From a bacterium (GTDB lineage Bacteria > Zhuqueibacterota > QNDG01 > JAFGCO01), in contig JAFGCO010000056.1 in NCBI GenBank assembly GCA_016932575.1, positions 124,001 through 188,000 on the forward strand: a stretch of DNA of 64,000 nucleotides, read 5' to 3'. Below the pieces are notes generated by a model. The model ran no database searches. It saw nothing but the letters and a program-made list of their open reading frames with translations, and had not been told where the DNA came from. The stretch's first letter is position 1. Each line of letters starts with the position of its first letter. Shown here one piece after another: positions 1-64,000 of the stretch. The translations under genes were made by a program, and so were the position numbers.

Positions 1-448
1 CTGAGTGGGTTTGCAGAAAGATTTTACAAGGTCGGTCATTGGGTGCATTAAAAGGGATTTGAATTTCAATACGCCCCTTTGTTCCGAAAATATGAACACG
101 CTGATAATTTACAATCTGTGTCGAGCAAGTAAATAGAGAGGTCCCTGTTTCAAATTGCAATAGGACGGAAACCATTCGATCTGTCTGAAATCGCGGATCG
201 ATGTCGAGCCTGCCAAGCACATGACTGGGTTCTTCTCCAAAGATAAAACGTGACAGAGAGACAGGATAACATCCAATATCCATCAATCCCCCTCCGCCAA
301 TGTCCGCTTTATTGCGTATATTTTCCGGATCCATATTGAAATAGGAAAAAAAGGATTGAATCGTTCGCAATTCTCCGATTCTTCCTTTCTCTACCCATGA
401 TTTTGCAGTCAACCACTGGGGATGAAAGCGGTACATAAAAGCTTCCAT
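1..448 (-). pseudogene. Gfo/Idh/MocA oxidoreductase, N-terminally truncated remnant
   Basis: The minus-strand reading frame from position 448 to the window edge encodes the middle part of a Gfo/Idh/MocA NAD(P)-dependent sugar dehydrogenase. It starts with the family signature MEAFMYRFHPQW and continues through GGGGLMDIGCYPVSLSRF, the substrate-binding domain. The whole N-terminal Rossmann domain (about 100 residues) is missing. Family-like residues appear to continue upstream of the ATG (EEFIK, stop at 467-469, FPDVKI) up to the neighbouring transporter gene. A good Shine-Dalgarno with ATG at 493-495 opens only a short out-of-frame peptide. I read this as a decayed or rearranged gene. A short functional gene, or an assembly join, cannot be excluded. 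The 3' end lies outside the window. Confidence 0.6.
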
Positions 449-503
449 AATTTTGACGTCTGGAAATTATTTAATAAATTCTTCTTTGCGTTCATGATTC
501 TCC

Positions 504-1814
504 TTATACATCCGAAAACGATTCAATCGAATTATCCAGCCGTCCGATCACGATACCGCCTGACGCATCACCCCAAACATTCACAGCTGTGCGAAACTGA
601 TCCAGAATCCGGTCAATGGCCAAAATAAGACCGATCCCCTCGAGAGGAAGCCCTGCAGCCGTAAGTACAATACCCATGGTGACCAGACCTGCACCGGGAA
701 TAGCCGCAGCTCCAATGGCAGCCAAAGTGGCTGTAATAAAAATAATCATCTGAGTGCCCAGTGACAGCGGAAATCCCAATAATTCGGCAATAAAAATAAC
801 AGCCACGGATTCGTAGAGTGCTGTACCATCCATATTCACTGTGGCACCCAGCGGCAGAACAAAATTTCCGATTTTCCGATGAACTCCGGCTTTTTTTTCA
901 AGGCAATCCAGAGTAATCGGCAGTGTAGCTATGCTCGACGCCGTAGACCAGGCTGTGAGTATGGCAGGCAGCATGGCCTTAAAGAGCCGATAAGGATTAT
1001 ATCGTCCGATCAGAAACACCAGAAGCGGCAATGTGATGCAGGCATGTATGATAAGACCAATCAAAACAGTCATTGCATACTTTCCCAGCGCAATAATCGC
1101 CTGAAAACCCAAATCAGTCATCAATGTCGCCACAAGAAAAAAAATGCAGTAGGGTGCAATTTTCATAATTAATATTATTGAGCGTGTCATGATCCGGTCC
1201 AGACTCTCTATGACCCTGATGAAAGGTTCTGAGGACTTACCTAACAGTGCGGTGACAACCGCAATGAATATCGTAAAGAAAATGACCTGAAGAATATCTG
1301 CATTGACCATAGCCTTTACAGGATTGGTTGGAATCATATGAACAAACGTTTCAAGAATAATGAGGATTGAGCTGCGCTGCCCTACACCTTCCCTGATCAC
1401 ATGTTCAGGCACTTCCATGGTTTCTTTTAATGCGGATACAGTCGCAGAGTCGAATCCTCTTCCCGGGTGAATCAGATTGACTAAAATAATCCCTACAAGA
1501 ACAGCCAGTGCAGTCGTCGCCAAATAATAAACAACCGTGTTTAGGCCGATTTCTTTAAGCTCACGAATATTGCCCAGATTCACAATAGACATAAAAATCG
1601 ATGCGAATACCAGTGGAATAATCAGCATTTGTAATAATCGGATGAAAATCTCTCCGCCCAGTTGAAAAACAGTTTTTGTCACATCAATCGGTCCTTCTGA
1701 AACACCAGACGCAGCCGTTTGATTTAAAACAATCCCCAATATTAATCCAGCACCGATCCCGATTAAGATCTGCCACTGCAAATCCAGATTTTTCCATGAA
1801 CATAATTTTGCCAA
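504..1814 (-). CDS. Dicarboxylate/amino acid:cation symporter (DAACS family)
   Basis: This 436-residue inner-membrane protein is a glutamate/aspartate or C4-dicarboxylate symporter of the GltP/GltPh type, coupled to sodium or protons. Visible family motifs are the HP1 serine-rich hairpin (AWSTASSIATLPIT, about 288-301), NMDGTALYE (327-335), the HP2 loop IPGAG (372-376) and the TM8 motif DRILDQFRTAVNVWGDA (401-417). Arg408 aligns with Arg397 of GltPh, which binds the side-chain carboxylate, so an acidic substrate is likely. The start is TTG, chosen because AAGGA lies 8 bases upstream and no in-frame ATG precedes the first helix. It sits alone between the Gfo/Idh remnant and the rhomboid gene. 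Confidence 0.93.
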   Translation of the reverse strand: MAKLCSWKNLDLQWQILIGIGAGLILGIVLNQTAASGVSEGPIDVTKTVFQLGGEIFIRLLQMLIIPLVFASIFMSIVNLGNIRELKEIGLNTVVYYLATTALAVLVGIILVNLIHPGRGFDSATVSALKETMEVPEHVIREGVGQRSSILIILETFVHMIPTNPVKAMVNADILQVIFFTIFIAVVTALLGKSSEPFIRVIESLDRIMTRSIILIMKIAPYCIFFLVATLMTDLGFQAIIALGKYAMTVLIGLIIHACITLPLLVFLIGRYNPYRLFKAMLPAILTAWSTASSIATLPITLDCLEKKAGVHRKIGNFVLPLGATVNMDGTALYESVAVIFIAELLGFPLSLGTQMIIFITATLAAIGAAAIPGAGLVTMGIVLTAAGLPLEGIGLILAIDRILDQFRTAVNVWGDASGGIVIGRLDNSIESFSDV

Positions 1815-1860
1815 CCGAATATTCCTTATAATATTTATTCCATTTCAATGAATATTTTGT

Positions 1861-1885
1861 AAAAAAAATAACAGGATTCTGTATT
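1861..1885 (-). terminator. Weak intrinsic terminator candidate after the rhomboid gene
   Basis: On the minus strand a short hairpin (ACAG, 4-base loop, CTGT, extendable with a bulge) is followed by a T-rich run. It lies between the rhomboid stop and the symporter start. The stem is short, so this is only a candidate. Confidence 0.3.
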
Positions 1886-1952
1886 TTCGTTTTTTCAAAA
1901 TCTGACTCAGGCCATCGTCAATTAAAATCTTCATAAGGCCTATCAATCTTAA

Positions 1953-2654
1953 TCATCGCAATCGTAACACTCTTCGTCGCTTTTCAAAAAATAATATCAG
2001 CACCATGCCTGCTATAAATCCGCCGATGTGCGCAAACCAGGCAACACCGCTTCCGGTTTCTCCCCGGCTTCCCAATCCGCTGAGTAGCTGCATTAAGAAC
2101 CAGACACCAAGCATGACCGGTGCGGGCACTTTAAAAACACGAACAATAAATATAAAGAAGAAAAGCAAATGTACTCTGGCCCTTGGAAACCGTAAAAAAT
2201 AGGCGCCCAGAACTCCAGAAATAGCGCCACTGGCGCCTACCATGGGAATTTTTGAATCCGGAGAAAACGCAATATGTGATAATGCGGCCACAACACCGCA
2301 CAACAAATAAAATCCAATAAACCGTGTATGCCCGGTTAATGCTTCCACATTATCAGCGAAAATCCAGAGAAAAAGCATATTACCAATAAGATGCAGCAAT
2401 CCGCCATGTAAAAACATGGAAGTAAAAAGTGTAAGTATATTGGGAATGGGAGATTGAAATTCCCATTTTAAATCTGGCAATTCCTGAAAATGCACAATCT
2501 CCCACGGTATAGCCCCAAACCGATACAATAATGCCTGAGCTTGTTCTCCCTGCATTATCTGAATAATAAACAGCCCGACATTCACAACAAGAATCAGAAT
2601 GGTAATAAAAGGAAATATACGCTTCTGGTTTTCATCTCGGATAGGAATCAGCAT
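1953..2654 (-). CDS. Rhomboid family intramembrane serine protease
   Basis: A six-helix rhomboid protease that cleaves transmembrane substrates within the bilayer. The catalytic pair is visible as Ser142 in GASG and His209 in AHIGG; the oxyanion-side HxxxN motif is at His88-Asn92 (HLIGN). The size (233 residues) fits bacterial rhomboids without extra domains; the basic tail (EKRRRVLRLR) should lie in the cytoplasm. Three start codons occur in a row (GTG, ATG, ATG). The third is best placed, 5 bases from GAGG. The gene starts 7 bases after the M23 peptidase stop, so the two are probably co-transcribed. No substrate can be inferred from the neighbours. Confidence 0.93.
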   Translation of the reverse strand: MLIPIRDENQKRIFPFITILILVVNVGLFIIQIMQGEQAQALLYRFGAIPWEIVHFQELPDLKWEFQSPIPNILTLFTSMFLHGGLLHLIGNMLFLWIFADNVEALTGHTRFIGFYLLCGVVAALSHIAFSPDSKIPMVGASGAISGVLGAYFLRFPRARVHLLFFFIFIVRVFKVPAPVMLGVWFLMQLLSGLGSRGETGSGVAWFAHIGGFIAGMVLILFFEKRRRVLRLR

Positions 2655-2661
2655 CATCACC

Positions 2662-4692
2662 TCATTGCATTATATAAAACGGATAGTGTCTCCTTATAAA
2701 ATTATCAGCGCGGTCACGGATCAAAATGTCAAGCCAATGTATGCCCGGTTCCAACCGATCAAACGAATCCACCCGGGCGCTCTTTTCTTCCGGATCATAT
2801 TCCACAATCTGAGGATTTCCATCAATCTGAATTTGATAATTCTCTTCTCCTGAAATACCCGACAGAGAGTCATTAAATTTAAACCAGACTTTAAAATGAT
2901 CTCCCGATACAATCTGACCAGAATCCGGATTGATGAAATACAGAACCGGATTCATTGTATCCTGCAATACTGTGAATCCATTTAATAATCGCGTATTTGC
3001 ACTTAAAATGCCACGGTTTTTATCCAGTTTGCTTGAAATATAACACGATTCCCCATCATCCCCGGCATAGATGCCCACCCCCCTGAATAAATTACTGCCT
3101 TTGGGAATGGCGATTTGAATCTTGATCTGCCGTTTTATAAATATATCATTCGGAAAAATTGAATAGGTGGAATAGTGACCCGTTGATTTTTTTTGAGTAT
3201 CTACACATAACCAGACCGGTTCGCTGAGCGTGTTTGGAGGAATAGTACATCGAAACCGACGGTCCCGGGACCATATGATCCCGCCGTTTTGATCCGCATA
3301 AAAAACTTGGGTTGTATCCTGCAAAACCGGGACGGATTGTGTCTCGACCTTGACCTGGCAAACCATCTCTCCCTGAAAGGACAAATCGAGTGGCAGGACA
3401 CTCACAAATTCTCCTGAACCATTGAAATGCATAGGTATGGAAGTATGTATTTTTCCATTCAACCAGACCAGCAACCTTGGAAATGCATTAATGGCATTTT
3501 TTGTTTTAAATGCAAACCGAACAAAATTATTCATCCATGTTTTTGTCAAGACGCATTGCCTGACTTCCTGAGATTTTACAGACAAGCACTGCTGGCGGGA
3601 TCGAATGACTTCTGAAAGAGGCGTGACTTTCAACTGAAACCGGATAGTGCTTATATTTCCCCAATAATCTTCAGCTTCAATACGAATATGATTAAGACCC
3701 GATAAATGATGAATATGATATTCAGGAATTGAGGAATGATTTAAACGGAAAGGCGGATGCCAGCATTTCAGCACACCTGCACCGGAATAATCCGGTGAGT
3801 TAAAACCGAGGGTATTTCCGGGAGGCACATAAAGATTAATAAATTCTTGACCCATTTGTTTTCGCAGTCGCAAATCACGATCCAAATCAATTAAACCAGT
3901 CTCCGAATACCGAAATGTCCGATAACTTTTTTGAAAAGCAAGTGCGCCATTGACATATAATCGCAGAGACGCTGGGGAAAATCTGTTCGGAGAACCATCA
4001 GCCTGATCATATACAGAAACCGAAATCCCGACTTTTCCCCAGACATCTAATGGAAATTCAGAGATGATATCATCCGACCGACGATTAAATATTTTATGGA
4101 TAAAATCACCATCAACATGAGAACCGTATTCCATGGGCTTTAAGGCAACTGATTCTATCATGGGCGGGGTTGTATCTTGAATCCGGTAACCCAATTGCAG
4201 AGGATTAAACGGCCGGTTTTCTTCATCCCGAACTTCAAAATGTAAATGAGGCACACCCGTTCCGGTTTTACCTGTATAGCCAATTAATTCTCCGGATTGA
4301 ACAGGAAAATCCTGAGGACCGAAATAAAGATCCTGCTCGTATCGCATTTGCAAACGCTGCTGATTTTTTATCTTCATTTCCAGTTTTGTTTCAAATCCGG
4401 AAAGATGGCCATACACCGCAGTCCAGCCATTATACAATTGCAGATAAATTGCTTTTCCATATCCGTATGGTGAAACGAGAATTCGTTTAATATAACCAGA
4501 ACCGATCGCAAAAACCTGATATCCTTCCTGTCCCCATGTTTTAATATCAATTCCTGCATGAAAATGTCCCGGCCGGTATTCACAAAACGACGAACTCATC
4601 AACTGACTGGCATCTGTCGGCCAAACATAGGACTGGGAATATATAAAATGAATCGGCAGAAATAAGAGGAATAGTGTAATTTTACATTTCAT
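2662..4692 (-). CDS. Exported M23 family metallopeptidase with long C-terminal region
   Basis: A predicted periplasmic or surface peptidoglycan endopeptidase of 676 residues. It has a signal peptide (first about 20 residues, ending near YSQS) and an M23 (lysostaphin/LytM) domain. The zinc ligands are intact: His45-Asp49 (HAGID), His96 (YGHLS) and His149/His151 (HLHFE). The remaining roughly 500 residues contain no motif I recognise and look like a series of beta-rich domains. Many M23 enzymes lack such a tail. An upstream in-frame start at 4788 would place 32 non-signal residues inside the MBL gene, so the ATG before MKCKITLFLL was chosen. It follows the MBL-fold gene by 10 bases. Confidence 0.88.
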   Translation of the reverse strand: MKCKITLFLLFLPIHFIYSQSYVWPTDASQLMSSSFCEYRPGHFHAGIDIKTWGQEGYQVFAIGSGYIKRILVSPYGYGKAIYLQLYNGWTAVYGHLSGFETKLEMKIKNQQRLQMRYEQDLYFGPQDFPVQSGELIGYTGKTGTGVPHLHFEVRDEENRPFNPLQLGYRIQDTTPPMIESVALKPMEYGSHVDGDFIHKIFNRRSDDIISEFPLDVWGKVGISVSVYDQADGSPNRFSPASLRLYVNGALAFQKSYRTFRYSETGLIDLDRDLRLRKQMGQEFINLYVPPGNTLGFNSPDYSGAGVLKCWHPPFRLNHSSIPEYHIHHLSGLNHIRIEAEDYWGNISTIRFQLKVTPLSEVIRSRQQCLSVKSQEVRQCVLTKTWMNNFVRFAFKTKNAINAFPRLLVWLNGKIHTSIPMHFNGSGEFVSVLPLDLSFQGEMVCQVKVETQSVPVLQDTTQVFYADQNGGIIWSRDRRFRCTIPPNTLSEPVWLCVDTQKKSTGHYSTYSIFPNDIFIKRQIKIQIAIPKGSNLFRGVGIYAGDDGESCYISSKLDKNRGILSANTRLLNGFTVLQDTMNPVLYFINPDSGQIVSGDHFKVWFKFNDSLSGISGEENYQIQIDGNPQIVEYDPEEKSARVDSFDRLEPGIHWLDILIRDRADNFIRRHYPFYIMQ

Positions 4693-4702
4693 AAAAAATT
4701 GG

Positions 4703-5320
4703 CTACTCAGATTCCTGTTCCAATACCATTGACCGAACATGCGATAATCGACTAAACCGTTCTGCATCTGTACGGTACCCTGCCACACTTCCCCAATGAA
4801 TCGGTATAGCCAATTTCGGATGTATGATCTCTGCTGCCTCTGCAGCTTCCTGAGCGTTCATCGTATAGGTACCGCCAACCGGTAGAAATGCCACATCTGC
4901 CCTGATATTACTCATTTCAGGAATCACATCTGTGTCACCAGCATGGTACAACCGGGTATCATCCACTGTCAAAATATACCCAACATATTGGCGGTCTTTC
5001 GGGTGATATGCTTTATTTACGTTGTAAGCGGGAACCACGTCTACTGAAATTGTCTGAAAATCGAGGTGGTCACCTGGTTTTACTCCATATACCTGTCCGA
5101 TAAACTGCCCAGTATTCTTTTCCGGCACAATAAAAATCGTATCTTCCGTACGAATTTTTTGAATATCTTTTGTCGAAAGATGGTCATAATGTTCATGGGT
5201 AATGAAAATAAAATCAGCGGGTTCTTTACTGGAGATGTGATAGGGATCAATATAGATAACCGCATTCCCTGTGATTTTTATACATGCATGACCCAGCCAG
5301 TGAATATCATCAATATCCAT
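4703..5320 (-). CDS. Metal-dependent hydrolase, MBL fold (UlaG/UPF0173-like)
   Basis: A 205-residue cytoplasmic metallo-beta-lactamase-fold hydrolase. The metal-binding motif THEHYDH is at 41-47, with further ligands in HAGDTD (126-131) and PIHWG (173-177). This pattern matches the UPF0173/UlaG-like group, whose substrates are mostly undefined. E. coli UlaG acts on L-ascorbate 6-phosphate, but nothing nearby points to ascorbate use. It stands between ispG (69 bases upstream) and the M23 peptidase (10 bases downstream), on the same strand as both. Confidence 0.88.
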   Translation of the reverse strand: MDIDDIHWLGHACIKITGNAVIYIDPYHISSKEPADFIFITHEHYDHLSTKDIQKIRTEDTIFIVPEKNTGQFIGQVYGVKPGDHLDFQTISVDVVPAYNVNKAYHPKDRQYVGYILTVDDTRLYHAGDTDVIPEMSNIRADVAFLPVGGTYTMNAQEAAEAAEIIHPKLAIPIHWGSVAGYRTDAERFSRLSHVRSMVLEQESE

Positions 5321-5389
5321 GATAAACTCCTGAAGGTTTATGTGTATCTCATCATTATATATTCAACATGTAAGTGATTATTCAAACAA

Positions 5390-6454
5390 TCAATCAGATT
5401 CTCGCCACGACTCAACTTCCTTCACAAGCCGTGATAAAATATCTTTCTCGGGTATCTTTTCCACGACCTCGCCTTTTCGAAAAAGAAGCGCGGTTCCTTT
5501 GCCACAAGCGACACCAATGTCAGCAGTTCTGGCTTCTCCGGGGCCATTTACAGCACAGCCCATGACAGCAACTGTTATCGGTTTTTTAATATGAGACAAG
5601 GCCGACTCAACTGTTTCTGCAATTTCAACGATATTTGCCTGAGTTCTTCCGCAGGTTGGACAGGATATCAGTGTAATACCCGTTTTTCGTAGTTCCAATG
5701 CACGTAAAATATCAAATCCCGCTTTCACTTCCTGAACAGGATCACCGGTTAATGATACACGGATCGTATCTCCAATACCTTCGGACAGCAATGCGCCAAT
5801 ACCCACTGAAGATCTCAGAATACCCTGGCGGGACGTCCCCGCTTCTGTCACTCCCAGATGAATCGGATATTGTATCTTTTCTGAAATCAGCCGGTTGGTT
5901 TCGATCATTAAAGGCACATGACTCGCTTTCACAGATATAACCAGATCCTGAAATTCAATTGACGTACAGATCCCTATGTGTCGGATAGCGCTTTCAACCA
6001 GCGCTTCCGCACAGACTTGTCCGTACTTATCCAGGAGATCTTTCTCCAGTGATCCGGAATTAACGCCAATTCTTACAGGAATACCATATTCCTTTGCTTT
6101 CTTTAAAACGGACTTCACCCGTTGTTCCGAACCGATATTTCCCGGATTAATTCGTATTTTATCCGCGCCATTTTCTATGGATTGAATCGCCAGACGGTAA
6201 TCAAAATGGATATCTGCAACAAGAGGAATACTGATTTGTTCTTTAATTGAACGGAGGGCCTGAGCTGCTTCTGAACTGGGAACAGCGACACGGACAATTT
6301 CACACCCGGCTTCCTGCAACTGCTTAATCTGAGCAACCGTTGATGAAATATCCTCTGTTTTTGTACATGTCATAGATTGAACACTGACCGGAGCATTTCC
6401 ACCGATTTTAACCGTGCCGACATTGACCGGTCTGGTTTTTTTACGCTGAATCAT
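5390..6454 (-). CDS. ispG: 4-hydroxy-3-methylbut-2-enyl diphosphate synthase (IspG/GcpE)
   Basis: IspG reduces methylerythritol cyclodiphosphate to HMBPP in the MEP pathway of isoprenoid synthesis. The three [4Fe-4S] cysteines are at 265 and 268 (SCPTCGRTQ) and 300 (MGCAVNGPGEA), with the conserved glutamate just after. The N-terminal TIM barrel contains VADIHFDYRLA and KIRINPGNIG. The length (354 residues) is that of the short bacterial form. The ATG giving MIQRKKTRPVNVG matches the family N-terminus; a TTG 7 codons upstream is possible. This is the only MEP-pathway gene in the window. Confidence 0.97.
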   Translation of the reverse strand: MIQRKKTRPVNVGTVKIGGNAPVSVQSMTCTKTEDISSTVAQIKQLQEAGCEIVRVAVPSSEAAQALRSIKEQISIPLVADIHFDYRLAIQSIENGADKIRINPGNIGSEQRVKSVLKKAKEYGIPVRIGVNSGSLEKDLLDKYGQVCAEALVESAIRHIGICTSIEFQDLVISVKASHVPLMIETNRLISEKIQYPIHLGVTEAGTSRQGILRSSVGIGALLSEGIGDTIRVSLTGDPVQEVKAGFDILRALELRKTGITLISCPTCGRTQANIVEIAETVESALSHIKKPITVAVMGCAVNGPGEARTADIGVACGKGTALLFRKGEVVEKIPEKDILSRLVKEVESWRESD

Positions 6455-6522
6455 GATATTATATCCAACAATCAATCATGTCTGTTTATCAAGATACAAA
6501 AGAGAAACGAAGATTCCAAAAC

Positions 6523-7050
6523 TCACTTTTCATTCTGAACAGAAAAATCATGCTCAATTACGAACAAAGCATCATGAATGATATTTTTCATCGCTTGAAA
6601 TGCAATTGTTTCAGGTAAATCCGATATTGGAAACCATGTCCATTGATCAAATTCATCCGATCGATTTTGGGGATCATTGTGTATCTGGCAAAGGTAAACA
6701 ATATTCAAAATGGGTATTTGTTTATCGGTATCATAATAATCCGGATAAAAACCCAGCTGTCGAAAATGACTGAGTGTGCATCCGATTTCCTCCCGGATTT
6801 CTCTCTGTAATGCCTGATCGGGATGTTCTCCGATTTCCATGAAACCGCCAGGAAAATCCCATTTCCCCTTACCGGGCGGTGTTAATCTCCGGATAAAAAG
6901 GATATTCTGTTTTTGATAAATCACACCGGTAACACAAGGACGTGGATTGTTGTAATAGGTCCATCCGCATGAATGGCAAACAGAATGTTGGAATCCTTCT
7001 TTGAGTATTTTCTTTAAATTTGCGCCGCATTTCAAGCAGTACTGGTTCAT
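6523..7050 (-). CDS. Nudix hydrolase with N-terminal zinc ribbon
   Basis: A 175-residue Nudix pyrophosphohydrolase. Residues 1-30 form a zinc ribbon (Cys5, Cys8, Cys25, Cys28). The Nudix box lies at 68-90, running from GGFMEIGE through REIREEIG and matching GX5EX7REUXEEXGU in full. Zinc-ribbon Nudix proteins include NudC-like NADH pyrophosphatases, but this one lacks the SQPWPFPxS hallmark of NudC. The substrate is therefore open; an ADP-ribose or NAD-type nucleotide is a guess. A 100-base AT-rich gap separates it from the glycosyltransferase upstream, and it probably has its own promoter there. Confidence 0.9.
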   Translation of the reverse strand: MNQYCLKCGANLKKILKEGFQHSVCHSCGWTYYNNPRPCVTGVIYQKQNILFIRRLTPPGKGKWDFPGGFMEIGEHPDQALQREIREEIGCTLSHFRQLGFYPDYYDTDKQIPILNIVYLCQIHNDPQNRSDEFDQWTWFPISDLPETIAFQAMKNIIHDALFVIEHDFSVQNEK

Positions 7051-7150
7051 AACAGTATCGCTTGTTTTAATATTAATAGTGAATAAAATATTACATGTTT
7101 GTTATTTTATACTTTATTTGCGTACACGTGCTCCGATGCGTTCAGGCTGT

Positions 7151-8284
7151 CTAAAACGACTCATTATAATGATCGGCTTCCCTGTTTACCCATCGGAAAA
7201 AAATTTCATGATCTTCACCCACCTTATCCCATGAATAATAGGTTCGCACACGTTGAATGCATTTCTGCGGCAGGGATTTTTTATATTTTCCATAATAATG
7301 ATGGGCCTCTTCCAATTGAGACAGCAGGCTGCCTTCGGTCTTACTCCAGAGCAGTCCATACCCACCAAGCACTTCCCGATTAAAGCGCACATTGTGAGCG
7401 ATAATAATATTACCGCAGGCCATGGCTTTTAGTAAAGAAGGATTGGTCCCCCCTACTTCATGACCATGCAGATAAAGATAGGCATGCAGATGGAGTTGTT
7501 CAATATGGCCTTCTTCATAAACCGGACCCAGAAAAATAACACGGTCATCACGGACTTCCTGTAATTTCTCATAATAAGGACTTTTATAATTGGCACCGCC
7601 GGCAATAACCAGCTTCTTTTGAAGTGAAGAACGAACAAATTCCCGAATAATGATATCAATATTATTTTCCGGCTCCATGCGGCAAGCCACCAGGCAGTAT
7701 TCTCCGGGGGTGAGGCCGTATTTTTTTACAATTTCAGGATACCGTTCGTGAATAATCTCTCCGCCATTGGTAAGAAAAACCGTTTCTTTATTATAATTCT
7801 CCAGATAATACTTTTTTAATTCATAGGAGTCTGACACGAGATGTTTACCGATTTTTCGCGCGATCCAGTAATTAAATTTCAGAAAATTGCGTGCAAACCA
7901 CCCCCATTTCCGGCGAATCCAGTCGAGGCCATCAGTATTGATCACCAAAGTCCGCCGTAACAGATAATGTGGCAGATACACCAAGGAACTCCGGCAACCA
8001 AGGACATAATAAAGATCAAACCTCCCAAGAAACAGTAAAGCATATATACTGCTAAGCAATTCATGTATAAATGTTTCGGTTGTTTTTCCATAAATTGTAG
8101 GTAAATACACCAAACGAACGCCATCAATTTTTTCTGGTCGATCCGGTAAAGAATATTTTGGCATGCAAAAAACTGTCACTTCGTGGCCTTTGGCTGCCAG
8201 CCTGGGTGCCAAATTTGTCACAAATGTATCGAAACCACCCCACTTGGCAGGAATACCCCGGGCACCAAAAATTGCAATTTTCAT
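7151..8284 (-). CDS. DUF1972-type family 1 glycosyltransferase
   Basis: A 377-residue GT-B glycosyltransferase. The N-terminal signature IFGARGIPAKWGGFDTF is typical of the DUF1972 glycosyltransferase group, often annotated as rhamnosyltransferases. The C-terminal half has the nucleotide-sugar domain (LVACRMEPENN, then GGTNPSLLKAMACG). No membrane segment is seen; it would act at the cytoplasmic face on a lipid-linked glycan. It overlaps the rfbD stop by 4 bases (ATGA), which implies translational coupling. With RfbD and the RfbC-like gene upstream, transfer of a deoxyhexose such as rhamnose is the most economical guess, not a demonstrated role. Confidence 0.88.
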   Translation of the reverse strand: MKIAIFGARGIPAKWGGFDTFVTNLAPRLAAKGHEVTVFCMPKYSLPDRPEKIDGVRLVYLPTIYGKTTETFIHELLSSIYALLFLGRFDLYYVLGCRSSLVYLPHYLLRRTLVINTDGLDWIRRKWGWFARNFLKFNYWIARKIGKHLVSDSYELKKYYLENYNKETVFLTNGGEIIHERYPEIVKKYGLTPGEYCLVACRMEPENNIDIIIREFVRSSLQKKLVIAGGANYKSPYYEKLQEVRDDRVIFLGPVYEEGHIEQLHLHAYLYLHGHEVGGTNPSLLKAMACGNIIIAHNVRFNREVLGGYGLLWSKTEGSLLSQLEEAHHYYGKYKKSLPQKCIQRVRTYYSWDKVGEDHEIFFRWVNREADHYNESF

Positions 8285-9147
8285 AAAGAGTCTACCTCAG
8301 TTGTCGTTAGAAAATGGTTTAAGGCTGTTTTCCACTCTGCAATAATATTAATGCCGGCAGCCTTTAACCTGGAATTTTCAAGTACGGAATAATGCGGACG
8401 TTTCACAGCGGGTGGAAAATCTGCTACTTTTGCCGGCTGGACCTTTACCGGATACTTCAGGATATCAAATATCGCCTGGGCAAATTCATGCCATGAACAG
8501 GCGCCTTCACAGGTGACATGAAATAATCCCTGACAATCATGATCCATCATGACATTCAGCTGCCGGCTGATTTCAGTGGTTGATGTTGGCGTCAAGATTT
8601 CATCAGTGACCACCCGAATAGGCTTTCCATCCCGATAGAGTTGCAGCATTGTGTTAATAAAATTACTGCCCTTGCCAATGCATCTGGTTTTGCCGTAAAT
8701 ACCCGATACCCTTACAATGATATGTCGGTCGCAAATGGCAGAAACAAAATATTCTCCCGCCAGTTTTGTATTGGCGTACACATTTAACGGATGGGGTAAA
8801 TCCTTCTCTGTATATGCCGTTTGCTTCTTGCCGTCAAAAACATAATCCGTACTGATATGCACCAGTTTAGCTCCGGTTGCCTGTGCAGTTAAAGCCAGGT
8901 TTCTTGCTCCCAGGGCATTGACTTCAAATGCCCGAACGGGATCTTCTTCACATTTGGGAACATGATGAAAGGCAGCTGTATTGATGACCACATTCGGACG
9001 ATGCTCTTGAAAAAGAGAATGGACCACATCCAAATTGACAATATCACCGTCTAAAAATGTCAAAGGAATGACATGTGATTTTTTCTGAAACTGCTCTGCA
9101 AGATCCGTACCCAGCTGCCCATCCGCTCCCACAATCATTAATCGCAT
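8281..9147 (-). CDS. rfbD: dTDP-4-dehydrorhamnose reductase (RfbD-like SDR)
   Basis: An extended short-chain dehydrogenase of 288 residues that would reduce dTDP-4-dehydrorhamnose to dTDP-L-rhamnose. It shows the nucleotide-binding start GADGQLGTDL, the family motif STDYVFDG (99-106) and the catalytic pair Tyr124/Lys128 (YANTK). It overlaps the epimerase upstream by 10 bases and the glycosyltransferase downstream by 4. RfbA and RfbB, which make its precursor, are not in the window. Related dTDP-deoxysugar reductases share these motifs, so the exact sugar is uncertain. Confidence 0.88.
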   Translation of the reverse strand: MRLMIVGADGQLGTDLAEQFQKKSHVIPLTFLDGDIVNLDVVHSLFQEHRPNVVINTAAFHHVPKCEEDPVRAFEVNALGARNLALTAQATGAKLVHISTDYVFDGKKQTAYTEKDLPHPLNVYANTKLAGEYFVSAICDRHIIVRVSGIYGKTRCIGKGSNFINTMLQLYRDGKPIRVVTDEILTPTSTTEISRQLNVMMDHDCQGLFHVTCEGACSWHEFAQAIFDILKYPVKVQPAKVADFPPAVKRPHYSVLENSRLKAAGINIIAEWKTALNHFLTTTEVDSL

Positions 9148-10226
9148 ATGTTACCCTTCGATATGGCACCCTCAATATTGAATATCCCATTGGTTCTCTG
9201 AATAATCTCCTGAATCTCTTCCAGCAATTTCATCCACTTGATATTATAATAGCGGGGGTGATCAAAATCTGTATACCCGTATTTCTGAATCATTTCCAGC
9301 ATTGTAACAATCGATTCCTCCAGGGATATTTTCGGACGAAATCCAAGAATATCTTCCGCCTTATCTGTAGAAACCCGATAACTTCGAATCCCTTTGTATC
9401 TGTAATCCGATCTGATTTTCACATCCACATTCCGGTCATTGAGTATTTGATAGACTTTAAGGGCCAATTCAGACACTCGAAAATTCTTCGATGCAATATT
9501 GAAAATTTCTCCCCTAACCTTGTCCTCCGGTGCTTCCAGGGCCAGAATATAGGCACTTGCTGCATCATGGATATCCACCAGTGGACGCCACATTTCACCG
9601 CCATAGTGAAGATTTAACTGTCGTGTGGACAAAGCGGTTTTTAAAAATGTATTCACGACAAGATCATATCGCATGCGGGGTGAAAAGCCGAAAATGGTCC
9701 CTTTTCTCAAAATAACCGGGCAAAAATTCTCATCGGCCAAATCCAGCAGCCTCTTTTCAGCCTCAAATTTGGATTTTGAATAGGCTGCCTTGGGATTAAT
9801 TTCCGCAGTTTCTGTCAGAATAACATCCTCGGCATCCAGGCCTGCAGGAGCGTAATAAACGGAACAGGAAGAAGCATACACATGCCGCTTGATACCACGC
9901 TCTTTGGCCAATATTGCCACGTTTTCTGCCGCAACAGTATTCATCTCAAAATTGGCCTGTGGATTGTATTCAGCCGTGGGATCGTTGGAGAGCCCACCCA
10001 GATTAATAATGCTTTGCACATCTTCCAGAACCTCCGGATCCATAAGACGGACATCATCGATAATAAGCTCAATACGATCCACAACTTCCCGAATGCCGAT
10101 GTCGCCGAAAAACATACGATCCAGCACTTTCACGGCATAGCCTTTTTCTAAAAGCTCTCTTACAAGAATTGAACCGACATACCCGGCACCGCCAATCACC
10201 AATATTTTATCTTTTTGTCTGGACAT
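9138..10226 (-). CDS. NAD-dependent epimerase/dehydratase (extended SDR)
   Basis: A 362-residue nucleotide-sugar epimerase/dehydratase. It has the Rossmann motif GGAGYVGS (12-19), the serine pair SSCSVY (119-124) and Tyr149/Lys153 (YSKSK). Residues 200-215, with a RPLVDIHDAA-type segment, belong to the sugar-binding half. Its sequence style is that of UDP-glucose 4-epimerase relatives rather than RfbB, so it may supply a different sugar to the same glycan. It overlaps rfbD by 10 bases. A 124-base gap containing a hairpin separates it from the RfbC-like gene upstream. Confidence 0.88.
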   Translation of the reverse strand: MSRQKDKILVIGGAGYVGSILVRELLEKGYAVKVLDRMFFGDIGIREVVDRIELIIDDVRLMDPEVLEDVQSIINLGGLSNDPTAEYNPQANFEMNTVAAENVAILAKERGIKRHVYASSCSVYYAPAGLDAEDVILTETAEINPKAAYSKSKFEAEKRLLDLADENFCPVILRKGTIFGFSPRMRYDLVVNTFLKTALSTRQLNLHYGGEMWRPLVDIHDAASAYILALEAPEDKVRGEIFNIASKNFRVSELALKVYQILNDRNVDVKIRSDYRYKGIRSYRVSTDKAEDILGFRPKISLEESIVTMLEMIQKYGYTDFDHPRYYNIKWMKLLEEIQEIIQRTNGIFNIEGAISKGNICD

Positions 10227-10303
10227 TTTGCGTCTGCCCCTATTTGATTTATAATCCTATTATTAATTATTGTCAAATTTTTTCTTAATATAATAACGGC
10301 TGA

Positions 10304-10342
10304 TTTTCAGAAAAGCCGCATTTTCCAGCGGCTGGCTGAAAA
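10304..10342 (-). other. Two-part hairpin between RfbC-like and epimerase genes
   Basis: An outer 7-bp stem (TTTTCAG/CTGAAAA) and an inner 6-bp stem (AGCCGC/GCGGCT) with an 8-base loop, just after the RfbC-like stop codon. No T-run follows on the minus strand, so it is more likely an RNA-processing or attenuation structure than a complete intrinsic terminator. Confidence 0.45.
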
Positions 10343-10350
10343 CATCAATT

Positions 10351-10812
10351 TTATTTAAACTTGATAGACCAGTCATATCCGAAAGAATCGTAGGGAACCC
10401 GTTCTTCATCTGGATTTTCCGCATTATATGTATGAGATGCAATCGAAATCAATTGTGTATCGTCTTCCAGAGACATCCATCCATGGTAAACTCCCGGCGG
10501 CACCACAAGTAATTTCCGCTGTCGATCGCCGAGAACAAAGGTATTGGTTTCACCTGAGGTGCTGGATTGTTCCCTGCCATCATAAAGTGCAAATTTAGCA
10601 CTTCCATGTGAGATAAAAAAGAAATCCCACAATTTCTGATGTCTGTGAAATGCCCGTATTGTACCACGAACGGGATCTTCAACAATATATACCTGATTGA
10701 TCTGACCGCCAAATTCACGGTGGTAATCAGTGTCTGTCCGATATATTTCCAGCAAATGCCCACGATCATCACTATGAGTTGTAAGAAGAATGAGTTTTAC
10801 GCCCTCAATCAT
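10351..10812 (-). CDS. RfbC-like cupin (dTDP-4-dehydrorhamnose 3,5-epimerase family)
   Basis: A 153-residue cupin related to RfbC. It keeps RAFHRHQ (His56, His58), where the catalytic base lies in RfbC, and the closing motif PPGVYHGW (105-112). The C-terminal segment, with PDEERVPYD, fits the RfbC tail. It is shorter than typical RfbC (about 180 residues), and the region around the usual active-site tyrosine is divergent. It may be a related deoxysugar 3- or 5-epimerase or ketoisomerase rather than true RfbC. It is the first gene of the polysaccharide cluster on this strand. Confidence 0.75.
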   Translation of the reverse strand: MIEGVKLILLTTHSDDRGHLLEIYRTDTDYHREFGGQINQVYIVEDPVRGTIRAFHRHQKLWDFFFISHGSAKFALYDGREQSSTSGETNTFVLGDRQRKLLVVPPGVYHGWMSLEDDTQLISIASHTYNAENPDEERVPYDSFGYDWSIKFK

Positions 10813-10981
10813 AATGTCTCCCTGTTCTGAAATAATTGATTAAATATGCAACTATTGTTCCAAAATTTCAAGAAAAATATTGGTTCAATTGATATCATGC
10901 ATACAAAACAATGGATCCCCGATGATAATAAAGTGCATCAAATCGAGTGAAACACAAGATCTTTTATCCAGATAAAATTAT

Positions 10982-11009
10982 AAAAAAGCCCATGAAAACC
11001 ATGGGCTTT
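10982..11009 (-). terminator. Intrinsic terminator after the fatty-acid/acyl-CoA dehydrogenase operon
   Basis: A perfect 10-bp stem (AAAGCCCATG/CATGGGCTTT) with a 5-base loop. On the minus strand it ends in a run of six T (plus-strand A at 10982-10987). It lies 23 bases past the acyl-CoA dehydrogenase stop and marks the end of that transcription unit. Confidence 0.88.
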
Positions 11010-11032
11010 AAATCTATGGCAGAAAAAGCTTC

Positions 11033-12193
11033 TTATGTCTTTTTGCTTGCCGCTTCCTTGATTAATGCCTTTCCGATCACACTTCTCTGAATCTCACCGG
11101 TTCCTTCATAAATCTGTGTAATTTTTGCATCACGCATGTATTTTTCAACGGGATATTCTTTCATATAACCATATCCGCCAAATATTTGCACTGCTTCGGT
11201 AGCCACATACATCGCAACATCCGCGGTGTATGCCTTGGCCATCGCCGCTTCTTTCGTAAAATTCTTTTCACCGGCGTCTATGTTACGGGCAACATGATAA
11301 ATCAAATTTCTGGCAGCTTCGATTCTCATGGCCATATCCGCCAGTTTAAACTGAATAGCCTGAAAACTGGAAATAGGCTGGCCAAACTGCTCCCGATGCC
11401 GGCTGTATTCAATTGCATGATCCAATGCGCCCTGAGCGATACCGAGTGCCTGTGAAGCCACACCCGGTCTCGAATGATCCAGGGTTTTCATGGCGATCAG
11501 GAAACCCATGCCTTCTTTGCTCAGCAGGTTTTCCTTGGGAACACGGCAATCTTCAAAAATCAGTTCAGAGGTGGCAGATGCGCGAATGCCCATTTTATCT
11601 TCCTTCTTTCCATAAGAAAATCCGGGAGTTCCCTCTTCGACAATAAATGCTGAAGCACCCCGCGCACCTTTTTGGGGATTGGACATCGCAATAATCGTAT
11701 AAAACTTGGCCACACCGCCATTTGTGATAAAATGTTTCACACCATTTAAAATATAATGATCGCCATCCAGTACAGCGGTCATCTGTACTGCACCTGCATC
11801 AGATCCGGCATTGGGTTCAGTCAGACCAAATCCTGCCAGCATTTTACCGTCTGCCAGATCCGGTAAATATTTCTGTTTCTGCTCTTCGCTCCCATACATA
11901 AGCAGCGGCATTACACCCAGAGCTGTCCCTGCAAATCCCAGAGAAATTCCGCCACAAGCTCTTGAAAGCTCTTCGGTCGCCAATACCAGACCCATCGATC
12001 CCAAACCCAATCCTCCATATTTTTCATCGATATAAATCCGGAAGAAATCCATTTCCGCCAGAGTATTCATGATATCCCAGGGAAATTCACCCGTTTGGTC
12101 ATAATGTGCGGCTACCGGTGCGATTTTCTCCTGTGCCACTTGCCTGGCCAAATCGCGTATCATGATCAATTCTTCAGACAACATATAATCCAT
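11033..12193 (-). CDS. Acyl-CoA dehydrogenase (short-chain/butyryl-CoA type)
   Basis: A 386-residue FAD-dependent acyl-CoA dehydrogenase. It has the substrate and FAD motifs GFGLTEPNAGSDAG and ITNGG in the first half and the catalytic glutamate at about 363 (IYEGTGEIQR). The sequence most resembles short-chain/butyryl-CoA dehydrogenases. It could oxidise short acyl-CoAs or, with an electron-transfer flavoprotein, reduce crotonyl-CoA; no etfAB is seen here. The ATG follows the rnc stop with no gap and has an AGGAGG 6 bases upstream, inside the end of rnc. It is therefore the last gene of the fab-rnc operon, with a strong terminator after it. That position is unusual for a catabolic gene. Confidence 0.93.
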   Translation of the reverse strand: MDYMLSEELIMIRDLARQVAQEKIAPVAAHYDQTGEFPWDIMNTLAEMDFFRIYIDEKYGGLGLGSMGLVLATEELSRACGGISLGFAGTALGVMPLLMYGSEEQKQKYLPDLADGKMLAGFGLTEPNAGSDAGAVQMTAVLDGDHYILNGVKHFITNGGVAKFYTIIAMSNPQKGARGASAFIVEEGTPGFSYGKKEDKMGIRASATSELIFEDCRVPKENLLSKEGMGFLIAMKTLDHSRPGVASQALGIAQGALDHAIEYSRHREQFGQPISSFQAIQFKLADMAMRIEAARNLIYHVARNIDAGEKNFTKEAAMAKAYTADVAMYVATEAVQIFGGYGYMKEYPVEKYMRDAKITQIYEGTGEIQRSVIGKALIKEAASKKT

Positions 12194-12982
12194 CTATTTC
12201 CTCCTCATGTTGATTTGACTGTTTTCTGAAAGAAGGCCCATTCCTTTTAAAGCATCTTCTGCTGCTGCCTGTTCAGCTTTTTTCTTGCTGTTTCCCCGAC
12301 CTTTCCCGAGCGAATGTCCCTCTAAAATAACCTCAACTGTAAATTCTTTTCTATGATCCGGTCCGGATTCATTTAAGATACGATATTTTGGCGAACATTT
12401 ATGCAATGCCTGCACATGTTCCAGTAACCAACTCTTGTAATTGTGGTGGTATTTTTTCTCAAATAATTTTTCCACGTCATGTAAAAGTTGTTCCTGAATA
12501 ATCCGCTGAACTTCTTCAGCACCTCCATCCAGATATATCGCACCGATAAGCGCTTCATATGCATTAGCAAGAATGGAACGTCGAACACGCCCACCGGATT
12601 TATCTTCACCGGTTCCCAGAATCAGATATCTGCCCAATTTTATTTGTTTGGCTCGTTTTGCCAGATTTTCCCTGCTGACCACCATAGATTTCGCTCTCGT
12701 TAAGTCTCCTTCATTGCAATTCGGAAACTTGCGAAATAAATAATCAGTGACGACCCAGCCTAAAACTGCATCTCCCAAGAACTCCAAGCGCTCATTGTTT
12801 TGTTTAATATGTATATGCTCAGTGGAGGATCGATGGGACATGGCCTGTTCCAGCCATTCAATCTGACTGAACTTATATCGGACTTCACGACAAAGGGAAT
12901 CCCATGGAATGGATTCCCTCTTGACCCTTACCTTTTGGCATAAAAATAAAGTTTTGAAAAAATCCCGAAAACGTGCGAACAT
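12194..12982 (-). CDS. rnc: Ribonuclease III
   Basis: RNase III cleaves double-stranded RNA in rRNA and mRNA processing. The catalytic signature ERLEFLGDAVLG is at 64-75, and the second acidic cluster lies in NAYEALIGAIYLDGG. The C-terminal double-stranded RNA-binding domain carries the basic GNSKKKAEQAAAEDAL segment. The length (262 residues) is slightly longer than E. coli RNase III because of a basic N-terminal extension. A shorter start is possible since no clear ribosome site precedes the ATG. It follows fabF by 15 bases, the order seen in many acpP-fabF-rnc operons. Confidence 0.96.
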   Translation of the reverse strand: MFARFRDFFKTLFLCQKVRVKRESIPWDSLCREVRYKFSQIEWLEQAMSHRSSTEHIHIKQNNERLEFLGDAVLGWVVTDYLFRKFPNCNEGDLTRAKSMVVSRENLAKRAKQIKLGRYLILGTGEDKSGGRVRRSILANAYEALIGAIYLDGGAEEVQRIIQEQLLHDVEKLFEKKYHHNYKSWLLEHVQALHKCSPKYRILNESGPDHRKEFTVEVILEGHSLGKGRGNSKKKAEQAAAEDALKGMGLLSENSQINMRRK

Positions 12983-12997
12983 AAATTTATGTCGTGT

Positions 12998-14239
12998 TTA
13001 ACAAAATCGTTTTATACACGCACACACATTGTGTCCGCCAAATCCAAAGGAATTTGAAATAGCCAAATTGATAGTTGCTTTTCTGGCTTCATTCGGTACA
13101 TAGTCCAAATCACATTCCGGATCGAAATTCTCATAATTGAGGGTTGGCGGAATTACATTGTTCTGAATAGACAGAATAGTTGCCACAAACTCAACAGCGC
13201 CTGTTGCTCCTAACAAATGACCAAACATGGATTTATTGGAGCTGATGGGAGTTTTATAAGCGCGGTCCCCAAAAAGAGTTTTAATGGCAAGCGTTTCTGT
13301 TTTATCATTCAGTGCTGTTGATGTACCATGTGCGTTAATATAATCCACATCACCAATATCGGCTTCAGCATCCTCCAGAGCCAGTTTCATAGCCCGAATG
13401 GCACCATCACCACTGGAATGCGGCGCTGTAATATGATAGGCATCTCCCGTAAAGCCAATACCGGAAAATTCAGCAAGGATCTTTGCTCCTCGCTTTTTTG
13501 CGTGCGATAATTCTTCTAAAACAACAATACCGGCCCCCTCTCCTATAACAAAACCGTCACGCTCCTTATCAAAAGGTCGGCTGGCACGCTGCGGTTCGTC
13601 GTTCCTTGATGAAAGGGTTCTTGCACTGCAAAAACCAGCAAATGACATTTCAGTAATGACACCCTCTGCACCTCCCACAACCATTACATCCGCATCATTT
13701 CGTTCAATGTGCATTAAACCCAGGCCCAATGCATGAGCACCTGAAGCACAAGCGGATACAGAAGAATAATTGGGCCCCTGGAATCCATGCCGGATCGACA
13801 CATGTCCGGCAGCAATATCAGGTATCATCATCGGAATAAAGAAAGGACTCACTCGTTTGGGCCCTTTATCAAGTAATTTTTTATGTTCAATATGGTAGGT
13901 GATCATCCCACCAATACCGCACCCGATGATCACACCGATCCGATGCGGATCTTCTTGATTTGCATTTAAACCTGAAAATTGAATAGCCTGATCAGCTGCG
14001 GCAATGGCATAGTGGGTAAATTCATCCATGCGTCGGGCTTCCTTGGGATCAATATATTTTGAGATATCAAATCCCTTTACTTCGCCGGCTATTTTGCTGG
14101 GCAAATTCTCAGGATCAAATTTTGTAATGTGGTCAACTCCGGATACACCCTGATATAATCCTTGCCAAAATGAGTCCACATCGTTTCCCAGAGGTGTTAC
14201 TACTCCTATGCCGGTCACCACAACACGGCGTTCCCGCAT
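12998..14239 (-). CDS. fabF: Beta-ketoacyl-ACP synthase II (FabF)
   Basis: FabF condenses malonyl-ACP with growing acyl-ACP chains in type II fatty acid synthesis. The Cys-His-His triad is complete: Cys164 (SACASG), His304 (NAHGTST) and His341 (SMFGHLLGATG). The length (413 residues) is standard. A strong AAGGAGG precedes the ATG. The gene follows acpP after a 72-base gap that contains a perfect hairpin. Confidence 0.97.
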   Translation of the reverse strand: MRERRVVVTGIGVVTPLGNDVDSFWQGLYQGVSGVDHITKFDPENLPSKIAGEVKGFDISKYIDPKEARRMDEFTHYAIAAADQAIQFSGLNANQEDPHRIGVIIGCGIGGMITYHIEHKKLLDKGPKRVSPFFIPMMIPDIAAGHVSIRHGFQGPNYSSVSACASGAHALGLGLMHIERNDADVMVVGGAEGVITEMSFAGFCSARTLSSRNDEPQRASRPFDKERDGFVIGEGAGIVVLEELSHAKKRGAKILAEFSGIGFTGDAYHITAPHSSGDGAIRAMKLALEDAEADIGDVDYINAHGTSTALNDKTETLAIKTLFGDRAYKTPISSNKSMFGHLLGATGAVEFVATILSIQNNVIPPTLNYENFDPECDLDYVPNEARKATINLAISNSFGFGGHNVCACIKRFC

Positions 14240-14271
14240 ACCATTTCCTCCTTCTCATCATGCACGTGATA

Positions 14272-14297
14272 GAAGTCCCGCTAAAAGGCGGGACTTC
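14272..14297 (-). other. Hairpin between acpP and fabF
   Basis: A perfect 10-bp inverted repeat, GAAGTCCCGC, 6-base loop, GCGGGACTTC, right after the acpP stop. No T-run follows it on the minus strand, so it is unlikely to stop transcription fully. A role as an mRNA 3' stabiliser or attenuator, letting acpP be expressed more than fabF, is inference. Confidence 0.65.
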
Positions 14298-14311
14298 CGT
14301 TGAATACAACT

Positions 14312-14551
14312 TTATTTTTCGGAGATTCTCTTTTCCAGATACTCCATGGCTTTGCCGACACTTGTCAGTTTCTCTGCATCTTCATCAGGAATTTCGATAT
14401 CAAACTCTTCTTCAAAAGCCATAACGAGTTCAACCGTATCCAGAGAATCAGCACCAAGATCATCAATAAAAGAAGCGTCATCGGTAATTTCATTGGGATC
14501 CGCACCCAATCGATCAACTATGATCTCTTTGAATTTTTCGCGATCAATCAT
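14312..14551 (-). CDS. acpP: Acyl carrier protein
   Basis: A 79-residue acidic acyl carrier protein. Ser36 in [12 protein letters not shown] is the phosphopantetheine attachment site. It carries acyl chains for the Fab enzymes around it and may also donate to PlsX and other acyltransferases. It has a very strong ribosome site (AGGAGGAGT before the ATG) and a hairpin directly after its stop, both consistent with high expression. It lies 58 bases after fabG. Confidence 0.97.
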
Positions 14552-14609
14552 TTTTTTTACTCCTCCTGTTTTTTCCCTGTCGTTATATATGGACGTTAAA
14601 TTTTACTTA

Positions 14610-15353
14610 TCACATCATCATACCGCCATCCACATGAATCACCTGGCCGGTAATGTAGTCAGAAGCAGAAGAAGCCAGGAAAAGCACCGTTTTCGCAACA
14701 TCGCCTGGTTTTCCTGGTTTGCTGATGGGCGTATTATTTATAAACCATTCAACAGCTTCCTTGGGCAAATGAGCGGTCATTTCGGTTTCTATATATCCCG
14801 GTGCGATAGCATTGACTTGAATATTCCGAGTGGCGACTTCTTTAGCTACAGCTTTTGTAAAACCGATCAGTCCCGCTTTGGAAGCGGCATAGTTGGCCTG
14901 ACTGGCATTGCCGCCCACGCCTACAACCGAGGCCATATTAATAATTTTACCCATTCGCTGCTTCATCATACCACGAATCACTGCTTTTGTACATAAAAAG
15001 GCACCTTTAAGATTGATATCCAGCACTTGATCCCAATCCTTTTCCGTCATACGCATTAAAAGAGTGTCTCTTGTAATCCCCGCATTATTTACTAAAATAT
15101 CAATCCTGCCGAACATTTCATTGGCAGTTTTGACCATTTCGTCAACATCACTCGCTTGACTGACATCGGTTTTAATCGCCAGTGACTTGACACCAAAAGC
15201 TTCTGCTTCCTTTGCAGTTTCTCTGGCTCCCTCGAGATCAATATCCATAACAATCACATTGCATCCCTGTTTGGAAAGTTCCAGCACAATGGCCTTTCCG
15301 ATACCTCGAGCGCTTCCTGTTACCAGAGCCACTTTTCCTGTTAATTCTTCCAT
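14610..15353 (-). CDS. fabG: 3-oxoacyl-ACP reductase (FabG)
   Basis: An NADPH-dependent beta-ketoacyl-ACP reductase, a classical SDR of 247 residues. It has TGSARGIG (12-19), NNAG (89-92) and the Ser142/Tyr155/Lys159 catalytic set (YAASK). The ending YITGQVIHVDGGMMM is typical of FabG. The ATG has GGGAG just upstream. The setting between fabD and acpP fixes the assignment, which sequence alone would leave open among SDR paralogues. Confidence 0.96.
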   Translation of the reverse strand: MEELTGKVALVTGSARGIGKAIVLELSKQGCNVIVMDIDLEGARETAKEAEAFGVKSLAIKTDVSQASDVDEMVKTANEMFGRIDILVNNAGITRDTLLMRMTEKDWDQVLDINLKGAFLCTKAVIRGMMKQRMGKIINMASVVGVGGNASQANYAASKAGLIGFTKAVAKEVATRNIQVNAIAPGYIETEMTAHLPKEAVEWFINNTPISKPGKPGDVAKTVLFLASSASDYITGQVIHVDGGMMM

Positions 15354-15371
15354 ATTCTCCCTTGAATAAGC

Positions 15372-16292
15372 CTAATGAATCGATTCAATATCATCAACTG
15401 AGCTTATCGATACGACATCAACCTCACGGTTGATCTGCTTGACAAGTCCTGTCAGCACCTTGCCCGCACCAACTTCAATAAATCTTGATATACCATCCCG
15501 AAGCATATTTTCAATGATTTCAATCCATCGAACAGGATGTGTCAGTTGATCGCAGAGCAGCCGCCCCGTCTCTTTCGAAGATGTGTATGCCTGAGCAGTC
15601 ACATTTGCATAAACCGGGACAGAAACGGGTTGAAACCGGATACCATTCACAACATTCCTAAATAAACGGGCTGCGGGAGCCATTAATGGTGAATGAAAAG
15701 CACCGCTTACCGGGAGTATGACTGCCCTCTTTGCTCCGGCGGCCTTGGCCAGAACCATTGCTTTTTCAACTCCTTCACGCGATCCGGTAATAACAATCTG
15801 GCCCGGAGAATTATAATTGGCGGGTTGTACAATGCCTTCTGACCGGGCTTCCTCGCAAATCTGATCAATCACATCCGTGTTCATACCGATAATTGCGGCC
15901 ATGGCACCCTGATGACTGTCCCCGGCATTCTGCATCAATTCACCGCGCTTTTGAACCAGTTTAAGTCCTGTTATAAAATCATAAGCACCTGCATATTTCC
16001 AGGCCGTACATTCACCCAGACTATGTCCTGCCACTGCCTGCGCATGGATTTCTTTACGCGTTAATAGTTCAGAAACAATGACGCTGTGTGTATATAAGGC
16101 AGGCTGAGTATACTGTGTTTGTTTTAATTTATCCTCCGGCCCCTTAAAACAAATTGAAGCAAGATCATATGTCAATGTCTCACTGGCCTTTGTAAATAAA
16201 TCTCTCGCAAAAGGAAATGCTTCAGCTAAATCTTTTCCCATTCCCACCGCCTGAGATCCCTGACCCGGAAAAATAAAAGCGGTTTTCGTCAT
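15372..16292 (-). CDS. fabD: Malonyl-CoA:ACP transacylase (FabD)
   Basis: FabD transfers malonyl groups from CoA to ACP. It shows the N-terminal FPGQGSQ motif (8-14), the nucleophile Ser91 in GHSLGE and the catalytic His200 in SGAFHSPLM. The length of 306 residues is normal. It lies 35 bases after fabH and 18 bases before fabG. Confidence 0.97.
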   Translation of the reverse strand: MTKTAFIFPGQGSQAVGMGKDLAEAFPFARDLFTKASETLTYDLASICFKGPEDKLKQTQYTQPALYTHSVIVSELLTRKEIHAQAVAGHSLGECTAWKYAGAYDFITGLKLVQKRGELMQNAGDSHQGAMAAIIGMNTDVIDQICEEARSEGIVQPANYNSPGQIVITGSREGVEKAMVLAKAAGAKRAVILPVSGAFHSPLMAPAARLFRNVVNGIRFQPVSVPVYANVTAQAYTSSKETGRLLCDQLTHPVRWIEIIENMLRDGISRFIEVGAGKVLTGLVKQINREVDVVSISSVDDIESIH

Positions 16293-16327
16293 AGCAATTC
16301 AACACCTAATTCATTTATCAATATCAT

Positions 16328-17317
16328 TTACATTCTCACTAAAGCTGATGCCCATGTAAATCCCCCTCCAAAAGCCACCATCAGGCACAGATCCCCCTTA
16401 TTCAGCCTGCCTTTCCTAAGCGCCTCATCCATTGCCAGGGGAATTGTTGCAGCCGAGGTGTTTCCATACTCATATAAATTGATAAAGACCTTCTCATCCG
16501 GCAATTCTAAACGCTGCGCCACTGCATCTATAATTCGTTTATTTGCCTGATGTGTAATGAGCAAATCGATTTTATCGGATCTCACACCGGCCAGATCAAG
16601 CCCATGAACTGCGGCATCCACCATGGTACGCACCGCATGTTTAAATACTTTATTCCCTTCCATTTTGATATAATGGAGACGTTGATCCACAGTTTCATGG
16701 CTCGCAGGATGCGAAACACCGCCTCCCGGGCAATGAAGTAAGTTACCCAGCCGGCCATCACTTTTCATATAGGTGGATAACACACCTCGTTCGCCATCAG
16801 AAGCAGCTATCACCGCTGCGCCAGCCGCATCGCCAAATAAAACACATGTAGCCCGATCTTCCCAGTCAGTCATTCTGGACAATACTTCTGATCCGATCAC
16901 AAGAATATTTTTATACAATCCGGAAGCGATCATGGAATCGGCCAGAGTAAGACCATAAAGAAATCCCGAACAAGCTGCTGAGATATCAAATACAGCCGCA
17001 TTAAAGGCCTTGATCTTGGCCTGAACAATGGCTGACGTTGAAGGGAATGACAGATCTGGTGTAATTGTTCCCAAAATGATGCAATCCAAATCACTGGCTT
17101 TTAATTCAGCACTTTTCAGTGCACGCTCAGCAGCCAATTTGGCCAGATCTGAATTGGTCTTTCCTTCTTCCAGAATATGCCGGCGTTCAATTCCTGTTCT
17201 TTCACGAATCCACTGATCCGATGTATCCACCATCTTCTCAAGATCATGATTGGTCAGTACTTTTTCCGGTGCAGCCGATCCTGTTCCAATGATCATGCTT
17301 CTGGGATTTTGATTCAC
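16328..17317 (-). CDS. fabH: Beta-ketoacyl-ACP synthase III (FabH)
   Basis: FabH starts fatty acid synthesis by condensing an acyl-CoA primer with malonyl-ACP. The triad is Cys116 (AACSGF), His256 (THQAN) and Asn286 (GNTSAA). The primer could be acetyl-CoA or a branched acyl-CoA; the branched-chain 2-oxoacid machinery elsewhere in the window makes iso/anteiso primers possible, but the sequence does not decide this. The start is GTG, supported by AAGGAG 6-7 bases upstream. Confidence 0.97.
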   Translation of the reverse strand: MNQNPRSMIIGTGSAAPEKVLTNHDLEKMVDTSDQWIRERTGIERRHILEEGKTNSDLAKLAAERALKSAELKASDLDCIILGTITPDLSFPSTSAIVQAKIKAFNAAVFDISAACSGFLYGLTLADSMIASGLYKNILVIGSEVLSRMTDWEDRATCVLFGDAAGAAVIAASDGERGVLSTYMKSDGRLGNLLHCPGGGVSHPASHETVDQRLHYIKMEGNKVFKHAVRTMVDAAVHGLDLAGVRSDKIDLLITHQANKRIIDAVAQRLELPDEKVFINLYEYGNTSAATIPLAMDEALRKGRLNKGDLCLMVAFGGGFTWASALVRM

Positions 17318-17327
17318 AAGCGTCTCC

Positions 17328-18329
17328 TTAAGCAGGTTTTAACCGGGATTCGATGTTCTCGGCAACATTTTCCTTCACCATCTTATACGCTTCGACAATT
17401 GCTGTTCGAATGGCTCTGGGAGTGGATCGGCCATGTGCAACAATACAATTTCCCTTAACTCCCAGCAGCGGGGCTCCCCCGTATTCTTGATAATCAAAAA
17501 GTTTGACGACATTGGCAAATTTATTTTGCATAAAAAAGAACCCGAAATTACCGACAATATTCGAACCAATTTTCTTTTTCAAACTGAGCGGAAGCATTTG
17601 TGTAAGGCTCTCAACAAATTTAATCAGGATATTACCCACAAATCCATCGCATACAACCACATCAGCTGCACTCATCAATACATCCCGTCCCTCTACGTTA
17701 CCAATAAAATTAAGATCGCTTTGTTCAAACAGGGGGAATGCACCCTGAACCAGTTCATTGCCTTTTCCTGGTTCTTCTCCAATATTCAACAGTCCCACTT
17801 TGGGTTTATCAATTCCTAAAATATGATTGACAAAAATCGATCCCATCAATCCGAACTGGTAAAGCTGCTCAGGTTTACAATCCACATTGGCGCCCACATC
17901 GGTCAAAAAACAGACACCTGTGGACGTCGGCATAAAGGATCCAATAGCTGGCCTCAAAACTCCCTCAATACGTTTCAATGTGAATAAAGCAGCCCCCAAA
18001 ACAGCACCTGTATTACCGCCACTGACCAGTGCATCAACTTTGCCTTTGGCATGGAGTGTAGCTCCCACAGCAATTGATGAATCCGGTTTCTTTCTCAGCG
18101 CAACGCCTGGAGATTCATTCATTTCTATCTTCTGGGAAGCATGATGCACATAAATGGGAAGCCCCTTAATAAAATGGTGGTGCTGCATATGCTTTGCTAT
18201 TTTAGCCTCATCACCTACCAATACAATTTCAAACCGTCCCTGAGACACACGTGCAGCCTCGATAGCCCCTTTCACAACAGGCTCAGGTGCCTCATCTCCT
18301 CCCATTGCATCAACAGCAATACGAATCAC
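17328..18329 (-). CDS. plsX: Phosphate acyltransferase PlsX
   Basis: PlsX converts acyl-ACP to acyl-phosphate for phosphatidic acid synthesis with PlsY. The N-terminal IAVDAMGGDEAPEPVVKGA and the internal VSGGNTGA and VGANVDCKP motifs are diagnostic. It has 333 residues and probably starts at GTG (GAAGG 6 bases upstream). It stands in the conserved order rpmF-plsX-fabH. No plsY or plsC is present in the window. Confidence 0.96.
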   Translation of the reverse strand: MIRIAVDAMGGDEAPEPVVKGAIEAARVSQGRFEIVLVGDEAKIAKHMQHHHFIKGLPIYVHHASQKIEMNESPGVALRKKPDSSIAVGATLHAKGKVDALVSGGNTGAVLGAALFTLKRIEGVLRPAIGSFMPTSTGVCFLTDVGANVDCKPEQLYQFGLMGSIFVNHILGIDKPKVGLLNIGEEPGKGNELVQGAFPLFEQSDLNFIGNVEGRDVLMSAADVVVCDGFVGNILIKFVESLTQMLPLSLKKKIGSNIVGNFGFFFMQNKFANVVKLFDYQEYGGAPLLGVKGNCIVAHGRSTPRAIRTAIVEAYKMVKENVAENIESRLKPA

Positions 18330-18347
18330 AAAATACCTTCTTTCAGA

Positions 18348-18530
18348 TTAAATTTCTTTGGGAACGACAACCATACGCCCACCATAGTAACCGCAATTCG
18401 GACAGGCACGATGAGGAAGCTTTGGATGATGACAATGCGAACATTCAGACAAACTTGGTGCCGCTAACTTTTGATGTGTTCTTCGCTTATTTCTACGCGA
18501 TTTTGATGTTTTATACTTGGGTAAAGGCAC
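18348..18530 (-). CDS. rpmF: 50S ribosomal protein L32
   Basis: A 60-residue basic ribosomal protein starting MPLPKYKTSKSRRNKRR. It retains a zinc ribbon of the CxxC-CxxC type (CSHC and CPNC). It lies between the yceD-like gene and plsX, an arrangement conserved in many bacteria. Confidence 0.97.
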   Translation of the reverse strand: MPLPKYKTSKSRRNKRRTHQKLAAPSLSECSHCHHPKLPHRACPNCGYYGGRMVVVPKEI

Positions 18531-18553
18531 GACCCGTCTCCTTTCAATGACTT

Positions 18554-19084
18554 TTATTCATTCAAATTTAAATTGCTCAGGGCTTCCCAACGCGTGTCGA
18601 TCTCATCTTTTTTGCAGGAGCAACTATGATTATTCAGATTGACACCACAATAAGGACACAGCCCTTTGCATGAATCTTTACATAAAATTTTATCGGGAAT
18701 CGCCAGAAACAGAGCATCAATGACTTCCTGCGTAATATCCAAAACAACTGCATGGCTATCAAATAAGCGAATCTCTCCTCCCTCGGCTTTCTCGATTTTC
18801 AAAGAATCCGGGGTAAATAGAGTCGTCACATCGCTCTTGACATCATTTTTAAACGATTCACCGCATCGATCACAATATAATAATGAATCCGCAATCACTG
18901 CAAGCTTGACAATAATATCTTCGCCTAAAACTGTGACATTCACTTGAATACTTAATTTATCAATATACGCTCTTTTTTCGCTTATCTCTTTTGAATTGAT
19001 TTCCACATCAAAAGAGAAAACAGTCTCTCCTCTGCGTATAGCAGCAAGCGGGATGCTTATTTTCTCCAAATCAAACGATGGCAA
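18554..19084 (-). CDS. YceD/DUF177 domain protein
   Basis: A 176-residue DUF177 (YceD) protein. Family members are nearly always encoded next to rpmF and in some species affect 23S rRNA accumulation. CDRCGESF in the middle and the cysteine-rich C-terminus (CKGLCPYCGVNLN, then CSCKK) are typical, as is the final DTRWEALSNL. It is the first gene of the rpmF-plsX-fab operon, after a 106-base AT-rich gap that may hold the main promoter. Confidence 0.9.
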   Translation of the reverse strand: MPSFDLEKISIPLAAIRRGETVFSFDVEINSKEISEKRAYIDKLSIQVNVTVLGEDIIVKLAVIADSLLYCDRCGESFKNDVKSDVTTLFTPDSLKIEKAEGGEIRLFDSHAVVLDITQEVIDALFLAIPDKILCKDSCKGLCPYCGVNLNNHSCSCKKDEIDTRWEALSNLNLNE

Positions 19085-19190
19085 ATTTAGTTAATTCTCC
19101 ATTAAGAATCAAGTTAAAAAAATTTTATATATTTTTCTCTGCTCAACAGACTTTTCAACTTTAAAACCTCAAGCAAAAATGTGGAAAAAT

Positions 19191-21509
19191 CTACCAAATA
19201 TCTGTTTTTAAATACTCATCAATCGCAAAAGCGGCCTTTTTTCCGGCTCCCATGGCCAGAATCACGGTCGCCGCTCCAGTCACAATATCCCCTCCGGCAA
19301 AAACACCTCTTTTTGAGGTTTTTCCGGTTTGCTCATCAGCCACGATATTGTCCCATTTATTAAGTTTCAGATCTGGTGTCGTTTTCGTAAGCAAAGGATT
19401 TGCCCCTTGTCCAATCGCCATTACCACAGTATCGACGCGAATGGTAAACTCTGATGCATCAATCGGAATGGGCCGCCGTCTGCCGGAGCTGTCCGGCTCT
19501 CCCAATTCCATACGAATACATTCGATTTCTTTAACCCAGCCCCGTTCATCACCAATAATCCGGACCGGGTTGGTTAACAAATGAGGTTCAATACCTTCTT
19601 CAAATGCATTTTGTATCTCTTCCTCTCTGGCCGGCATTTGTTCGCGGGCCCTCCGGTAGACAAGAAATACTTTTTTTGTATTCAAACGGCGGGCGCATCG
19701 AGCTGAATCCATAGCGACATTACCACCACCGACAACCGCCACATAATCACCTGTATAAATAGGTGTGTCATATTCAGGAAATTTATAGGCTTTCATTAAG
19801 TTGACTCTTGTAAGAAATTCATTGGCAGAATATACACCATTCAAATTCTCCCCCTCAATACCCATAAAATAGGGCAAGCCCGCACCTGTGCCAATAAAGA
19901 CCGCATGGTAACCTTTTTCAAAAAGTTGATCGATTGTAAAGGTCCGACCGATGACATGATCCAGCTTGATTTCGACTCCCAATTTTTCGATGTAAGCTGA
20001 TTCCTGCCTTACAATACGTTTGGGCAAACGGAATTCAGGAATACCATACGCCAAAACGCCTCCGGATTTATGCAACGCTTCAAAAATAGTAACCGCATGC
20101 CCCATTTTAGCCAGTTCACCACTGACTGTCAATCCTGCAGGACCGGCACCGATAACAGCGACTTTTTTTCCTGTGGATGCCGCTTTGACAATTATTTCAT
20201 TTTCTGAAAGCGCTGTCTCATAATCAGCGGCGAACCGCTCCAACCGTCCGATCGATATAGGATTCCCTTTCTTGTTGAGAACACATTTTAACTCACACTG
20301 CTCTTCCTGTGGACAGACACGGCCGCATATCGCCGGAAGGCTGTTCATTTCTTTAATCTTTTGGATGGATCCGATAAAATCTTTTTCCATGATCTTGGCA
20401 ATAAACGCCGGAATATCAATTGAGACCGGACAACCTGATATGCAGGGCGCCTTTTTACATTGAAGGCATCGTGACGCTTCTGCCATGGCCATCTCTGCTG
20501 TATATCCAAGGGCCACTTCATCAAAATTGTGTACACGTTTTTCGGGAGCCTGTTTTGGCATCTCAACTTGAGATTTTGATTTTTCTTGCACTTGGTGCGA
20601 AGGTTCCATAAGTAATGTTGAAACTTCATGCTGATTTTTTTTACTCTCTACCTTTGTAGTATCCAGTCGGCACTGATGCAGTTCAACTGCCCTTTTCTCT
20701 TGTTTCTTATATGTTCCTGACCGCTGTATGAGTTCATCAAAATTGACCTCATGTCCATTAAATTCAGGACCGTCCACACATACAAACTTTGTCTCACCTC
20801 CTACGGTCACACGGCATCCTCCGCACATACCCGTCGCATCCACCATTAAAGCATTTAAACTGACCAGTGTGGGAATATGATATTTTTTGGTTATGCTGGA
20901 TACAGCCGCCATCATCACTGCAGGTCCAATGGCCACAACTTGATTGATTAATTCTCCCTGATCGATCAATTTCTGCAACAGTTCTGTTACAAAGCCTTTT
21001 TCACCTGCACTTCCGTCATCCGTACAAATCAACTGCCGATCGCTAAGCGCTTTCATTTCTTCGGTCAGTATCAACATATCTCGGGATCTTGCCCCGATAA
21101 TCGATACAATTCGATTGCCGATTGCCTTCATGGCTTTGGTAATTGGATAGGTCGGTGCAGTTCCCACTCCTCCGCCAATCACTACCACAGTCCCTACTTT
21201 TTCTATATGTGTCGGCCTTCCAAGTGGACCCGCCACATCCATGATGATATCTCCCGGTTTCATTGAATCCAGCTTTCTGGTCGCCACGCCTACAATTTGA
21301 ATTATCAAGCGAATGATCCCGGTTTTTCGATCACTTTGAACAACAGTCAGTGGAAGGCGTTCACCCTGTTCATCTGTCCGGAGAACCACAAATTGCCCCG
21401 GCAGAACGTTCCGCGTTACATGCGGCACATAAATATCAAGCTGCTCAAGTTGAGGCCCTAACGATTTTTTCGTAACAATTTCATTTTCTTTAAATGATGC
21501 GTTTTTCAC
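19191..21509 (-). CDS. Fused NfnAB-type ferredoxin:NADP+ oxidoreductase / glutamate-synthase-like flavoprotein
   Basis: A 772-residue fusion. Residues 1-260 are a ferredoxin-reductase/PyrK-like NfnA domain with IGGGVGTAP (111-119) and the [2Fe-2S] site Cys229, Cys232, Cys244; Asp224 may be the fourth ligand as in NfnA. After a lysine- and glutamine-rich linker (about 265-330) comes a GltD/NfnB-like domain. It has two [4Fe-4S] motifs (Cys348/351/356/360 and Cys395/399/405/409) and FAD and NADP sites (IGAGPAGL 453-460, VVGGGNVAMD). NfnAB bifurcates electrons between NADPH, NAD+ and ferredoxin. The fused form is often annotated as a PyrK/GltD-like bifunctional protein. No large GltB subunit is nearby, which argues against plain glutamate synthase. 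Confidence 0.88.
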   Translation of the reverse strand: MKNASFKENEIVTKKSLGPQLEQLDIYVPHVTRNVLPGQFVVLRTDEQGERLPLTVVQSDRKTGIIRLIIQIVGVATRKLDSMKPGDIIMDVAGPLGRPTHIEKVGTVVVIGGGVGTAPTYPITKAMKAIGNRIVSIIGARSRDMLILTEEMKALSDRQLICTDDGSAGEKGFVTELLQKLIDQGELINQVVAIGPAVMMAAVSSITKKYHIPTLVSLNALMVDATGMCGGCRVTVGGETKFVCVDGPEFNGHEVNFDELIQRSGTYKKQEKRAVELHQCRLDTTKVESKKNQHEVSTLLMEPSHQVQEKSKSQVEMPKQAPEKRVHNFDEVALGYTAEMAMAEASRCLQCKKAPCISGCPVSIDIPAFIAKIMEKDFIGSIQKIKEMNSLPAICGRVCPQEEQCELKCVLNKKGNPISIGRLERFAADYETALSENEIIVKAASTGKKVAVIGAGPAGLTVSGELAKMGHAVTIFEALHKSGGVLAYGIPEFRLPKRIVRQESAYIEKLGVEIKLDHVIGRTFTIDQLFEKGYHAVFIGTGAGLPYFMGIEGENLNGVYSANEFLTRVNLMKAYKFPEYDTPIYTGDYVAVVGGGNVAMDSARCARRLNTKKVFLVYRRAREQMPAREEEIQNAFEEGIEPHLLTNPVRIIGDERGWVKEIECIRMELGEPDSSGRRRPIPIDASEFTIRVDTVVMAIGQGANPLLTKTTPDLKLNKWDNIVADEQTGKTSKRGVFAGGDIVTGAATVILAMGAGKKAAFAIDEYLKTDIW

Positions 21510-21627
21510 AATCAGCCAGCCCCGATATAATTCAAAGTATGATACTAAAGATTTGTAATGTAATTAAATTTTATACAAATTTCAAATATTTACTCACCCT
21601 TTTGTGCAATCTGCTCATAGCACACAT

Positions 21628-22800
21628 TTATTCATTATCATAAACCGCCTTTTCAAGTATGTATGTCAATTCTTCTTCATTTAATTGAACCGGGTTCCCC
21701 TGCATACTGCTTGCTTTCATGGATTTCCGAATAATTTCAGAAAATGCCTCTCTATGAATACCATACTCTGACAATGATCGAATCTTTAAATGCCTGCATA
21801 AATCCTGAATCCATGTTAAAGCATCATCTGCTGTTGCCTGACTATTCCCCGTAAAAATCCGGCCCAACTGGTGAAAACGGTTGATCAACAAAGGATTCGA
21901 TTGTCTCGTTTTTAAAGCCCGAAGATTGGTTTCCATGACATAAGGCAGTAATCGAGCGCAAATCACACCATGCGGCGCCGGAAACATCCCCCCCATTGGA
22001 CCGGCAATGCCATGAACAGCGCCCAACTTGGCATTTGCCAGAGCCAATCCCCCAAATAAACTGGCAAGTGCCATATCTTCCCTTGCATCCTGGTCGTCAC
22101 CCCTGTCATAAACCTTGTTAATCGATCGTGCAGCCCGCTTCAATCCTTCTTTACATATGGCGTCTGTAAGCGGATTGTGTTTATGGGTCAGATAGGGCTC
22201 TATCAATTGTGTCAGGGCATCGAGCCCGGTACTGGCAGTCACATCAGAGGGCATGGAATAAGTCAGTTCCGGATCAATAACTGCCATGTATGGAATCATC
22301 CATACATGCCGCATACTGACCTTCACATGCTGTTCAGGAGATTTGATCACAGCATTTTTAGTGACTTCTGTTCCGGTCCCGGCTGTTGTTGGAATTGCAA
22401 TATACGGAACCGGATGCTTCTGAATGGCCTGCCCTTTGCCTATAACTTCCAGATACTCTATCAAATCCGCCGAATTTGTAAGCAATGCGGATACAACTTT
22501 ACCAGTATCCAGCACACTGCCTCCCCCGATGCCCACCACAACATCTGCATTGAATTTACGGGCTCTCTGAACAGCTTCAAACACGCCGGGGATGTCGGGT
22601 TCACCGGAAATTGAACAGGTTTCAACCGTCAGTGCCTTTAAAATCAGGTCATCTTTCATCCATTGAGTGCGCTGCCGGTTATGACCGGTAATCAAAAAAA
22701 CTCGTTTGCCCAAATCGAAAACACGGTCCGGTACTTTTCTGCTTGTACCTATGCCGAAAATAATCTGACTGGCAGTGGCAAACTGAAACATCATCTTCAT
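21628..22800 (-). CDS. Iron-containing alcohol dehydrogenase family protein
   Basis: A 390-residue group III (iron-type) alcohol dehydrogenase. It has [12 protein letters not shown] (90-101) and PTTAGTGTE (136-144) for NAD(P) binding. Metal positions are Asp193, His262 ([10 protein letters not shown]) and His276 (PHGVICA). The position that is histidine in FucO (DALTH) is glutamine here (Gln197, [10 protein letters not shown]). I recall this variant from a distinct subfamily, but metal preference and substrate are uncertain. It overlaps the LsrG-like gene upstream by 4 bases, or nearly so, implying coupled translation. Confidence 0.9.
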
Positions 22801-23099
22801 CCGGCATCCTTCGGAAAAAGATTGTCGAACTTTACACTGTATCTCGGTTCTGCCATCATCTCAGCTACTGCGTCCCGCCATTTCTGATAATGCGCGGTTT
22901 CTTTATGTCTTGCCGGATCCTCAGGCGTACGATATACCTCAACCAGTACAAACCGGTTTGGATCATCCTGCTGCTGGATCACATCAAAGCGTGCAACGCC
23001 GGCCTCAAGAATACTGTTTTTCGCATTTTCAATAGAAATCTGAATGAAATCCTCTATACACCCAGGTTTCACATGGACATGAACAAGGACAATAAACAT
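22797..23099 (-). CDS. LsrG-like / antibiotic biosynthesis monooxygenase (ABM) domain protein
   Basis: A 100-residue ferredoxin-like dimeric alpha/beta-barrel protein of the ABM/YgiN superfamily. The [20 protein letters not shown] stretch and the [10 protein letters not shown] segment closely match LsrG, which isomerises phosphorylated autoinducer-2. No lsr transport, kinase or luxS gene is nearby, so AI-2 processing is unproven; a detoxifying or isomerase role paired with the alcohol dehydrogenase is equally possible. The second ATG (8 bases from GGAGG) was preferred to the one 6 bases earlier. Confidence 0.8.
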
Positions 23100-23274
23100 A
23101 AACATTTCCTCCCATCGATTTAAATTTCTAGTTCAGGAATTTAATCTAAAACTGAATATAATGTCCGGTGCAGAATCATTTTGAAAAATGTAATGATACA
23201 ATCAATAAAATCCTGGCTGCCAGCTATCAGAATATTTCATGCAATCCCGGGAAACAGTCTTTACTGATCCGGTT

Positions 23275-24009
23275 TTATTCATTCAATTCTTCTTCAGTAA
23301 AAAATTCACTGTAATATTTTTTCATACAATCCGGGCAAATCCCGTGAGAAAATTCTGCATCGGAATGTTCCTCCACATAATGCTCGACCTTGACCCAGAA
23401 TCCGTCGTCGTTCCGGATATTTTTGCAGTGCATGCAGATCGGAAGTAATCCTCGAATTTGTGTCAATTCTGCCATTTGGGCGGCTATTTGCTCATTACGC
23501 TGCAGCAACTTTTCAGAAAGATCGGCAATCAGCTCAACAGAAGGCTGCCTTTTTACATACTTTCTATATGCATTAATTAATCCCTGGATATGGTGATGAT
23601 AATCATCACCGGGTGATTGACCGCCTGCTGCATGCTTCATTAAGATAAACAATGCCTGAAATGCCGGATGTAAAAGTACAAATTCCAGCCTGTAGGCCGT
23701 AATAAAATCGTCTTGAACATCATCGCTCTGATGATTCCCGGACAGCATCTCAGCTTTTTTGGCTGCTGCACTTAATTCATCAAGTATCCGTAAGGGAGCA
23801 TCAAACACATTCCGGATTTTCTTCTCGCGTGCCAGTCGAATTAAAAGTTGCCAGTACTTCGCATGCACTTTTTCCTGTTCCGACATATCCAGCCAAAACG
23901 CCTGAAGTTCTCCGGTTGTGTTTCCCGCCATTTGTGAATACACTTTAATGGCAATACCTTCCATTTTCAGACATTGTTCAATAATTTGAACAAAAGACGA
24001 ATCTGTCAT
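23275..24009 (-). CDS. Ferritin-like (rubrerythrin-type) domain fused to a C-terminal four-cysteine motif
   Basis: A 244-residue cytoplasmic protein. Residues 1-150 look like a four-helix ferritin/rubrerythrin fold with candidate di-iron ligands Glu17, Glu46-x-x-His49, Glu109, His114 and His126. A helical or coiled-coil segment (about 155-185) follows. The C-terminus has the motif GLLPICMHCKNIRNDDGFW and later FSHGICPDC, giving Cys192, Cys195, Cys225 and Cys228, a likely metal site. This tail is familiar from the ends of many PAS, response-regulator and GAF proteins, where its function is unknown. An oxygen, iron or redox sensor is a reasonable idea, not shown. Start chosen 6 bases after GGAG. 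Confidence 0.68.
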   Translation of the reverse strand: MTDSSFVQIIEQCLKMEGIAIKVYSQMAGNTTGELQAFWLDMSEQEKVHAKYWQLLIRLAREKKIRNVFDAPLRILDELSAAAKKAEMLSGNHQSDDVQDDFITAYRLEFVLLHPAFQALFILMKHAAGGQSPGDDYHHHIQGLINAYRKYVKRQPSVELIADLSEKLLQRNEQIAAQMAELTQIRGLLPICMHCKNIRNDDGFWVKVEHYVEEHSDAEFSHGICPDCMKKYYSEFFTEEELNE

Positions 24010-24067
24010 CATCATCTCCATAATTTATTCAGAATGTACTGCTGTACCCACATGAACAGTCTCAGAA

Positions 24068-24439
24068 TCATGCCGGTTCCGTCCGGTCCGACAATCGGCA
24101 TTTATTCCCCTTATGATCCACCCGGACAAATGTAATCCGGGTACTGAATACCGATCTTTCATCTTTTGAGTCCGAAGATCGGGCTTCCACGTCCACTGTA
24201 TAAGAGACAGATGTTTTCCCCTGATTTTGATACCGGATATAAAACCGAAGAATGGCTCCGTTTTGAACTTGTTCCTTGAATTCCACCCTGTCCATACCCA
24301 CCGTGACAAAAGTGCATCCGGGATATTCTCGAGTCGCTGCCAGCCAGGCAAACTCATCAACCCATTTCAGCATGACGCCACCAAATAATGCGCCGTGATG
24401 ATTTAAATGTTCCGGACGCACCAAAGCAAAATTTTCCAT
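24068..24439 (-). CDS. Acyl-CoA thioesterase, hotdog fold (YciA-like)
   Basis: A 123-residue single hotdog-domain thioesterase. The motif NHHGALFGGVMLKWVDEFA (13-31) carries the conserved Asp28 used in YciA/BACH-type enzymes. It would hydrolyse short to medium acyl-CoAs in the cytoplasm. A GGTGG lies 4 bases from the ATG. The 3' end lies 58 bases from the ferritin-like gene, on the same strand. The substrate range cannot be read from sequence. Confidence 0.87.
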   Translation of the reverse strand: MENFALVRPEHLNHHGALFGGVMLKWVDEFAWLAATREYPGCTFVTVGMDRVEFKEQVQNGAILRFYIRYQNQGKTSVSYTVDVEARSSDSKDERSVFSTRITFVRVDHKGNKCRLSDRTEPA

Positions 24440-24527
24440 AAGACCACCCTGCTATAGTAAAAACGAATACACCAATCACCCTTTGTGATTCTACCTGCTG
24501 CATTTCCTTCTCATTAGCTCGCTCAGG

Positions 24528-26753
24528 TCAGGTTTTTAAAATAACCTTCCCGGTTCCCGGTGCCAATGTAACCCTATCAGAATTCAACCGGTACAGCGGA
24601 TCCTCACCTGCTAATTGCTCATCTGCCATAACATTCCAGAAGCCCTCCGGCAACGATAAAGTAAACTCCTCCCGCTGATTGCAATTTAACAAAACCATCA
24701 TACTATAACCGCAATCGGGATCCGTTAAGCAATAAGCAAATATAAGCGGATCATGTGTTTCAAAAAACACATTTTTACAAGCAGATGGTTTCCGGAAAAC
24801 CGGGAATTTTCGCCGTAAGGCAATTAAACCCGAATAATAATTCACCAGTTCCTGGTTCATCTTCATATGCGCATAATTAATCCAGTTGGTCTCATCATCC
24901 TTATTATAGCTGTTATGATCAATGAAGCCGGGATAGGTATCCGGCAGTTTTGTCGGCGCAATGACTTTGCTTCTCCCAAATTCCTGGCCCGAATGAATCA
25001 TAACGCTACCGCGGCTGGTTAATAAAATCAGTGCTGCCATCTTGTTATATTTTAACTGGGTTTCTGAGAGTCGGGAATGGGCATCCAAATCATCCACAGG
25101 ACGGGACGGATCCGTTTCATTCAAACCGATACGGATGAAATCGCCCAATGAATAATCATCATGCGATTCTAGATAATTGACCGCATGGGAGACTTTTAAA
25201 AACGGACCTCCGCCATTTTTAACTGAACCAAAGAAAATATTTTTAATATATTCAGGAGTGACATTCCGCCAAAGCCGGCCAAAAATCAATCCCAAACCAT
25301 CATTGGGATTATCACCCTTGACACTGTTTCGAAACAAATCATTCCATGCACCCCAGCCCAGCTGAGAAAATCCCTGTAAATCATATTTACCCCTCCCCCA
25401 AGGTTCAGCAATCAAGACGACATCCGGATTGACCTTTCGCAACACTTTGGTCAATGTTTTTAATGTATCATAATCGATCATTGTCGCCAGATCAAACCGG
25501 AATCCGTCAATGTGATATTCAGTCATCCAGTAGATCAGACTGTCAAGAATCAATTTCCGGGACATGGGCCGTTCTGTCTTAAAATCGTTACCGCAGCCGC
25601 TTGCTGTTGTCAGATTCTGATCGTTGTCAAGTCTGAAATAGTATTTTTTATCTACAAATTTTAATGGATTTAAATCATACTGAGATACATGATTATAAAC
25701 CACATCCATAATCACTGCGATCCCTTGATGATGGAGCGTTTTCACCAGGGTTTTCAGTTCAGTAACCGCCCGACCATCCTGTCCCATATATGCATTGGGA
25801 CTCATGGTACCTCCGGTGGCATAATAAGATTCCGGCGCAAAAAAATAAGACGTCATATATCCCCAATGATTCCGTTCATATGCATTCCAGTCATTCAAAA
25901 TATCCAGGTCTTCATTTTTATAATCAACCTCAATATTCCCGAACTCCTGCACAGGCATCAACTCGACACAGTTCACACCAAGCTCAAGAAGGTGGTTCAA
26001 TCCACCGCGGCCTTCCAATGAAGTTAATCCCAGATATGTTCCACGCAACGCATCCTGAATTTCTGAAGAAGGATGCAGGGTCATGTCGCGTACATGCATT
26101 TCGTAAATGATCAAATCTTCCGGAGGGATTTTCATCCATATATCCCCTTCCCAATCAAAATCACCTGGAGGAAACAGCAGTGTTTTGGCCGGATGCATAA
26201 AATGATTTTTAGTGACCACGGCACGTGAATAGGGATCTGCCAGCACTTCAGACGAATCAAACATTTCTGTTTCATCATCCGGTCCTTCAACCCGGTAACC
26301 ATAATACCGATAGCTCTTCAGGTTATCAACTTTCACTTCCCATACGCCTTCTTCATCTTTAATCATATCAATTTGCGCATCACAATGTTCATAATAGTTT
26401 TCAAAAAAAACAAGCTTTACCCATTTCGCCCGCGGTGCAAACAACCGGAATATATGGATTCCATTCTCAACACGATATCCTAACGATTTTCTCGAGTAAA
26501 ATAAATCCAGTACACCGTCAGGCTGAATCTTTTTTTCTCCAGAATCACCGATTTTTAGCGTATACGATTGTGTCAGGTTAAAAGGAGACGTGCGAAGCGT
26601 GAAAACTTCTTCATGCCGGGATACTTCAAAAATATCAATCCGGGGCTCGATAATAAAAGAGGACGGATCCATAGAAGCGGATGCCGGATGGATGTGCACT
26701 TCCAATGTATCAGGCTTTTGTATTTTTGCGTATATAATATTCAAATTGTACAA
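24528..26753 (-). CDS. Pullulanase/debranching-type GH13 glycoside hydrolase
   Basis: A 741-residue cytoplasmic alpha-1,6-glucan debranching enzyme, most like type I pullulanase. It has an N-terminal beta-rich region, a CBM48-like module (about 90-190) and a GH13 barrel. Catalytic residues are Asp421 (DGFRFDLAT), Glu450 (IAEPWG) and the transition-state Asp532 (LESHDDY); region I is MDVVYNHV (349-356). The pullulanase hallmark YNWGYDP is changed to NHWGYMT (295-301). No signal peptide is visible, so the substrate is internal glycogen or imported maltodextrin. The start is TTG directly after an in-frame stop; the ATG at 26672 is an alternative. Confidence 0.88.
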   Translation of the reverse strand: MYNLNIIYAKIQKPDTLEVHIHPASASMDPSSFIIEPRIDIFEVSRHEEVFTLRTSPFNLTQSYTLKIGDSGEKKIQPDGVLDLFYSRKSLGYRVENGIHIFRLFAPRAKWVKLVFFENYYEHCDAQIDMIKDEEGVWEVKVDNLKSYRYYGYRVEGPDDETEMFDSSEVLADPYSRAVVTKNHFMHPAKTLLFPPGDFDWEGDIWMKIPPEDLIIYEMHVRDMTLHPSSEIQDALRGTYLGLTSLEGRGGLNHLLELGVNCVELMPVQEFGNIEVDYKNEDLDILNDWNAYERNHWGYMTSYFFAPESYYATGGTMSPNAYMGQDGRAVTELKTLVKTLHHQGIAVIMDVVYNHVSQYDLNPLKFVDKKYYFRLDNDQNLTTASGCGNDFKTERPMSRKLILDSLIYWMTEYHIDGFRFDLATMIDYDTLKTLTKVLRKVNPDVVLIAEPWGRGKYDLQGFSQLGWGAWNDLFRNSVKGDNPNDGLGLIFGRLWRNVTPEYIKNIFFGSVKNGGGPFLKVSHAVNYLESHDDYSLGDFIRIGLNETDPSRPVDDLDAHSRLSETQLKYNKMAALILLTSRGSVMIHSGQEFGRSKVIAPTKLPDTYPGFIDHNSYNKDDETNWINYAHMKMNQELVNYYSGLIALRRKFPVFRKPSACKNVFFETHDPLIFAYCLTDPDCGYSMMVLLNCNQREEFTLSLPEGFWNVMADEQLAGEDPLYRLNSDRVTLAPGTGKVILKT

Positions 26754-26853
26754 TCATCGTAAAAATTTATTTGAAACAAATTTGGTTAACGATTAGTTAA
26801 ATTTATGTAATGTGGATGACCTACTTCATTCACTGCATAACTCTCTCCCTCCC

Positions 26854-26888
26854 ATGACAGGCCGTATGACTTTTCATCGGCCTGTCAT
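26854..26888 (-). terminator. Strong hairpin after the rfaE1/small membrane protein genes
   Basis: A perfect 11-bp stem (ATGACAGGCCG/CGGCCTGTCAT) with a nested 4-bp stem-loop, 55 bases past the stop of the small membrane protein. It lacks a T-run on either strand, so it may end or protect the transcript with help from other factors rather than act as a classical terminator. Confidence 0.5.
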
Positions 26889-26942
26889 CCATTCAAGAGA
26901 TAAAACAACAAGTAATATTTTTTAGAAAATATAAGATAAAAT

Positions 26943-27167
26943 CTATCGTCCACGATAAATCCAGAACCAGATAAGCAAAACCAGGAAAGCCAACTCAATA
27001 AAAACGCCGGTAAAAACAAAACGCCATCGTGTCCCCTTGCTCGGTTTCCAATCTGCATCGAACGCTATTCTCTCTGTAAACGCTTTCAATTGCATACCCA
27101 ATTCCGGCTTAAATACAAGTATGACCAAAATAAGTGCCATGACCAAAAGATAGATAATTAAATACAT
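26943..27167 (-). CDS. Small membrane protein of unknown function
   Basis: A 74-residue protein with two predicted membrane helices (about 3-18 and 50-70) joined by a polar, tryptophan-containing segment (DADWKPSKGTRWRF). I do not recognise a family. The start was placed at the ATG 9 bases after GGAGG, which leaves a 19-base gap to rfaE1. A longer frame reaching into rfaE1 gives no sensible protein. It ends the cutA-tonB-exbB-rfaE1 run, so an envelope role is likely but undefined. Confidence 0.7.
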   Translation of the reverse strand: MYLIIYLLVMALILVILVFKPELGMQLKAFTERIAFDADWKPSKGTRWRFVFTGVFIELAFLVLLIWFWIYRGR

Positions 27168-27186
27168 CAAATAAAACCTCCGATTA

Positions 27187-28191
27187 TCACGATTTGGATT
27201 TTCTGTCGGCCAGCATGGCCTGATAAAGCTGTTTTTGATCAATAGAAACCACACCGACTTCACCGCACACCAGGCCGGCTGCATGATTGGCCAGAGTTGC
27301 AGCCTCCGGTAAAGTGCTTCCTGCAGTCATAGCGACCGCCATTGTGGCAATCACCGTATCACCCGCACCGGAAACATCATGAACGTTCACAGCCTTGGTA
27401 TGCACATGCTTTGGTTGTTTATCTTTTTCAAAAAGCATCATACCGTCTTTACCCAGGGTGATTAACAAAGCATTGCAATATAACCGTGAAAACAATTGTT
27501 CTGAAGCATGGATAAGTTCTTCTTTTGTACAAACACGCATATGCAGTTGATTAGAAACCTCACTGCGATTGGGTTTAAACAGAGTAACTTCTTTAAAATC
27601 AAAAAAATGATCATATTTGGGATCCACAAATGTCATGATATCACGCTGATTGGCAAATGACACGATTCGCTTAATCAGTGACGGAACCAATAATCCTTTG
27701 TTATAATCTTCAAGAATGATACCGTCGATATGATTTTTCATTTCATTTAAAATTGTAACCACCTGAGTTTGCAGCTCTTTTGAGACTGGATGTATTTTTT
27801 CAAAATCAGCACGAACCACATGCTGGCAATCTGCTATCACCCGTGTTTTAACAGTGGTTGGTCTGGACGAATCCGTAAAAATACCATCAAGCGTAAAATT
27901 ATTTTGCCGAAGTAATTTTTTTAATTCCTGACCATTCGGATCCGAGCCTATAATGCCAATGGGAAAAACCGAAGCCCCCAGGGAAGCGACATTCAATACC
28001 ACATTGGCTGCACCTCCCAATCGTACATATTCTGACTCGACCTGAACAACCGGGACAGGAGCTTCGGGCGAAATCCGTGAAACCTTCCCGGTAATATAGC
28101 GGTCTAACATAAAATCCCCAATGACAACCAGTTTCTTGTGCGAGAAGGCCTTAAATAATTGTGTCAATCGATGTTTCTTAATACCGATCAT
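27187..28191 (-). CDS. rfaE1: D-glycero-beta-D-manno-heptose-7-phosphate kinase (RfaE1/HldE N-terminal type)
   Basis: A 334-residue PfkB-family kinase that phosphorylates heptose 7-phosphate on the route to ADP-heptose for LPS core. The RfaE-specific SPEAPVPVV (41-49) is present, along with the PfkB signature SGAGDTVIA with catalytic Asp278. It corresponds only to the kinase half of HldE; the nucleotidyltransferase (RfaE2) is not in the window. It follows exbB-like by 14 bases. Confidence 0.92.
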   Translation of the reverse strand: MIGIKKHRLTQLFKAFSHKKLVVIGDFMLDRYITGKVSRISPEAPVPVVQVESEYVRLGGAANVVLNVASLGASVFPIGIIGSDPNGQELKKLLRQNNFTLDGIFTDSSRPTTVKTRVIADCQHVVRADFEKIHPVSKELQTQVVTILNEMKNHIDGIILEDYNKGLLVPSLIKRIVSFANQRDIMTFVDPKYDHFFDFKEVTLFKPNRSEVSNQLHMRVCTKEELIHASEQLFSRLYCNALLITLGKDGMMLFEKDKQPKHVHTKAVNVHDVSGAGDTVIATMAVAMTAGSTLPEAATLANHAAGLVCGEVGVVSIDQKQLYQAMLADRKSKS

Positions 28192-28205
28192 ATCCCTACC
28201 CTGAT

Positions 28206-28820
28206 TTAAATCGGATTTTTAATCTTTTTCAGAAGCTGTGATGATACCTGTTCGATTTCCAATACCAGATCTTCAACTTTATGATTAAAGTAATTATACG
28301 CAATCAAACTCGGAATTGCAATGGACAATCCGACAACAGTCGTAATTAATGCTTCAGAAATCCCGCCTGAGAGAAGCTGGGTTTGTCCCAAGCCGCTTTC
28401 AGAAATCACAGAGAAAACTTTGATCATACCCAAAACCGTTCCCAGCAAACCGAGCAAAGGTGAAATACCCGCTACGGTTTCTAAAACCACAAGCCCTCTT
28501 TCCAGACGCCGGCTTTCCCACCTGCCCTGATCGAATATGGCCTCTTTGATTTCTTCTGGTGTCTCATGATAGTGTTCCAGAGCAGTTCGGACAATATGAA
28601 TAAAAGACCCTTCCTGTTTCTTTATCGAAGCAAGGCTGTCTTTCAAGTCATTTAGATTCTTGACATTTAATATCAGATGTACCAGATCAGGATTCAGAAT
28701 ACGGCTGCGTCGCAAAAACAGCGCCCGCTCAATCACGACAGTTAATGCCACAACTGATGTCAGAATCAACGGTATCATAACAAAACCGCCTCGAGTAAAC
28801 AGTGTCCAAATTTCAGTCAT
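28206..28820 (-). CDS. MotA/TolQ/ExbB proton channel family protein
   Basis: A 204-residue inner-membrane protein with three helices. It has the conserved TolQ/ExbB core (GISPLLGLLGTVLGMIKVF at about 116-134, then EALITTVVGLSIAIP). It would use proton flow to energise the TonB-like protein encoded just upstream. An AGGAG lies 5 bases before the ATG. Normally an ExbD/TolR gene follows ExbB/TolQ; here rfaE1 follows instead, and no ExbD is present in the window. Confidence 0.92.
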   Translation of the reverse strand: MTEIWTLFTRGGFVMIPLILTSVVALTVVIERALFLRRSRILNPDLVHLILNVKNLNDLKDSLASIKKQEGSFIHIVRTALEHYHETPEEIKEAIFDQGRWESRRLERGLVVLETVAGISPLLGLLGTVLGMIKVFSVISESGLGQTQLLSGGISEALITTVVGLSIAIPSLIAYNYFNHKVEDLVLEIEQVSSQLLKKIKNPI

Positions 28821-28831
28821 GTGGTCTCCTA

Positions 28832-29716
28832 TTAAAAACTTTCTTTACCAAAGTATCTGAATAACACGGTAACTTCGAGATACTGCTTAGGAAAATCCTC
28901 CGGCAAGGGAGGAAACGGCGCCGATAATATAATTGCATTTGAGCTTGTTTCGGTCAGCACTTTATCCCCTTCAAGTCCAAGAACGGATGGACCGGTCAAG
29001 TCACCACTTCGGGCAATACGAAAACGAATAAGGTGAGAACCGCCAAATCCCAGTCGGGTGAAACTTGCTGGCGGAAAAATATTTTTTTGAATGATCTCTT
29101 TAATTTTCAGCATGTAGGGAGCCCACTCCCAGTCATACGTGTTGAAACTGATGCCACCTGATTTTTCTACGCTGGCTTGCAGTTCTTTATAGGTTGGTTC
29201 TGGAATTCTGACTTGAGCGGGCCTTTGAATGCCTAAAAGCCGCTCCCGATTGAATTCGGGTTTAGCCGATGATGCATTTTTTCGGACATGCAGACCTTCA
29301 GGCGTGACAGAATCCGGCTGTTTATCCCCAATTTGAAATGCCTCCGGTTTTTGCGCTGATTGAGGTGGTGGCTGAATTGAGCCCAGTGTAACCTGTCCTT
29401 CTGCATAAGGCATGTTATTTCGCATTCGCGGTGTGTTATCCGGATTTTGGGCAATCGACTGCTTATCTGATAGAAAATCAGCCCTTTTCGGAATTTCCGC
29501 ACTGGATTCATTGGTCTCAATAATTCTCTTGGGTTCCTGCCTTGGAACAAATTCAAAAACAAGATCCTCAGATTTTTGATTCGCATATGTATTATGCACC
29601 AAAAAAATATTCTGCCACTTGCGGCATATAAGAAATAGCAAAAGGTGCATGCATATCGAGAAAAATAAAGCGCGGCCCCATCGATATCGATTTATTGCGT
29701 ATTCGTTTCCAGCCAC
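28832..29716 (-). CDS. TonB-like energy transducer
   Basis: A 294-residue protein with a single N-terminal membrane helix (about 15-27), a long proline-rich, charged periplasmic linker and a C-terminal TonB-like domain. That domain includes LIRFRIARSGDLTGPSVL and an ending with APFPPLPEDFP. It would couple ExbB-type energy to outer-membrane transporters. It likely starts at a GTG inside the 3' end of cutA (25-base overlap), with GAGG 10 bases upstream; a later start would lose the helix. It precedes exbB-like by 11 bases. Confidence 0.83.
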   Translation of the reverse strand: MAGNEYAINRYRWGRALFFSICMHLLLFLICRKWQNIFLVHNTYANQKSEDLVFEFVPRQEPKRIIETNESSAEIPKRADFLSDKQSIAQNPDNTPRMRNNMPYAEGQVTLGSIQPPPQSAQKPEAFQIGDKQPDSVTPEGLHVRKNASSAKPEFNRERLLGIQRPAQVRIPEPTYKELQASVEKSGGISFNTYDWEWAPYMLKIKEIIQKNIFPPASFTRLGFGGSHLIRFRIARSGDLTGPSVLGLEGDKVLTETSSNAIILSAPFPPLPEDFPKQYLEVTVLFRYFGKESF

Positions 29717-30009
29717 TCCAGATAATCCTCGCTGCCTCCCATGATTGGCAGGGCTATGATCTCAGGAACTTCGGCATTGTGCATTGCCTTAATCCGAAAA
29801 ATAATTTGGTCCAATCTCGATTTTTTACTTTTAATCAGCAAAAGCCATTCCTGGTCATCACAAATTTGTTTATTCCAAAAATAAATAGATTGAAGTCCTG
29901 GTATTCGGTTGACACAGGCCGCAAGCTTTTCCTTTACCAACGTTTCAGAAATCAATTTGGCCTCGTTTTCATCGGACGTGGTACAGAATATCACCAAAGG
30001 AAAATCCAT
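29692..30009 (-). CDS. cutA: Divalent-cation tolerance protein CutA
   Basis: A 105-residue CutA, a PII-like trimeric cytoplasmic protein. The motifs ACVNRIPGLQSIYFWNKQI, EWLLLIKSKK and EVPEIIALPI are diagnostic. CutA is linked to copper tolerance in E. coli, but its molecular role is unclear. It is the first gene of the run that continues with the TonB-like and ExbB-like genes, and its last codons overlap the TonB-like start. Confidence 0.94.
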   Translation of the reverse strand: MDFPLVIFCTTSDENEAKLISETLVKEKLAACVNRIPGLQSIYFWNKQICDDQEWLLLIKSKKSRLDQIIFRIKAMHNAEVPEIIALPIMGGSEDYLEWLETNTQ

Positions 30010-30571
30010 ATCAGCCTTTCTTTAAAATACATGATTTTGCATCATTAACATCATTAATAAAAATCCATATTCATAAAAAGAATCAACATGATGCCTCTTT
30101 AATTGCTTTCATGACTGCTGAATCTTTTTTGAAAACACACATCATATAACAACAGATTGGTAATTGGAATAATCCTGTAGTTGTATGTCGTTATGACAGT
30201 TGGATAAAGCAAAAGGACGGATTTTCTCTTGTACGGATCATAGATCACCGGACTGAGAAGCTGATCCTGCCTTTTTTGAAGTATTTTCTTTGTCATCAAG
30301 TAGAATCGATGAACCAGCTTCAGACGCAAATTTAAGGATAGACGATTTTCTGTACTCAAATCAAATGACCTCGCTGTTTTCGATAAGCAACTTTAATTAA
30401 CGTTTATCCAAATAAAAAATTTTAAACTATCATATCTTTTGACGATTGGCAGAATAAATTCATTTACAGATAGATACGCACCTGGTTTTGCCTCCGGTAC
30501 CCGTAAGAGGCAGTCATCATATTCATCAATTTCGGATATTTTATTCGATACTATTCTTATACATACGGGCA
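30010..30571 (-). other. 562-base region without a recognised gene
   Basis: An AT-rich stretch between cutA and the SDR gene. Two short minus-strand frames occur (30099-30359, 86 codons; 30393-30587, 64 codons) in different frames. Neither has a clear ribosome site or a recognisable family, although part of the first (KSVLLLYPTV) resembles the opening of B12-binding radical SAM proteins. It could be a decayed gene or simply the leader for cutA. Confidence 0.4.
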
Positions 30572-31561
30572 TCAGTGTTTCAGCCACTCATGATCTGTGT
30601 ACCATTTCAGCGTAACAGGAACCCCCTTGGACAAGGGATATGCAGGTTTAAAGCCAAGTATTCTAAGGGCTTTCGAGCCATCGCAAATCCAGAACAACTG
30701 TTTGAATTCGTTCATTTTTTGCCAGTTGACAATGGAAGGTTTTCCAGTAATTCTGGCGAAAACATCTCGAGTAATGGCAACAGAAGCGAATAAAAAAACA
30801 GGTATATGAATCGAAATTGCCCTTATATGCATTGAATCAGCAATCGTATTATTCATTTCCTCCCATGAAACAACCGGATCAGACACAATAAAAAATGTTT
30901 CTCCGATCGATTTTTCTGAAAGAGATGCCATATAAATACCCTGGACCAGATCAGTGATATAAATAAAACTGGCATATCGTTTTTTCCATCCCAGCAAGGG
31001 TTTGACATGGCACCGTACAGCTTTAAAAATCTCAAATACATCCGTGTCTCTCGGCCCGTAAACAGATGGCGGCCGAATAACAACCACCGGAAGCTTATCT
31101 GCGCAATTCATGACTGCCTTCTCGCCAGCAAGCTTGCTTTCGCCATACCAGGTGACAGGCTCAGCCAGATCCGATTCTTTACGTGGGACCAATCCAGGAC
31201 TGGGGCCGGATGCGGCCTGCGAAGAAACATATACAAATCGTATGAGACCGGGATTTATCTCCATGACTGCCTGAAGAATATTCTGCGTACCGCGTTCGTT
31301 CGCTTCAAAGTATCCTTCCCGTGTCATTGATTTTGTTTTACCACCCAGATGAAAAACAAAATCAACACCATCGACCACTTTTTTTAAGGCATGGATATCT
31401 GACAAATCTGCATAGACATAATTGACATTTAAAGATTCCAGCCATTGCAGGTTACTGGTTTTACGAACCATACACCGAACATGATATCCTCTTGTGAGCA
31501 GAAATTCGGCTAAATGACTTCCGATAAATCCATTGCTTCCGGTGATCAGTGCGGTTTGCAT
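30572..31561 (-). CDS. NAD-dependent epimerase/dehydratase (extended SDR), possible ceramide-pathway reductase
   Basis: A 329-residue extended SDR. The dinucleotide motif GSNGFIGSHLA is at the N-terminus, SSQAASGPS at about 113-121 and the catalytic Tyr139/Lys143 in YGESKLAGE. The ATG at 31561 was chosen because GAGG stands 6 bases upstream; a longer frame adds 20 non-conserved residues. It is transcribed away from the serine palmitoyltransferase gene across a 301-base gap. In Caulobacter the ceramide-pathway reductase CerR is an epimerase/dehydratase-type SDR encoded near spt, so that role is proposed here. Sugar-nucleotide metabolism remains an alternative. Confidence 0.87.
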   Translation of the reverse strand: MQTALITGSNGFIGSHLAEFLLTRGYHVRCMVRKTSNLQWLESLNVNYVYADLSDIHALKKVVDGVDFVFHLGGKTKSMTREGYFEANERGTQNILQAVMEINPGLIRFVYVSSQAASGPSPGLVPRKESDLAEPVTWYGESKLAGEKAVMNCADKLPVVVIRPPSVYGPRDTDVFEIFKAVRCHVKPLLGWKKRYASFIYITDLVQGIYMASLSEKSIGETFFIVSDPVVSWEEMNNTIADSMHIRAISIHIPVFLFASVAITRDVFARITGKPSIVNWQKMNEFKQLFWICDGSKALRILGFKPAYPLSKGVPVTLKWYTDHEWLKH

Positions 31562-31862
31562 GTAATCCTCATATATGTTTTTACACTGATTATAATATAC
31601 GAAACCATGGATAAATCGCAAGCCATATCCATGGTAATCGTCTTTTTGGGTGAAGAATTTTCAATGTATATCATCTGAAATCTATAACAACAAACAACGA
31701 TATATTCCATAAGATATTCCGGCAGATTTGAAAAACAGCAATCCATTTTTTCTTGACAATATTGAATGTTTTCATTACCTTAATTTGGTTTAGAATATAA
31801 ATGATTGATGTAAATAATTTATTTTTAAATAATTGCAAGCCCAATTTTTTGAGGAGAATATT
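31562..31862. promoter_or_regulatory. Divergent intergenic region between SDR and serine palmitoyltransferase genes
   Basis: This 301-base AT-rich gap must hold promoters for both directions. On the plus strand a TTGACA at 31753-31758 is followed after 17 bases by a weak TACCTT. I cannot support a precise promoter. The ribosome site for the plus gene is GAGGAG at 31851-31856. Confidence 0.4.
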
Positions 31863-33047
31863 TTGGACGTTTTTGATAAGTGTAAAAATTTTACCCGTGC
31901 AAAAGAAGTCATGGCCTCGGGCATGTATCCATACTTCCGTGCTATACAATCCGGTCCAGGATCGGAAGTGACGATTGATGGAAGAACAGTGATTATGATT
32001 GGCTCTAATAATTACCTTGGTTTAACAGGGCATCCAAAAGTCGTCGAAGCCGCCAAAAATGCAATCGATAAATACGGTACAGGCTGTACCGGCTCGCGTT
32101 ATCTGAATGGAACGCTCGATATCCATGTCGAACTTGAAGACCGTTTGGCCAAGTTTATGAATCGGGAAAAAGTATTATGCTTCACAACAGGTCACCAGTC
32201 CAATCAGGGAGCAATTTCAGCCCTTCTTTCGAAAAATGACATTGTATTCACAGACCGGGCTGACCATGCTTCTATTGTGGATGGCTGCCGTCTGTCATTC
32301 GGAAAGGTCAAGAAATATCGTCACAATGACATGGACGATCTGGAGCGTGTCCTCGAATCTGAGTCTGAAAACGATGCAGGTAAATTAATCGTAACAGACG
32401 GCGTATTCAGCATGGAGGGCGATATTGCAAAACTCCCGAAACTGATTGAGCTTGCAAAAAAATACGGGGCGCGTGTTTATGTGGACGATGCCCATTCGAT
32501 CGGCGTCCTGGGTAAACATGGCCGCGGCACCGCAGAACATTTCGGACTGGAAGATCAAATAGACCTGAGTATGGGTACGTTCAGCAAATCTTTTGCTTCG
32601 GTGGGTGGATTTATTGCCGGAGAAGCAGATGTGGTCGACTATATCAAGCACTTCGCCCGGTCCTTGATCTTTAGTGCGAGTCCTCCGCCTGCCTCGGTTG
32701 CCACCGTTTTAGCCTGTTTGGATATTCTTGAAGCAGAACCTGAACGCCTGGAAATGCTCTGGAACAACACCAGAAAAATGCTTGCAGGATTTAAGGAACT
32801 GGGATTTGATACCGGACTAAGTGAAACTCCGATCATTCCCATCAAAATTGGTCCTGATGAAGACTGCTTTGCATTCTGGAAATTGATGTTTGAAAATGGT
32901 GTTTTTGCCAATCCGGCTATCAGTCCTGCGGTACCGCCTGGAGAAGCAATTATCAGAACAAGCTATATGGCAACGCATACAGATGAAGAATTGGATAAAG
33001 TTCTGGATATTTTTTCAAAGCTGGGAAAGCAATTTGGCATTATCTGA
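31863..33047 (+). CDS. spt: Serine palmitoyltransferase-like alpha-oxoamine synthase
   Basis: A 394-residue PLP enzyme. The motif TFSKSFASVGG, with PLP-lysine at 242, is that of serine palmitoyltransferase rather than 2-amino-3-ketobutyrate ligase or aminolevulinate synthase. YVDDAHSIGVLG, DRADHASIVDG (the PLP-stacking histidine at about 135) and the N-terminal SGMYPYFRAIQSGPG also fit bacterial SPT. It would condense serine with an acyl thioester to give 3-ketosphinganine, the first step of sphingolipid synthesis. The start is TTG at 31863, 6 bases after GAGGAG; an upstream TTG places that ribosome site inside the gene. No ceramide synthase was recognised in the window. Confidence 0.88.
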   Translation: MDVFDKCKNFTRAKEVMASGMYPYFRAIQSGPGSEVTIDGRTVIMIGSNNYLGLTGHPKVVEAAKNAIDKYGTGCTGSRYLNGTLDIHVELEDRLAKFMNREKVLCFTTGHQSNQGAISALLSKNDIVFTDRADHASIVDGCRLSFGKVKKYRHNDMDDLERVLESESENDAGKLIVTDGVFSMEGDIAKLPKLIELAKKYGARVYVDDAHSIGVLGKHGRGTAEHFGLEDQIDLSMGTFSKSFASVGGFIAGEADVVDYIKHFARSLIFSASPPPASVATVLACLDILEAEPERLEMLWNNTRKMLAGFKELGFDTGLSETPIIPIKIGPDEDCFAFWKLMFENGVFANPAISPAVPPGEAIIRTSYMATHTDEELDKVLDIFSKLGKQFGII

Positions 33048-33232
33048 TATCTGAAGGATAACATAAGTGAAGACATGAATCTGATTTCAGAGAATTTAGT
33101 ATGAATATCCAAACGTTCCATTAAAACCCATTTTATCAGTCTGCCTTAGGGACTTTGAAAAATATTTATGCAAATTTTATGCCCTTTAAATCGTACTGGT
33201 GGCCGCAATATTGATTGGTTTCAGAAAATACT

Positions 33233-33571
33233 TTAATTCATCCAATATAAAATACGTCCGCAGTTTTCACATGTGTACATCTCCTGGTCTTCTCTGGCTC
33301 TCACTTTAAAATAAGTAGGCAATTTCGAGAAGCAGCCGAGGCATGTATCATTTTGCACAGGAACAATCGGACGTTTATATCGCGTGCGCAGTCTTTGGTA
33401 TGTGTGCAGATATTTTGGAGAGATATGTTTTTCCAATTCTTTTTTGGCGCCCTGCAGTTTTTCGTGTCCCTCGATCGGAAATCCTAAAGTCTTTTCCACT
33501 TCTTCAGCTTCACGAAGCATTAAATCAATATCTTGATAATGCACCAGGATTTCCAACTGTGTATTTTTCAT
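33233..33571 (-). CDS. Short C4-type zinc-ribbon protein
   Basis: A 112-residue protein with a helical N-terminal half and a C-terminal zinc ribbon (CLGCFSKLP, then CENCGRILYW). The ribbon is that of the CT398/zf-RING_7 group, whose members are usually near 240 residues with a long coiled coil. This copy is about half that length, with only a short helical hairpin, and its function is unknown. It overlaps the PtsN gene by 4 bases (ATGA) and ends the uxaC-to-zinc-ribbon run. Confidence 0.75.
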   Translation of the reverse strand: MKNTQLEILVHYQDIDLMLREAEEVEKTLGFPIEGHEKLQGAKKELEKHISPKYLHTYQRLRTRYKRPIVPVQNDTCLGCFSKLPTYFKVRAREDQEMYTCENCGRILYWMN

Positions 33572-34032
33572 GCGGCAGCTCCAATAATATTGATAAAATC
33601 ACGAAAATCAGTAGCCCGGATCAGCATTTTTCTAATCTTGTTTTCCCGGACAATTTCACAAATTTTACCTAAGACAGGTAAATATATATTCTGTTTTTCC
33701 TGGGGTGGAGCGATAATAAGAAAAATAAGAGTTACCGGTTTTTTATCCATGGCCTGCCAATCGACACCCTTGTTGGAATGTCCAACAATGACAATCAACT
33801 CAGAAACGGTTAATGTCCGGCAATGAGGAATTGCCACATTTTTTCCTAATCCTGTACTGCCCAATGTCTCACGTTTTTTTAATGTTTCCAACAATAAATC
33901 AGGATGGTTCACGACATGATTTTGCTTTAGCAATCCCAATAACTCATCTAATATTTGATTTTTTCTGGTCCCCTTCAATTCAGAAACATACCTTTCTTCA
34001 CGAAAAAGCGAAATAAAAGAAGACGTATCCAT
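33568..34032 (-). CDS. PTS IIA-like nitrogen-regulatory protein (PtsN family)
   Basis: A 154-residue EIIA-fructose/nitrogen domain. The phosphorylated histidine is His70 in VAIPHCRT, and the downstream segment VTLIFLIIAPP is typical. No EIIB, EIIC or HPr gene is nearby, so a regulatory PtsN role is more likely than sugar uptake. The ATG at 34032 was chosen over an upstream TTG because GAGGG stands 8 bases before it. It follows the mannose-1-phosphate guanylyltransferase closely and overlaps the zinc-ribbon gene. Confidence 0.88.
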   Translation of the reverse strand: MDTSSFISLFREERYVSELKGTRKNQILDELLGLLKQNHVVNHPDLLLETLKKRETLGSTGLGKNVAIPHCRTLTVSELIVIVGHSNKGVDWQAMDKKPVTLIFLIIAPPQEKQNIYLPVLGKICEIVRENKIRKMLIRATDFRDFINIIGAAA

Positions 34033-34054
34033 AGACGATTCCCTCAATTAAGTA

Positions 34055-35125
34055 TTATAAATATTTTTTCAATTTTTCTCGCTTTAAACGATCGACAATG
34101 TATCGTACATCTTCCGATCGGTTTCTTTTGCATACTAAAACTGCATCACCATCACGAACAACCACAACATCTTCCATTCCTAAAACCGCCACCACGCCAT
34201 CATTAGATGCGATGTAACTATTTTTTGTATCAATGAGTACTGTATTACCCAACGTTGCATTGGCCTGACTATCCTGAGATGAAAGTTTGTAAACCTGATC
34301 CCAGCTTCCGAGATCATTCCATTCAAATTCACCCTTCACCATAAAAACATTTCGAGCTCTTTCCATCACACCATAGTCAATTGAAGTATTTTTTATCTGA
34401 TGATAAGCCCTATCCAATAAGGCAGGAAAATCTTTCTTGCCAATAGCATTCCTGATTTCCATTAAGGTATCATATAAATCCGGCATAAATTCTTCTATTG
34501 CTTTAAGAATCACAGAAACCTTAAAAACAAATATTCCGCTATTCCAGAAAAAATCCCCGCTTTCAAGAAACCGCCGTGCGGTTTCATAATTGGGCTTTTC
34601 TGCAAAGGTTTTTACCCGGTAAGTATCAACCTGATGCAATGTCTGCTTTTCCTCATTGATTTGAATATATCCGTAGCCAGTAGAAGGACGTGTGGGCCTT
34701 ATACCTATTGTGACCAGAGCATCTTTATCTTCTGCCAGTTGGGCCGCTGCTTTGATCACATTACAAAACTGACTTTCTTTCTTAACAAGATGATCCGCAG
34801 GCGAAATGATGATCACATCATCGGGTGCATTCATTCCGATATAAACGGCAGACAATCCGATGCATGCAGCAGTATTCTTGCCAACAGGCTCAAAAATAAT
34901 ATTGTCCTCAGGTACTTTTCGTATTTGTTTTTGAATTAATTCCTTTTGATTTGATTTGGCCACAATATAAATATAATCCCAGCCCACAATTTTGCTGAAC
35001 CGTTTTAATGTAGATTGAATCAAAGAGTCTTTGCCAAACATGCGGAGAAATTGTTTGGACCTATTTTCCCTGCTCTTTGGCCAAAATCGCGTTCCCGAAC
35101 CTCCTGCCATTACCACACAATACAT
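34055..35125 (-). CDS. manC: Mannose-1-phosphate guanylyltransferase
   Basis: A 356-residue nucleotidyltransferase making GDP-mannose from mannose 1-phosphate and GTP. The N-terminal GGSGTRFWP (8-16), ISPADHLV, FAEKP and EWNDLGSW motifs are those of ManC-type enzymes. It lacks the C-terminal phosphomannose isomerase domain of bifunctional versions. It has a strong AAGGAG and lies 2 bases after coaE. GDP-mannose would feed glycan synthesis such as the cluster at 7-11 kb. Confidence 0.93.
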   Translation of the reverse strand: MYCVVMAGGSGTRFWPKSRENRSKQFLRMFGKDSLIQSTLKRFSKIVGWDYIYIVAKSNQKELIQKQIRKVPEDNIIFEPVGKNTAACIGLSAVYIGMNAPDDVIIISPADHLVKKESQFCNVIKAAAQLAEDKDALVTIGIRPTRPSTGYGYIQINEEKQTLHQVDTYRVKTFAEKPNYETARRFLESGDFFWNSGIFVFKVSVILKAIEEFMPDLYDTLMEIRNAIGKKDFPALLDRAYHQIKNTSIDYGVMERARNVFMVKGEFEWNDLGSWDQVYKLSSQDSQANATLGNTVLIDTKNSYIASNDGVVAVLGMEDVVVVRDGDAVLVCKRNRSEDVRYIVDRLKREKLKKYL

Positions 35126-35127
35126 GG

Positions 35128-35760
35128 TTACTCCTTCCCACTCAAAATATTTAGTTCATAAATCCACTGCGCGAATGTATGTGTTTTCTCTTTTAAATTT
35201 TCAATACTGCCGTTATTCCTGATAACGTAATCGGCCTGTTTGATTTTAAGTGATTCTTTGAATTGGCTTGCGATACGCATACTTATTTCCTGATCGGTCC
35301 ATTTCCTCTGTGCTTTTAATCGGCGTTCTCTTGTCTTTCTTGTTGCGGTAACCACTAAGATACAGTCAAAAAGAGATTGGCACTGAGATTCAAACAACAC
35401 CGCCATATCAACAGCCGTTGGTACTGAATGATATTTTTTCATATCATGAAGACGTATTTTCAAAGTCTGAATTAATGGCGGCCATACAATATTATTAAAT
35501 TTGTTTAAAATGGAAGCATTCGAAAAAACGATGTTTGCCAATTTTTTCCGATTCAACTTTCCGTTCATACCAATGATCTCGGATCCGAAAACGCTCTTTA
35601 TCCGCTCTTTAATTTGAATATCGTACTGAATGGCCGATTGAGCCAGTTCATCCACGTCGAGTGTCAGCCAGCCTCTTTCTTCAAGAAACCCGACAACAGT
35701 GGTTTTACCTGAGCCGACACCACCTGTCACGCCGACAATCAAAGCATGTTTTTTTTTCAT
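35128..35760 (-). CDS. coaE: Dephospho-CoA kinase
   Basis: CoaE performs the last step of coenzyme A synthesis, phosphorylating dephospho-CoA. The P-loop GGVGSGKT is at 13-20, followed by the LDVDELAQSAI substrate region. The length (210 residues) is normal. It overlaps the sulfatase stop by 4 bases (ATGA) and is followed by manC after 2 bases, a tight but functionally mixed operon. Confidence 0.95.
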   Translation of the reverse strand: MKKKHALIVGVTGGVGSGKTTVVGFLEERGWLTLDVDELAQSAIQYDIQIKERIKSVFGSEIIGMNGKLNRKKLANIVFSNASILNKFNNIVWPPLIQTLKIRLHDMKKYHSVPTAVDMAVLFESQCQSLFDCILVVTATRKTRERRLKAQRKWTDQEISMRIASQFKESLKIKQADYVIRNNGSIENLKEKTHTFAQWIYELNILSGKE

Positions 35761-37253
35761 TGCGTTTCCGGACCCCGATCGGCACCTCGAAATCCTCGAT
35801 CCCGCTTAATCGGTATCTGCATGCCTCCTGTTTCTTCCAGCCATTTATAAAGACGGTTTTTCAGTGAGTTTATCAATCTCTGATGCTGTCCTTCATAAAA
35901 AAGATTCCTTCTTTCATGAGGATCATTTTCAATATCATACAGCTCGTCGATGTCCCATACTCCATGATAATGAATATATTTATATTTGTCTGTACGAATT
36001 CCGAATGTTGTCGGCGTATGCGGAAAGTTCCATTCCCAATAATATTCATAAAAAACAGCATCCCGCCATTTCACCTCTTTGTTTTGCATTAAAGAGACAA
36101 ATGACCGGCCGTCCATGTTCTCAGGAGGATGCAAACCGGACGCCTCTAAAAGTGAAGGCGCAATATCGATATTTTGAACAAGTCGCAGGACTTCTATCCC
36201 GGCTGGTATCAATTCGGGGCAATGAGCCAGCAAAGGGATCCTCATAGAGGTCTCATACATGTGACGTTTATCAATTAATCCATGCTCACCAAGACAAAAT
36301 CCGTTGTCTCCCATATAGACGACCAATGTAGAGGCCAGCAGGTCGCTTTCTCTCAGATAATTCAGGATTCTGCCAAGGCTCTCATCCACAGCCAGCAGGG
36401 TTTCGCAATATCGGCGATAAAACGTATCAAAATTCATTTGGCCGTGATACATATAATCCACGCCATGCCAGCTGTTACGTTGCGCTCTGACCCAGCGCGG
36501 CTTTCCGCGATAATTTTCATCAGTATTCGACATGGTTGCCGGACAATCGACTTCCACATCATTATATCGGCCGAAGTGTCGCTTAGCGGGCTTGAACATG
36601 GCATGTACGGCTTTGTGAGAAAGGTATAAAAAAAACGGTTTGTCATTTTTTCGAGCGCAATTCATCCACTGAATTGAATAATCGGTAAGCAGGTCGGTGA
36701 TATACCCCTTCACCTGCTTGTGTTTGCCGTCAATATTTAAAACAGGATCATAGTATTCCCCTTGTCCCTTGAAACTGATCCATTTGTCGAACCCCCGTTG
36801 GGGATCATCACTTGCATCGCCCATATGCCATTTTCCCACCATCGCTGTTTGATAACCGGCGGACTTTAGATACTCAGGGAAAAAAGTCAATCCCTCTGGC
36901 AACGGAGCCTGGTTATTGACCACCCCATGCTTATGAGAATAGAGCCCTGTCAGAATGCTGGCCCGGCTCGGCGAACAAAGTGACGTTGTGACAAAGGCGT
37001 TTTTAAAATGTGCGCCATTGCGTGCAAAATAATCCATATTGGGAGTTTCAAGAAACGAAGGTTTACCCATAAACCCCATAAAATCATATCGATGATCATC
37101 TGATAAAATAAAAATTATATTTCTGGGTTGCTGACCGGTTGAGGAAAGCTTTTTGGGAGCATTTCTGGGGTGTGCAAGCAGAGGCAAGGTCATTGCACCT
37201 GCACTTGCAGCCTTAAGAAATTGTCTGCGGGAATGACCGCAATTCTCTGACAC
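35757..37253 (-). CDS. Tat-exported sulfatase (formylglycine type)
   Basis: A 498-residue type I sulfatase. The N-terminal RRQFLK (9-14) followed by a hydrophobic stretch is a Tat signal, so it acts in the periplasm or outside. The metal motif SDDHRYD is at 51-57, and the formylglycine site CSPSR is at 93-97 (Cys93). Maturation needs a formylglycine-generating enzyme, such as an anaerobic sulfatase-maturating radical SAM protein; none is in the window. The likely substrate is a sulfated polysaccharide. The uronate isomerase gene lies 47 bases upstream, and coaE overlaps its end. The start is GTG. Confidence 0.92.
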   Translation of the reverse strand: MSENCGHSRRQFLKAASAGAMTLPLLAHPRNAPKKLSSTGQQPRNIIFILSDDHRYDFMGFMGKPSFLETPNMDYFARNGAHFKNAFVTTSLCSPSRASILTGLYSHKHGVVNNQAPLPEGLTFFPEYLKSAGYQTAMVGKWHMGDASDDPQRGFDKWISFKGQGEYYDPVLNIDGKHKQVKGYITDLLTDYSIQWMNCARKNDKPFFLYLSHKAVHAMFKPAKRHFGRYNDVEVDCPATMSNTDENYRGKPRWVRAQRNSWHGVDYMYHGQMNFDTFYRRYCETLLAVDESLGRILNYLRESDLLASTLVVYMGDNGFCLGEHGLIDKRHMYETSMRIPLLAHCPELIPAGIEVLRLVQNIDIAPSLLEASGLHPPENMDGRSFVSLMQNKEVKWRDAVFYEYYWEWNFPHTPTTFGIRTDKYKYIHYHGVWDIDELYDIENDPHERRNLFYEGQHQRLINSLKNRLYKWLEETGGMQIPIKRDRGFRGADRGPETQ

Positions 37254-37300
37254 CTGGCTGTTCCTTTTACAAAATTAATATAGTGATTTCAGTAATATGA

Positions 37301-38710
37301 TTACAGATGATAGTTTTTTTTCGGCAAATGATAGGCCAAGTCCCCAATCATCTCTTCTGCTTCATCCATCTCAATGACATGTTCTGCAACCAATTCCGCC
37401 AGATATCGCGAGTCCACTCTCCGGGCCAAATCGTGACGGGAGGGTATGGATGGAAAGGCGCGTGTATCGTCATTGAAACCCACTGTATTGTAAATACCGG
37501 CCGTTTCGGTGGTCATACGACGAAAACGTAACATGCCTTCACGGCTGTCGTGGAACCACCATGCGGGACCCAATTTCAGGGCGGGATAATGCCCGGCCAG
37601 GGGCGCAGCTTCGCGTGAATAATTGGACTCATCCATTGTAAACAGTATCACCGTTAATCGGGGATCATTGCCATATTCATTAAGCAAGGGTTTCAAATCA
37701 TGAACGAGGTCCACCGCGATAGGTATATCACATCCTTTGTCCTTTCCGAATTTTCGGTAAATCAAGGGATTATGGTCTCTCAATGCACCTGCATGTATTT
37801 GCATTGTCATGCCGTCTTCCAGCGACATCCGTGCCATTTCCATCAACATATGCCCGGTAAATCGATAATTATCCTCGTTCGTCGCTTGTCCGTTTTGTGC
37901 TTTTTGATACAATTTATCTGCATCCTGTGCCTTTGCAGTAAAGGCAGTCAAAACACCGTGATCCGTGGCCACGCATCCCCTGGATTTAAAAAATTCTCTT
38001 CGTTTTTCCAACGCTCTGATAAAACCTGAATAGCTTCCGCAATCAATACCCGACGCTTCTGACAACCGGTCGATATTCTGCTTCCATCGCGGAAATTTAA
38101 AATCAATAACATTGTCCGGCCGAAATGAGGGTATTACTCTGGCTTTCCAGCCACTTTCTCTGATTTTCTTGTGAACAGACAGGTCATCTGCAGGCCAATC
38201 TGCCGTTGAAAGCACTTCAATATTAAAACGATCGAACATTGCCCGGGGCAAGTTATCGGGTTTAGCAAGATTGGCAACAATCTGATCATATACTTCCATG
38301 GCTGTTTCACCGGTAAGTCGCACCTTCACGCCCAACACATCCTTCAGCTCCTGTTTCAGCCACATCCCTGTTGGAGTCCCCCGAAACAGATAAAAATTTT
38401 CACCCACAATTTGCCATATTTTCCGCCGGTCAGTTTCCGTTGCTTCTCCATCAATCCGTGGAACACCCAAAGATTCAATGGGAATGCCCTGTGAATAAAG
38501 CATACGATAAAGATAATGATCAGGAATCACCAAAAGTTCAGCAGGATCAGGGAATGGTTTATTTTCCAGAAGAATTTTCAGATCGACATGGCCGTGTGGG
38601 CAGATAAGGGGCAGGTTTTTCACTTTCTGATACAATTTCCGTGCGATATCCCGTTGCTCAGGATCTGAATCGAAATAACGGTCTTCATGCAGAGTCAATG
38701 GGCTTGACAT
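37301..38710 (-). CDS. uxaC: Glucuronate (uronate) isomerase
   Basis: A 469-residue UxaC of the amidohydrolase fold. It converts D-glucuronate to D-fructuronate and D-galacturonate to D-tagaturonate. The N-terminal LICPHGHVDLKILLEN and later IHAGALRDHNP are family signatures. GAGG stands close to the ATG. It is the first gene of the run toward 33 kb. Together with the sulfatase it suggests use of sulfated, uronate-containing polysaccharides, but the rest of that pathway (uxuA/B, kdgK, lyases) is not in this window. Confidence 0.95.
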   Translation of the reverse strand: MSSPLTLHEDRYFDSDPEQRDIARKLYQKVKNLPLICPHGHVDLKILLENKPFPDPAELLVIPDHYLYRMLYSQGIPIESLGVPRIDGEATETDRRKIWQIVGENFYLFRGTPTGMWLKQELKDVLGVKVRLTGETAMEVYDQIVANLAKPDNLPRAMFDRFNIEVLSTADWPADDLSVHKKIRESGWKARVIPSFRPDNVIDFKFPRWKQNIDRLSEASGIDCGSYSGFIRALEKRREFFKSRGCVATDHGVLTAFTAKAQDADKLYQKAQNGQATNEDNYRFTGHMLMEMARMSLEDGMTMQIHAGALRDHNPLIYRKFGKDKGCDIPIAVDLVHDLKPLLNEYGNDPRLTVILFTMDESNYSREAAPLAGHYPALKLGPAWWFHDSREGMLRFRRMTTETAGIYNTVGFNDDTRAFPSIPSRHDLARRVDSRYLAELVAEHVIEMDEAEEMIGDLAYHLPKKNYHL

Positions 38711-39109
38711 AAATTATCCTCTTTTTTAGATATGGCTGGCGTTTTGATAAATTTGAATAGGAGTAATAAAACAAAAGACTGACATAGAAAAAGTATCAAT
38801 ATCATATTTAAAATATACAGTATTGTCTTCATCAGAATTATCTTTGATAGCACTCATAAAATCCGATATTTTCGTTAAAAAGTCAAGGCAATTTTCATGT
38901 TTTATTTGCTGAGTTAATTCATTATATTATCCTGCAGTTAGAATAAATATAATGTAAAGCAAATATCTTTATGAATCAAATGAATGATGATTTCCGTTTC
39001 AAGATCAATCGGCGGAAGAATGTTATATCAAATCCGCTTTTAAAAAAATAATCGGTGGTTTTTGGAAATGATATTTATAGACCGAATCGCTCACTCAATA
39101 AACTGACCA
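38711..39109. promoter_or_regulatory. Divergent intergenic region uxaC / DUF116
   Basis: A 399-base AT-rich gap between uxaC (minus) and the DUF116 gene (plus). It must contain the start signals of both, but I could not identify a convincing promoter pair, operator palindrome or small gene in it. Confidence 0.35.
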
Positions 39110-39916
39110 ATGCAAGATAAAAAAAATATATTTCAAATAAGGGATCGTAAACTCGGCGATGAATGGCTTGGATGGCATGGAAACCTCACAGACGAAGAAA
39201 AAAATGCCAACACAGGCAAACGTACCTTTCTAGCTCTCCTTTTTCTGACAATTTTTATCATCGGTGGATTGGCATTTTTGGTATGGTACATGATTTCTCC
39301 TAGGCTGGCCCAGTTCCATCCCCGACTGCCTCTTGTTGTCGCAATCATAATGGCGATGGTCTGGAGTGGATTAACAATTTGGTTTTTATTGATTGTGCTT
39401 TCGATTATTACAAACAAGGATTTTTCATTGCATCTTGGAAAGATGGAAATTTCTCTGACACGGATTGTACCCCTGGTTCTGAGATTGGGAAATGAACTGG
39501 GACTTTCAATGGATCGTATATCCAATTCTTTTGTCAAAGTTCGTAATGCGCTGCTTAGTACCAATGTTTGCCGTGTGAATCCAAATCAGCTGCTCATTCT
39601 GCTTCCCCGCTGCCTTCAGCCACCTTTACTAAAAAAAATTACACATTTTGCAAAAAGCGAAGGGATTCATATTGCAACAGTTCCGGGCGGTGAAAAAGCA
39701 AGACAAAAAGTTGCGGAACTGCAACCTAAAGCAGTGATTGGCGTGGCTTGTGAACGGGATTTACTCAGCGGTATTCAGGATGTATCAGAAAATATTCAGG
39801 TTATTGGTATTTGTAATATCCGGCCTGAAGGACCCTGCAAAAACACTTTAATTGATTTAAATGAGTTTGAGAATGCCATACAGACATTTTTAGGAAAAAA
39901 AGTGAGATTACTTTAA
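39110..39916 (+). CDS. DUF116 domain membrane protein
   Basis: A 268-residue protein with two or three membrane helices (about 38-105) and a cytoplasmic C-terminal DUF116 domain. The domain has conserved cysteine motifs: LLPRCLQP, GVACERDL and ICNIRPEGPCKNT. DUF116 proteins are of unknown function and are common in anaerobes; the cysteines suggest a metal or redox site. No clear ribosome site precedes the ATG. It stands alone on the plus strand, facing the Gx-transporter gene. Confidence 0.82.
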   Translation: MQDKKNIFQIRDRKLGDEWLGWHGNLTDEEKNANTGKRTFLALLFLTIFIIGGLAFLVWYMISPRLAQFHPRLPLVVAIIMAMVWSGLTIWFLLIVLSIITNKDFSLHLGKMEISLTRIVPLVLRLGNELGLSMDRISNSFVKVRNALLSTNVCRVNPNQLLILLPRCLQPPLLKKITHFAKSEGIHIATVPGGEKARQKVAELQPKAVIGVACERDLLSGIQDVSENIQVIGICNIRPEGPCKNTLIDLNEFENAIQTFLGKKVRLL

Positions 39917-39918
39917 TT

Positions 39919-39941
39919 CAAGAAAAACTGTCTTGCTTTTT
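39919..39941 (+). terminator. Weak intrinsic terminator candidate after DUF116 gene
   Basis: A 5-bp stem (CAAGA/TCTTG) with a 7-base loop followed by CTTTTTAA, in the 37-base convergent gap. It is short and only tentative. Confidence 0.4.
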
Positions 39942-39953
39942 AATTATCGCAAC

Positions 39954-40460
39954 TTACACCATATATTTTGGGCTCTTGTTCAATCCCCCATCTACAAGTA
40001 ATGCAAAATATCCAATCGTCATTCCCGTAATCAATGAAAGAATAAAAAGGACGGGCAATATTGATGCACCGATGAATTGGTGAATCAACAGAGAGGCAAT
40101 GATTACCTGTGCAAAATTATGAAAAACGGATCCCATAATACTGATACCGATGAGACTGAACCACTGATCAGCCCACTTCAGCATTGCTGCCATAACCAAT
40201 GTTGCGATCAGCCCGCCGGAAAGCGACAAAAAAAAGGCAGGTTGAAAAATACGTCCCGTAATCAATCCCGCTAAAACCACACGGACAATGGTGACAAAAA
40301 CACCTTGTCGAAAACCCGCCCATTTTAACACCAGCAAGGTAATCCCATTTGCCAAACCCAATCGCATGAAGGGTACCGGCGCTTGAATAAGGCTCTCAAC
40401 CGAAGCCATTATTGTTGCCAAGGCAGTAAATAATGCCAATTTAGAGAGTTGGTGAGTCAT
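39954..40460 (-). CDS. Gx transporter family protein (hepta-prenyl diphosphate synthase component I-like)
   Basis: A 168-residue protein with about five membrane helices. The opening region and the MRLGLANGITLLVLKWAG segment are typical of the Gx/HepI-like ECF-S-type family. These are often encoded next to a NusG domain II protein and close to Rnf or FMN-transferase genes. The function is unproven; a small-molecule substrate-binding membrane component is the usual suggestion. It follows the NusG-II gene by 2 bases. Confidence 0.82.
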   Translation of the reverse strand: MTHQLSKLALFTALATIMASVESLIQAPVPFMRLGLANGITLLVLKWAGFRQGVFVTIVRVVLAGLITGRIFQPAFFLSLSGGLIATLVMAAMLKWADQWFSLIGISIMGSVFHNFAQVIIASLLIHQFIGASILPVLFILSLITGMTIGYFALLVDGGLNKSPKYMV

Positions 40461-40462
40461 AA

Positions 40463-40837
40463 CTATTGAGTAATTGCATCCAATTTATCAGAATTCTTTC
40501 CGGGGATATGAATGAATATTCGATTAGGCACACAGACAATCATGCTGTTGCTTTTGGAGATTTTTCCCATTTTAACACATATCTGATGAGGACATGGTGA
40601 TGAAACCATATTAACACGTCCATTGCGAATTTCAACAATCGATAGGCCTAAAGGACCCTTTACGCTGTAACGTTGGTCCTGATTGAGTGAAAGCACTGCC
40701 TCCTTTTTTCCATCTGCATACACAATAACCCTATTCCCACCTTCTGATCTCCAGTTAATCAATGCTAAGAGTACAGCCGAAATCAGCAATAGTAAAATAA
40801 TAAAATAATCGCCGACCTTTAAATATTTTCTGATCAA
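40463..40837 (-). CDS. NusG domain II-containing extracytoplasmic protein
   Basis: A 124-residue protein with an N-terminal membrane helix (about 10-28) and a NusG_II domain. It has the conserved SSPCPHQICVKMG cysteine motif and ends IVCVPNRIFIHI. Members are found next to Gx transporters, as here (2-base gap), in many anaerobes and are thought to sit outside the inner membrane. The cysteine pair could form a disulfide or bind a cofactor; this is not established. Confidence 0.85.
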   Translation of the reverse strand: MIRKYLKVGDYFIILLLLISAVLLALINWRSEGGNRVIVYADGKKEAVLSLNQDQRYSVKGPLGLSIVEIRNGRVNMVSSPCPHQICVKMGKISKSNSMIVCVPNRIFIHIPGKNSDKLDAITQ

Positions 40838-41046
40838 TTGGATGATGAAATTGTACCTCTCAATCTGTCCTGACCTTCAACACGGATATCACCCGGATGA
40901 TAAATAAAAAAAATTTTTCTGTCTGTTAAAAATAATTAAAAATGAAAACAGACCATAAATAAATTCTTCATTGGAAAATATTGTATCTTCCGGGATTTTA
41001 TTATGGCCGGATAAATTGCAAACAAGGATTACGCGTTCAACACAGC

Positions 41047-41943
41047 TCATGCCAGTAAATTGGCCAAAGCAATTGACAGGCGCCAAGTTTCCTGGCGCTC
41101 TGCCCTGCTGATTAATGCAATTGGTATTTTCGCACCAACCACAACACCGCTAATTCTGGCTTCGGCCAGATGAACCAGTCCCTTGGCAAGAATATTTCCG
41201 CAGGATACATCCGGCACAAGAAGAATATCCGGATCACCGGCCACCCGGCTTTGCACATTTTTAATGCGAGAGGCTTCTTCAGAAAATGCCATATCCAGAG
41301 CCATAGGGCCTTCGATGATTGAGGAGCCAAATTCCCCCTTTCGTCCCATCTCAACCAATTTAACTGCATCCACTGTTTCTGGCAAGTCAGGATTTACTTT
41401 TTCATTCGCAGACAGAATGACTGCTTTTACAGGATCAACACCGAGTTTATTGAGAACCTCGATGGCATTTCTTAAAATATCTATTTTCTGATTGAGATTT
41501 GGCCGAATCACCACACCGCCATCCGTAATTAAAAGCAGTTTATGATATGAAGGCACTTCCATTAAAGCGATATGACTGAGCACGCGATCCGTACGGAGTC
41601 GATTATTTGCATCCAGGACTGCTTTGAGTAAAACAGGCGTCGATATATTGCCCTTCATCAAAGCCTGGGCTTTCCCATCCCGGAGCATTGATGCTGCCTG
41701 ATGTGCAATCGCCGAGTCCTCATGTTCATCAATAATCTGGATGGATTCAAGAGACAGATTGTGCGTTTCTGATATTTGGTGAATGGATCTGGGATCGCCA
41801 ATTAAAATAGGCTCCATCATGCCTTCCTGTCTTGATTGAATAGCAGCTTTTAAAATCGCCTCGCCATGAGCACCGGCAACAACAAATCGAACATTTCCCC
41901 TTGATCTGGCTTTTTGTAAAATAATCTCATATGACCGAAGCAT
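41047..41943 (-). CDS. ptb: Phosphate butyryltransferase-type acyltransferase, copy 1
   Basis: A 298-residue phosphate acetyl/butyryltransferase family enzyme that exchanges CoA of short or branched acyl-CoA for phosphate. Recognisable segments are MKGNISTPVLLKAVLD, SHIALMEVPSYHKLLLITDG and GDPDILLVPDVSCGN. Its end lies 209 bases before the NusG-II gene, and its start overlaps the end of thiE by 17 bases. It is clearly paralogous to the copy at 42643-43575 but well diverged, which suggests different acyl preferences. Confidence 0.88.
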   Translation of the reverse strand: MLRSYEIILQKARSRGNVRFVVAGAHGEAILKAAIQSRQEGMMEPILIGDPRSIHQISETHNLSLESIQIIDEHEDSAIAHQAASMLRDGKAQALMKGNISTPVLLKAVLDANNRLRTDRVLSHIALMEVPSYHKLLLITDGGVVIRPNLNQKIDILRNAIEVLNKLGVDPVKAVILSANEKVNPDLPETVDAVKLVEMGRKGEFGSSIIEGPMALDMAFSEEASRIKNVQSRVAGDPDILLVPDVSCGNILAKGLVHLAEARISGVVVGAKIPIALISRAERQETWRLSIALANLLA

Positions 41944-42571
41944 TGAACAGTTCCTTTTTGGTCTTTTGAATACGTTGCCACATAAGTTGTGTTGCAGCCG
42001 CAGGACTTTTATGCCCTAATACAGCCGAAATGACTGCCACTCCGTCAGCACCGGCTCGAAGAACTTTATCTGCATTATTTATATTGATTCCGCCAATACC
42101 GACCAGGGGCATGTCGCATCGCTTTCGAATCTGTTTCATAAGACGCAATCCACCATATTCGGCTTCAGGTTTGGTCTGAGTTGTAAACATCGCACCTACA
42201 CCCAGATAATCTGCATCCCCGATATCACTAAGTTCTTCGAGATGACTGACAGATAATCCGATGAGAAGATCCGAACCAGCAAGCATTCGTGCCTTGGTTA
42301 TCGGTAAATCTTCCTGGCCCAAATGCACACCTTCTGCCCGGATTGCCATTGCAATATCCACACGATCATTGATGATGAGGGGAATATTATACTCAACACT
42401 CACATCATGAATAAGTCGGGCATTATGATAAAACTGTGACCCACTGCCTGATTTGTTTCGATATTGGAGAAGTGTCGCACCATTGGAAAGAATATCTTTC
42501 GTTAACCGAACAGGATCTCTCTCCTTAATCCATTCCTGGTCAATAATCACGTAAAGAGAATAATCGGTCAT
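41927..42571 (-). CDS. thiE: Thiamine phosphate synthase (ThiE)
   Basis: A 214-residue ThiE, joining the pyrimidine and thiazole moieties to thiamine phosphate. LLQYRNKSGS, NDRVDIAMAIRAEGVHLGQEDLP, GVGAMFTTQTKPEA and VGIGGININNADKVLRAGADGVAVIS are family-specific, though each is interrupted by variable residues. It lies between two phosphotransacylase genes and overlaps one by 17 bases. Both upstream 2-oxoacid oxidoreductases need thiamine diphosphate, which gives a sensible reason for its placement (inference). No other thiamine gene is present. Confidence 0.93.
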   Translation of the reverse strand: MTDYSLYVIIDQEWIKERDPVRLTKDILSNGATLLQYRNKSGSGSQFYHNARLIHDVSVEYNIPLIINDRVDIAMAIRAEGVHLGQEDLPITKARMLAGSDLLIGLSVSHLEELSDIGDADYLGVGAMFTTQTKPEAEYGGLRLMKQIRKRCDMPLVGIGGININNADKVLRAGADGVAVISAVLGHKSPAAATQLMWQRIQKTKKELFNASVI

Positions 42572-42642
42572 ATTTTTACAATGCCCGTATCAGTGACGTT
42601 CCATATTGCTGTTTCTTGGCACCATTATTTATTTCAACATAT

Positions 42643-43575
42643 TCATCTTTCTCCGATATGCGCTGCCATCCGGGCTGCCAGAACAATCGAATAAAACTTC
42701 GAATCATCATCATCTGCCCTTGAAGTAATCACAGCCGGCGCTTTGCCACCAACCATAACTGAAGCACTTTTACCTTGAGCTAAAAGCGTTAAAGTCTTGT
42801 AAAATGTATTGGCAGTTTCAATATTCGGAAAAATTAAAATATCTGCTTCTCCATTGATGGGACTGACCAGTCCTTTGATTTGACAGCGCTCAGCGGACAA
42901 AGCAACATCAAGAGCCAGTGGGCCATCAACAATAGCGCCTTCAATCTGTTTACGTTCGGCCATGGCTTTAATAACAGCCGCATCGATGGAGGATTGCAGC
43001 TTAAAACTGATTTTTTCTACAGCGGATACAAGAGCAACTTTAGGATTATCAATACTCAATGAATGAGCAACCTGAATTGCATAATTTAAAATTTTAACCT
43101 TTTCATCCATGGTTGGTGTCAGAAGAATGGCAGCATCAGAAAACAGAATCAGTTTCGGATATGCAGGCACTTCCATTACTGCAATATGACTCAGAAGTCC
43201 GCCTGAAGGAACAAGCCCCATTTGTTTGTCAAGAATCGCTTTCATAAACACAGAGGTACCCACGAGTCCTTTCATTAAAAAATCCGCTTGTTTGTCATGC
43301 ACAAGTTGAACAGCCAATTTTGCAGAAGCAGTTTCATCCTCTGATTCAATAATTACCACTTTGTCAATCAATTCAGGATGATCGTTCTTCATAAGCGATT
43401 CTATTTTTGACCCTGATCCCACCAAAATGCCTTTGATTAGCCCGTCTGTGATTGCACGGGAAATGGCATGGATAGTCGCCGGGTCTTCACCGGCTGCCAC
43501 GGCCATCGTCATCTTCGGTCCGCCTTTCACGGCTTCTTCTAACATTGCCAGGTGTCGAATCGGCTTCATAATCAT
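42643..43575 (-). CDS. ptb: Phosphate butyryltransferase, copy 2
   Basis: A 310-residue phosphotransbutyrylase. Segments VAAGEDPATIHAI, MKGLVGTSVFMKAILDK, SHIAVMEVPAYPKLILFSD and GEADILIFPNIETANTFYK are typical of Ptb. It converts acyl-CoA plus phosphate to acyl phosphate for the adjacent kinases. It follows butyrate kinase copy 1 by 42 bases and precedes thiE by 71 bases. Confidence 0.92.
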   Translation of the reverse strand: MIMKPIRHLAMLEEAVKGGPKMTMAVAAGEDPATIHAISRAITDGLIKGILVGSGSKIESLMKNDHPELIDKVVIIESEDETASAKLAVQLVHDKQADFLMKGLVGTSVFMKAILDKQMGLVPSGGLLSHIAVMEVPAYPKLILFSDAAILLTPTMDEKVKILNYAIQVAHSLSIDNPKVALVSAVEKISFKLQSSIDAAVIKAMAERKQIEGAIVDGPLALDVALSAERCQIKGLVSPINGEADILIFPNIETANTFYKTLTLLAQGKSASVMVGGKAPAVITSRADDDDSKFYSIVLAARMAAHIGER

Positions 43576-43617
43576 TCCCTCATATTAAAATGATATTATA
43601 AATTGACAAAGCCGCAA

Positions 43618-44694
43618 TCACAAATACACCTGTTCCTCATCCTCACCTGTCAGCACCCGGTACACCCCCTCAGCAAGCGCTTCCATTTCAGCTTCACCAG
43701 GGAATATGAGAACCGGCCCAATCCAGGATACATACCCTTTGATTGTTTGAATACACACTTTCGAAAGTGCAACACCGCCTGTAATAACAATGGCGTCTAC
43801 CTTTCCATTCAAAACTGCAGCCATTGCGCCGATATTTTTAGCAATTTGATAATTCATGGCATGAAGAACAAGTTCGGCTTCTGTGTCTCCCTGTTTAATT
43901 CGAGAAGTAATTTCCTGAAGATCATTGGTTCCCAGATATGCCGTTAGTCCGCCGGATCCAACGAGCTTGCGTCGTAATTCTTCCTCCTTATATCGACCGG
44001 AATAGCACAAAGCAATTAAATCTCCGGCAGGGACACTGCCTGCCCTTTCAGGAGAAAACGGTCCCTCACCGTCAAGAGCGTTATTCACATCAATAACCCG
44101 ACCCTTGACATGCACACCAATCGAAATACCACCTCCCAAATGGACAACAATAAATCGGCAGTCCTCATAGGTTTTGCCAAGTTTTAAAGCGGCCCGCCGG
44201 GCAATGGCCTTTTGATTCAACGCATGAAAAATACTTTTTCGCTGTATTATCGGATGACCTGAGTATCTGGCTTCAGGTACCATTTCATCCACAACCACCG
44301 GATCAACAATATATGCAGGACAATTCGCTTTCTTTGCAACCTGATCCGCCAAAATTGCTCCCAGATTGGATGCATGCTCGCCGTATTTCGCGTTTTTTAA
44401 ATCATGAATCATAGATGCATTGACCCGATACGTCCCACTGGAAATGGGCTTCAACAATCCACCGCGTCCGACAACAGCGTTGATATTCTGTATTTGGATT
44501 TTATTGCTTTGACAAAATTGTTCGATGATGAAATATCGAAAAGATTGCTGCTCCATGACGGACCGGTAAGTTCTGAGAGTATCGGCGTCATGGTGGATGG
44601 TTTCTGTACTGAATTCTTTCAGGTTATAGCACAGGGCCAGTTTCGTGGACGTGGAACCCGGGTTGATCACGAGAATCAACATTTTATCCGCCAT
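43618..44694 (-). CDS. buk: Butyrate kinase, copy 1
   Basis: A 358-residue acetate/butyrate-kinase family enzyme making ATP from acyl phosphate. The adenosine/phosphate motifs are NPGSTSTKLAL at the N-terminus, GRGGLLKP, HLGGGISIGVH and VITGGVALS. The ATG at 44694 has AAGGA 8 bases upstream; a longer frame into the neighbouring gene adds 24 unrelated residues. It overlaps the end of copy 2 by 11 bases, and Ptb copy 2 follows. Short or branched acyl phosphates (butyrate, isobutyrate, isovalerate) are the probable substrates. Confidence 0.94.
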   Translation of the reverse strand: MADKMLILVINPGSTSTKLALCYNLKEFSTETIHHDADTLRTYRSVMEQQSFRYFIIEQFCQSNKIQIQNINAVVGRGGLLKPISSGTYRVNASMIHDLKNAKYGEHASNLGAILADQVAKKANCPAYIVDPVVVDEMVPEARYSGHPIIQRKSIFHALNQKAIARRAALKLGKTYEDCRFIVVHLGGGISIGVHVKGRVIDVNNALDGEGPFSPERAGSVPAGDLIALCYSGRYKEEELRRKLVGSGGLTAYLGTNDLQEITSRIKQGDTEAELVLHAMNYQIAKNIGAMAAVLNGKVDAIVITGGVALSKVCIQTIKGYVSWIGPVLIFPGEAEMEALAEGVYRVLTGEDEEQVYL

Positions 44695-45775
44695 AAGGGT
44701 ATTCCTTTTCGGATTCTTCTCCTTGCAGGACACGAAGGACACCCCCGGCCAACGCTTCCATCTCAAATTCTCCGGGCAGCCGATGTACCGGAGCGATAAA
44801 ACAAATCCGGTCCTGAAGCCAGGACATCAATCGGTCATCGTGGCATATGCCCCCGGTTAGAATAATGGCATCCACATTGCCCGACAGAACAGCAGCCATA
44901 GCACCAATTTCTTTTGCAATTTGATAAATCATGGCTTCGAGTACGATTCTGGCCTCATGATTTCCTTCATCAATCCACTGCCAGACTTCTTGAACGTCAT
45001 TGGTACCGAGATATGCGTACAGACCGCCTTGTCCGACAATACGCCTTTTTATTTCAGGATAATCATGCTTACCCGAATAGCAAAGTTTTGCAAGGCTGCT
45101 TGCAGGCAGTGTTCCGCATCGCTCTGGAGAAAATGGTCCCTCTTCATTCGCATTATTCACATCGACCATACGTCCTGACTTTATGGCACAAATTGAAATT
45201 CCACCACCCAAATGGGCCACAATAAAACTGGATTCACTGATAGAATTTCCCAATTCAGCGGCGACCTTCCTTGCAGCAGACTTAATATTTAATGCATGCA
45301 ACAAACTGATGCGATCGAGTTCCGGCATTCCTGAATACCTGGCCAGAGGTTCGAATTCATCCACGCACACAGGATCCACAAAAAATGCTGAAACTCCGGC
45401 CTTCCGGGCAAAATCATATGCCAGGACCACGCCTATATTCGAGATATGGTCCGCCTGAACCCGGCCTTCCATAACATCCCGGATCAGGAACTCATTAACG
45501 CGATATGTACCACTTTCCATGGGGCGAAACGTACCACCGCGGCCAACGACAGCTGCCAATTTAGACAAATCTGACTCTTTACGATCCAATAGTGTTTGTA
45601 TATCATCACATCGAAGGCGGATTTGATCCAACGAAGAAGAAAATGTCCTGAAGTCTTCCGGAGAGTAAGAAATGGTTTCCTTCCATAATGGGTGTTCATC
45701 CAAAAACCAGGCGACCTTGGTTGTAGTGGAACCCGGATTAATTACCAGAATATGTTTTTGATCAGAATGGCTCAT
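44684..45775 (-). CDS. buk: Butyrate kinase, copy 2
   Basis: A 363-residue paralogue of the kinase just downstream. NPGSTTTKVAW, GRGGTFRPME, HLGGGISICAI and ILTGGICHDD mark the family. The two copies are tandem and overlap by 11 bases but differ over much of their length, so a recent duplication is unlikely. It overlaps the iorB stop by 4 bases, tying acid production directly to the 2-oxoacid oxidoreductase genes. Confidence 0.94.
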   Translation of the reverse strand: MSHSDQKHILVINPGSTTTKVAWFLDEHPLWKETISYSPEDFRTFSSSLDQIRLRCDDIQTLLDRKESDLSKLAAVVGRGGTFRPMESGTYRVNEFLIRDVMEGRVQADHISNIGVVLAYDFARKAGVSAFFVDPVCVDEFEPLARYSGMPELDRISLLHALNIKSAARKVAAELGNSISESSFIVAHLGGGISICAIKSGRMVDVNNANEEGPFSPERCGTLPASSLAKLCYSGKHDYPEIKRRIVGQGGLYAYLGTNDVQEVWQWIDEGNHEARIVLEAMIYQIAKEIGAMAAVLSGNVDAIILTGGICHDDRLMSWLQDRICFIAPVHRLPGEFEMEALAGGVLRVLQGEESEKEYPYGG

Positions 45776-46353
45776 AATTGCAGTGATCGTCCGGTATGAA
45801 AGGCTTTCAGGTTCACGGATTCAGTCCCTTTAGGTACACGCTCCCGAATGGCTTGTTCCCAATTTTCCTTTTTTAATTCAACGAATCTGGACACAACGCC
45901 CAAAAGCAGAATATTTGCAGTTCGTACATTGCCCAATGCCTGGGCCATCTCTGTGGCTGAAACGGCCAGCACATGCTCATGACGTTTACGTACATCCTCG
46001 ACAGGATTTTCCGGATAATTCATTTCTTTCAGAAAAGCGACTGGCGGGACCAATTTTCTTATATTAATAACGGCCCATCCATCGGTTTTCACATAATGAA
46101 TCCAGCGTTTTGCTTCAGCCTGCTCAAAAGAAAGCATTAAATCCGCTTCACCCGCAGCAATGAGCGGCGAATATACTTTTTTCCCAAAACGCACATGGCT
46201 TGACACCACACCTCCCCGTTGAGCCATGCCATGTACCTCACTTTTCTTCACATCCAGTCCACTTAAAAATGCCACATCGCATAAAAGTTCACTGGCCAGC
46301 AGCACTCCCTGCCCTCCCACACCGACAATAAGAACATTGGTAAGCTGATTCAT
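45772..46353 (-). CDS. iorB: Indolepyruvate ferredoxin oxidoreductase, beta subunit
   Basis: A 193-residue gamma-type subunit of indolepyruvate:ferredoxin oxidoreductase, which decarboxylates aryl pyruvates to aryl-acetyl-CoA and reduces ferredoxin. It has VGVGGQGVLLASELL at the N-terminus and the family segment KKSEVHGMAQRGG. The ATG 5 bases after AGGA was chosen over an earlier in-frame start. It lies about 180 bases after iorA, a wider gap than usual for this pair, and overlaps buk copy 2. Confidence 0.92.
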   Translation of the reverse strand: MNQLTNVLIVGVGGQGVLLASELLCDVAFLSGLDVKKSEVHGMAQRGGVVSSHVRFGKKVYSPLIAAGEADLMLSFEQAEAKRWIHYVKTDGWAVINIRKLVPPVAFLKEMNYPENPVEDVRKRHEHVLAVSATEMAQALGNVRTANILLLGVVSRFVELKKENWEQAIRERVPKGTESVNLKAFHTGRSLQL

Positions 46354-46534
46354 ATTATCCTGCAAATCATCATATAAATGCACTGAATATCTCTCATATT
46401 TCAATCTCAGGTTTTTATAATCTTATATGGAGATTCCGGACGAATGATAATCTTAAATATTTTCATTCAATACAGCGAATAAATAAGGGAATCATGCTCA
46501 AGGCCTTTATTTTTTAAAAAAGTGCCCAAATATC

Positions 46535-48328
46535 TCAACGATTCTCAATCCTTTGAATTGCCCCCACAGGACACACCTGCGCGCACACGGAACACCCCGT
46601 ACATAATGCAGTATCGATTTGTGATTTCGTTTTATTTTTCTCAGTCAGCCGGTCGGATTCGCTTATTGCCGGACAGCTCACCCTCAGACATGCATGACAA
46701 CCAATGCAAAGATCATGATTCACCCGAAATGGAATTTCACAAACCTGTTTTCGATTTTCCGGCGGGTACAGCGCGCAGGGTCGATTTGTGATCACAACTG
46801 ACAATTCATCCAATGAGATTTCTTCTTTTAGCACAGATTCTGTCTGTTTGAGATCATATGGATCGATGACTTTAATTCTTTCCGCACCCAGTGCCTTGCA
46901 AATCTTGGCCAAATCAACCTTCCGGGTTTCAGAACCGTTAAGCTGCTTTCCTGTCCCCGGATGATACTGTCCTCCGGTCATCGCTGTGATGCGGTTATCC
47001 ATGATAATAATGGTAATGGCGGAACGGTTGTTAACTGCATTTAAAAGTCCTGTCATACCTGAATGAATAAATGTGGAATCACCTATCGTTGCCACAATTC
47101 CTTTTCCGATTTTCCTGGCTTTGGTCATACCTGCAGCCACACCAATGGAGGCGCCCATCTCCACACAGGTATCTCCTGCATTTAAAGGAGGCAGTACGCC
47201 CAATGTATAACATCCGATATCCGTACAAATCACGGTTTTCAGTTTTGATAGAACATAATACACACCCCGGTGAGGACATCCGGGACAAAACACCGGCGGT
47301 CTGGGTATCACTGGTTCGGCTTTTACTACAGTCTTTTGTTTTGAAATCACTTCTGCCCGGATTAAACCCTCCATGACCACATCCGGAGACATTTCTCCAA
47401 GATTTGTCCAGTATTTCTTTCCTTCACATTCAATTCCAGCCGCTTTCACCTGTTCTTCAATGAATGGTTCCAGTTCCTCAATAACAAAAAGCCTTTCCAC
47501 TTGTTCGAAAAATTTCCGTATTTTATTGAATGGAAGCGGATATGTCATACCCAGTTTCAAAATCGAGGTCCCTGGCACGATTTCTTTTACATATTGGTAA
47601 GTCACCCCATGTGTTATAATACCAATTTTAGGATCTCCCGGTTCAATACGATTTAAACTCGTGTTTTCTGCGAAACGGCGTATCTTATCCAGCCGTTCTG
47701 TGGACCATTGGTGACGAACACGGGCATGGGCCGGCAGAACCACAAATTTCTTAGGATCTCTTTGAAATCCAATGACAGGATATTCTTTCCGCTCCTGACA
47801 GTTGACAATACCTTTGGAATGACAAACACGCGTGGTCATACGATAAAGCACAGGCACATCATATTCAACACTGATCTTCAAAGCATCCGCAATAAAATCT
47901 TTGGCTTCCTGGCTATCTGCGGGTTCCAGACAGGGATACCCGGCGAATTTGGCATAGGTTCTGTTATCCTGCTCATTTTGGGAGGAATGCATTCCAGGAT
48001 CGTCAGCACTCACCACCACGAGACCTCCCGGTGCCCCCACAAGACTGACAGACATAAATGGATCCGCTGCTACATTCAATCCGACATGTTTCATGGCAAC
48101 CAGAGCCCGGGCACCTTCAAAAGTGGCACCCATGGCCACTTCAAATGCCACTTTTTCATTCGGGCTCCATTCACTGTAAATTTCTGAATATTGAGAAATA
48201 TTTTCAAGGATTTCAGTACTTGGTGTGCCGGGATATGCGGTTGCAACATGTAATCCAGCTTCATAGCAGCCTCTGGCAACCGCCTCATTCCCGGATAGGA
48301 TGCGTTTCATGAACTGAGCAGCCATCAA
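46535..48328 (-). CDS. iorA: Indolepyruvate ferredoxin oxidoreductase, alpha subunit
   Basis: A 597-residue IorA containing the pyrimidine-binding and thiamine-diphosphate domains fused in order. The TPP motif is GDSTFIHSGM followed by MDNRITAMTGGQ. Two C-terminal ferredoxin-type [4Fe-4S] motifs are present (CIGCHACLRVSCP and CTGCSVCAQVCP). GNEAVARGCYEAG at the start and PGTPSTEILE are typical. It overlaps the alpha/beta hydrolase stop by a few bases; the precise start (TTG/ATG or the ATG at 48310) is uncertain. It oxidises 2-oxoacids from aromatic amino acids, and possibly others. Confidence 0.94.
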   Translation of the reverse strand: MMAAQFMKRILSGNEAVARGCYEAGLHVATAYPGTPSTEILENISQYSEIYSEWSPNEKVAFEVAMGATFEGARALVAMKHVGLNVAADPFMSVSLVGAPGGLVVVSADDPGMHSSQNEQDNRTYAKFAGYPCLEPADSQEAKDFIADALKISVEYDVPVLYRMTTRVCHSKGIVNCQERKEYPVIGFQRDPKKFVVLPAHARVRHQWSTERLDKIRRFAENTSLNRIEPGDPKIGIITHGVTYQYVKEIVPGTSILKLGMTYPLPFNKIRKFFEQVERLFVIEELEPFIEEQVKAAGIECEGKKYWTNLGEMSPDVVMEGLIRAEVISKQKTVVKAEPVIPRPPVFCPGCPHRGVYYVLSKLKTVICTDIGCYTLGVLPPLNAGDTCVEMGASIGVAAGMTKARKIGKGIVATIGDSTFIHSGMTGLLNAVNNRSAITIIIMDNRITAMTGGQYHPGTGKQLNGSETRKVDLAKICKALGAERIKVIDPYDLKQTESVLKEEISLDELSVVITNRPCALYPPENRKQVCEIPFRVNHDLCIGCHACLRVSCPAISESDRLTEKNKTKSQIDTALCTGCSVCAQVCPVGAIQRIENR

Positions 48329-49104
48329 ATGAATTGTTCTATTTTTACAAAATATTCTTCCGGATTTTCAATAATTCCCAGATGTCCCGTCTTTTCGACA
48401 AATTGTAAATCGACAGTCTGAAGCCTGCCTTGAAGATCGTGCAATGTTGCATGAGACACGACTCTGTCCTCATGGCTGCCAATTAATAGCACGGGTTTCT
48501 GAATCCGATGGTAGTTCTTTTTTTCAGTGACTGATGCTTTTCCCAGGGAGGCTATTGTATTGGCGGCCTGCTTTGCCCAGGCTGAATTCTTTTGAACAAC
48601 TTGTATTGGAAAATAAGCTCCGGATCGAAGCGACTGGTTGTATACCAGATGCTTTATAAATTTTTGAAATCCGGCTTTGGTTTCCAAATGTCTGGATAAA
48701 AGGGAAGTAAAAAGTGTGCCGATACACGGTAATTTCAGAATGGGATTCACCGTATTGATTCCCGCCGGATTGGCAAGAATAAGTTTTCGGATATGCATGT
48801 GATGCTGTGTGGCATATCTTAAAGCAACACGAGCGCCCAGAGACACGCCTACCAGCACAAATGAATCAAGAAATTTATTCTGCAGCAGTCTAGCAAGGAA
48901 ATCGACAAACTGTTCCGGCTTCCTGGGTAAATCCGGATAAACAGGTCCAAAACCGGGCAGTGTAATACTGTATATACGGAATTGCCGCGAAAGTTGCAAC
49001 ACCAGAGGATTCTGTTCAAACTGATCAGGAATCAAAGGATGCACAATGACAACAGCATCTCCTTCACCAGACATGCGACAATGTGCATCGTAGATATTCA
49101 ACAT
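48325..49104 (-). CDS. Alpha/beta hydrolase within the oxidoreductase operon
   Basis: A 259-residue alpha/beta-hydrolase. The nucleophile is Ser88 in GVSLG, with the acid probably in GSHEDRVV and the base His in KTGHLG. No signal peptide is seen. The ATG was placed 5 bases after GGGAG. It lies between the four-subunit 2-oxoacid oxidoreductase and iorA, and couples to iorA by overlap. A thioesterase or ester/lactone hydrolase serving these pathways is conceivable, but the sequence gives no substrate. Confidence 0.82.
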   Translation of the reverse strand: MLNIYDAHCRMSGEGDAVVIVHPLIPDQFEQNPLVLQLSRQFRIYSITLPGFGPVYPDLPRKPEQFVDFLARLLQNKFLDSFVLVGVSLGARVALRYATQHHMHIRKLILANPAGINTVNPILKLPCIGTLFTSLLSRHLETKAGFQKFIKHLVYNQSLRSGAYFPIQVVQKNSAWAKQAANTIASLGKASVTEKKNYHRIQKPVLLIGSHEDRVVSHATLHDLQGRLQTVDLQFVEKTGHLGIIENPEEYFVKIEQFI

Positions 49105-49178
49105 GAAATCTCCCGGTTGCCTGGATGATTCGAACAGCAGGCCGGTCAATCAGCAAAAGTTAAATCTGTTCTGCATAT

Positions 49179-50087
49179 TTAGGATCCGAAAGCCTGCTCC
49201 AGTTTAATCAGCCGTTCCCAATTTGCATCCACCTGTTGTTGTATATACTGTATGGCCTCGGATGAAAGATGCCTGAACCGGCCCTGCATTTTTAAATACA
49301 TATCCACAGATTTTGGCTTGGGAACTTTTTTATTGATCGTATAAACTCCGCGTTCAACTTCATAAATCGGAAATATCCGTGTTTCTGTGGCGAGACGGGC
49401 AATCTTCACCGTAATGCCGGGAGGATGCTTCCATCCGGTTGGACAAGGTGCATATAAATGAATAAACTTGCAGCCTTCGATATTTTTTGCCTTTTGAAGT
49501 TTTTTTATGAAATCTTCCGGATAGGCGATATTGGCTGTGGCCCCATATGGAATGTGATGCGCCACCATAATTTCCATGATATTTTTCTTGGGAGCCTTTT
49601 TAAAATGTTTTACTGGTGTGGTTGTGGTCCATGCACCATACGGAGTGGCTGATGAACGCTGAATACCCGTATTCATGTAGGCTTCGTTGTCATAAACCAC
49701 ATAGATAATATTATCACCCCGTTCTGCTGCACCGGATAAGGCCTGGAATCCTATATCAAATGTACCCCCGTCACCAGCCCAGGCCAAAGCAGTAATGCCT
49801 TTCTTTTTCAGGGCCTTGATTGCGTATGAGATACCTCCAGCCGTACTTGCCGCTGTTTCAAAAGCACAATGATAAATCGGTACACCTGCCGCAGAATAAG
49901 GAAAAGGCCCATCGATCACAGACCAGCAACATGCTGGGATAGCTGTGATGGTATCAGGCCCCAATGCCTTTAATGCATATCGCATGGCCAAAGCGGCACC
50001 ACATCCCTGGCAGGCCAGATGTCCGGGAGACAAAATCTCTTGTTCGGGGATCGTTAAACGGATTTTCCTTTTATTCGATTCAGTCAT
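49179..50087 (-). CDS. 2-oxoacid:ferredoxin oxidoreductase, beta (TPP) subunit
   Basis: A 302-residue TPP-binding subunit. It shows GDGGTFDIG (105-113) and DNEAYMNTG (133-141) for TPP-magnesium. Cluster cysteines are in ACQGCG (Cys26, Cys29), in ACCWS (53-54) and in the later APCPTGW, the PorB pattern for a [4Fe-4S] cluster. It overlaps the alpha subunit by 8 bases. Pyruvate or branched-chain 2-oxoacids are both possible; the downstream Ptb/Buk genes favour branched-chain substrates (inference). Confidence 0.94.
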   Translation of the reverse strand: MTESNKRKIRLTIPEQEILSPGHLACQGCGAALAMRYALKALGPDTITAIPACCWSVIDGPFPYSAAGVPIYHCAFETAASTAGGISYAIKALKKKGITALAWAGDGGTFDIGFQALSGAAERGDNIIYVVYDNEAYMNTGIQRSSATPYGAWTTTTPVKHFKKAPKKNIMEIMVAHHIPYGATANIAYPEDFIKKLQKAKNIEGCKFIHLYAPCPTGWKHPPGITVKIARLATETRIFPIYEVERGVYTINKKVPKPKSVDMYLKMQGRFRHLSSEAIQYIQQQVDANWERLIKLEQAFGS

Positions 50088-51231
50088 CTTTAATTCCTAT
50101 CCAGATCAACTCTTCGGGTTTCCTGCTCTGCATATGCTTGACAATATTTTCAATATCATGCAGAGAAACATCCCGTCCGCCAAGACCAGCGACAAACCCA
50201 TACAGCGGAAGAGATGTTCCTGACATGCAGGCCTGAATTTCAGTAAAAAATGGACCGGCATGACCATATGACACAGCCCGATCGATTACTCCAACTTTAT
50301 TGGCAGTTTTTAATACAGCCTCTATATCCTCGCTCGGGAAGGGACGAAAATAACGGATTTTCAATGATCCCACAGAAATTCCCTGATCTCGCATCACATC
50401 CACGGCTTCTTTGGCTGTTCCTGCGATCGTACCGTAATTCACCAAAATAATTTCTGCATCATCGCATCGATAGGGTTCAACAAGATCATATTGACGATCA
50501 AACAGTTCACCAAATTTTTTACCAACATCCCTGATAACCGATTTTGCCCGAATCATCGCCTGTTGTATTTTATAAGAAAATTCATAATAGTATTCCGGTG
50601 AAGTTAATGCGCCAAATGACCGGGGATCCTTGACATCTAAATGAACAGCAGGTTGATAACAGGGTAAAAACTGATCGATCACCTTTTCTGTATATAAATC
50701 CACGACTTGTGAAGTGTGCGAAAGAAAAAAGGCGTCAAGATTGATCAGCGTCGGCAGTAAAACATCCCGATGTTCACCGATTTTATAAGACATAATAATA
50801 CTATCGAAAACTTCCTGATTATTTTCACAGTACATTTGCATCCATCCAGTATCACGCTGTGATACAGAATCCGTCACATCAGCCCAAATTGACCACCCCG
50901 GTGCCATAGCCCGATTGACATTGGCGATGACTATCGGAAGCCGGCCTCTCGCAGTCCAATGAAGCAATTCATGCATTAATGCCAACCCCTGAGCAGATGT
51001 GGCAGTAAATGTTCTGGCACCCAATGCCTGGGCACCAATGCAGGATGCCAGAGCCGAATGTTCTGATTCCACCTTGATAAATTCAGCATCCAGCTTTCCA
51101 TCTGCCACAATTTCAGAGAGAATTTCCACAATTGTGGTTTGGGGAGTGATCGGATAAGCTGAGATCACATTCACTTTAGCAGCAACAGCCCCATAAGCAG
51201 CAGTAAAATTTCCGGTAAGCACTTTCTTCAT
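50080..51231 (-). CDS. 2-oxoacid:ferredoxin oxidoreductase, alpha subunit
   Basis: A 383-residue alpha subunit with the pyrimidine-binding motif AYPITPQTTIVE near residue 26 and the signature FIKVESEHSALASCIGAQ. It forms the active site with the beta subunit. The length and the gamma-delta-alpha-beta gene order match the four-subunit pyruvate/2-oxoisovalerate enzymes of anaerobes. It starts 3 bases after the delta subunit. Confidence 0.94.
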   Translation of the reverse strand: MKKVLTGNFTAAYGAVAAKVNVISAYPITPQTTIVEILSEIVADGKLDAEFIKVESEHSALASCIGAQALGARTFTATSAQGLALMHELLHWTARGRLPIVIANVNRAMAPGWSIWADVTDSVSQRDTGWMQMYCENNQEVFDSIIMSYKIGEHRDVLLPTLINLDAFFLSHTSQVVDLYTEKVIDQFLPCYQPAVHLDVKDPRSFGALTSPEYYYEFSYKIQQAMIRAKSVIRDVGKKFGELFDRQYDLVEPYRCDDAEIILVNYGTIAGTAKEAVDVMRDQGISVGSLKIRYFRPFPSEDIEAVLKTANKVGVIDRAVSYGHAGPFFTEIQACMSGTSLPLYGFVAGLGGRDVSLHDIENIVKHMQSRKPEELIWIGIKDD

Positions 51232-51234
51232 AAC

Positions 51235-51534
51235 CTATTTGCCTTCTGTTTCAGAAGTTATTGCATCAAATGGACATTCTTCGATGCATATCCCGCACCC
51301 TTTACAAAAATCATAATCGATGGTTGGAGGATCGGTCGGGTAAATGGCTGGTTCCGGGCAATATTTCCAGCAAATCATGCATCGTGTACATTTTGCCGGA
51401 TCCAATATCGGTCTGATACTCCGCCAGGAGGCAGTTTTATTGATATGCATGCTGCCCATCGAAACAGGCATATCAGGCATCTCTTTTTCAGATCGAAAAT
51501 CCACGGATTGATATTTTGGCTTCTTGTTGGACAT
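51235..51534 (-). CDS. 2-oxoacid:ferredoxin oxidoreductase, delta (ferredoxin-like) subunit
   Basis: A 99-residue subunit with two [4Fe-4S] motifs, CTRCMICWKYCPE and CKGCGICIEECPF, that pass electrons from the TPP site to ferredoxin. The ATG at 51534 follows the gamma stop by 7 bases; an upstream start would run 21 codons into gamma. The N-terminal 40 residues are polar and carry no motif. Confidence 0.93.
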   Translation of the reverse strand: MSNKKPKYQSVDFRSEKEMPDMPVSMGSMHINKTASWRSIRPILDPAKCTRCMICWKYCPEPAIYPTDPPTIDYDFCKGCGICIEECPFDAITSETEGK

Positions 51535-51541
51535 ATGTATC

Positions 51542-52099
51542 TCACTTCCCCTGAAGAGAATCATAGGCTTTCTGAGCAGCTTCCTCGTTTTGCTCACATT
51601 TTACTGGAATTTTATCATGAATGGCCTTACGAATAGAATCAATCTTCACCAGTCCCGTTGCTTTGGCCACAGCACCCAATATCGTGGTATTGACAATCGG
51701 ACTCTGCTTAGAACCCAGCCCATATTCTAAAGCAATTGTATTACAATCGACAGTATAAACATGCGGATTATCGGTATCAGGAAATGAAAAATATTCCGGC
51801 TCCCGAGTTGTATTGATGATAATCTTTCCGCCGGGCTTGAGTCCCTGGGTTAAAGGAACTGCCTGAATAAGTGTTGGATCTAAAATCACCAAAATATCCG
51901 GATCATATATATAGGAATGAATTCGAATCTCTACGTCACTGATGCGTGTAAATGATGTTACAGGCGCTCCTCGACGTTCCACACCAAAAAAGGGGAACGA
52001 TTGCACCTTCTTCCCCTCATAAAATGCAGCAATTGCCAGAATATCTGAACCCTTAACAGCGCCTTGTCCTCCACGGCCATGAAACCGGATTTCAATCAT
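51542..52099 (-). CDS. 2-oxoacid:ferredoxin oxidoreductase, gamma subunit
   Basis: A 185-residue gamma subunit with [16 protein letters not shown] near the N-terminus and [11 protein letters not shown], both family signatures. The ATG lies 5 bases after GGAGG; a further upstream frame adds 15 residues. It is the first gene of the fermentation island on this strand, so the promoter probably lies within the 600-base gap upstream. Confidence 0.93.
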
Positions 52100-52715
52100 A
52101 TATGCCTCCGGGTGAGCAATAATCATTAAAATTTCAAAAATCAATTACTTGTAAAATATAAAAAGATGAGTAAGAATGCGCAAGGAATTTCTTGATAATA
52201 ATTATACAGGATTCATTCATGAAGCTGAATATTCACTGTTCAATATTCTTTTCCGCAAAATGGCAGCTCTCCCCTTGACCGAAGACCTCAGACCGCAGAC
52301 CATAAAAATTTGCAATTTGCATCTGATACTGAGTACTGCACTCCCTGCATGATGTGTCATACCGCCTGCCCTCCTAAAGGCATATCCTATCTCTCCTTTT
52401 GGAAGAGATCCATGTACAATTCGAATGGTAAACACATGTGGCGGGGAGTGTTGCCAAGCTTTTTGCGCGGACAGGAGGCTTCAGGCAATCTTTTCAAGGA
52501 TAAACCAATCCTTGATTCGCAACACAAAGTTAACGACTTTATGAGCATGAAAAAATCAAAAGTTACTTAAGGCACTTTTCTTCTGAAAGCCTGTACGCAA
52601 AGTGAAACTGACCGTGGATAGTTTTACCCGGATTTTTAAGCAACAATTTATCAGATATCAGTGTCGCACAATTCAGCACAGAATCCATTTAGCTTATGAA
52701 TTGATAAAACACCGC
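52100..52715. other. 616-base intergenic region between proA and the oxidoreductase operon
   Basis: No gene could be supported here. The region should contain the promoter of the 2-oxoacid oxidoreductase operon. It also holds a cluster of 7-base tandem repeats (listed separately). Short frames on both strands (52217-52435 minus, 52310-52570 plus) cross these repeats and look non-coding. Confidence 0.5.
52277..52340. repeat. Cluster of heptanucleotide tandem repeats
   Basis: Three short arrays of 7-base units lie within 64 bases. They are four units of GACCNNA (52277-52304: GACCGAA, GACCTCA, GACCGCA, GACCATA), two exact units of AATTTGC (52307-52320) and two units TACTGAG/TACTGCA (52327-52340). 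All three share a 7-base period, which suggests a common slippage or amplification origin. Confidence 0.7.
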
Positions 52716-53966
52716 TCATTCCCGGATATTTCCTTCCCCAAGCACAACCCACTTGCAAGTCGTCAGACCCTCCAATCCCATCGGACCTCTGGCGTGCAGC
52801 TTATCAGTGGAAATTCCGATTTCTGCGCCCAGACCGTACAAGCCCCCGTCAGAAAGTCGCGTCGATGCATTCACCATGACTGAAGCACTGTCCACATTGT
52901 TCAAAAACTGATTGGCAGCACGGATATTTTCGGTAATAATTGCATCCGTATGTGCTGAACCATATTTATTGATATGCTCAATGGCTTCATCAATATTCCG
53001 TACAATTTTGACTGCCAGAATTAAATCCAGAAATTCCTCATAATAATCTTCTTCTGAAGCGGGCCTGACAGAGGGAATCAGGGATATTGTCTTCTCGCAG
53101 CCCCGAATTTCTACGCCTTTTTCCTGAAATTTGTCGACCAGACCGGGAAGTAACACCTCTGCCACAGCCTGATCAATCAACAGGGTTTCAGCAGCATTAC
53201 ACACCGCAGGACGCTGAATTTTCGCATTCAAAGCAATACGCACGGCCATTTCCTGATTCGCTTCTTCATGAATATAAACATGGCAAACACCTTTATAATG
53301 TTTCAGTACAGGAATTCGGGATTTTTCAACAACGCTTCTAATGAGCCCTTCCCCCCCGCGTGGTATGATTAAATGAATGGTTTCATCCTGAATCAGCATC
53401 TCATCAACAACAGACCTATCTTTCGAATCGACATAAGATACTAAATTTTGGTTTACCTGATTCTGTTTCAACGCCTCCCGGAGCATTTCGACCAGCGCCA
53501 TGTTGGAATAATACGCATGGCTTCCTCCCCGAAGAATGACTCCATTGCCTGACTTCAGGCAAAGCGTCGCCGCTTCAATCGTCACATTGGGACGCGCTTC
53601 ATAAATGATCCCGATCACCCCGATCGGCACGCGCATCCTGCCGACTCTAAATCCCTGAGGCCGGACAACCATATTATAAATTCCGCCTACAGGATCCTCC
53701 AGCTTGACGATTTCATGACATGCCTGGATCATTCCATGTATGCGTTTATCGTTTAAAGCAAGCCTATCTAAAAATGCAGCAGTCAATCCCGCCTTTTCTC
53801 CGGCATCAAGGTCTTTTTTATTCGCTTCAATGAGCGTTCCCTGGTTCTCTTCGATTTTATTTGCAATGGTTTCTAAAATCTGATTTTTTAACCGAGTACT
53901 GCCAATTTTTAAAAATTCATGATATGCAGAAAATGTGTTTTTAGCCATGGATTTCATATCTGTCAT
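52716..53966 (-). CDS. proA: Glutamate-5-semialdehyde dehydrogenase (gamma-glutamyl phosphate reductase)
   Basis: A 416-residue ProA, second step of proline synthesis from glutamate. Catalytic Cys256 lies in RPAVCNAAE, with GVIGIIYEARPNVT and LRGGSHAYYSN typical of the family. A good AGGAGG precedes the ATG. It follows proB by 11 bases. No proC is present in the window. Confidence 0.96.
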   Translation of the reverse strand: MTDMKSMAKNTFSAYHEFLKIGSTRLKNQILETIANKIEENQGTLIEANKKDLDAGEKAGLTAAFLDRLALNDKRIHGMIQACHEIVKLEDPVGGIYNMVVRPQGFRVGRMRVPIGVIGIIYEARPNVTIEAATLCLKSGNGVILRGGSHAYYSNMALVEMLREALKQNQVNQNLVSYVDSKDRSVVDEMLIQDETIHLIIPRGGEGLIRSVVEKSRIPVLKHYKGVCHVYIHEEANQEMAVRIALNAKIQRPAVCNAAETLLIDQAVAEVLLPGLVDKFQEKGVEIRGCEKTISLIPSVRPASEEDYYEEFLDLILAVKIVRNIDEAIEHINKYGSAHTDAIITENIRAANQFLNNVDSASVMVNASTRLSDGGLYGLGAEIGISTDKLHARGPMGLEGLTTCKWVVLGEGNIRE

Positions 53967-53977
53967 GAACTTTCCTC

Positions 53978-55105
53978 CTAGATAATAATCATATTATCAC
54001 GATGAATCACTTCATCATAATAAAACGTGCTGTCATCCATTTTAATTTCATCAGTACGCAGCCCTTTAATTCGATCGATATCTCCGCTTGAATAATGGGT
54101 AATCCCTTTTCCAATCATTTTATGCTCATGATTAAAAATACCGACAATTGCGCCTGATAAAAAATTTCCGTTCACCGCAGTGATGCCTCCGGGAAGCAAA
54201 CTTTTCGAATGCTGTACCAGTGCTTTTTCAGCACCCGGATCGATGAATATTCTGCCCTTGATCTTATGATTAAAAAAGATCCAGCGCTTTCGTTTCTTTT
54301 CGTATTTTTTTTCCGGTTTAAAAAATGTACCGATATCTTTCCCGTTTAGAATACCATTCAGATCAGGATGATATCCATCGGCTATAATGACAGAAGTCCC
54401 CATTTGCGTGGACCGTTCCGCCGCTTTTAATTTGGAAGTCATACCGCCAATAGACAATTCATTGGGTTTATCGTCAATCAATGCATAGGTATCCGATGTA
54501 ATTTTTTCAATATACGATATCCGCTCCGCTTCGTAATTCTTATGGGGATTCCTGTTATACAATCCGGCAATATCCGAAAATAAAATCAATAAATCCGCAT
54601 CCATTAAAATTGAGGTTAAAGCTGAGAGCGTATCATTATCCCCGAATTTCAACTCATCCACAGCCACACTGTCGTTTTCATTTACAATTGGAATCGTATT
54701 ATAGCTTAATACGGATTTTAAACAATCCCGGGCATGTAAATATCGCTGACGGTTTTCAATAATATCATAAGTTAATAATATTTGCCCGGCGAACAGGTTG
54801 AACTGCTGAAATAATTGATGCCATTTCTGCATGAGTATGCTTTGACCGATCGAAGCAAGAGCCTGGATATTCTTCAAATTCGTCGGGCGTGTCTCAAGCC
54901 CGACAACGTCCATCCCAAATCCCACCGCACCGGATGTCACAATAGTAAACTCATACCCTCTTTGGTGAAATTTTGCAATATCTGACACCAACTGTACCAT
55001 TTGGGATTGATTAGACTCTTTGAAATGACTGAGCAGCACTTTAGTCCCCAGTTTAAGAACCACTTTTCTTGAATTCTCAATATAAGATTTTCGGCTGGAC
55101 ATCAT
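53978..55105 (-). CDS. proB: Glutamate 5-kinase
   Basis: A 375-residue ProB, which phosphorylates glutamate in the first step of proline synthesis and is usually feedback-inhibited by proline. It has the amino-acid-kinase core (KLGTKVLLSHF, NENDSVAVDELKFGDND, IGGMTSKLKAA) and a C-terminal PUA domain (about 280-360, with IDPGAEKAL and LPGGITAV). It forms a two-gene unit with proA. Confidence 0.96.
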   Translation of the reverse strand: MMSSRKSYIENSRKVVLKLGTKVLLSHFKESNQSQMVQLVSDIAKFHQRGYEFTIVTSGAVGFGMDVVGLETRPTNLKNIQALASIGQSILMQKWHQLFQQFNLFAGQILLTYDIIENRQRYLHARDCLKSVLSYNTIPIVNENDSVAVDELKFGDNDTLSALTSILMDADLLILFSDIAGLYNRNPHKNYEAERISYIEKITSDTYALIDDKPNELSIGGMTSKLKAAERSTQMGTSVIIADGYHPDLNGILNGKDIGTFFKPEKKYEKKRKRWIFFNHKIKGRIFIDPGAEKALVQHSKSLLPGGITAVNGNFLSGAIVGIFNHEHKMIGKGITHYSSGDIDRIKGLRTDEIKMDDSTFYYDEVIHRDNMIII

Positions 55106-55269
55106 TTATAAATCCGTTCTAAAAACAGTCAATAAATAATGATACAATCTATCGTATAATTTGACATATCCAGAAATTGGATAACTTTTTTAAAATACAA
55201 ATATCTACATAAAATATCAAGATAATACTGAATAAACATACTGTTTTCATTCGTTCCTTTGAATATATT

Positions 55270-57693
55270 TTAAAATCGCATTCCGAGATCTAAATAGAAT
55301 TTCGATTGAGAATCCCTTGGAACCTGCATTCCCCTGCTTCCGAGACCATAACCAAGCGATATAAGCCCCAATCGGCTCCTGATTTTAATGCCCACGCCTG
55401 TTCCCCACAGCGGATAATCTGAAAGCCAGAGGCCTTTTTGAAGTGCATGCGCCTGATTTGCACATAAATATACCAAAATATCTTTTGTAAAAAAATACTG
55501 ATATTCTCCTCGATACAGGATAAAATCGCGACCTGTTAATTGATCATAATCCATGCCTGCAAAACTGTCCGGGTGCCCTTTATTAAAATACTTATACATT
55601 GGCAGGTGTTTTGATCCGTATCCATAAAATCCGTACAGCCGGAAAAGATGTTTTTGTGTGATAGGCAGATATGCATCCAAAGCCAGATAAAAGCGCTGAT
55701 AGGATGTATCACTTTTCCATGATTTCCGGCTGATTTCAATATCGGCCACAGCATTTATTCCGCTTGTGGGCATCAAAGCATCGTTATAAGTATCAATATG
55801 GCCACATACATGAAAACAATTGAAATGCGCTCTACTTGCAGATAATAATTTTGACTCAGGAAAACCGATAGATGACTTGATCCTTACTTGTTCGGATTGC
55901 GCTTCAATGTCGAGATTGACGTTGTTATCAAGTTGGATGCCGCAACCTGCTGCCCATAAATAACTTCGATCTTTGTACTGGGCTTCCCGCCTTCCGTATC
56001 CGTCGTGAATATTGGTTGGAATATCTTTGAACGACTGTCGCATATATGGATAAACCGGCAGATTTAATGTACGGGAAGGATAATAAAGTTTGTTCCAAAA
56101 ACGATATAGTCCGGCAAATTGAAATTCATTTTCAAATCGGAGCCCGGGAATGATCATGCTGTTAATCTGTAATCCGATAACACCAACCAGTTTTCTGTAA
56201 TCATCATACCGAAGACCCAATCGTAATTCACGCATAGGCAACTCTTTCACAAGCACTTTTAAATGCACGAAGCTCTCCTCGACCGGGATGATTTCGTATT
56301 CCACATATTCAAAATAATCGAGCCCATAAAGACTGAGAATATTCCTGTTTAATTTTTTAATATTCAGTGGATCTCCCGGTTGAATGCCTAAAAATCCATA
56401 AATAAGAGAAAAAGAGATATTTTCATTGCCCTCGACTGTCACACGGTAAATGACAGGCATTTCCGATTCTTCAACATGAATAAGCAACCGAACAGACACA
56501 TCGGATACGGGAATGGTTTCATAATAAATTTCCTGAAACTTTTTTTCCCTCATCAGCTCATTAATTTTACAATCGAGATTTTGATAAAAAAAAGGCCGAT
56601 GGGTTTCGAGCCCCAAAAAATGATAGATAGAGTCAAAGGGTGTGGAGGCCGGCCCGATAATCTGTACATCACTCAATATCGGCTGTTTCTTCAACATCGG
56701 CAGCTGACTGGGATTCGAAACACGCTCCAGTCGATAAAGTTCCTTGAAATCAATCAGATCCGATTTCAACTCTCGGGCAGCCCTGTCGCCTGCTTCTATT
56801 ATTTTATGAATTTTATAATGGGAAAAATCACTTGTCATATACTGTATCACATCCGGATAAATGACCAAATCCGCTTTTTGAATGTTTTGTCTCCATCGGT
56901 CAATGCCCATTAAATGTGTGGATCTTTCCAAAACATTCAATGCATTGTTCAGGTGTTCTCTTGGCACCCGGTGTCCGATGACATCCACAGCGAGAATAAT
57001 TTCTGCTCCCATATCTTTGACAACATCGACTGGCAGATTATTAACCATACCGCCATCTACCAGCAGAGAATCGCCCCATTCAACAGGGCTGAAAATCGTT
57101 GGAATGGACATCGTGGCCCGTATGGCTTTAGATAAAGATCCGGATCGCAGAACCACTTCATTGCCGGTAATTAAATCAGCAGCGACACACCTGAAAGGTA
57201 CAGGCAATTCGTCAAAATTACGAATTCGCCCATACGGATAGGTTATATCAGAAAACAGAAGCGATATCTTTTGTCCGTATATCATACCTGTCGGAATGGT
57301 CGGCATTGTTCCTAAAATTCCGATTTCAATGAGATATCGTCCTGTCTGCTGCTTTTCGATATACGGGAGCAATTTTCGAGCTGGTTGATCCGAAAACAGA
57401 TTTTCCCAATCAATTTCACTGACCAGTGATTCCAGTTCTTCACCTGTATATCCGATGGCGTATAATGCACCAAGAATACCTCCCATGCTTGTTCCGGAAA
57501 TATAATCTATAGGAATTTCCAGTGAATCCAGCATCTTCAATACACCGATATGTGCAAAACCCTTGGCTCCGCCGCCTGACAATACCAGACCGATTTTCGG
57601 ACGGTAGGTGCTGTCCGGAAACGCTGTGAGACCAGAATACATCCAGGTCCAGAGAATCAGCAGACTGAAGAAAGTAACTTTCAATCGATGCAT
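55270..57693 (-). CDS. Patatin-like phospholipase fused to POTRA and outer-membrane barrel domains
   Basis: An 807-residue exported protein. After a signal peptide comes a patatin domain with GGGAKG (40-45), the nucleophile Ser69 in GTSMG and Asp213 in DGG, a complete Ser-Asp dyad. A POTRA-like region (about 350-490) and a C-terminal BamA/Omp85-type barrel ending in aromatic phenylalanine (DLGMRF) follow. This is the architecture of type Vd autotransporters such as PlpD, whose patatin domain has phospholipase A activity. Starts at 57720 or 57726 would overlap the M16 gene; the ATG with GTGAG just after the M16 stop was preferred. Confidence 0.87.
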   Translation of the reverse strand: MHRLKVTFFSLLILWTWMYSGLTAFPDSTYRPKIGLVLSGGGAKGFAHIGVLKMLDSLEIPIDYISGTSMGGILGALYAIGYTGEELESLVSEIDWENLFSDQPARKLLPYIEKQQTGRYLIEIGILGTMPTIPTGMIYGQKISLLFSDITYPYGRIRNFDELPVPFRCVAADLITGNEVVLRSGSLSKAIRATMSIPTIFSPVEWGDSLLVDGGMVNNLPVDVVKDMGAEIILAVDVIGHRVPREHLNNALNVLERSTHLMGIDRWRQNIQKADLVIYPDVIQYMTSDFSHYKIHKIIEAGDRAARELKSDLIDFKELYRLERVSNPSQLPMLKKQPILSDVQIIGPASTPFDSIYHFLGLETHRPFFYQNLDCKINELMREKKFQEIYYETIPVSDVSVRLLIHVEESEMPVIYRVTVEGNENISFSLIYGFLGIQPGDPLNIKKLNRNILSLYGLDYFEYVEYEIIPVEESFVHLKVLVKELPMRELRLGLRYDDYRKLVGVIGLQINSMIIPGLRFENEFQFAGLYRFWNKLYYPSRTLNLPVYPYMRQSFKDIPTNIHDGYGRREAQYKDRSYLWAAGCGIQLDNNVNLDIEAQSEQVRIKSSIGFPESKLLSASRAHFNCFHVCGHIDTYNDALMPTSGINAVADIEISRKSWKSDTSYQRFYLALDAYLPITQKHLFRLYGFYGYGSKHLPMYKYFNKGHPDSFAGMDYDQLTGRDFILYRGEYQYFFTKDILVYLCANQAHALQKGLWLSDYPLWGTGVGIKIRSRLGLISLGYGLGSRGMQVPRDSQSKFYLDLGMRF

Positions 57694-57703
57694 CAGTCTC
57701 ACG

Positions 57704-60550
57704 TTATTTATCTTTTTCATGCTCATTCTCAGGAAAAAGCACAACCCGGACGTAATTTTCAAATCCAAAGCACATCATTGCGAGCTGCCTTATATCGACA
57801 GCTTTCAATGCCTGAACAGTTTCAGGGTATGTTAAAATATCAAGCCGGTCTCTGCCATACAAATCCAGCTGATACAACTGATTCAGCCAGTAACTGTTCT
57901 TTTTCAAATGAATTTCATAGGTTCTCAGATGGTTTTCCTTAACTTTTTGAATATCTGTTTCTTTCGGGCCGGTCTGCTTTAACGTATCAATTTGCATGAT
58001 AATTGCTTGTGTGAGTTCATCAACCCGATCGGGTTCGCATCCAAAAGATATGCGAATGTCAAACGTTTCCTTGGGAATTTTATAGATGCTTCCGGATACA
58101 CGGACACCATAAGAACCACCCAGTTCCTCCCGGATGATCTTTCTTAGACGAATACGCAAGACATCCATCATGGCCTGTAACATGTATTTCCGGGCGCTAT
58201 CAAATTTTATGGATCCTGTAAATATCAAATTCACCAGACTTTTAGATTCCATACCTCTGAATACATATTTTTCAATATGGCCTTTTGGTGTTTCAATGCC
58301 CAAATCACGCCATGATTCATTTCGACCGATATCCGGTAAACTGGCAAGATACGTCAGTATATAAGGTTTAATGGATTCAACAGTAAAGTTACCCACAAAA
58401 TAAAAAGTAAAATCCGATGCATCTGCAAATCGGTCTTTGTAAAATTGATAAGCATACTCAAGATCAATCTCATCCAGCATGTCATTGGACCATGGTCTTT
58501 TTCTGGGATGGTACTGCGCCATTGTGACCTGGATCGTATCATAGTAAGCGGATTCGGGTTTGACACTTCGGTTTTTCAAAAAACCCCGGATGCGTTCTTT
58601 ATAAGAGAGATATGCTGTGGAATCTCTGCGCGGAGCAGTGAAATAAAGATAAATCAATTGAAAAAGTGTTTCCATATCCTGGGGAGAACATTGACCGGAC
58701 AGACCTTCTGTGAGTCCGCTGATTTCAGGTGAAACATGTACAATCTTTCCCGCCAGTTTTTTCTGCAGCAATATATTATCGAACCTCCCCACACCACTTT
58801 CCTGGATGATTGCAGAGGCTGCGCTTGCCGCAATTGCCAATGAGTCAGGAGCCAGTGAAGTTCCGCCCCAGCTACCGGCAATAAAAAGGATTTCATCATT
58901 TTTAAAATCTGTGGGCTTAAGAACGACCCGAACCCCATTATTCAAATGCCATTCGATCAGGTTTAATGGTTCAATTTGAGTGGTTTTAATAATTTCACCA
59001 GGATGAGGCAATTCGGAAATAAGGGGATGGTTGTCGATTTTATCTTCATAAGGTTCGATTTCTATCATCTGAACATCCTTAAAAATTTGCAGAATATCAG
59101 ATTCATCCGGAAAAAACAAATTTGATTTCTCAGGACCACTGACAAGAATAACCAAGTTACCATCACTTATCCATCTCCTGGAAAGTGCATTTACCTCCTG
59201 GAGAGAAATCTTCGGTACAAATTGCTGAAAAAGGCGATACTCATAATCGATGCCAGGAGCGGGCACATTATTTGTAAAATAACGCACGTATTCCGAGGCA
59301 TATTGACTCGATTCGGCTTTATCTCTCTCCTGAAAAAGCTTTTCCATAAATCGTAGCATTCTGATTTTTGTGCGTTCCAGTTCGCTCTCTGTAAAACCAA
59401 ACATTCTTACGCGACGGGCTTCCTTCAGCAGTACCTCAAGACCATGTGCAATTTCACAGTCTTCTACAATAGCACCCAATGTATAGGCGCCTTTTGTTAC
59501 TGTCAAATCACTGTTTCCTGAAAAAGCAGCCAGGTACGGAGGATCCTCTGTATTTAACAGCTCATTTAAGCGGATATTAAACATACTGTCATAAACAGAC
59601 TCGAGAATTGACCTTCGATAATCCGAAACGGTTTCTTCCGGTAACAATTCATATTTGTAGGTAAGATCGATACGGGTTTGAGTAGCTTCAGGATCTGTGA
59701 CGATCGAGACCTTTGTGTCTGAATGATCTGGAATCTGAAATCTTTTTCGCTTCTTTTTATTTTGAGGATTTTCGAATCTGCTAAAATTTGAATGCACCAA
59801 TTGTTCGATCCAGGATGAATCAAAATCCCCGACAGCAATCACTGCCATTAAATCAGGACGATACCAATCTTTGTAAAACTGTCTTATAGTTTGACAGTGA
59901 AAAGTATCGATCACAGCAGGATCACCAATAGGAAGGCGATCTGCATACCTGGATCCATAAAACAACACCGGTAACTGCTGGTCCCGTATTCTGGCATTGG
60001 CTCCCCGTCCCAACCGCCATTCTTCAAGAATCACACTTCGTTCCTGATCGATCTCTTTCTCTTCAAATTGAATATATTGTGCCCAGTCCGCAAGAATCTG
60101 AATTCCGGTCTCCACAATTTTCAGACTGTCCGTAGGAACTTCAAGCATAAATACGGTTACATCAAAACCAGTATACGCATTGATTTCAGGACCGAAACGC
60201 ATACCGATGGATTCCAGATAATCTACCAAGGTTTGTCGTTTAAAATGCCGGGTTCCGTTAAAAGCCATATGCTCACAAAAATGAGCCAGCCCCTTTTCAT
60301 TCTCCTCTTCCAGAATTGATCCGGCATTGACAACCAAGCGCAATTCTGCCCGAAATTCTGGTTTCCGGTTCGCCTGAATGATATACTGTAATCCATTATC
60401 CAGTTTTCCGAAAATCGCATCAGGATTTCTGGGAAGCGTATCATTGATCTCGTATTGGACATCTTCATATAATTCTTTGATAACCGCAGGCTGTTTTGCA
60501 CAGAAAATGAAAACCGACGGCAAAATACACAGGTAAATCCATACCTTCAT
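57704..60550 (-). CDS. M16 family zinc peptidase
   Basis: A 948-residue exported pitrilysin-family protease with two M16 halves. The inverted zinc motif HFCEH is at 90-94 (His90, Glu93, His94), and the third ligand is probably Glu170 in EKEIDQERSVILEE. The second half (from about 500) lacks the zinc motif, as usual. An N-terminal hydrophobic segment ending near FIFCAKQ acts as a signal; it is a poor lipobox. The ATG at 60550 has AAGGGG upstream. It precedes the patatin-barrel gene by 10 bases. Periplasmic or surface peptide degradation is likely. Confidence 0.92.
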   Translation of the reverse strand: MKVWIYLCILPSVFIFCAKQPAVIKELYEDVQYEINDTLPRNPDAIFGKLDNGLQYIIQANRKPEFRAELRLVVNAGSILEEENEKGLAHFCEHMAFNGTRHFKRQTLVDYLESIGMRFGPEINAYTGFDVTVFMLEVPTDSLKIVETGIQILADWAQYIQFEEKEIDQERSVILEEWRLGRGANARIRDQQLPVLFYGSRYADRLPIGDPAVIDTFHCQTIRQFYKDWYRPDLMAVIAVGDFDSSWIEQLVHSNFSRFENPQNKKKRKRFQIPDHSDTKVSIVTDPEATQTRIDLTYKYELLPEETVSDYRRSILESVYDSMFNIRLNELLNTEDPPYLAAFSGNSDLTVTKGAYTLGAIVEDCEIAHGLEVLLKEARRVRMFGFTESELERTKIRMLRFMEKLFQERDKAESSQYASEYVRYFTNNVPAPGIDYEYRLFQQFVPKISLQEVNALSRRWISDGNLVILVSGPEKSNLFFPDESDILQIFKDVQMIEIEPYEDKIDNHPLISELPHPGEIIKTTQIEPLNLIEWHLNNGVRVVLKPTDFKNDEILFIAGSWGGTSLAPDSLAIAASAASAIIQESGVGRFDNILLQKKLAGKIVHVSPEISGLTEGLSGQCSPQDMETLFQLIYLYFTAPRRDSTAYLSYKERIRGFLKNRSVKPESAYYDTIQVTMAQYHPRKRPWSNDMLDEIDLEYAYQFYKDRFADASDFTFYFVGNFTVESIKPYILTYLASLPDIGRNESWRDLGIETPKGHIEKYVFRGMESKSLVNLIFTGSIKFDSARKYMLQAMMDVLRIRLRKIIREELGGSYGVRVSGSIYKIPKETFDIRISFGCEPDRVDELTQAIIMQIDTLKQTGPKETDIQKVKENHLRTYEIHLKKNSYWLNQLYQLDLYGRDRLDILTYPETVQALKAVDIRQLAMMCFGFENYVRVVLFPENEHEKDK

Positions 60551-60640
60551 GAGGATCCCCTTTCTTATCCAATAATAAATATTCATATGATTTTACAATA
60601 CTTTATTGAAATTTACAATATTCTTTTTATAAAAAATAAC

Positions 60641-60693
60641 TTGACAACAGGAAAAATTATTATATATTGTAGCATATCTACTACATTGTAGTA
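60641..60693 (+). promoter_or_regulatory. Promoter with BlaI/MecI-type palindromic operator
   Basis: A consensus TTGACA (60641-60646) and TATATT (60663-60668) are spaced by 16 bases. Directly downstream lies a perfect palindrome TACTACA-T-TGTAGTA (60679-60693), which matches the TACA...TGTA core bound by BlaI/MecI repressors. Further half-sites (TGTAG at 60668-60672, TGTTACA at 60698-60704) flank it. The repressor gene starts at 60722, so autoregulation is expected. Confidence 0.82.
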
Positions 60694-60721
60694 TATCTGT
60701 TACATGCTTATTGGAGAGAAA

Positions 60722-61102
60722 ATGAAATTGCCCGAGCTTTCAAAACCAGAGTACGATATTTTACGGATCCTTTGGAAAAATGGAAGACAATCAGTAAGAG
60801 AGGTTCACGACACATTGCATCCGATCTACCAGTGGGCCTACACAACCACAAAAACCATGATGGACCGCATGATACATAAAGAACTGCTATCAAGAGAATC
60901 GTTTCATGGGGTGTATCTGTATCATCCGCTGATTTCGCGTCCGAGAGGAATCGCCCGCATGGTTCAGTTCTTTGCGGATCGTGTTCTCGAACTGGATGCG
61001 ACAACCGTGGTTTCCATGTTTGCCAAGAGCCACGCGCTGACACCAAATGAAATTGCAGAGCTCGAAGCATTATTGGAAAAACAAAAATCGGAAGAATCCT
61101 GA
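60722..61102 (+). CDS. BlaI/MecI/CopY family transcriptional repressor
   Basis: A 126-residue winged-helix repressor. The opening LPELSKPEYDILRILWKNG and SVREVHDTL, followed by AYTTTKTMMDRM, are typical of BlaI/MecI. The C-terminal helices serve dimerisation and would be the site of proteolytic inactivation. The ATG lies 5 bases after GGAG. It overlaps a promoter/operator with a perfect palindrome and is followed by the M56-M23 gene after 1 base, so the pair forms a repressor-protease unit. No beta-lactamase or penicillin-binding protein gene is attached. Confidence 0.93.
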   Translation: MKLPELSKPEYDILRILWKNGRQSVREVHDTLHPIYQWAYTTTKTMMDRMIHKELLSRESFHGVYLYHPLISRPRGIARMVQFFADRVLELDATTVVSMFAKSHALTPNEIAELEALLEKQKSEES

Positions 61103-61103
61103 A

Positions 61104-62600
61104 ATGGCACCGCTTATTCCTGAAATACTCCGCATCAGTGCCGGTCTTTTTCAATGGCTGGTCAGGCAGATGATTTATTCAACAGTCATCATCCTCCCGG
61201 TCCTGCTGATTCTGCATATGTATAAAAAAAGTTCCATCCAGTTCAAACAGACATTGTGGTTGCTTTTCTGGATTCGACTGATCTTACCGCCCGATTTTTC
61301 ATTTTTATTCAGTCTGCGTCAAATGCTGAGCAGAATTCTATTGCTTCAGACGCAACTTTCCACAACGGACCCTGTGCGCCCTGTTTCTTTATTAATTTCA
61401 AATATTTCGAATCCGGTGATTTCAAATCTGTTTGAGATGTCCGTGCCTTTTCATATTTATCTATTTTCAACCCTGTTCTTTCTCTGGTTTTGCGGATTGA
61501 TATTTTTCGGATTTCTCTATGTGAGAAGCATGCGATTTTATAAAAAGTTGATCGATACGTCGAAATCGGTATCAAACAAACGAATCATTTTTATTTTGGA
61601 AAAGTGGAAAAAACGGTTACGGCTGCATCGCGATATAAAACTCGTGACTGCCAGACGCGCCATCTCTCCGTTTGCTACTGGCATATTTCATCCCACTTTG
61701 TTTATACCTGCATCACTTCTTGAATCTGGTAACATCTCATTGCTGGAATCGGTTATTGCACATGAACTGGCCCATATCCGGTACTGGGATACCTTCTGGA
61801 TACACTGTCAGTCCTGCCTTCAGATTATCTATTTTTTTCATCCGGCGGTATGGATTGCGGGTCATCATACAAATGCAATCAGAGAATCCCTGGCGGATTT
61901 GTCTGTGATTCAAAATAACAGGTTCTCGCGAGACCTTTATTCCCGTTGTTTAATTGCATTAATCAAACTCAACTACATGGAGGCTTATATGAAAGCATCA
62001 ATCTTAAACAATAAAAAAACGCTGTTTAACCGAATTGCAATACTTGGATCTTTGTATCGGCTTTCTTTTTCAAAATGTACGGGTCTGGCTTTTATGCTTA
62101 TTGCCGCAGTTTTTCTGATTTTACCCATGCATGAAAAAACAAGGGCCGTCGAAATAGCTCAGTCGTCTCAACAAAAATGCGTTTCATTACCTGAAAATCA
62201 CATTTTTTGCTCTCCCCTTCCGGATCAAAAGATAGTTTTGACTTTCGGACCTGCGCTACATCCATTCAATAAAAAGGATTATCATCATAACGGCGTGGAC
62301 ATATCCGGCAGAATTGGCACACCCATTCTCGCTGCGGCGAATGGTTATATCTGCATCGCAAATGACCCTGTCATGCTGAAAAAAGGATTCGGTCATCATG
62401 TAATGATTCAACACAAACAGGGATTTCAGACTTTATATGCGCATATGGATACGGTTCTGGTCAGGTATGGTCAAGTGATAAAACAGGGCGATTGCATTGG
62501 AACAGTTGGAAATACCGGTTTATCTACCGGGCCGCATCTGCATTTTGAACTTCATCTGAACGGTGAACCGGTCAATCCGGAAAAATACTTGACGTTTTAA
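61104..62600 (+). CDS. BlaR1-like M56 membrane protease fused to an extracytoplasmic M23 endopeptidase domain
   Basis: A 498-residue membrane protein. The first 340 residues are a BlaR1/MecR1-type M56 protease with helices near 20-40, 48-65, 116-140 and 325-343. The zinc site HELAH is at 220-224 with a likely third ligand Glu261 (RESLADLSV). Where BlaR1 has its penicillin-binding sensor, this protein has an M23 domain with all ligands: His395/Asp399 (HNGVD), His447 (YAHMD) and His478/His480 (HLHFE). It would sense or process peptidoglycan outside and cleave the BlaI-type repressor inside, by analogy with BlaR1. It starts 1 base after the repressor stop and is followed by a terminator. Confidence 0.9.
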   Translation: MAPLIPEILRISAGLFQWLVRQMIYSTVIILPVLLILHMYKKSSIQFKQTLWLLFWIRLILPPDFSFLFSLRQMLSRILLLQTQLSTTDPVRPVSLLISNISNPVISNLFEMSVPFHIYLFSTLFFLWFCGLIFFGFLYVRSMRFYKKLIDTSKSVSNKRIIFILEKWKKRLRLHRDIKLVTARRAISPFATGIFHPTLFIPASLLESGNISLLESVIAHELAHIRYWDTFWIHCQSCLQIIYFFHPAVWIAGHHTNAIRESLADLSVIQNNRFSRDLYSRCLIALIKLNYMEAYMKASILNNKKTLFNRIAILGSLYRLSFSKCTGLAFMLIAAVFLILPMHEKTRAVEIAQSSQQKCVSLPENHIFCSPLPDQKIVLTFGPALHPFNKKDYHHNGVDISGRIGTPILAAANGYICIANDPVMLKKGFGHHVMIQHKQGFQTLYAHMDTVLVRYGQVIKQGDCIGTVGNTGLSTGPHLHFELHLNGEPVNPEKYLTF

Positions 62601-62611
62601 TAAGCAACAAC

Positions 62612-62645
62612 AAAAAAGGGGGGCCCGTTTGCTGCCCCCTTTTTT
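62612..62645 (+). terminator. Intrinsic terminator after the BlaI/M56-M23 unit
   Basis: An 11-bp stem (A6G5/C5T6) closes a 12-base loop and ends in a T-run, 11 bases past the stop codon. The A-run on the other arm lets it also work for the converging MATE gene. Confidence 0.88.
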
Positions 62646-62791
62646 AATTCGAATCCTGGCCATTATTTTTATTGTTACAAATGCCCCAATTCACGCATCG
62701 TTCATTTTCAACAGGATGGAAATTCTGCAAAATGCGCATCCGGGACAAAGAACTCCCGGTTGATCAGAAAAAAAATCAAAACAAATCCCAT

Positions 62792-64000
62792 TCACACCTC
62801 TTTCTCTGTCCATGTGCCTCTCAGAAACCAGCCCAAAAGCAGAATACCTTTGATAAATGTGGTAAAGCTGATAAAAAACCAGATGATTTCCGTACCGAAG
62901 CCGAAATGAACGCCGAGCAGCCAAGCACCGGGCACACGCAGAAACGTCACTGGAATCGCAATGAGCATAGGCGGCTTGGTATGGCCAGAACCTGAAAAAG
63001 CACCCTCAAGAATAATTTCCAGAGCCAGAAACGTTTCAAATACAGCAATCCATTTCAAATAACGGATACCATGATAAATCACTTCCAAATCTGTAATGAA
63101 AAACCTGTACAAAAATTCAGGGAAAAAATAAAATATAAGGGATATAAAAAAAAGAATGCACGCAGCGATTTTCAAGGAAAGAAATACCGCAGATTTGGCC
63201 CGTTCAGGTTTACCTGCACCCAGGTTCTGTCCGACAATTGTTGAAACAGCTACTGAAAATCCCCATGCAATAAAAAAAGGCAATGTCTCAATACGATGAC
63301 CGATACCCAATGCAGCCAGAGGTTTGCTGCCGAAATGCGAGATAATGCCCGATAAAATAAGATAAATCACAGAAAATGCCACACCGTTAAATGCAATCGG
63401 CGCGCCTATGCGCGCCATAGAGAAAAATGTGCGTTTTAAAAAGTTTCTGGAATGATGTAGCCGGCAATTCCTGATTGCAGGCAAAAAGCGTGGAACTGAA
63501 AGCAATAACCAGATGCTGGCAACGATATGCGAAATCACCGTAGCGATAGCAGCTCCCCTCAGACCCATTTTAAAAACAAAAATAAAAACGGGATCGAGTA
63601 AAATGTTTAAAACCAGCGACAAACCAACCACAATCATGGGCGTTTTTGTATTTCCCAAACCCCTGATGACATGTTCGAGACTGGTTGTCAGATACAAACT
63701 AATCAATCCGATGACCATAATTCGCACATAATCTCCGGCCAGTTTTGCTACAGCGGGATCCAAATTGAGCCAGAGAAACACCCGGTGCGATACAGGCAAG
63801 GTCACCATCATAATGAACAAAGTAAACACGCCGGTGCCCGCCAGACCGTCCACAATAGTCTGGATAGCACGGTTCTGGTCTCCTTCACCAATGCGTCTTG
63901 ATACCATTGCCAGAATGCCTGTGGCCACGGTTTGCGCCAGCGCACGAAGCATCCAGACAAAAAAGCTGGCTGCACCTAAAGCAGCCACGGCATCTGCACC
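62792..64000 (-). CDS. MATE family efflux transporter (partial)
   Basis: The C-terminal roughly 400 residues of a multidrug and toxin extrusion family transporter; the N-terminus lies beyond the right edge, as the frame stays open (GADAVAALGAAS at the border). Multiple helices are seen. Motifs include VIRGLGNTKTPMIVVG, LNILLDPVFIF and a repeat in the second half (AWGFSVAVSTIVGQNLGAGKPERAK), which are typical of NorM/DinF-like MATE proteins. Cation-coupled export of drugs, or of a lipid-linked or other small molecule, is possible. It converges on the BlaI/M56-M23 unit. Confidence 0.9.
   Translation of the reverse strand, partial: GADAVAALGAASFFVWMLRALAQTVATGILAMVSRRIGEGDQNRAIQTIVDGLAGTGVFTLFIMMVTLPVSHRVFLWLNLDPAVAKLAGDYVRIMVIGLISLYLTTSLEHVIRGLGNTKTPMIVVGLSLVLNILLDPVFIFVFKMGLRGAAIATVISHIVASIWLLLSVPRFLPAIRNCRLHHSRNFLKRTFFSMARIGAPIAFNGVAFSVIYLILSGIISHFGSKPLAALGIGHRIETLPFFIAWGFSVAVSTIVGQNLGAGKPERAKSAVFLSLKIAACILFFISLIFYFFPEFLYRFFITDLEVIYHGIRYLKWIAVFETFLALEIILEGAFSGSGHTKPPMLIAIPVTFLRVPGAWLLGVHFGFGTEIIWFFISFTTFIKGILLLGWFLRGTWTEKEV

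What the first reader, a model, noticed from the sequence alone, without database searches (positions are those of the whole stretch)
60641..62645. BlaI-type repressor paired with an M56 protease whose sensor is an M23 peptidoglycan endopeptidase
Seen: a perfect TACTACA-T-TGTAGTA operator over a consensus promoter, a BlaI-family gene, then one protein with an intact HExxH M56 site and an intact M23 zinc site, closed by a terminator. Known: BlaR1/MecR1 use a penicillin-binding domain to sense beta-lactams and trigger BlaI cleavage. Inferred: here an enzyme or pseudo-receptor for peptidoglycan replaces that sensor, so the unit may report wall damage or lytic fragments. No resistance gene is attached, so targets must lie elsewhere. 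I recall M56/M23 fusions annotated in Bacteroidota, so the architecture may be known while its function is not.
Basis: partly seen in the sequence, partly recalled or inferred. Interest (0 to 1): 0.68.

Follow-up and report, generated by a model that had tools for sequence, protein, structure and literature searches.

The report
BlaR1-like receptor with wall-peptidase sensor
A two-gene bacterial control unit pairs a BlaI repressor with a BlaR1-type membrane protease that carries a cell-wall (M23) peptidase domain instead of the penicillin sensor; relatives suggest that this domain works as a wall sensor and that the unit mainly controls itself.

Summary
In detail: promoter, palindromic operator, blaI (60722-61102), M56-M23 fusion (61104-62600), terminator. 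It is not a one-off: the BlaI clade (47-71% identity) gave 63 loci in KSB1/Calditrichota, Desulfobacterota, Gammaproteobacteria and others, nearly all followed by an M56 gene. The M56 half keeps every catalytic residue mapped in S. aureus BlaR1 and matches its fold (Z 18); the M23 half matches ShyA and DipM (Z about 22) and is predicted periplasmic. Two results stand out. First, in 39 M23 domains of the clade the three zinc ligands are always kept, but the LytM His260-type histidine is lost in 16 (at least 6 changes on the tree); stand-alone zinc-intact M23s of the phylum keep it in 48 of 48. That favours binding/sensing, although the window's own copy is fully intact. Second, the operator is essentially private: an exact copy occurs once, at the blaI operon, in most genomes tested, so 'targets must lie elsewhere' is not supported. 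Best reading: a self-contained BlaR1/BlaI-type loop with a peptidoglycan-recognising sensor (confidence 0.6). The M56+M23 combination is already listed in a review (PMC9662197), without a function.

The parts
60641..60668 (+). sigma-70-type promoter TTGACA-16-TATATT
   Evidence: 11 of 12; similar layout upstream of related blaI genes
60668..60704 (.). BlaI operator region: core palindrome TACTACA-T-TGTAGTA (60679-60693) inside an imperfect 18-nt inverted repeat
   Evidence: recurrent upstream of related blaI genes
60722..61102 (+). BlaI/MecI/CopY-family repressor, 126 aa (alternative in-frame ATG at 60704)
   Evidence: PF03965 5.4e-27; S. aureus BlaI/MecI structures 1sd4, 1okr; cleavage-site Phe (F100) invariant in clade
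61104..62600 (+). M56-M23 fusion, 498 aa: BlaR1-type membrane protease plus periplasmic M23 domain
61158..62045 (+). M56 (BlaR1-type) protease region, residues 19-314; HELAH 220-224, E261, D265, Y279, R310
   Evidence: PF05569 1.2e-28; BlaR1 8exs Z 18.0; residue mapping against PMC9834060
62283..62579 (+). M23 (LytM-type) domain, residues 394-492; Zn ligands H395, D399, H480; catalytic His H447, H478
   Evidence: PF01551 2.9e-32
62613..62645 (+). intrinsic terminator
   Evidence: 12-bp stem, U tract, -17.8 kcal/mol

Best explanation
This is a BlaR1/BlaI-type signalling pair with a changed sensor. BlaI dimers hold the palindrome just downstream of the -10 box and repress the blaI-M56/M23 operon (inferred from family, site position and conservation). 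The receptor has four transmembrane helices with both ends outside, a cytoplasmic gluzincin (M56) site and a periplasmic zinc-binding M23 domain (shown by sequence, predicted structure and topology). When the M23 domain engages peptidoglycan peptide (crosslinked stem or turnover fragment; inferred), the change passes through the membrane as in BlaR1. The M56 site is released by autocleavage in the loop 10 residues before R310 and cleaves BlaI next to its invariant Phe (inferred from BlaR1/BlaI homology). The operon is then derepressed. No other convincing operator copy is found, so the loop is mainly self-contained: its detectable output is more receptor-protease and, in this intact copy, possibly also more membrane-tethered endopeptidase.
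For: BlaR1 active-site residues in PMC9834060 (H201ExxH, D210, E242xxxD246, Y261, R294') have counterparts H220/E221/H224, D229, E261/D265, Y279, R310, invariant (Y279 nearly so) in 31 fusions. M56 part of the model matches BlaR1 8exs, Z 18.0 over 252 residues; M23 part matches DipM Z 22.7 and ShyA Z 21.8. The residue 10 before R310 is Phe in most fusions, as F284 stands to R294 in BlaR1. BlaI Phe at the N101|F102 site is invariant in 14 BlaIs. Four TM segments with charges fitting outside N and C ends. Operators upstream of 33 of 62 relatives against 0.28 in shuffles. M23 zinc ligands kept 39/39, YxH His only 23/39, against 48/48 in zinc-intact stand-alone M23s of the phylum (at least 6 changes on the tree). 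The C-terminal domain is exchanged for others within the same BlaI clade, as expected of a sensor module. A peptidoglycan dipeptide acts on BlaI in B. licheniformis (PMC3305447).
Against: The focal M23 has all catalytic residues, so it may be an enzyme and not only a sensor. The autocleavage P1' residue is Ile here, not Phe. Ligand binding, transmembrane signalling and BlaI cleavage are all inferred. The fusion/stand-alone contrast is not phylogenetically independent; within the window's phylum alone it is 21/27 against 48/48, p 0.0015. The His260-type residue only 'might participate' in catalysis (PMC9662197), so its loss may weaken rather than abolish activity. Eleven clade members have almost no periplasmic domain, so the pair can exist without this sensor.
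Confidence: 0.6

Rival explanations
1. The M23 domain is the output, not the sensor: a membrane-tethered peptidoglycan endopeptidase whose amount is adjusted by its own M56/BlaI loop, a homeostat that cuts crosslinks when they accumulate.
For: All five M23 catalytic/zinc residues are intact in the window's copy. No other operator, so the only known product of induction is the fusion itself. Some relatives add a second M23 in tandem or a separate secreted M23 gene directly downstream.
Against: The YxH histidine is lost in 16 of 39 domains of the clade, which a hydrolase role should not tolerate. Other members have unrelated or no periplasmic domains.
Confidence: 0.2
2. The M23 domain only anchors the protein to the wall or binds a protein partner, like EnvC/NlpD LytM domains; the signal enters elsewhere (for example by the loop between TM2 and TM3).
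For: Degenerate M23 folds act as protein-interaction hubs (PMC9662197). Clade members with almost no periplasmic domain exist.
Against: [quoted passage not shown]
Confidence: 0.13
3. One reading: the receptor drives a distant wall-stress regulon through operators spread over the genome.
For: In classical bla/mec systems BlaI controls resistance genes as well. G003 (L085) has a second exact operator before a secreted MBL-fold gene. One gene in L197 has a 1-mismatch site about 100 bp upstream. Degenerate sites could have been missed.
Against: Own genome: no second copy at 0-1 mismatch, one at 2 mismatches against 5 for the reversed-pattern control. Single exact copy, at the blaI operon, in G004, G049 and 11 of 14 further genomes. 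A second site in Desulfosarcina is just a second blaI-M56 copy.
Confidence: 0.12

Closest known systems
BlaR1-BlaI / MecR1-MecI (Staphylococcus, Bacillus licheniformis)
   Same: Operon of a BlaI-type repressor and an M56 receptor protease; same active-site residues, four-TM fold, TACA/TGTA palindromic operator, conserved Phe at the repressor cleavage site
   Different: No penicillin-binding (SxxK) sensor, an M23 domain instead; no beta-lactamase or PBP2a gene attached; operator found only at its own operon
M23/LytM peptidoglycan endopeptidases (ShyA, MepM, DipM, LytM)
   Same: Fold (Z about 20-23), zinc site and, in this copy, the catalytic histidines
   Different: Tethered to a cytoplasm-facing M56 protease; catalytic YxH His often lost in the clade while zinc ligands stay
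M56+M23 multidomain proteins listed in the M23 review PMC9662197
   Same: Same domain combination
   Different: The review only lists it (among combinations making up less than 1% of database hits) and says a role of M56 in peptidoglycan cleavage has not been shown; no link to BlaI, operator or pseudoenzyme trend in the passages read

Membership tests
BlaI/MecI/CopY repressors (PF03965) | Penicillinase_R winged-helix and dimer domain above curated cut-off | tested here: met
   94.9 bits against cut-off 22.6, residues 6-119
BlaI/MecI/CopY repressors (PF03965) | TACA...TGTA palindromic operator in its own promoter | tested here: met
   60679-60693; clade-wide. Actual binding not testable here
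BlaI/MecI/CopY repressors (PF03965) | Phe at the BlaR1 cleavage site (N101|F102 in S. aureus BlaI) | tested here: met
   F100, invariant in 14 BlaIs; the P1 residue is Met, not Asn
BlaR1/MecR1 receptors | M56 gluzincin with HExxH, ExxxD, Asp210, Tyr261, Arg294 equivalents | tested here: met
   H220-H224, E261/D265, D229, Y279, R310
BlaR1/MecR1 receptors | Four TM helices, N and C termini outside, BlaR1 fold | tested here: met
   Predicted: (8exs Z 18.0)
BlaR1/MecR1 receptors | C-terminal penicillin-binding (class D beta-lactamase-like, SxxK) sensor | tested here: not met
   Residues 394-492 are M23; NCBIfam blaR1_generic matches only its positions 2-325 of 585, 95.6 bits against cut-off 400. 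So it is not a BlaR1, though it probably works like one
M23 peptidases (PF01551) | Hx3D and HxH zinc motifs | tested here: met
   H395-x3-D399, H478-x-H480
M23 peptidases (PF01551) | Peptidoglycan endopeptidase activity | not testable with these tools
   All known catalytic residues are present in this copy, but no assay is possible

The most novel reading that the evidence does not exclude
A widespread class of self-contained receptor-proteases in which an M23 peptidoglycan hydrolase has been turned into a zinc-dependent peptidoglycan receptor (as BlaR1 turned a class D beta-lactamase-like domain into a receptor). Since its BlaI seems to control only its own operon, the true output may be M56 cleavage of cytoplasmic or membrane targets other than BlaI.
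Probability: 0.25. Interest if true: 0.68.

Novelty: new variant of a known kind. Interest (0 to 1): 0.52.

Why it matters
BlaR1-BlaI is known for sensing beta-lactams. A conserved sister unit that reads peptidoglycan itself would give Gram-negative and candidate-phylum bacteria a direct wall sensor, and would suggest what BlaI-M56 systems do outside antibiotic resistance. The repeated loss of a catalytic histidine with an untouched zinc site gives a direct test of enzyme against receptor, and cultured carriers exist (Pseudoteredinibacter, Gilvimarinus).

Tried and rejected
Distant regulon: operator searched at spacers 1 and 2 with up to 2 mismatches in the own genome and in relatives; nothing above chance except paralogous blaI-M56 operons and the L085 site. 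Conserved neighbour gene as output: neighbours differ; only a PF00756 esterase recurs, in 4 loci. Viral spread: no relative in viral contigs. Full-length plasmid copies: none covering 80% or more. Rfam and tRNA: nothing in the window. Alternative sensor domain of L094 folded: pLDDT 56, too poor to use. BlaR1 did not show among the listed Foldseek rows, which M23 chains filled; the VIA second look found it.

Full report
OBSERVATION. TTGACA-16-TATATT is at 60641-60668. The palindrome TACTACA-T-TGTAGTA is at 60679-60693, inside a larger imperfect inverted repeat, 60668-60704. A BlaI-family gene runs 60722-61102, and one base later starts a 498-aa protein, 61104-62600, with PF05569 at residues 19-314 and PF01551 at 394-492. 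A 12-bp terminator stem closes the unit at 62613-62645. The palindrome lies just after the -10 box, roughly over the expected transcription start, rather than over the promoter hexamers.

IT IS A CONSERVED UNIT. A search of 59 related genomes found full-length M56-M23 proteins at about 30-36% identity in about a dozen, each with a closely related BlaI directly upstream where the contig reaches that far. An 82-genome scan of the phylum found full or partial fusions in about 20. BlaIs of these relatives are 55-70% identical to the window's, whereas the genome's two other BlaIs are only distant (1e-11 and 1e-14, against 1e-37 or better for the clade). Scanning GTDB genomes with the BlaI alignment gave 63 loci: KSB1/Calditrichota, Desulfobacterota, Gammaproteobacteria (Cellvibrionaceae, Kangiellaceae), Neomarinimicrobiota and a few others. 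An M56 gene follows in nearly all that are not cut by a contig end. Contig lengths of G006, G043 and others equal those of KSB1-type MAGs, so the window's genome belongs with that group.

THE RECEPTOR IS BUILT LIKE BLAR1. The S. aureus BlaR1 structure paper (PMC9834060) names H201ExxH, D210, E242xxxD246, Y261 and the swapped R294. The window protein has H220ELAH, D229, E261/D265, Y279 and R310, invariant or nearly so across 31 fusions. The autocleavage Phe284 stands 10 residues before R294; the residue 10 before R310 is Phe in most fusions and Ile here. The repressor's cleavage-site Phe is invariant. The AlphaFold2 model (pLDDT 82) matches BlaR1 8exs at Z 18.0 over 252 residues for the M56 part, and DipM, ShyA and EnvC LytM domains at Z 21-23 for the M23 part. 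Four hydrophobic segments with fitting charge flanks put the M23 domain outside.

THE M23 DOMAIN: SENSOR RATHER THAN ENZYME? In 39 M23 domains of the clade the zinc ligands (H, D, H) are kept in all. The first His of HxH is kept in 37. The other active-site His (LytM His260 type, YxH) is kept in only 23, replaced by Gln (10), Arg (3), Tyr (2) or Lys (1). Of stand-alone M23 proteins from the same phylum with an intact zinc triad, 48 of 48 keep it (Fisher p 3e-7; counting only fusions of the window's phylum, 21/27 against 48/48, p 0.0015). On the BlaI+M56 tree the label needs at least 6 changes. Rows are not independent and deep branches are weak, so the p values overstate the case. The review PMC9662197 says that this His 'might participate' in water activation. 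The window's copy is fully intact, so for it an enzymatic role is open. The C-terminal domain is also exchanged within the BlaI clade: tandem M23, ankyrin repeats, two unassigned domains, coiled coils, or almost nothing. That is what a sensor slot would do. Independent precedent for peptidoglycan signals in BlaI systems is the gamma-D-Glu-m-A2pm dipeptide that loosens BlaI from its operator (PMC3305447).

THE OPERATOR IS PRIVATE. CTACAWTGTAG occurs once in each of G000, G004 and G049, always at this operon, and not at all in G002 and G020, whose operators deviate. TACTACAWTGTAGTA or TGTTACAWTGTAACA is present as one exact copy, at the blaI operon, in 11 of 14 further genomes; the other three have only near-matches. 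The scattered extra 1-mismatch sites are two inside genes, three intergenic, and one that is simply the promoter of a second blaI with a shortened M56 gene in Desulfosarcina alkanivorans. The genome's other BlaI pair on C39 has its own operator with a 2-base spacer. One exception is L085, with a second exact copy before a secreted MBL-fold protein and an esterase. A distant regulon is therefore not supported; a closed autoregulatory loop is. Degenerate sites cannot be excluded, and the genome is 94.5% complete.

STEPS SHOWN AND INFERRED. Shown by sequence or computed structure: gene order, domains, conserved catalytic sets, predicted topology, operator conservation and uniqueness, and the one-sided decay of the M23 site. 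Inferred from BlaR1/BlaI: repression, autocleavage, BlaI cleavage. Inferred with less support: peptidoglycan peptide as the ligand.

NOVELTY. The M56+M23 combination is known to exist (PMC9662197). The paper searches here turned up no description of the BlaI-linked unit, its private operator or the pseudoenzyme trend; most subscription papers are not in that library. It is a new variant of a known kind: it fails the defining penicillin-sensor test of BlaR1 but probably works like it.

Noticed in passing
L057:6449-8748 (G000:C7, about 11.5 kb before the window): A second BlaI-M56 pair of the same genome; the M56 has a long periplasmic tail that looks like carboxypeptidase-regulatory repeats plus a TonB-like end (by eye, not scanned).
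   Followed up: partly
L058:9026-12572 (G000:C39): A third BlaI-M56 pair; 1049-aa M56 protein with repeated C-terminal units and two CTACAATTGTA operators (spacer 2), distinct from the window's operator.
   Followed up: partly
L081:6369-9167: M56 protein of the same BlaI clade with about ten ankyrin repeats on the predicted periplasmic side.
   Followed up: no
L085:2939-5952: Second exact copy of the operator after the fusion gene, upstream of a secreted MBL-fold protein and a PF00756-like esterase; related esterases also lie near the unit in L082, L094 and L102.
   Followed up: partly
L070, L075, L077, L079, L084, L086 and L071, L087, L091, L094 (C-terminal regions): Two conserved periplasmic domains without a Pfam match occupy the sensor position in Desulfobacterota and KSB1 members.
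   Followed up: partly
L090, L093, L098, L100, L103, L106-L108, L110, L112, L113: BlaI-M56 pairs whose M56 protein ends soon after the last TM helix, with no sensor domain and no M23 gene next door.
   Followed up: partly
L041:430-1932: The G007 fusion carries an in-frame TGA between M56 and M23 (pseudogene, split gene or sequence error).
   Followed up: no
window 55270-57768 (-): Patatin-like phospholipase joined to POTRA and Omp85 barrel domains, next to an M16 protease (57704-60586, -).
   Followed up: no
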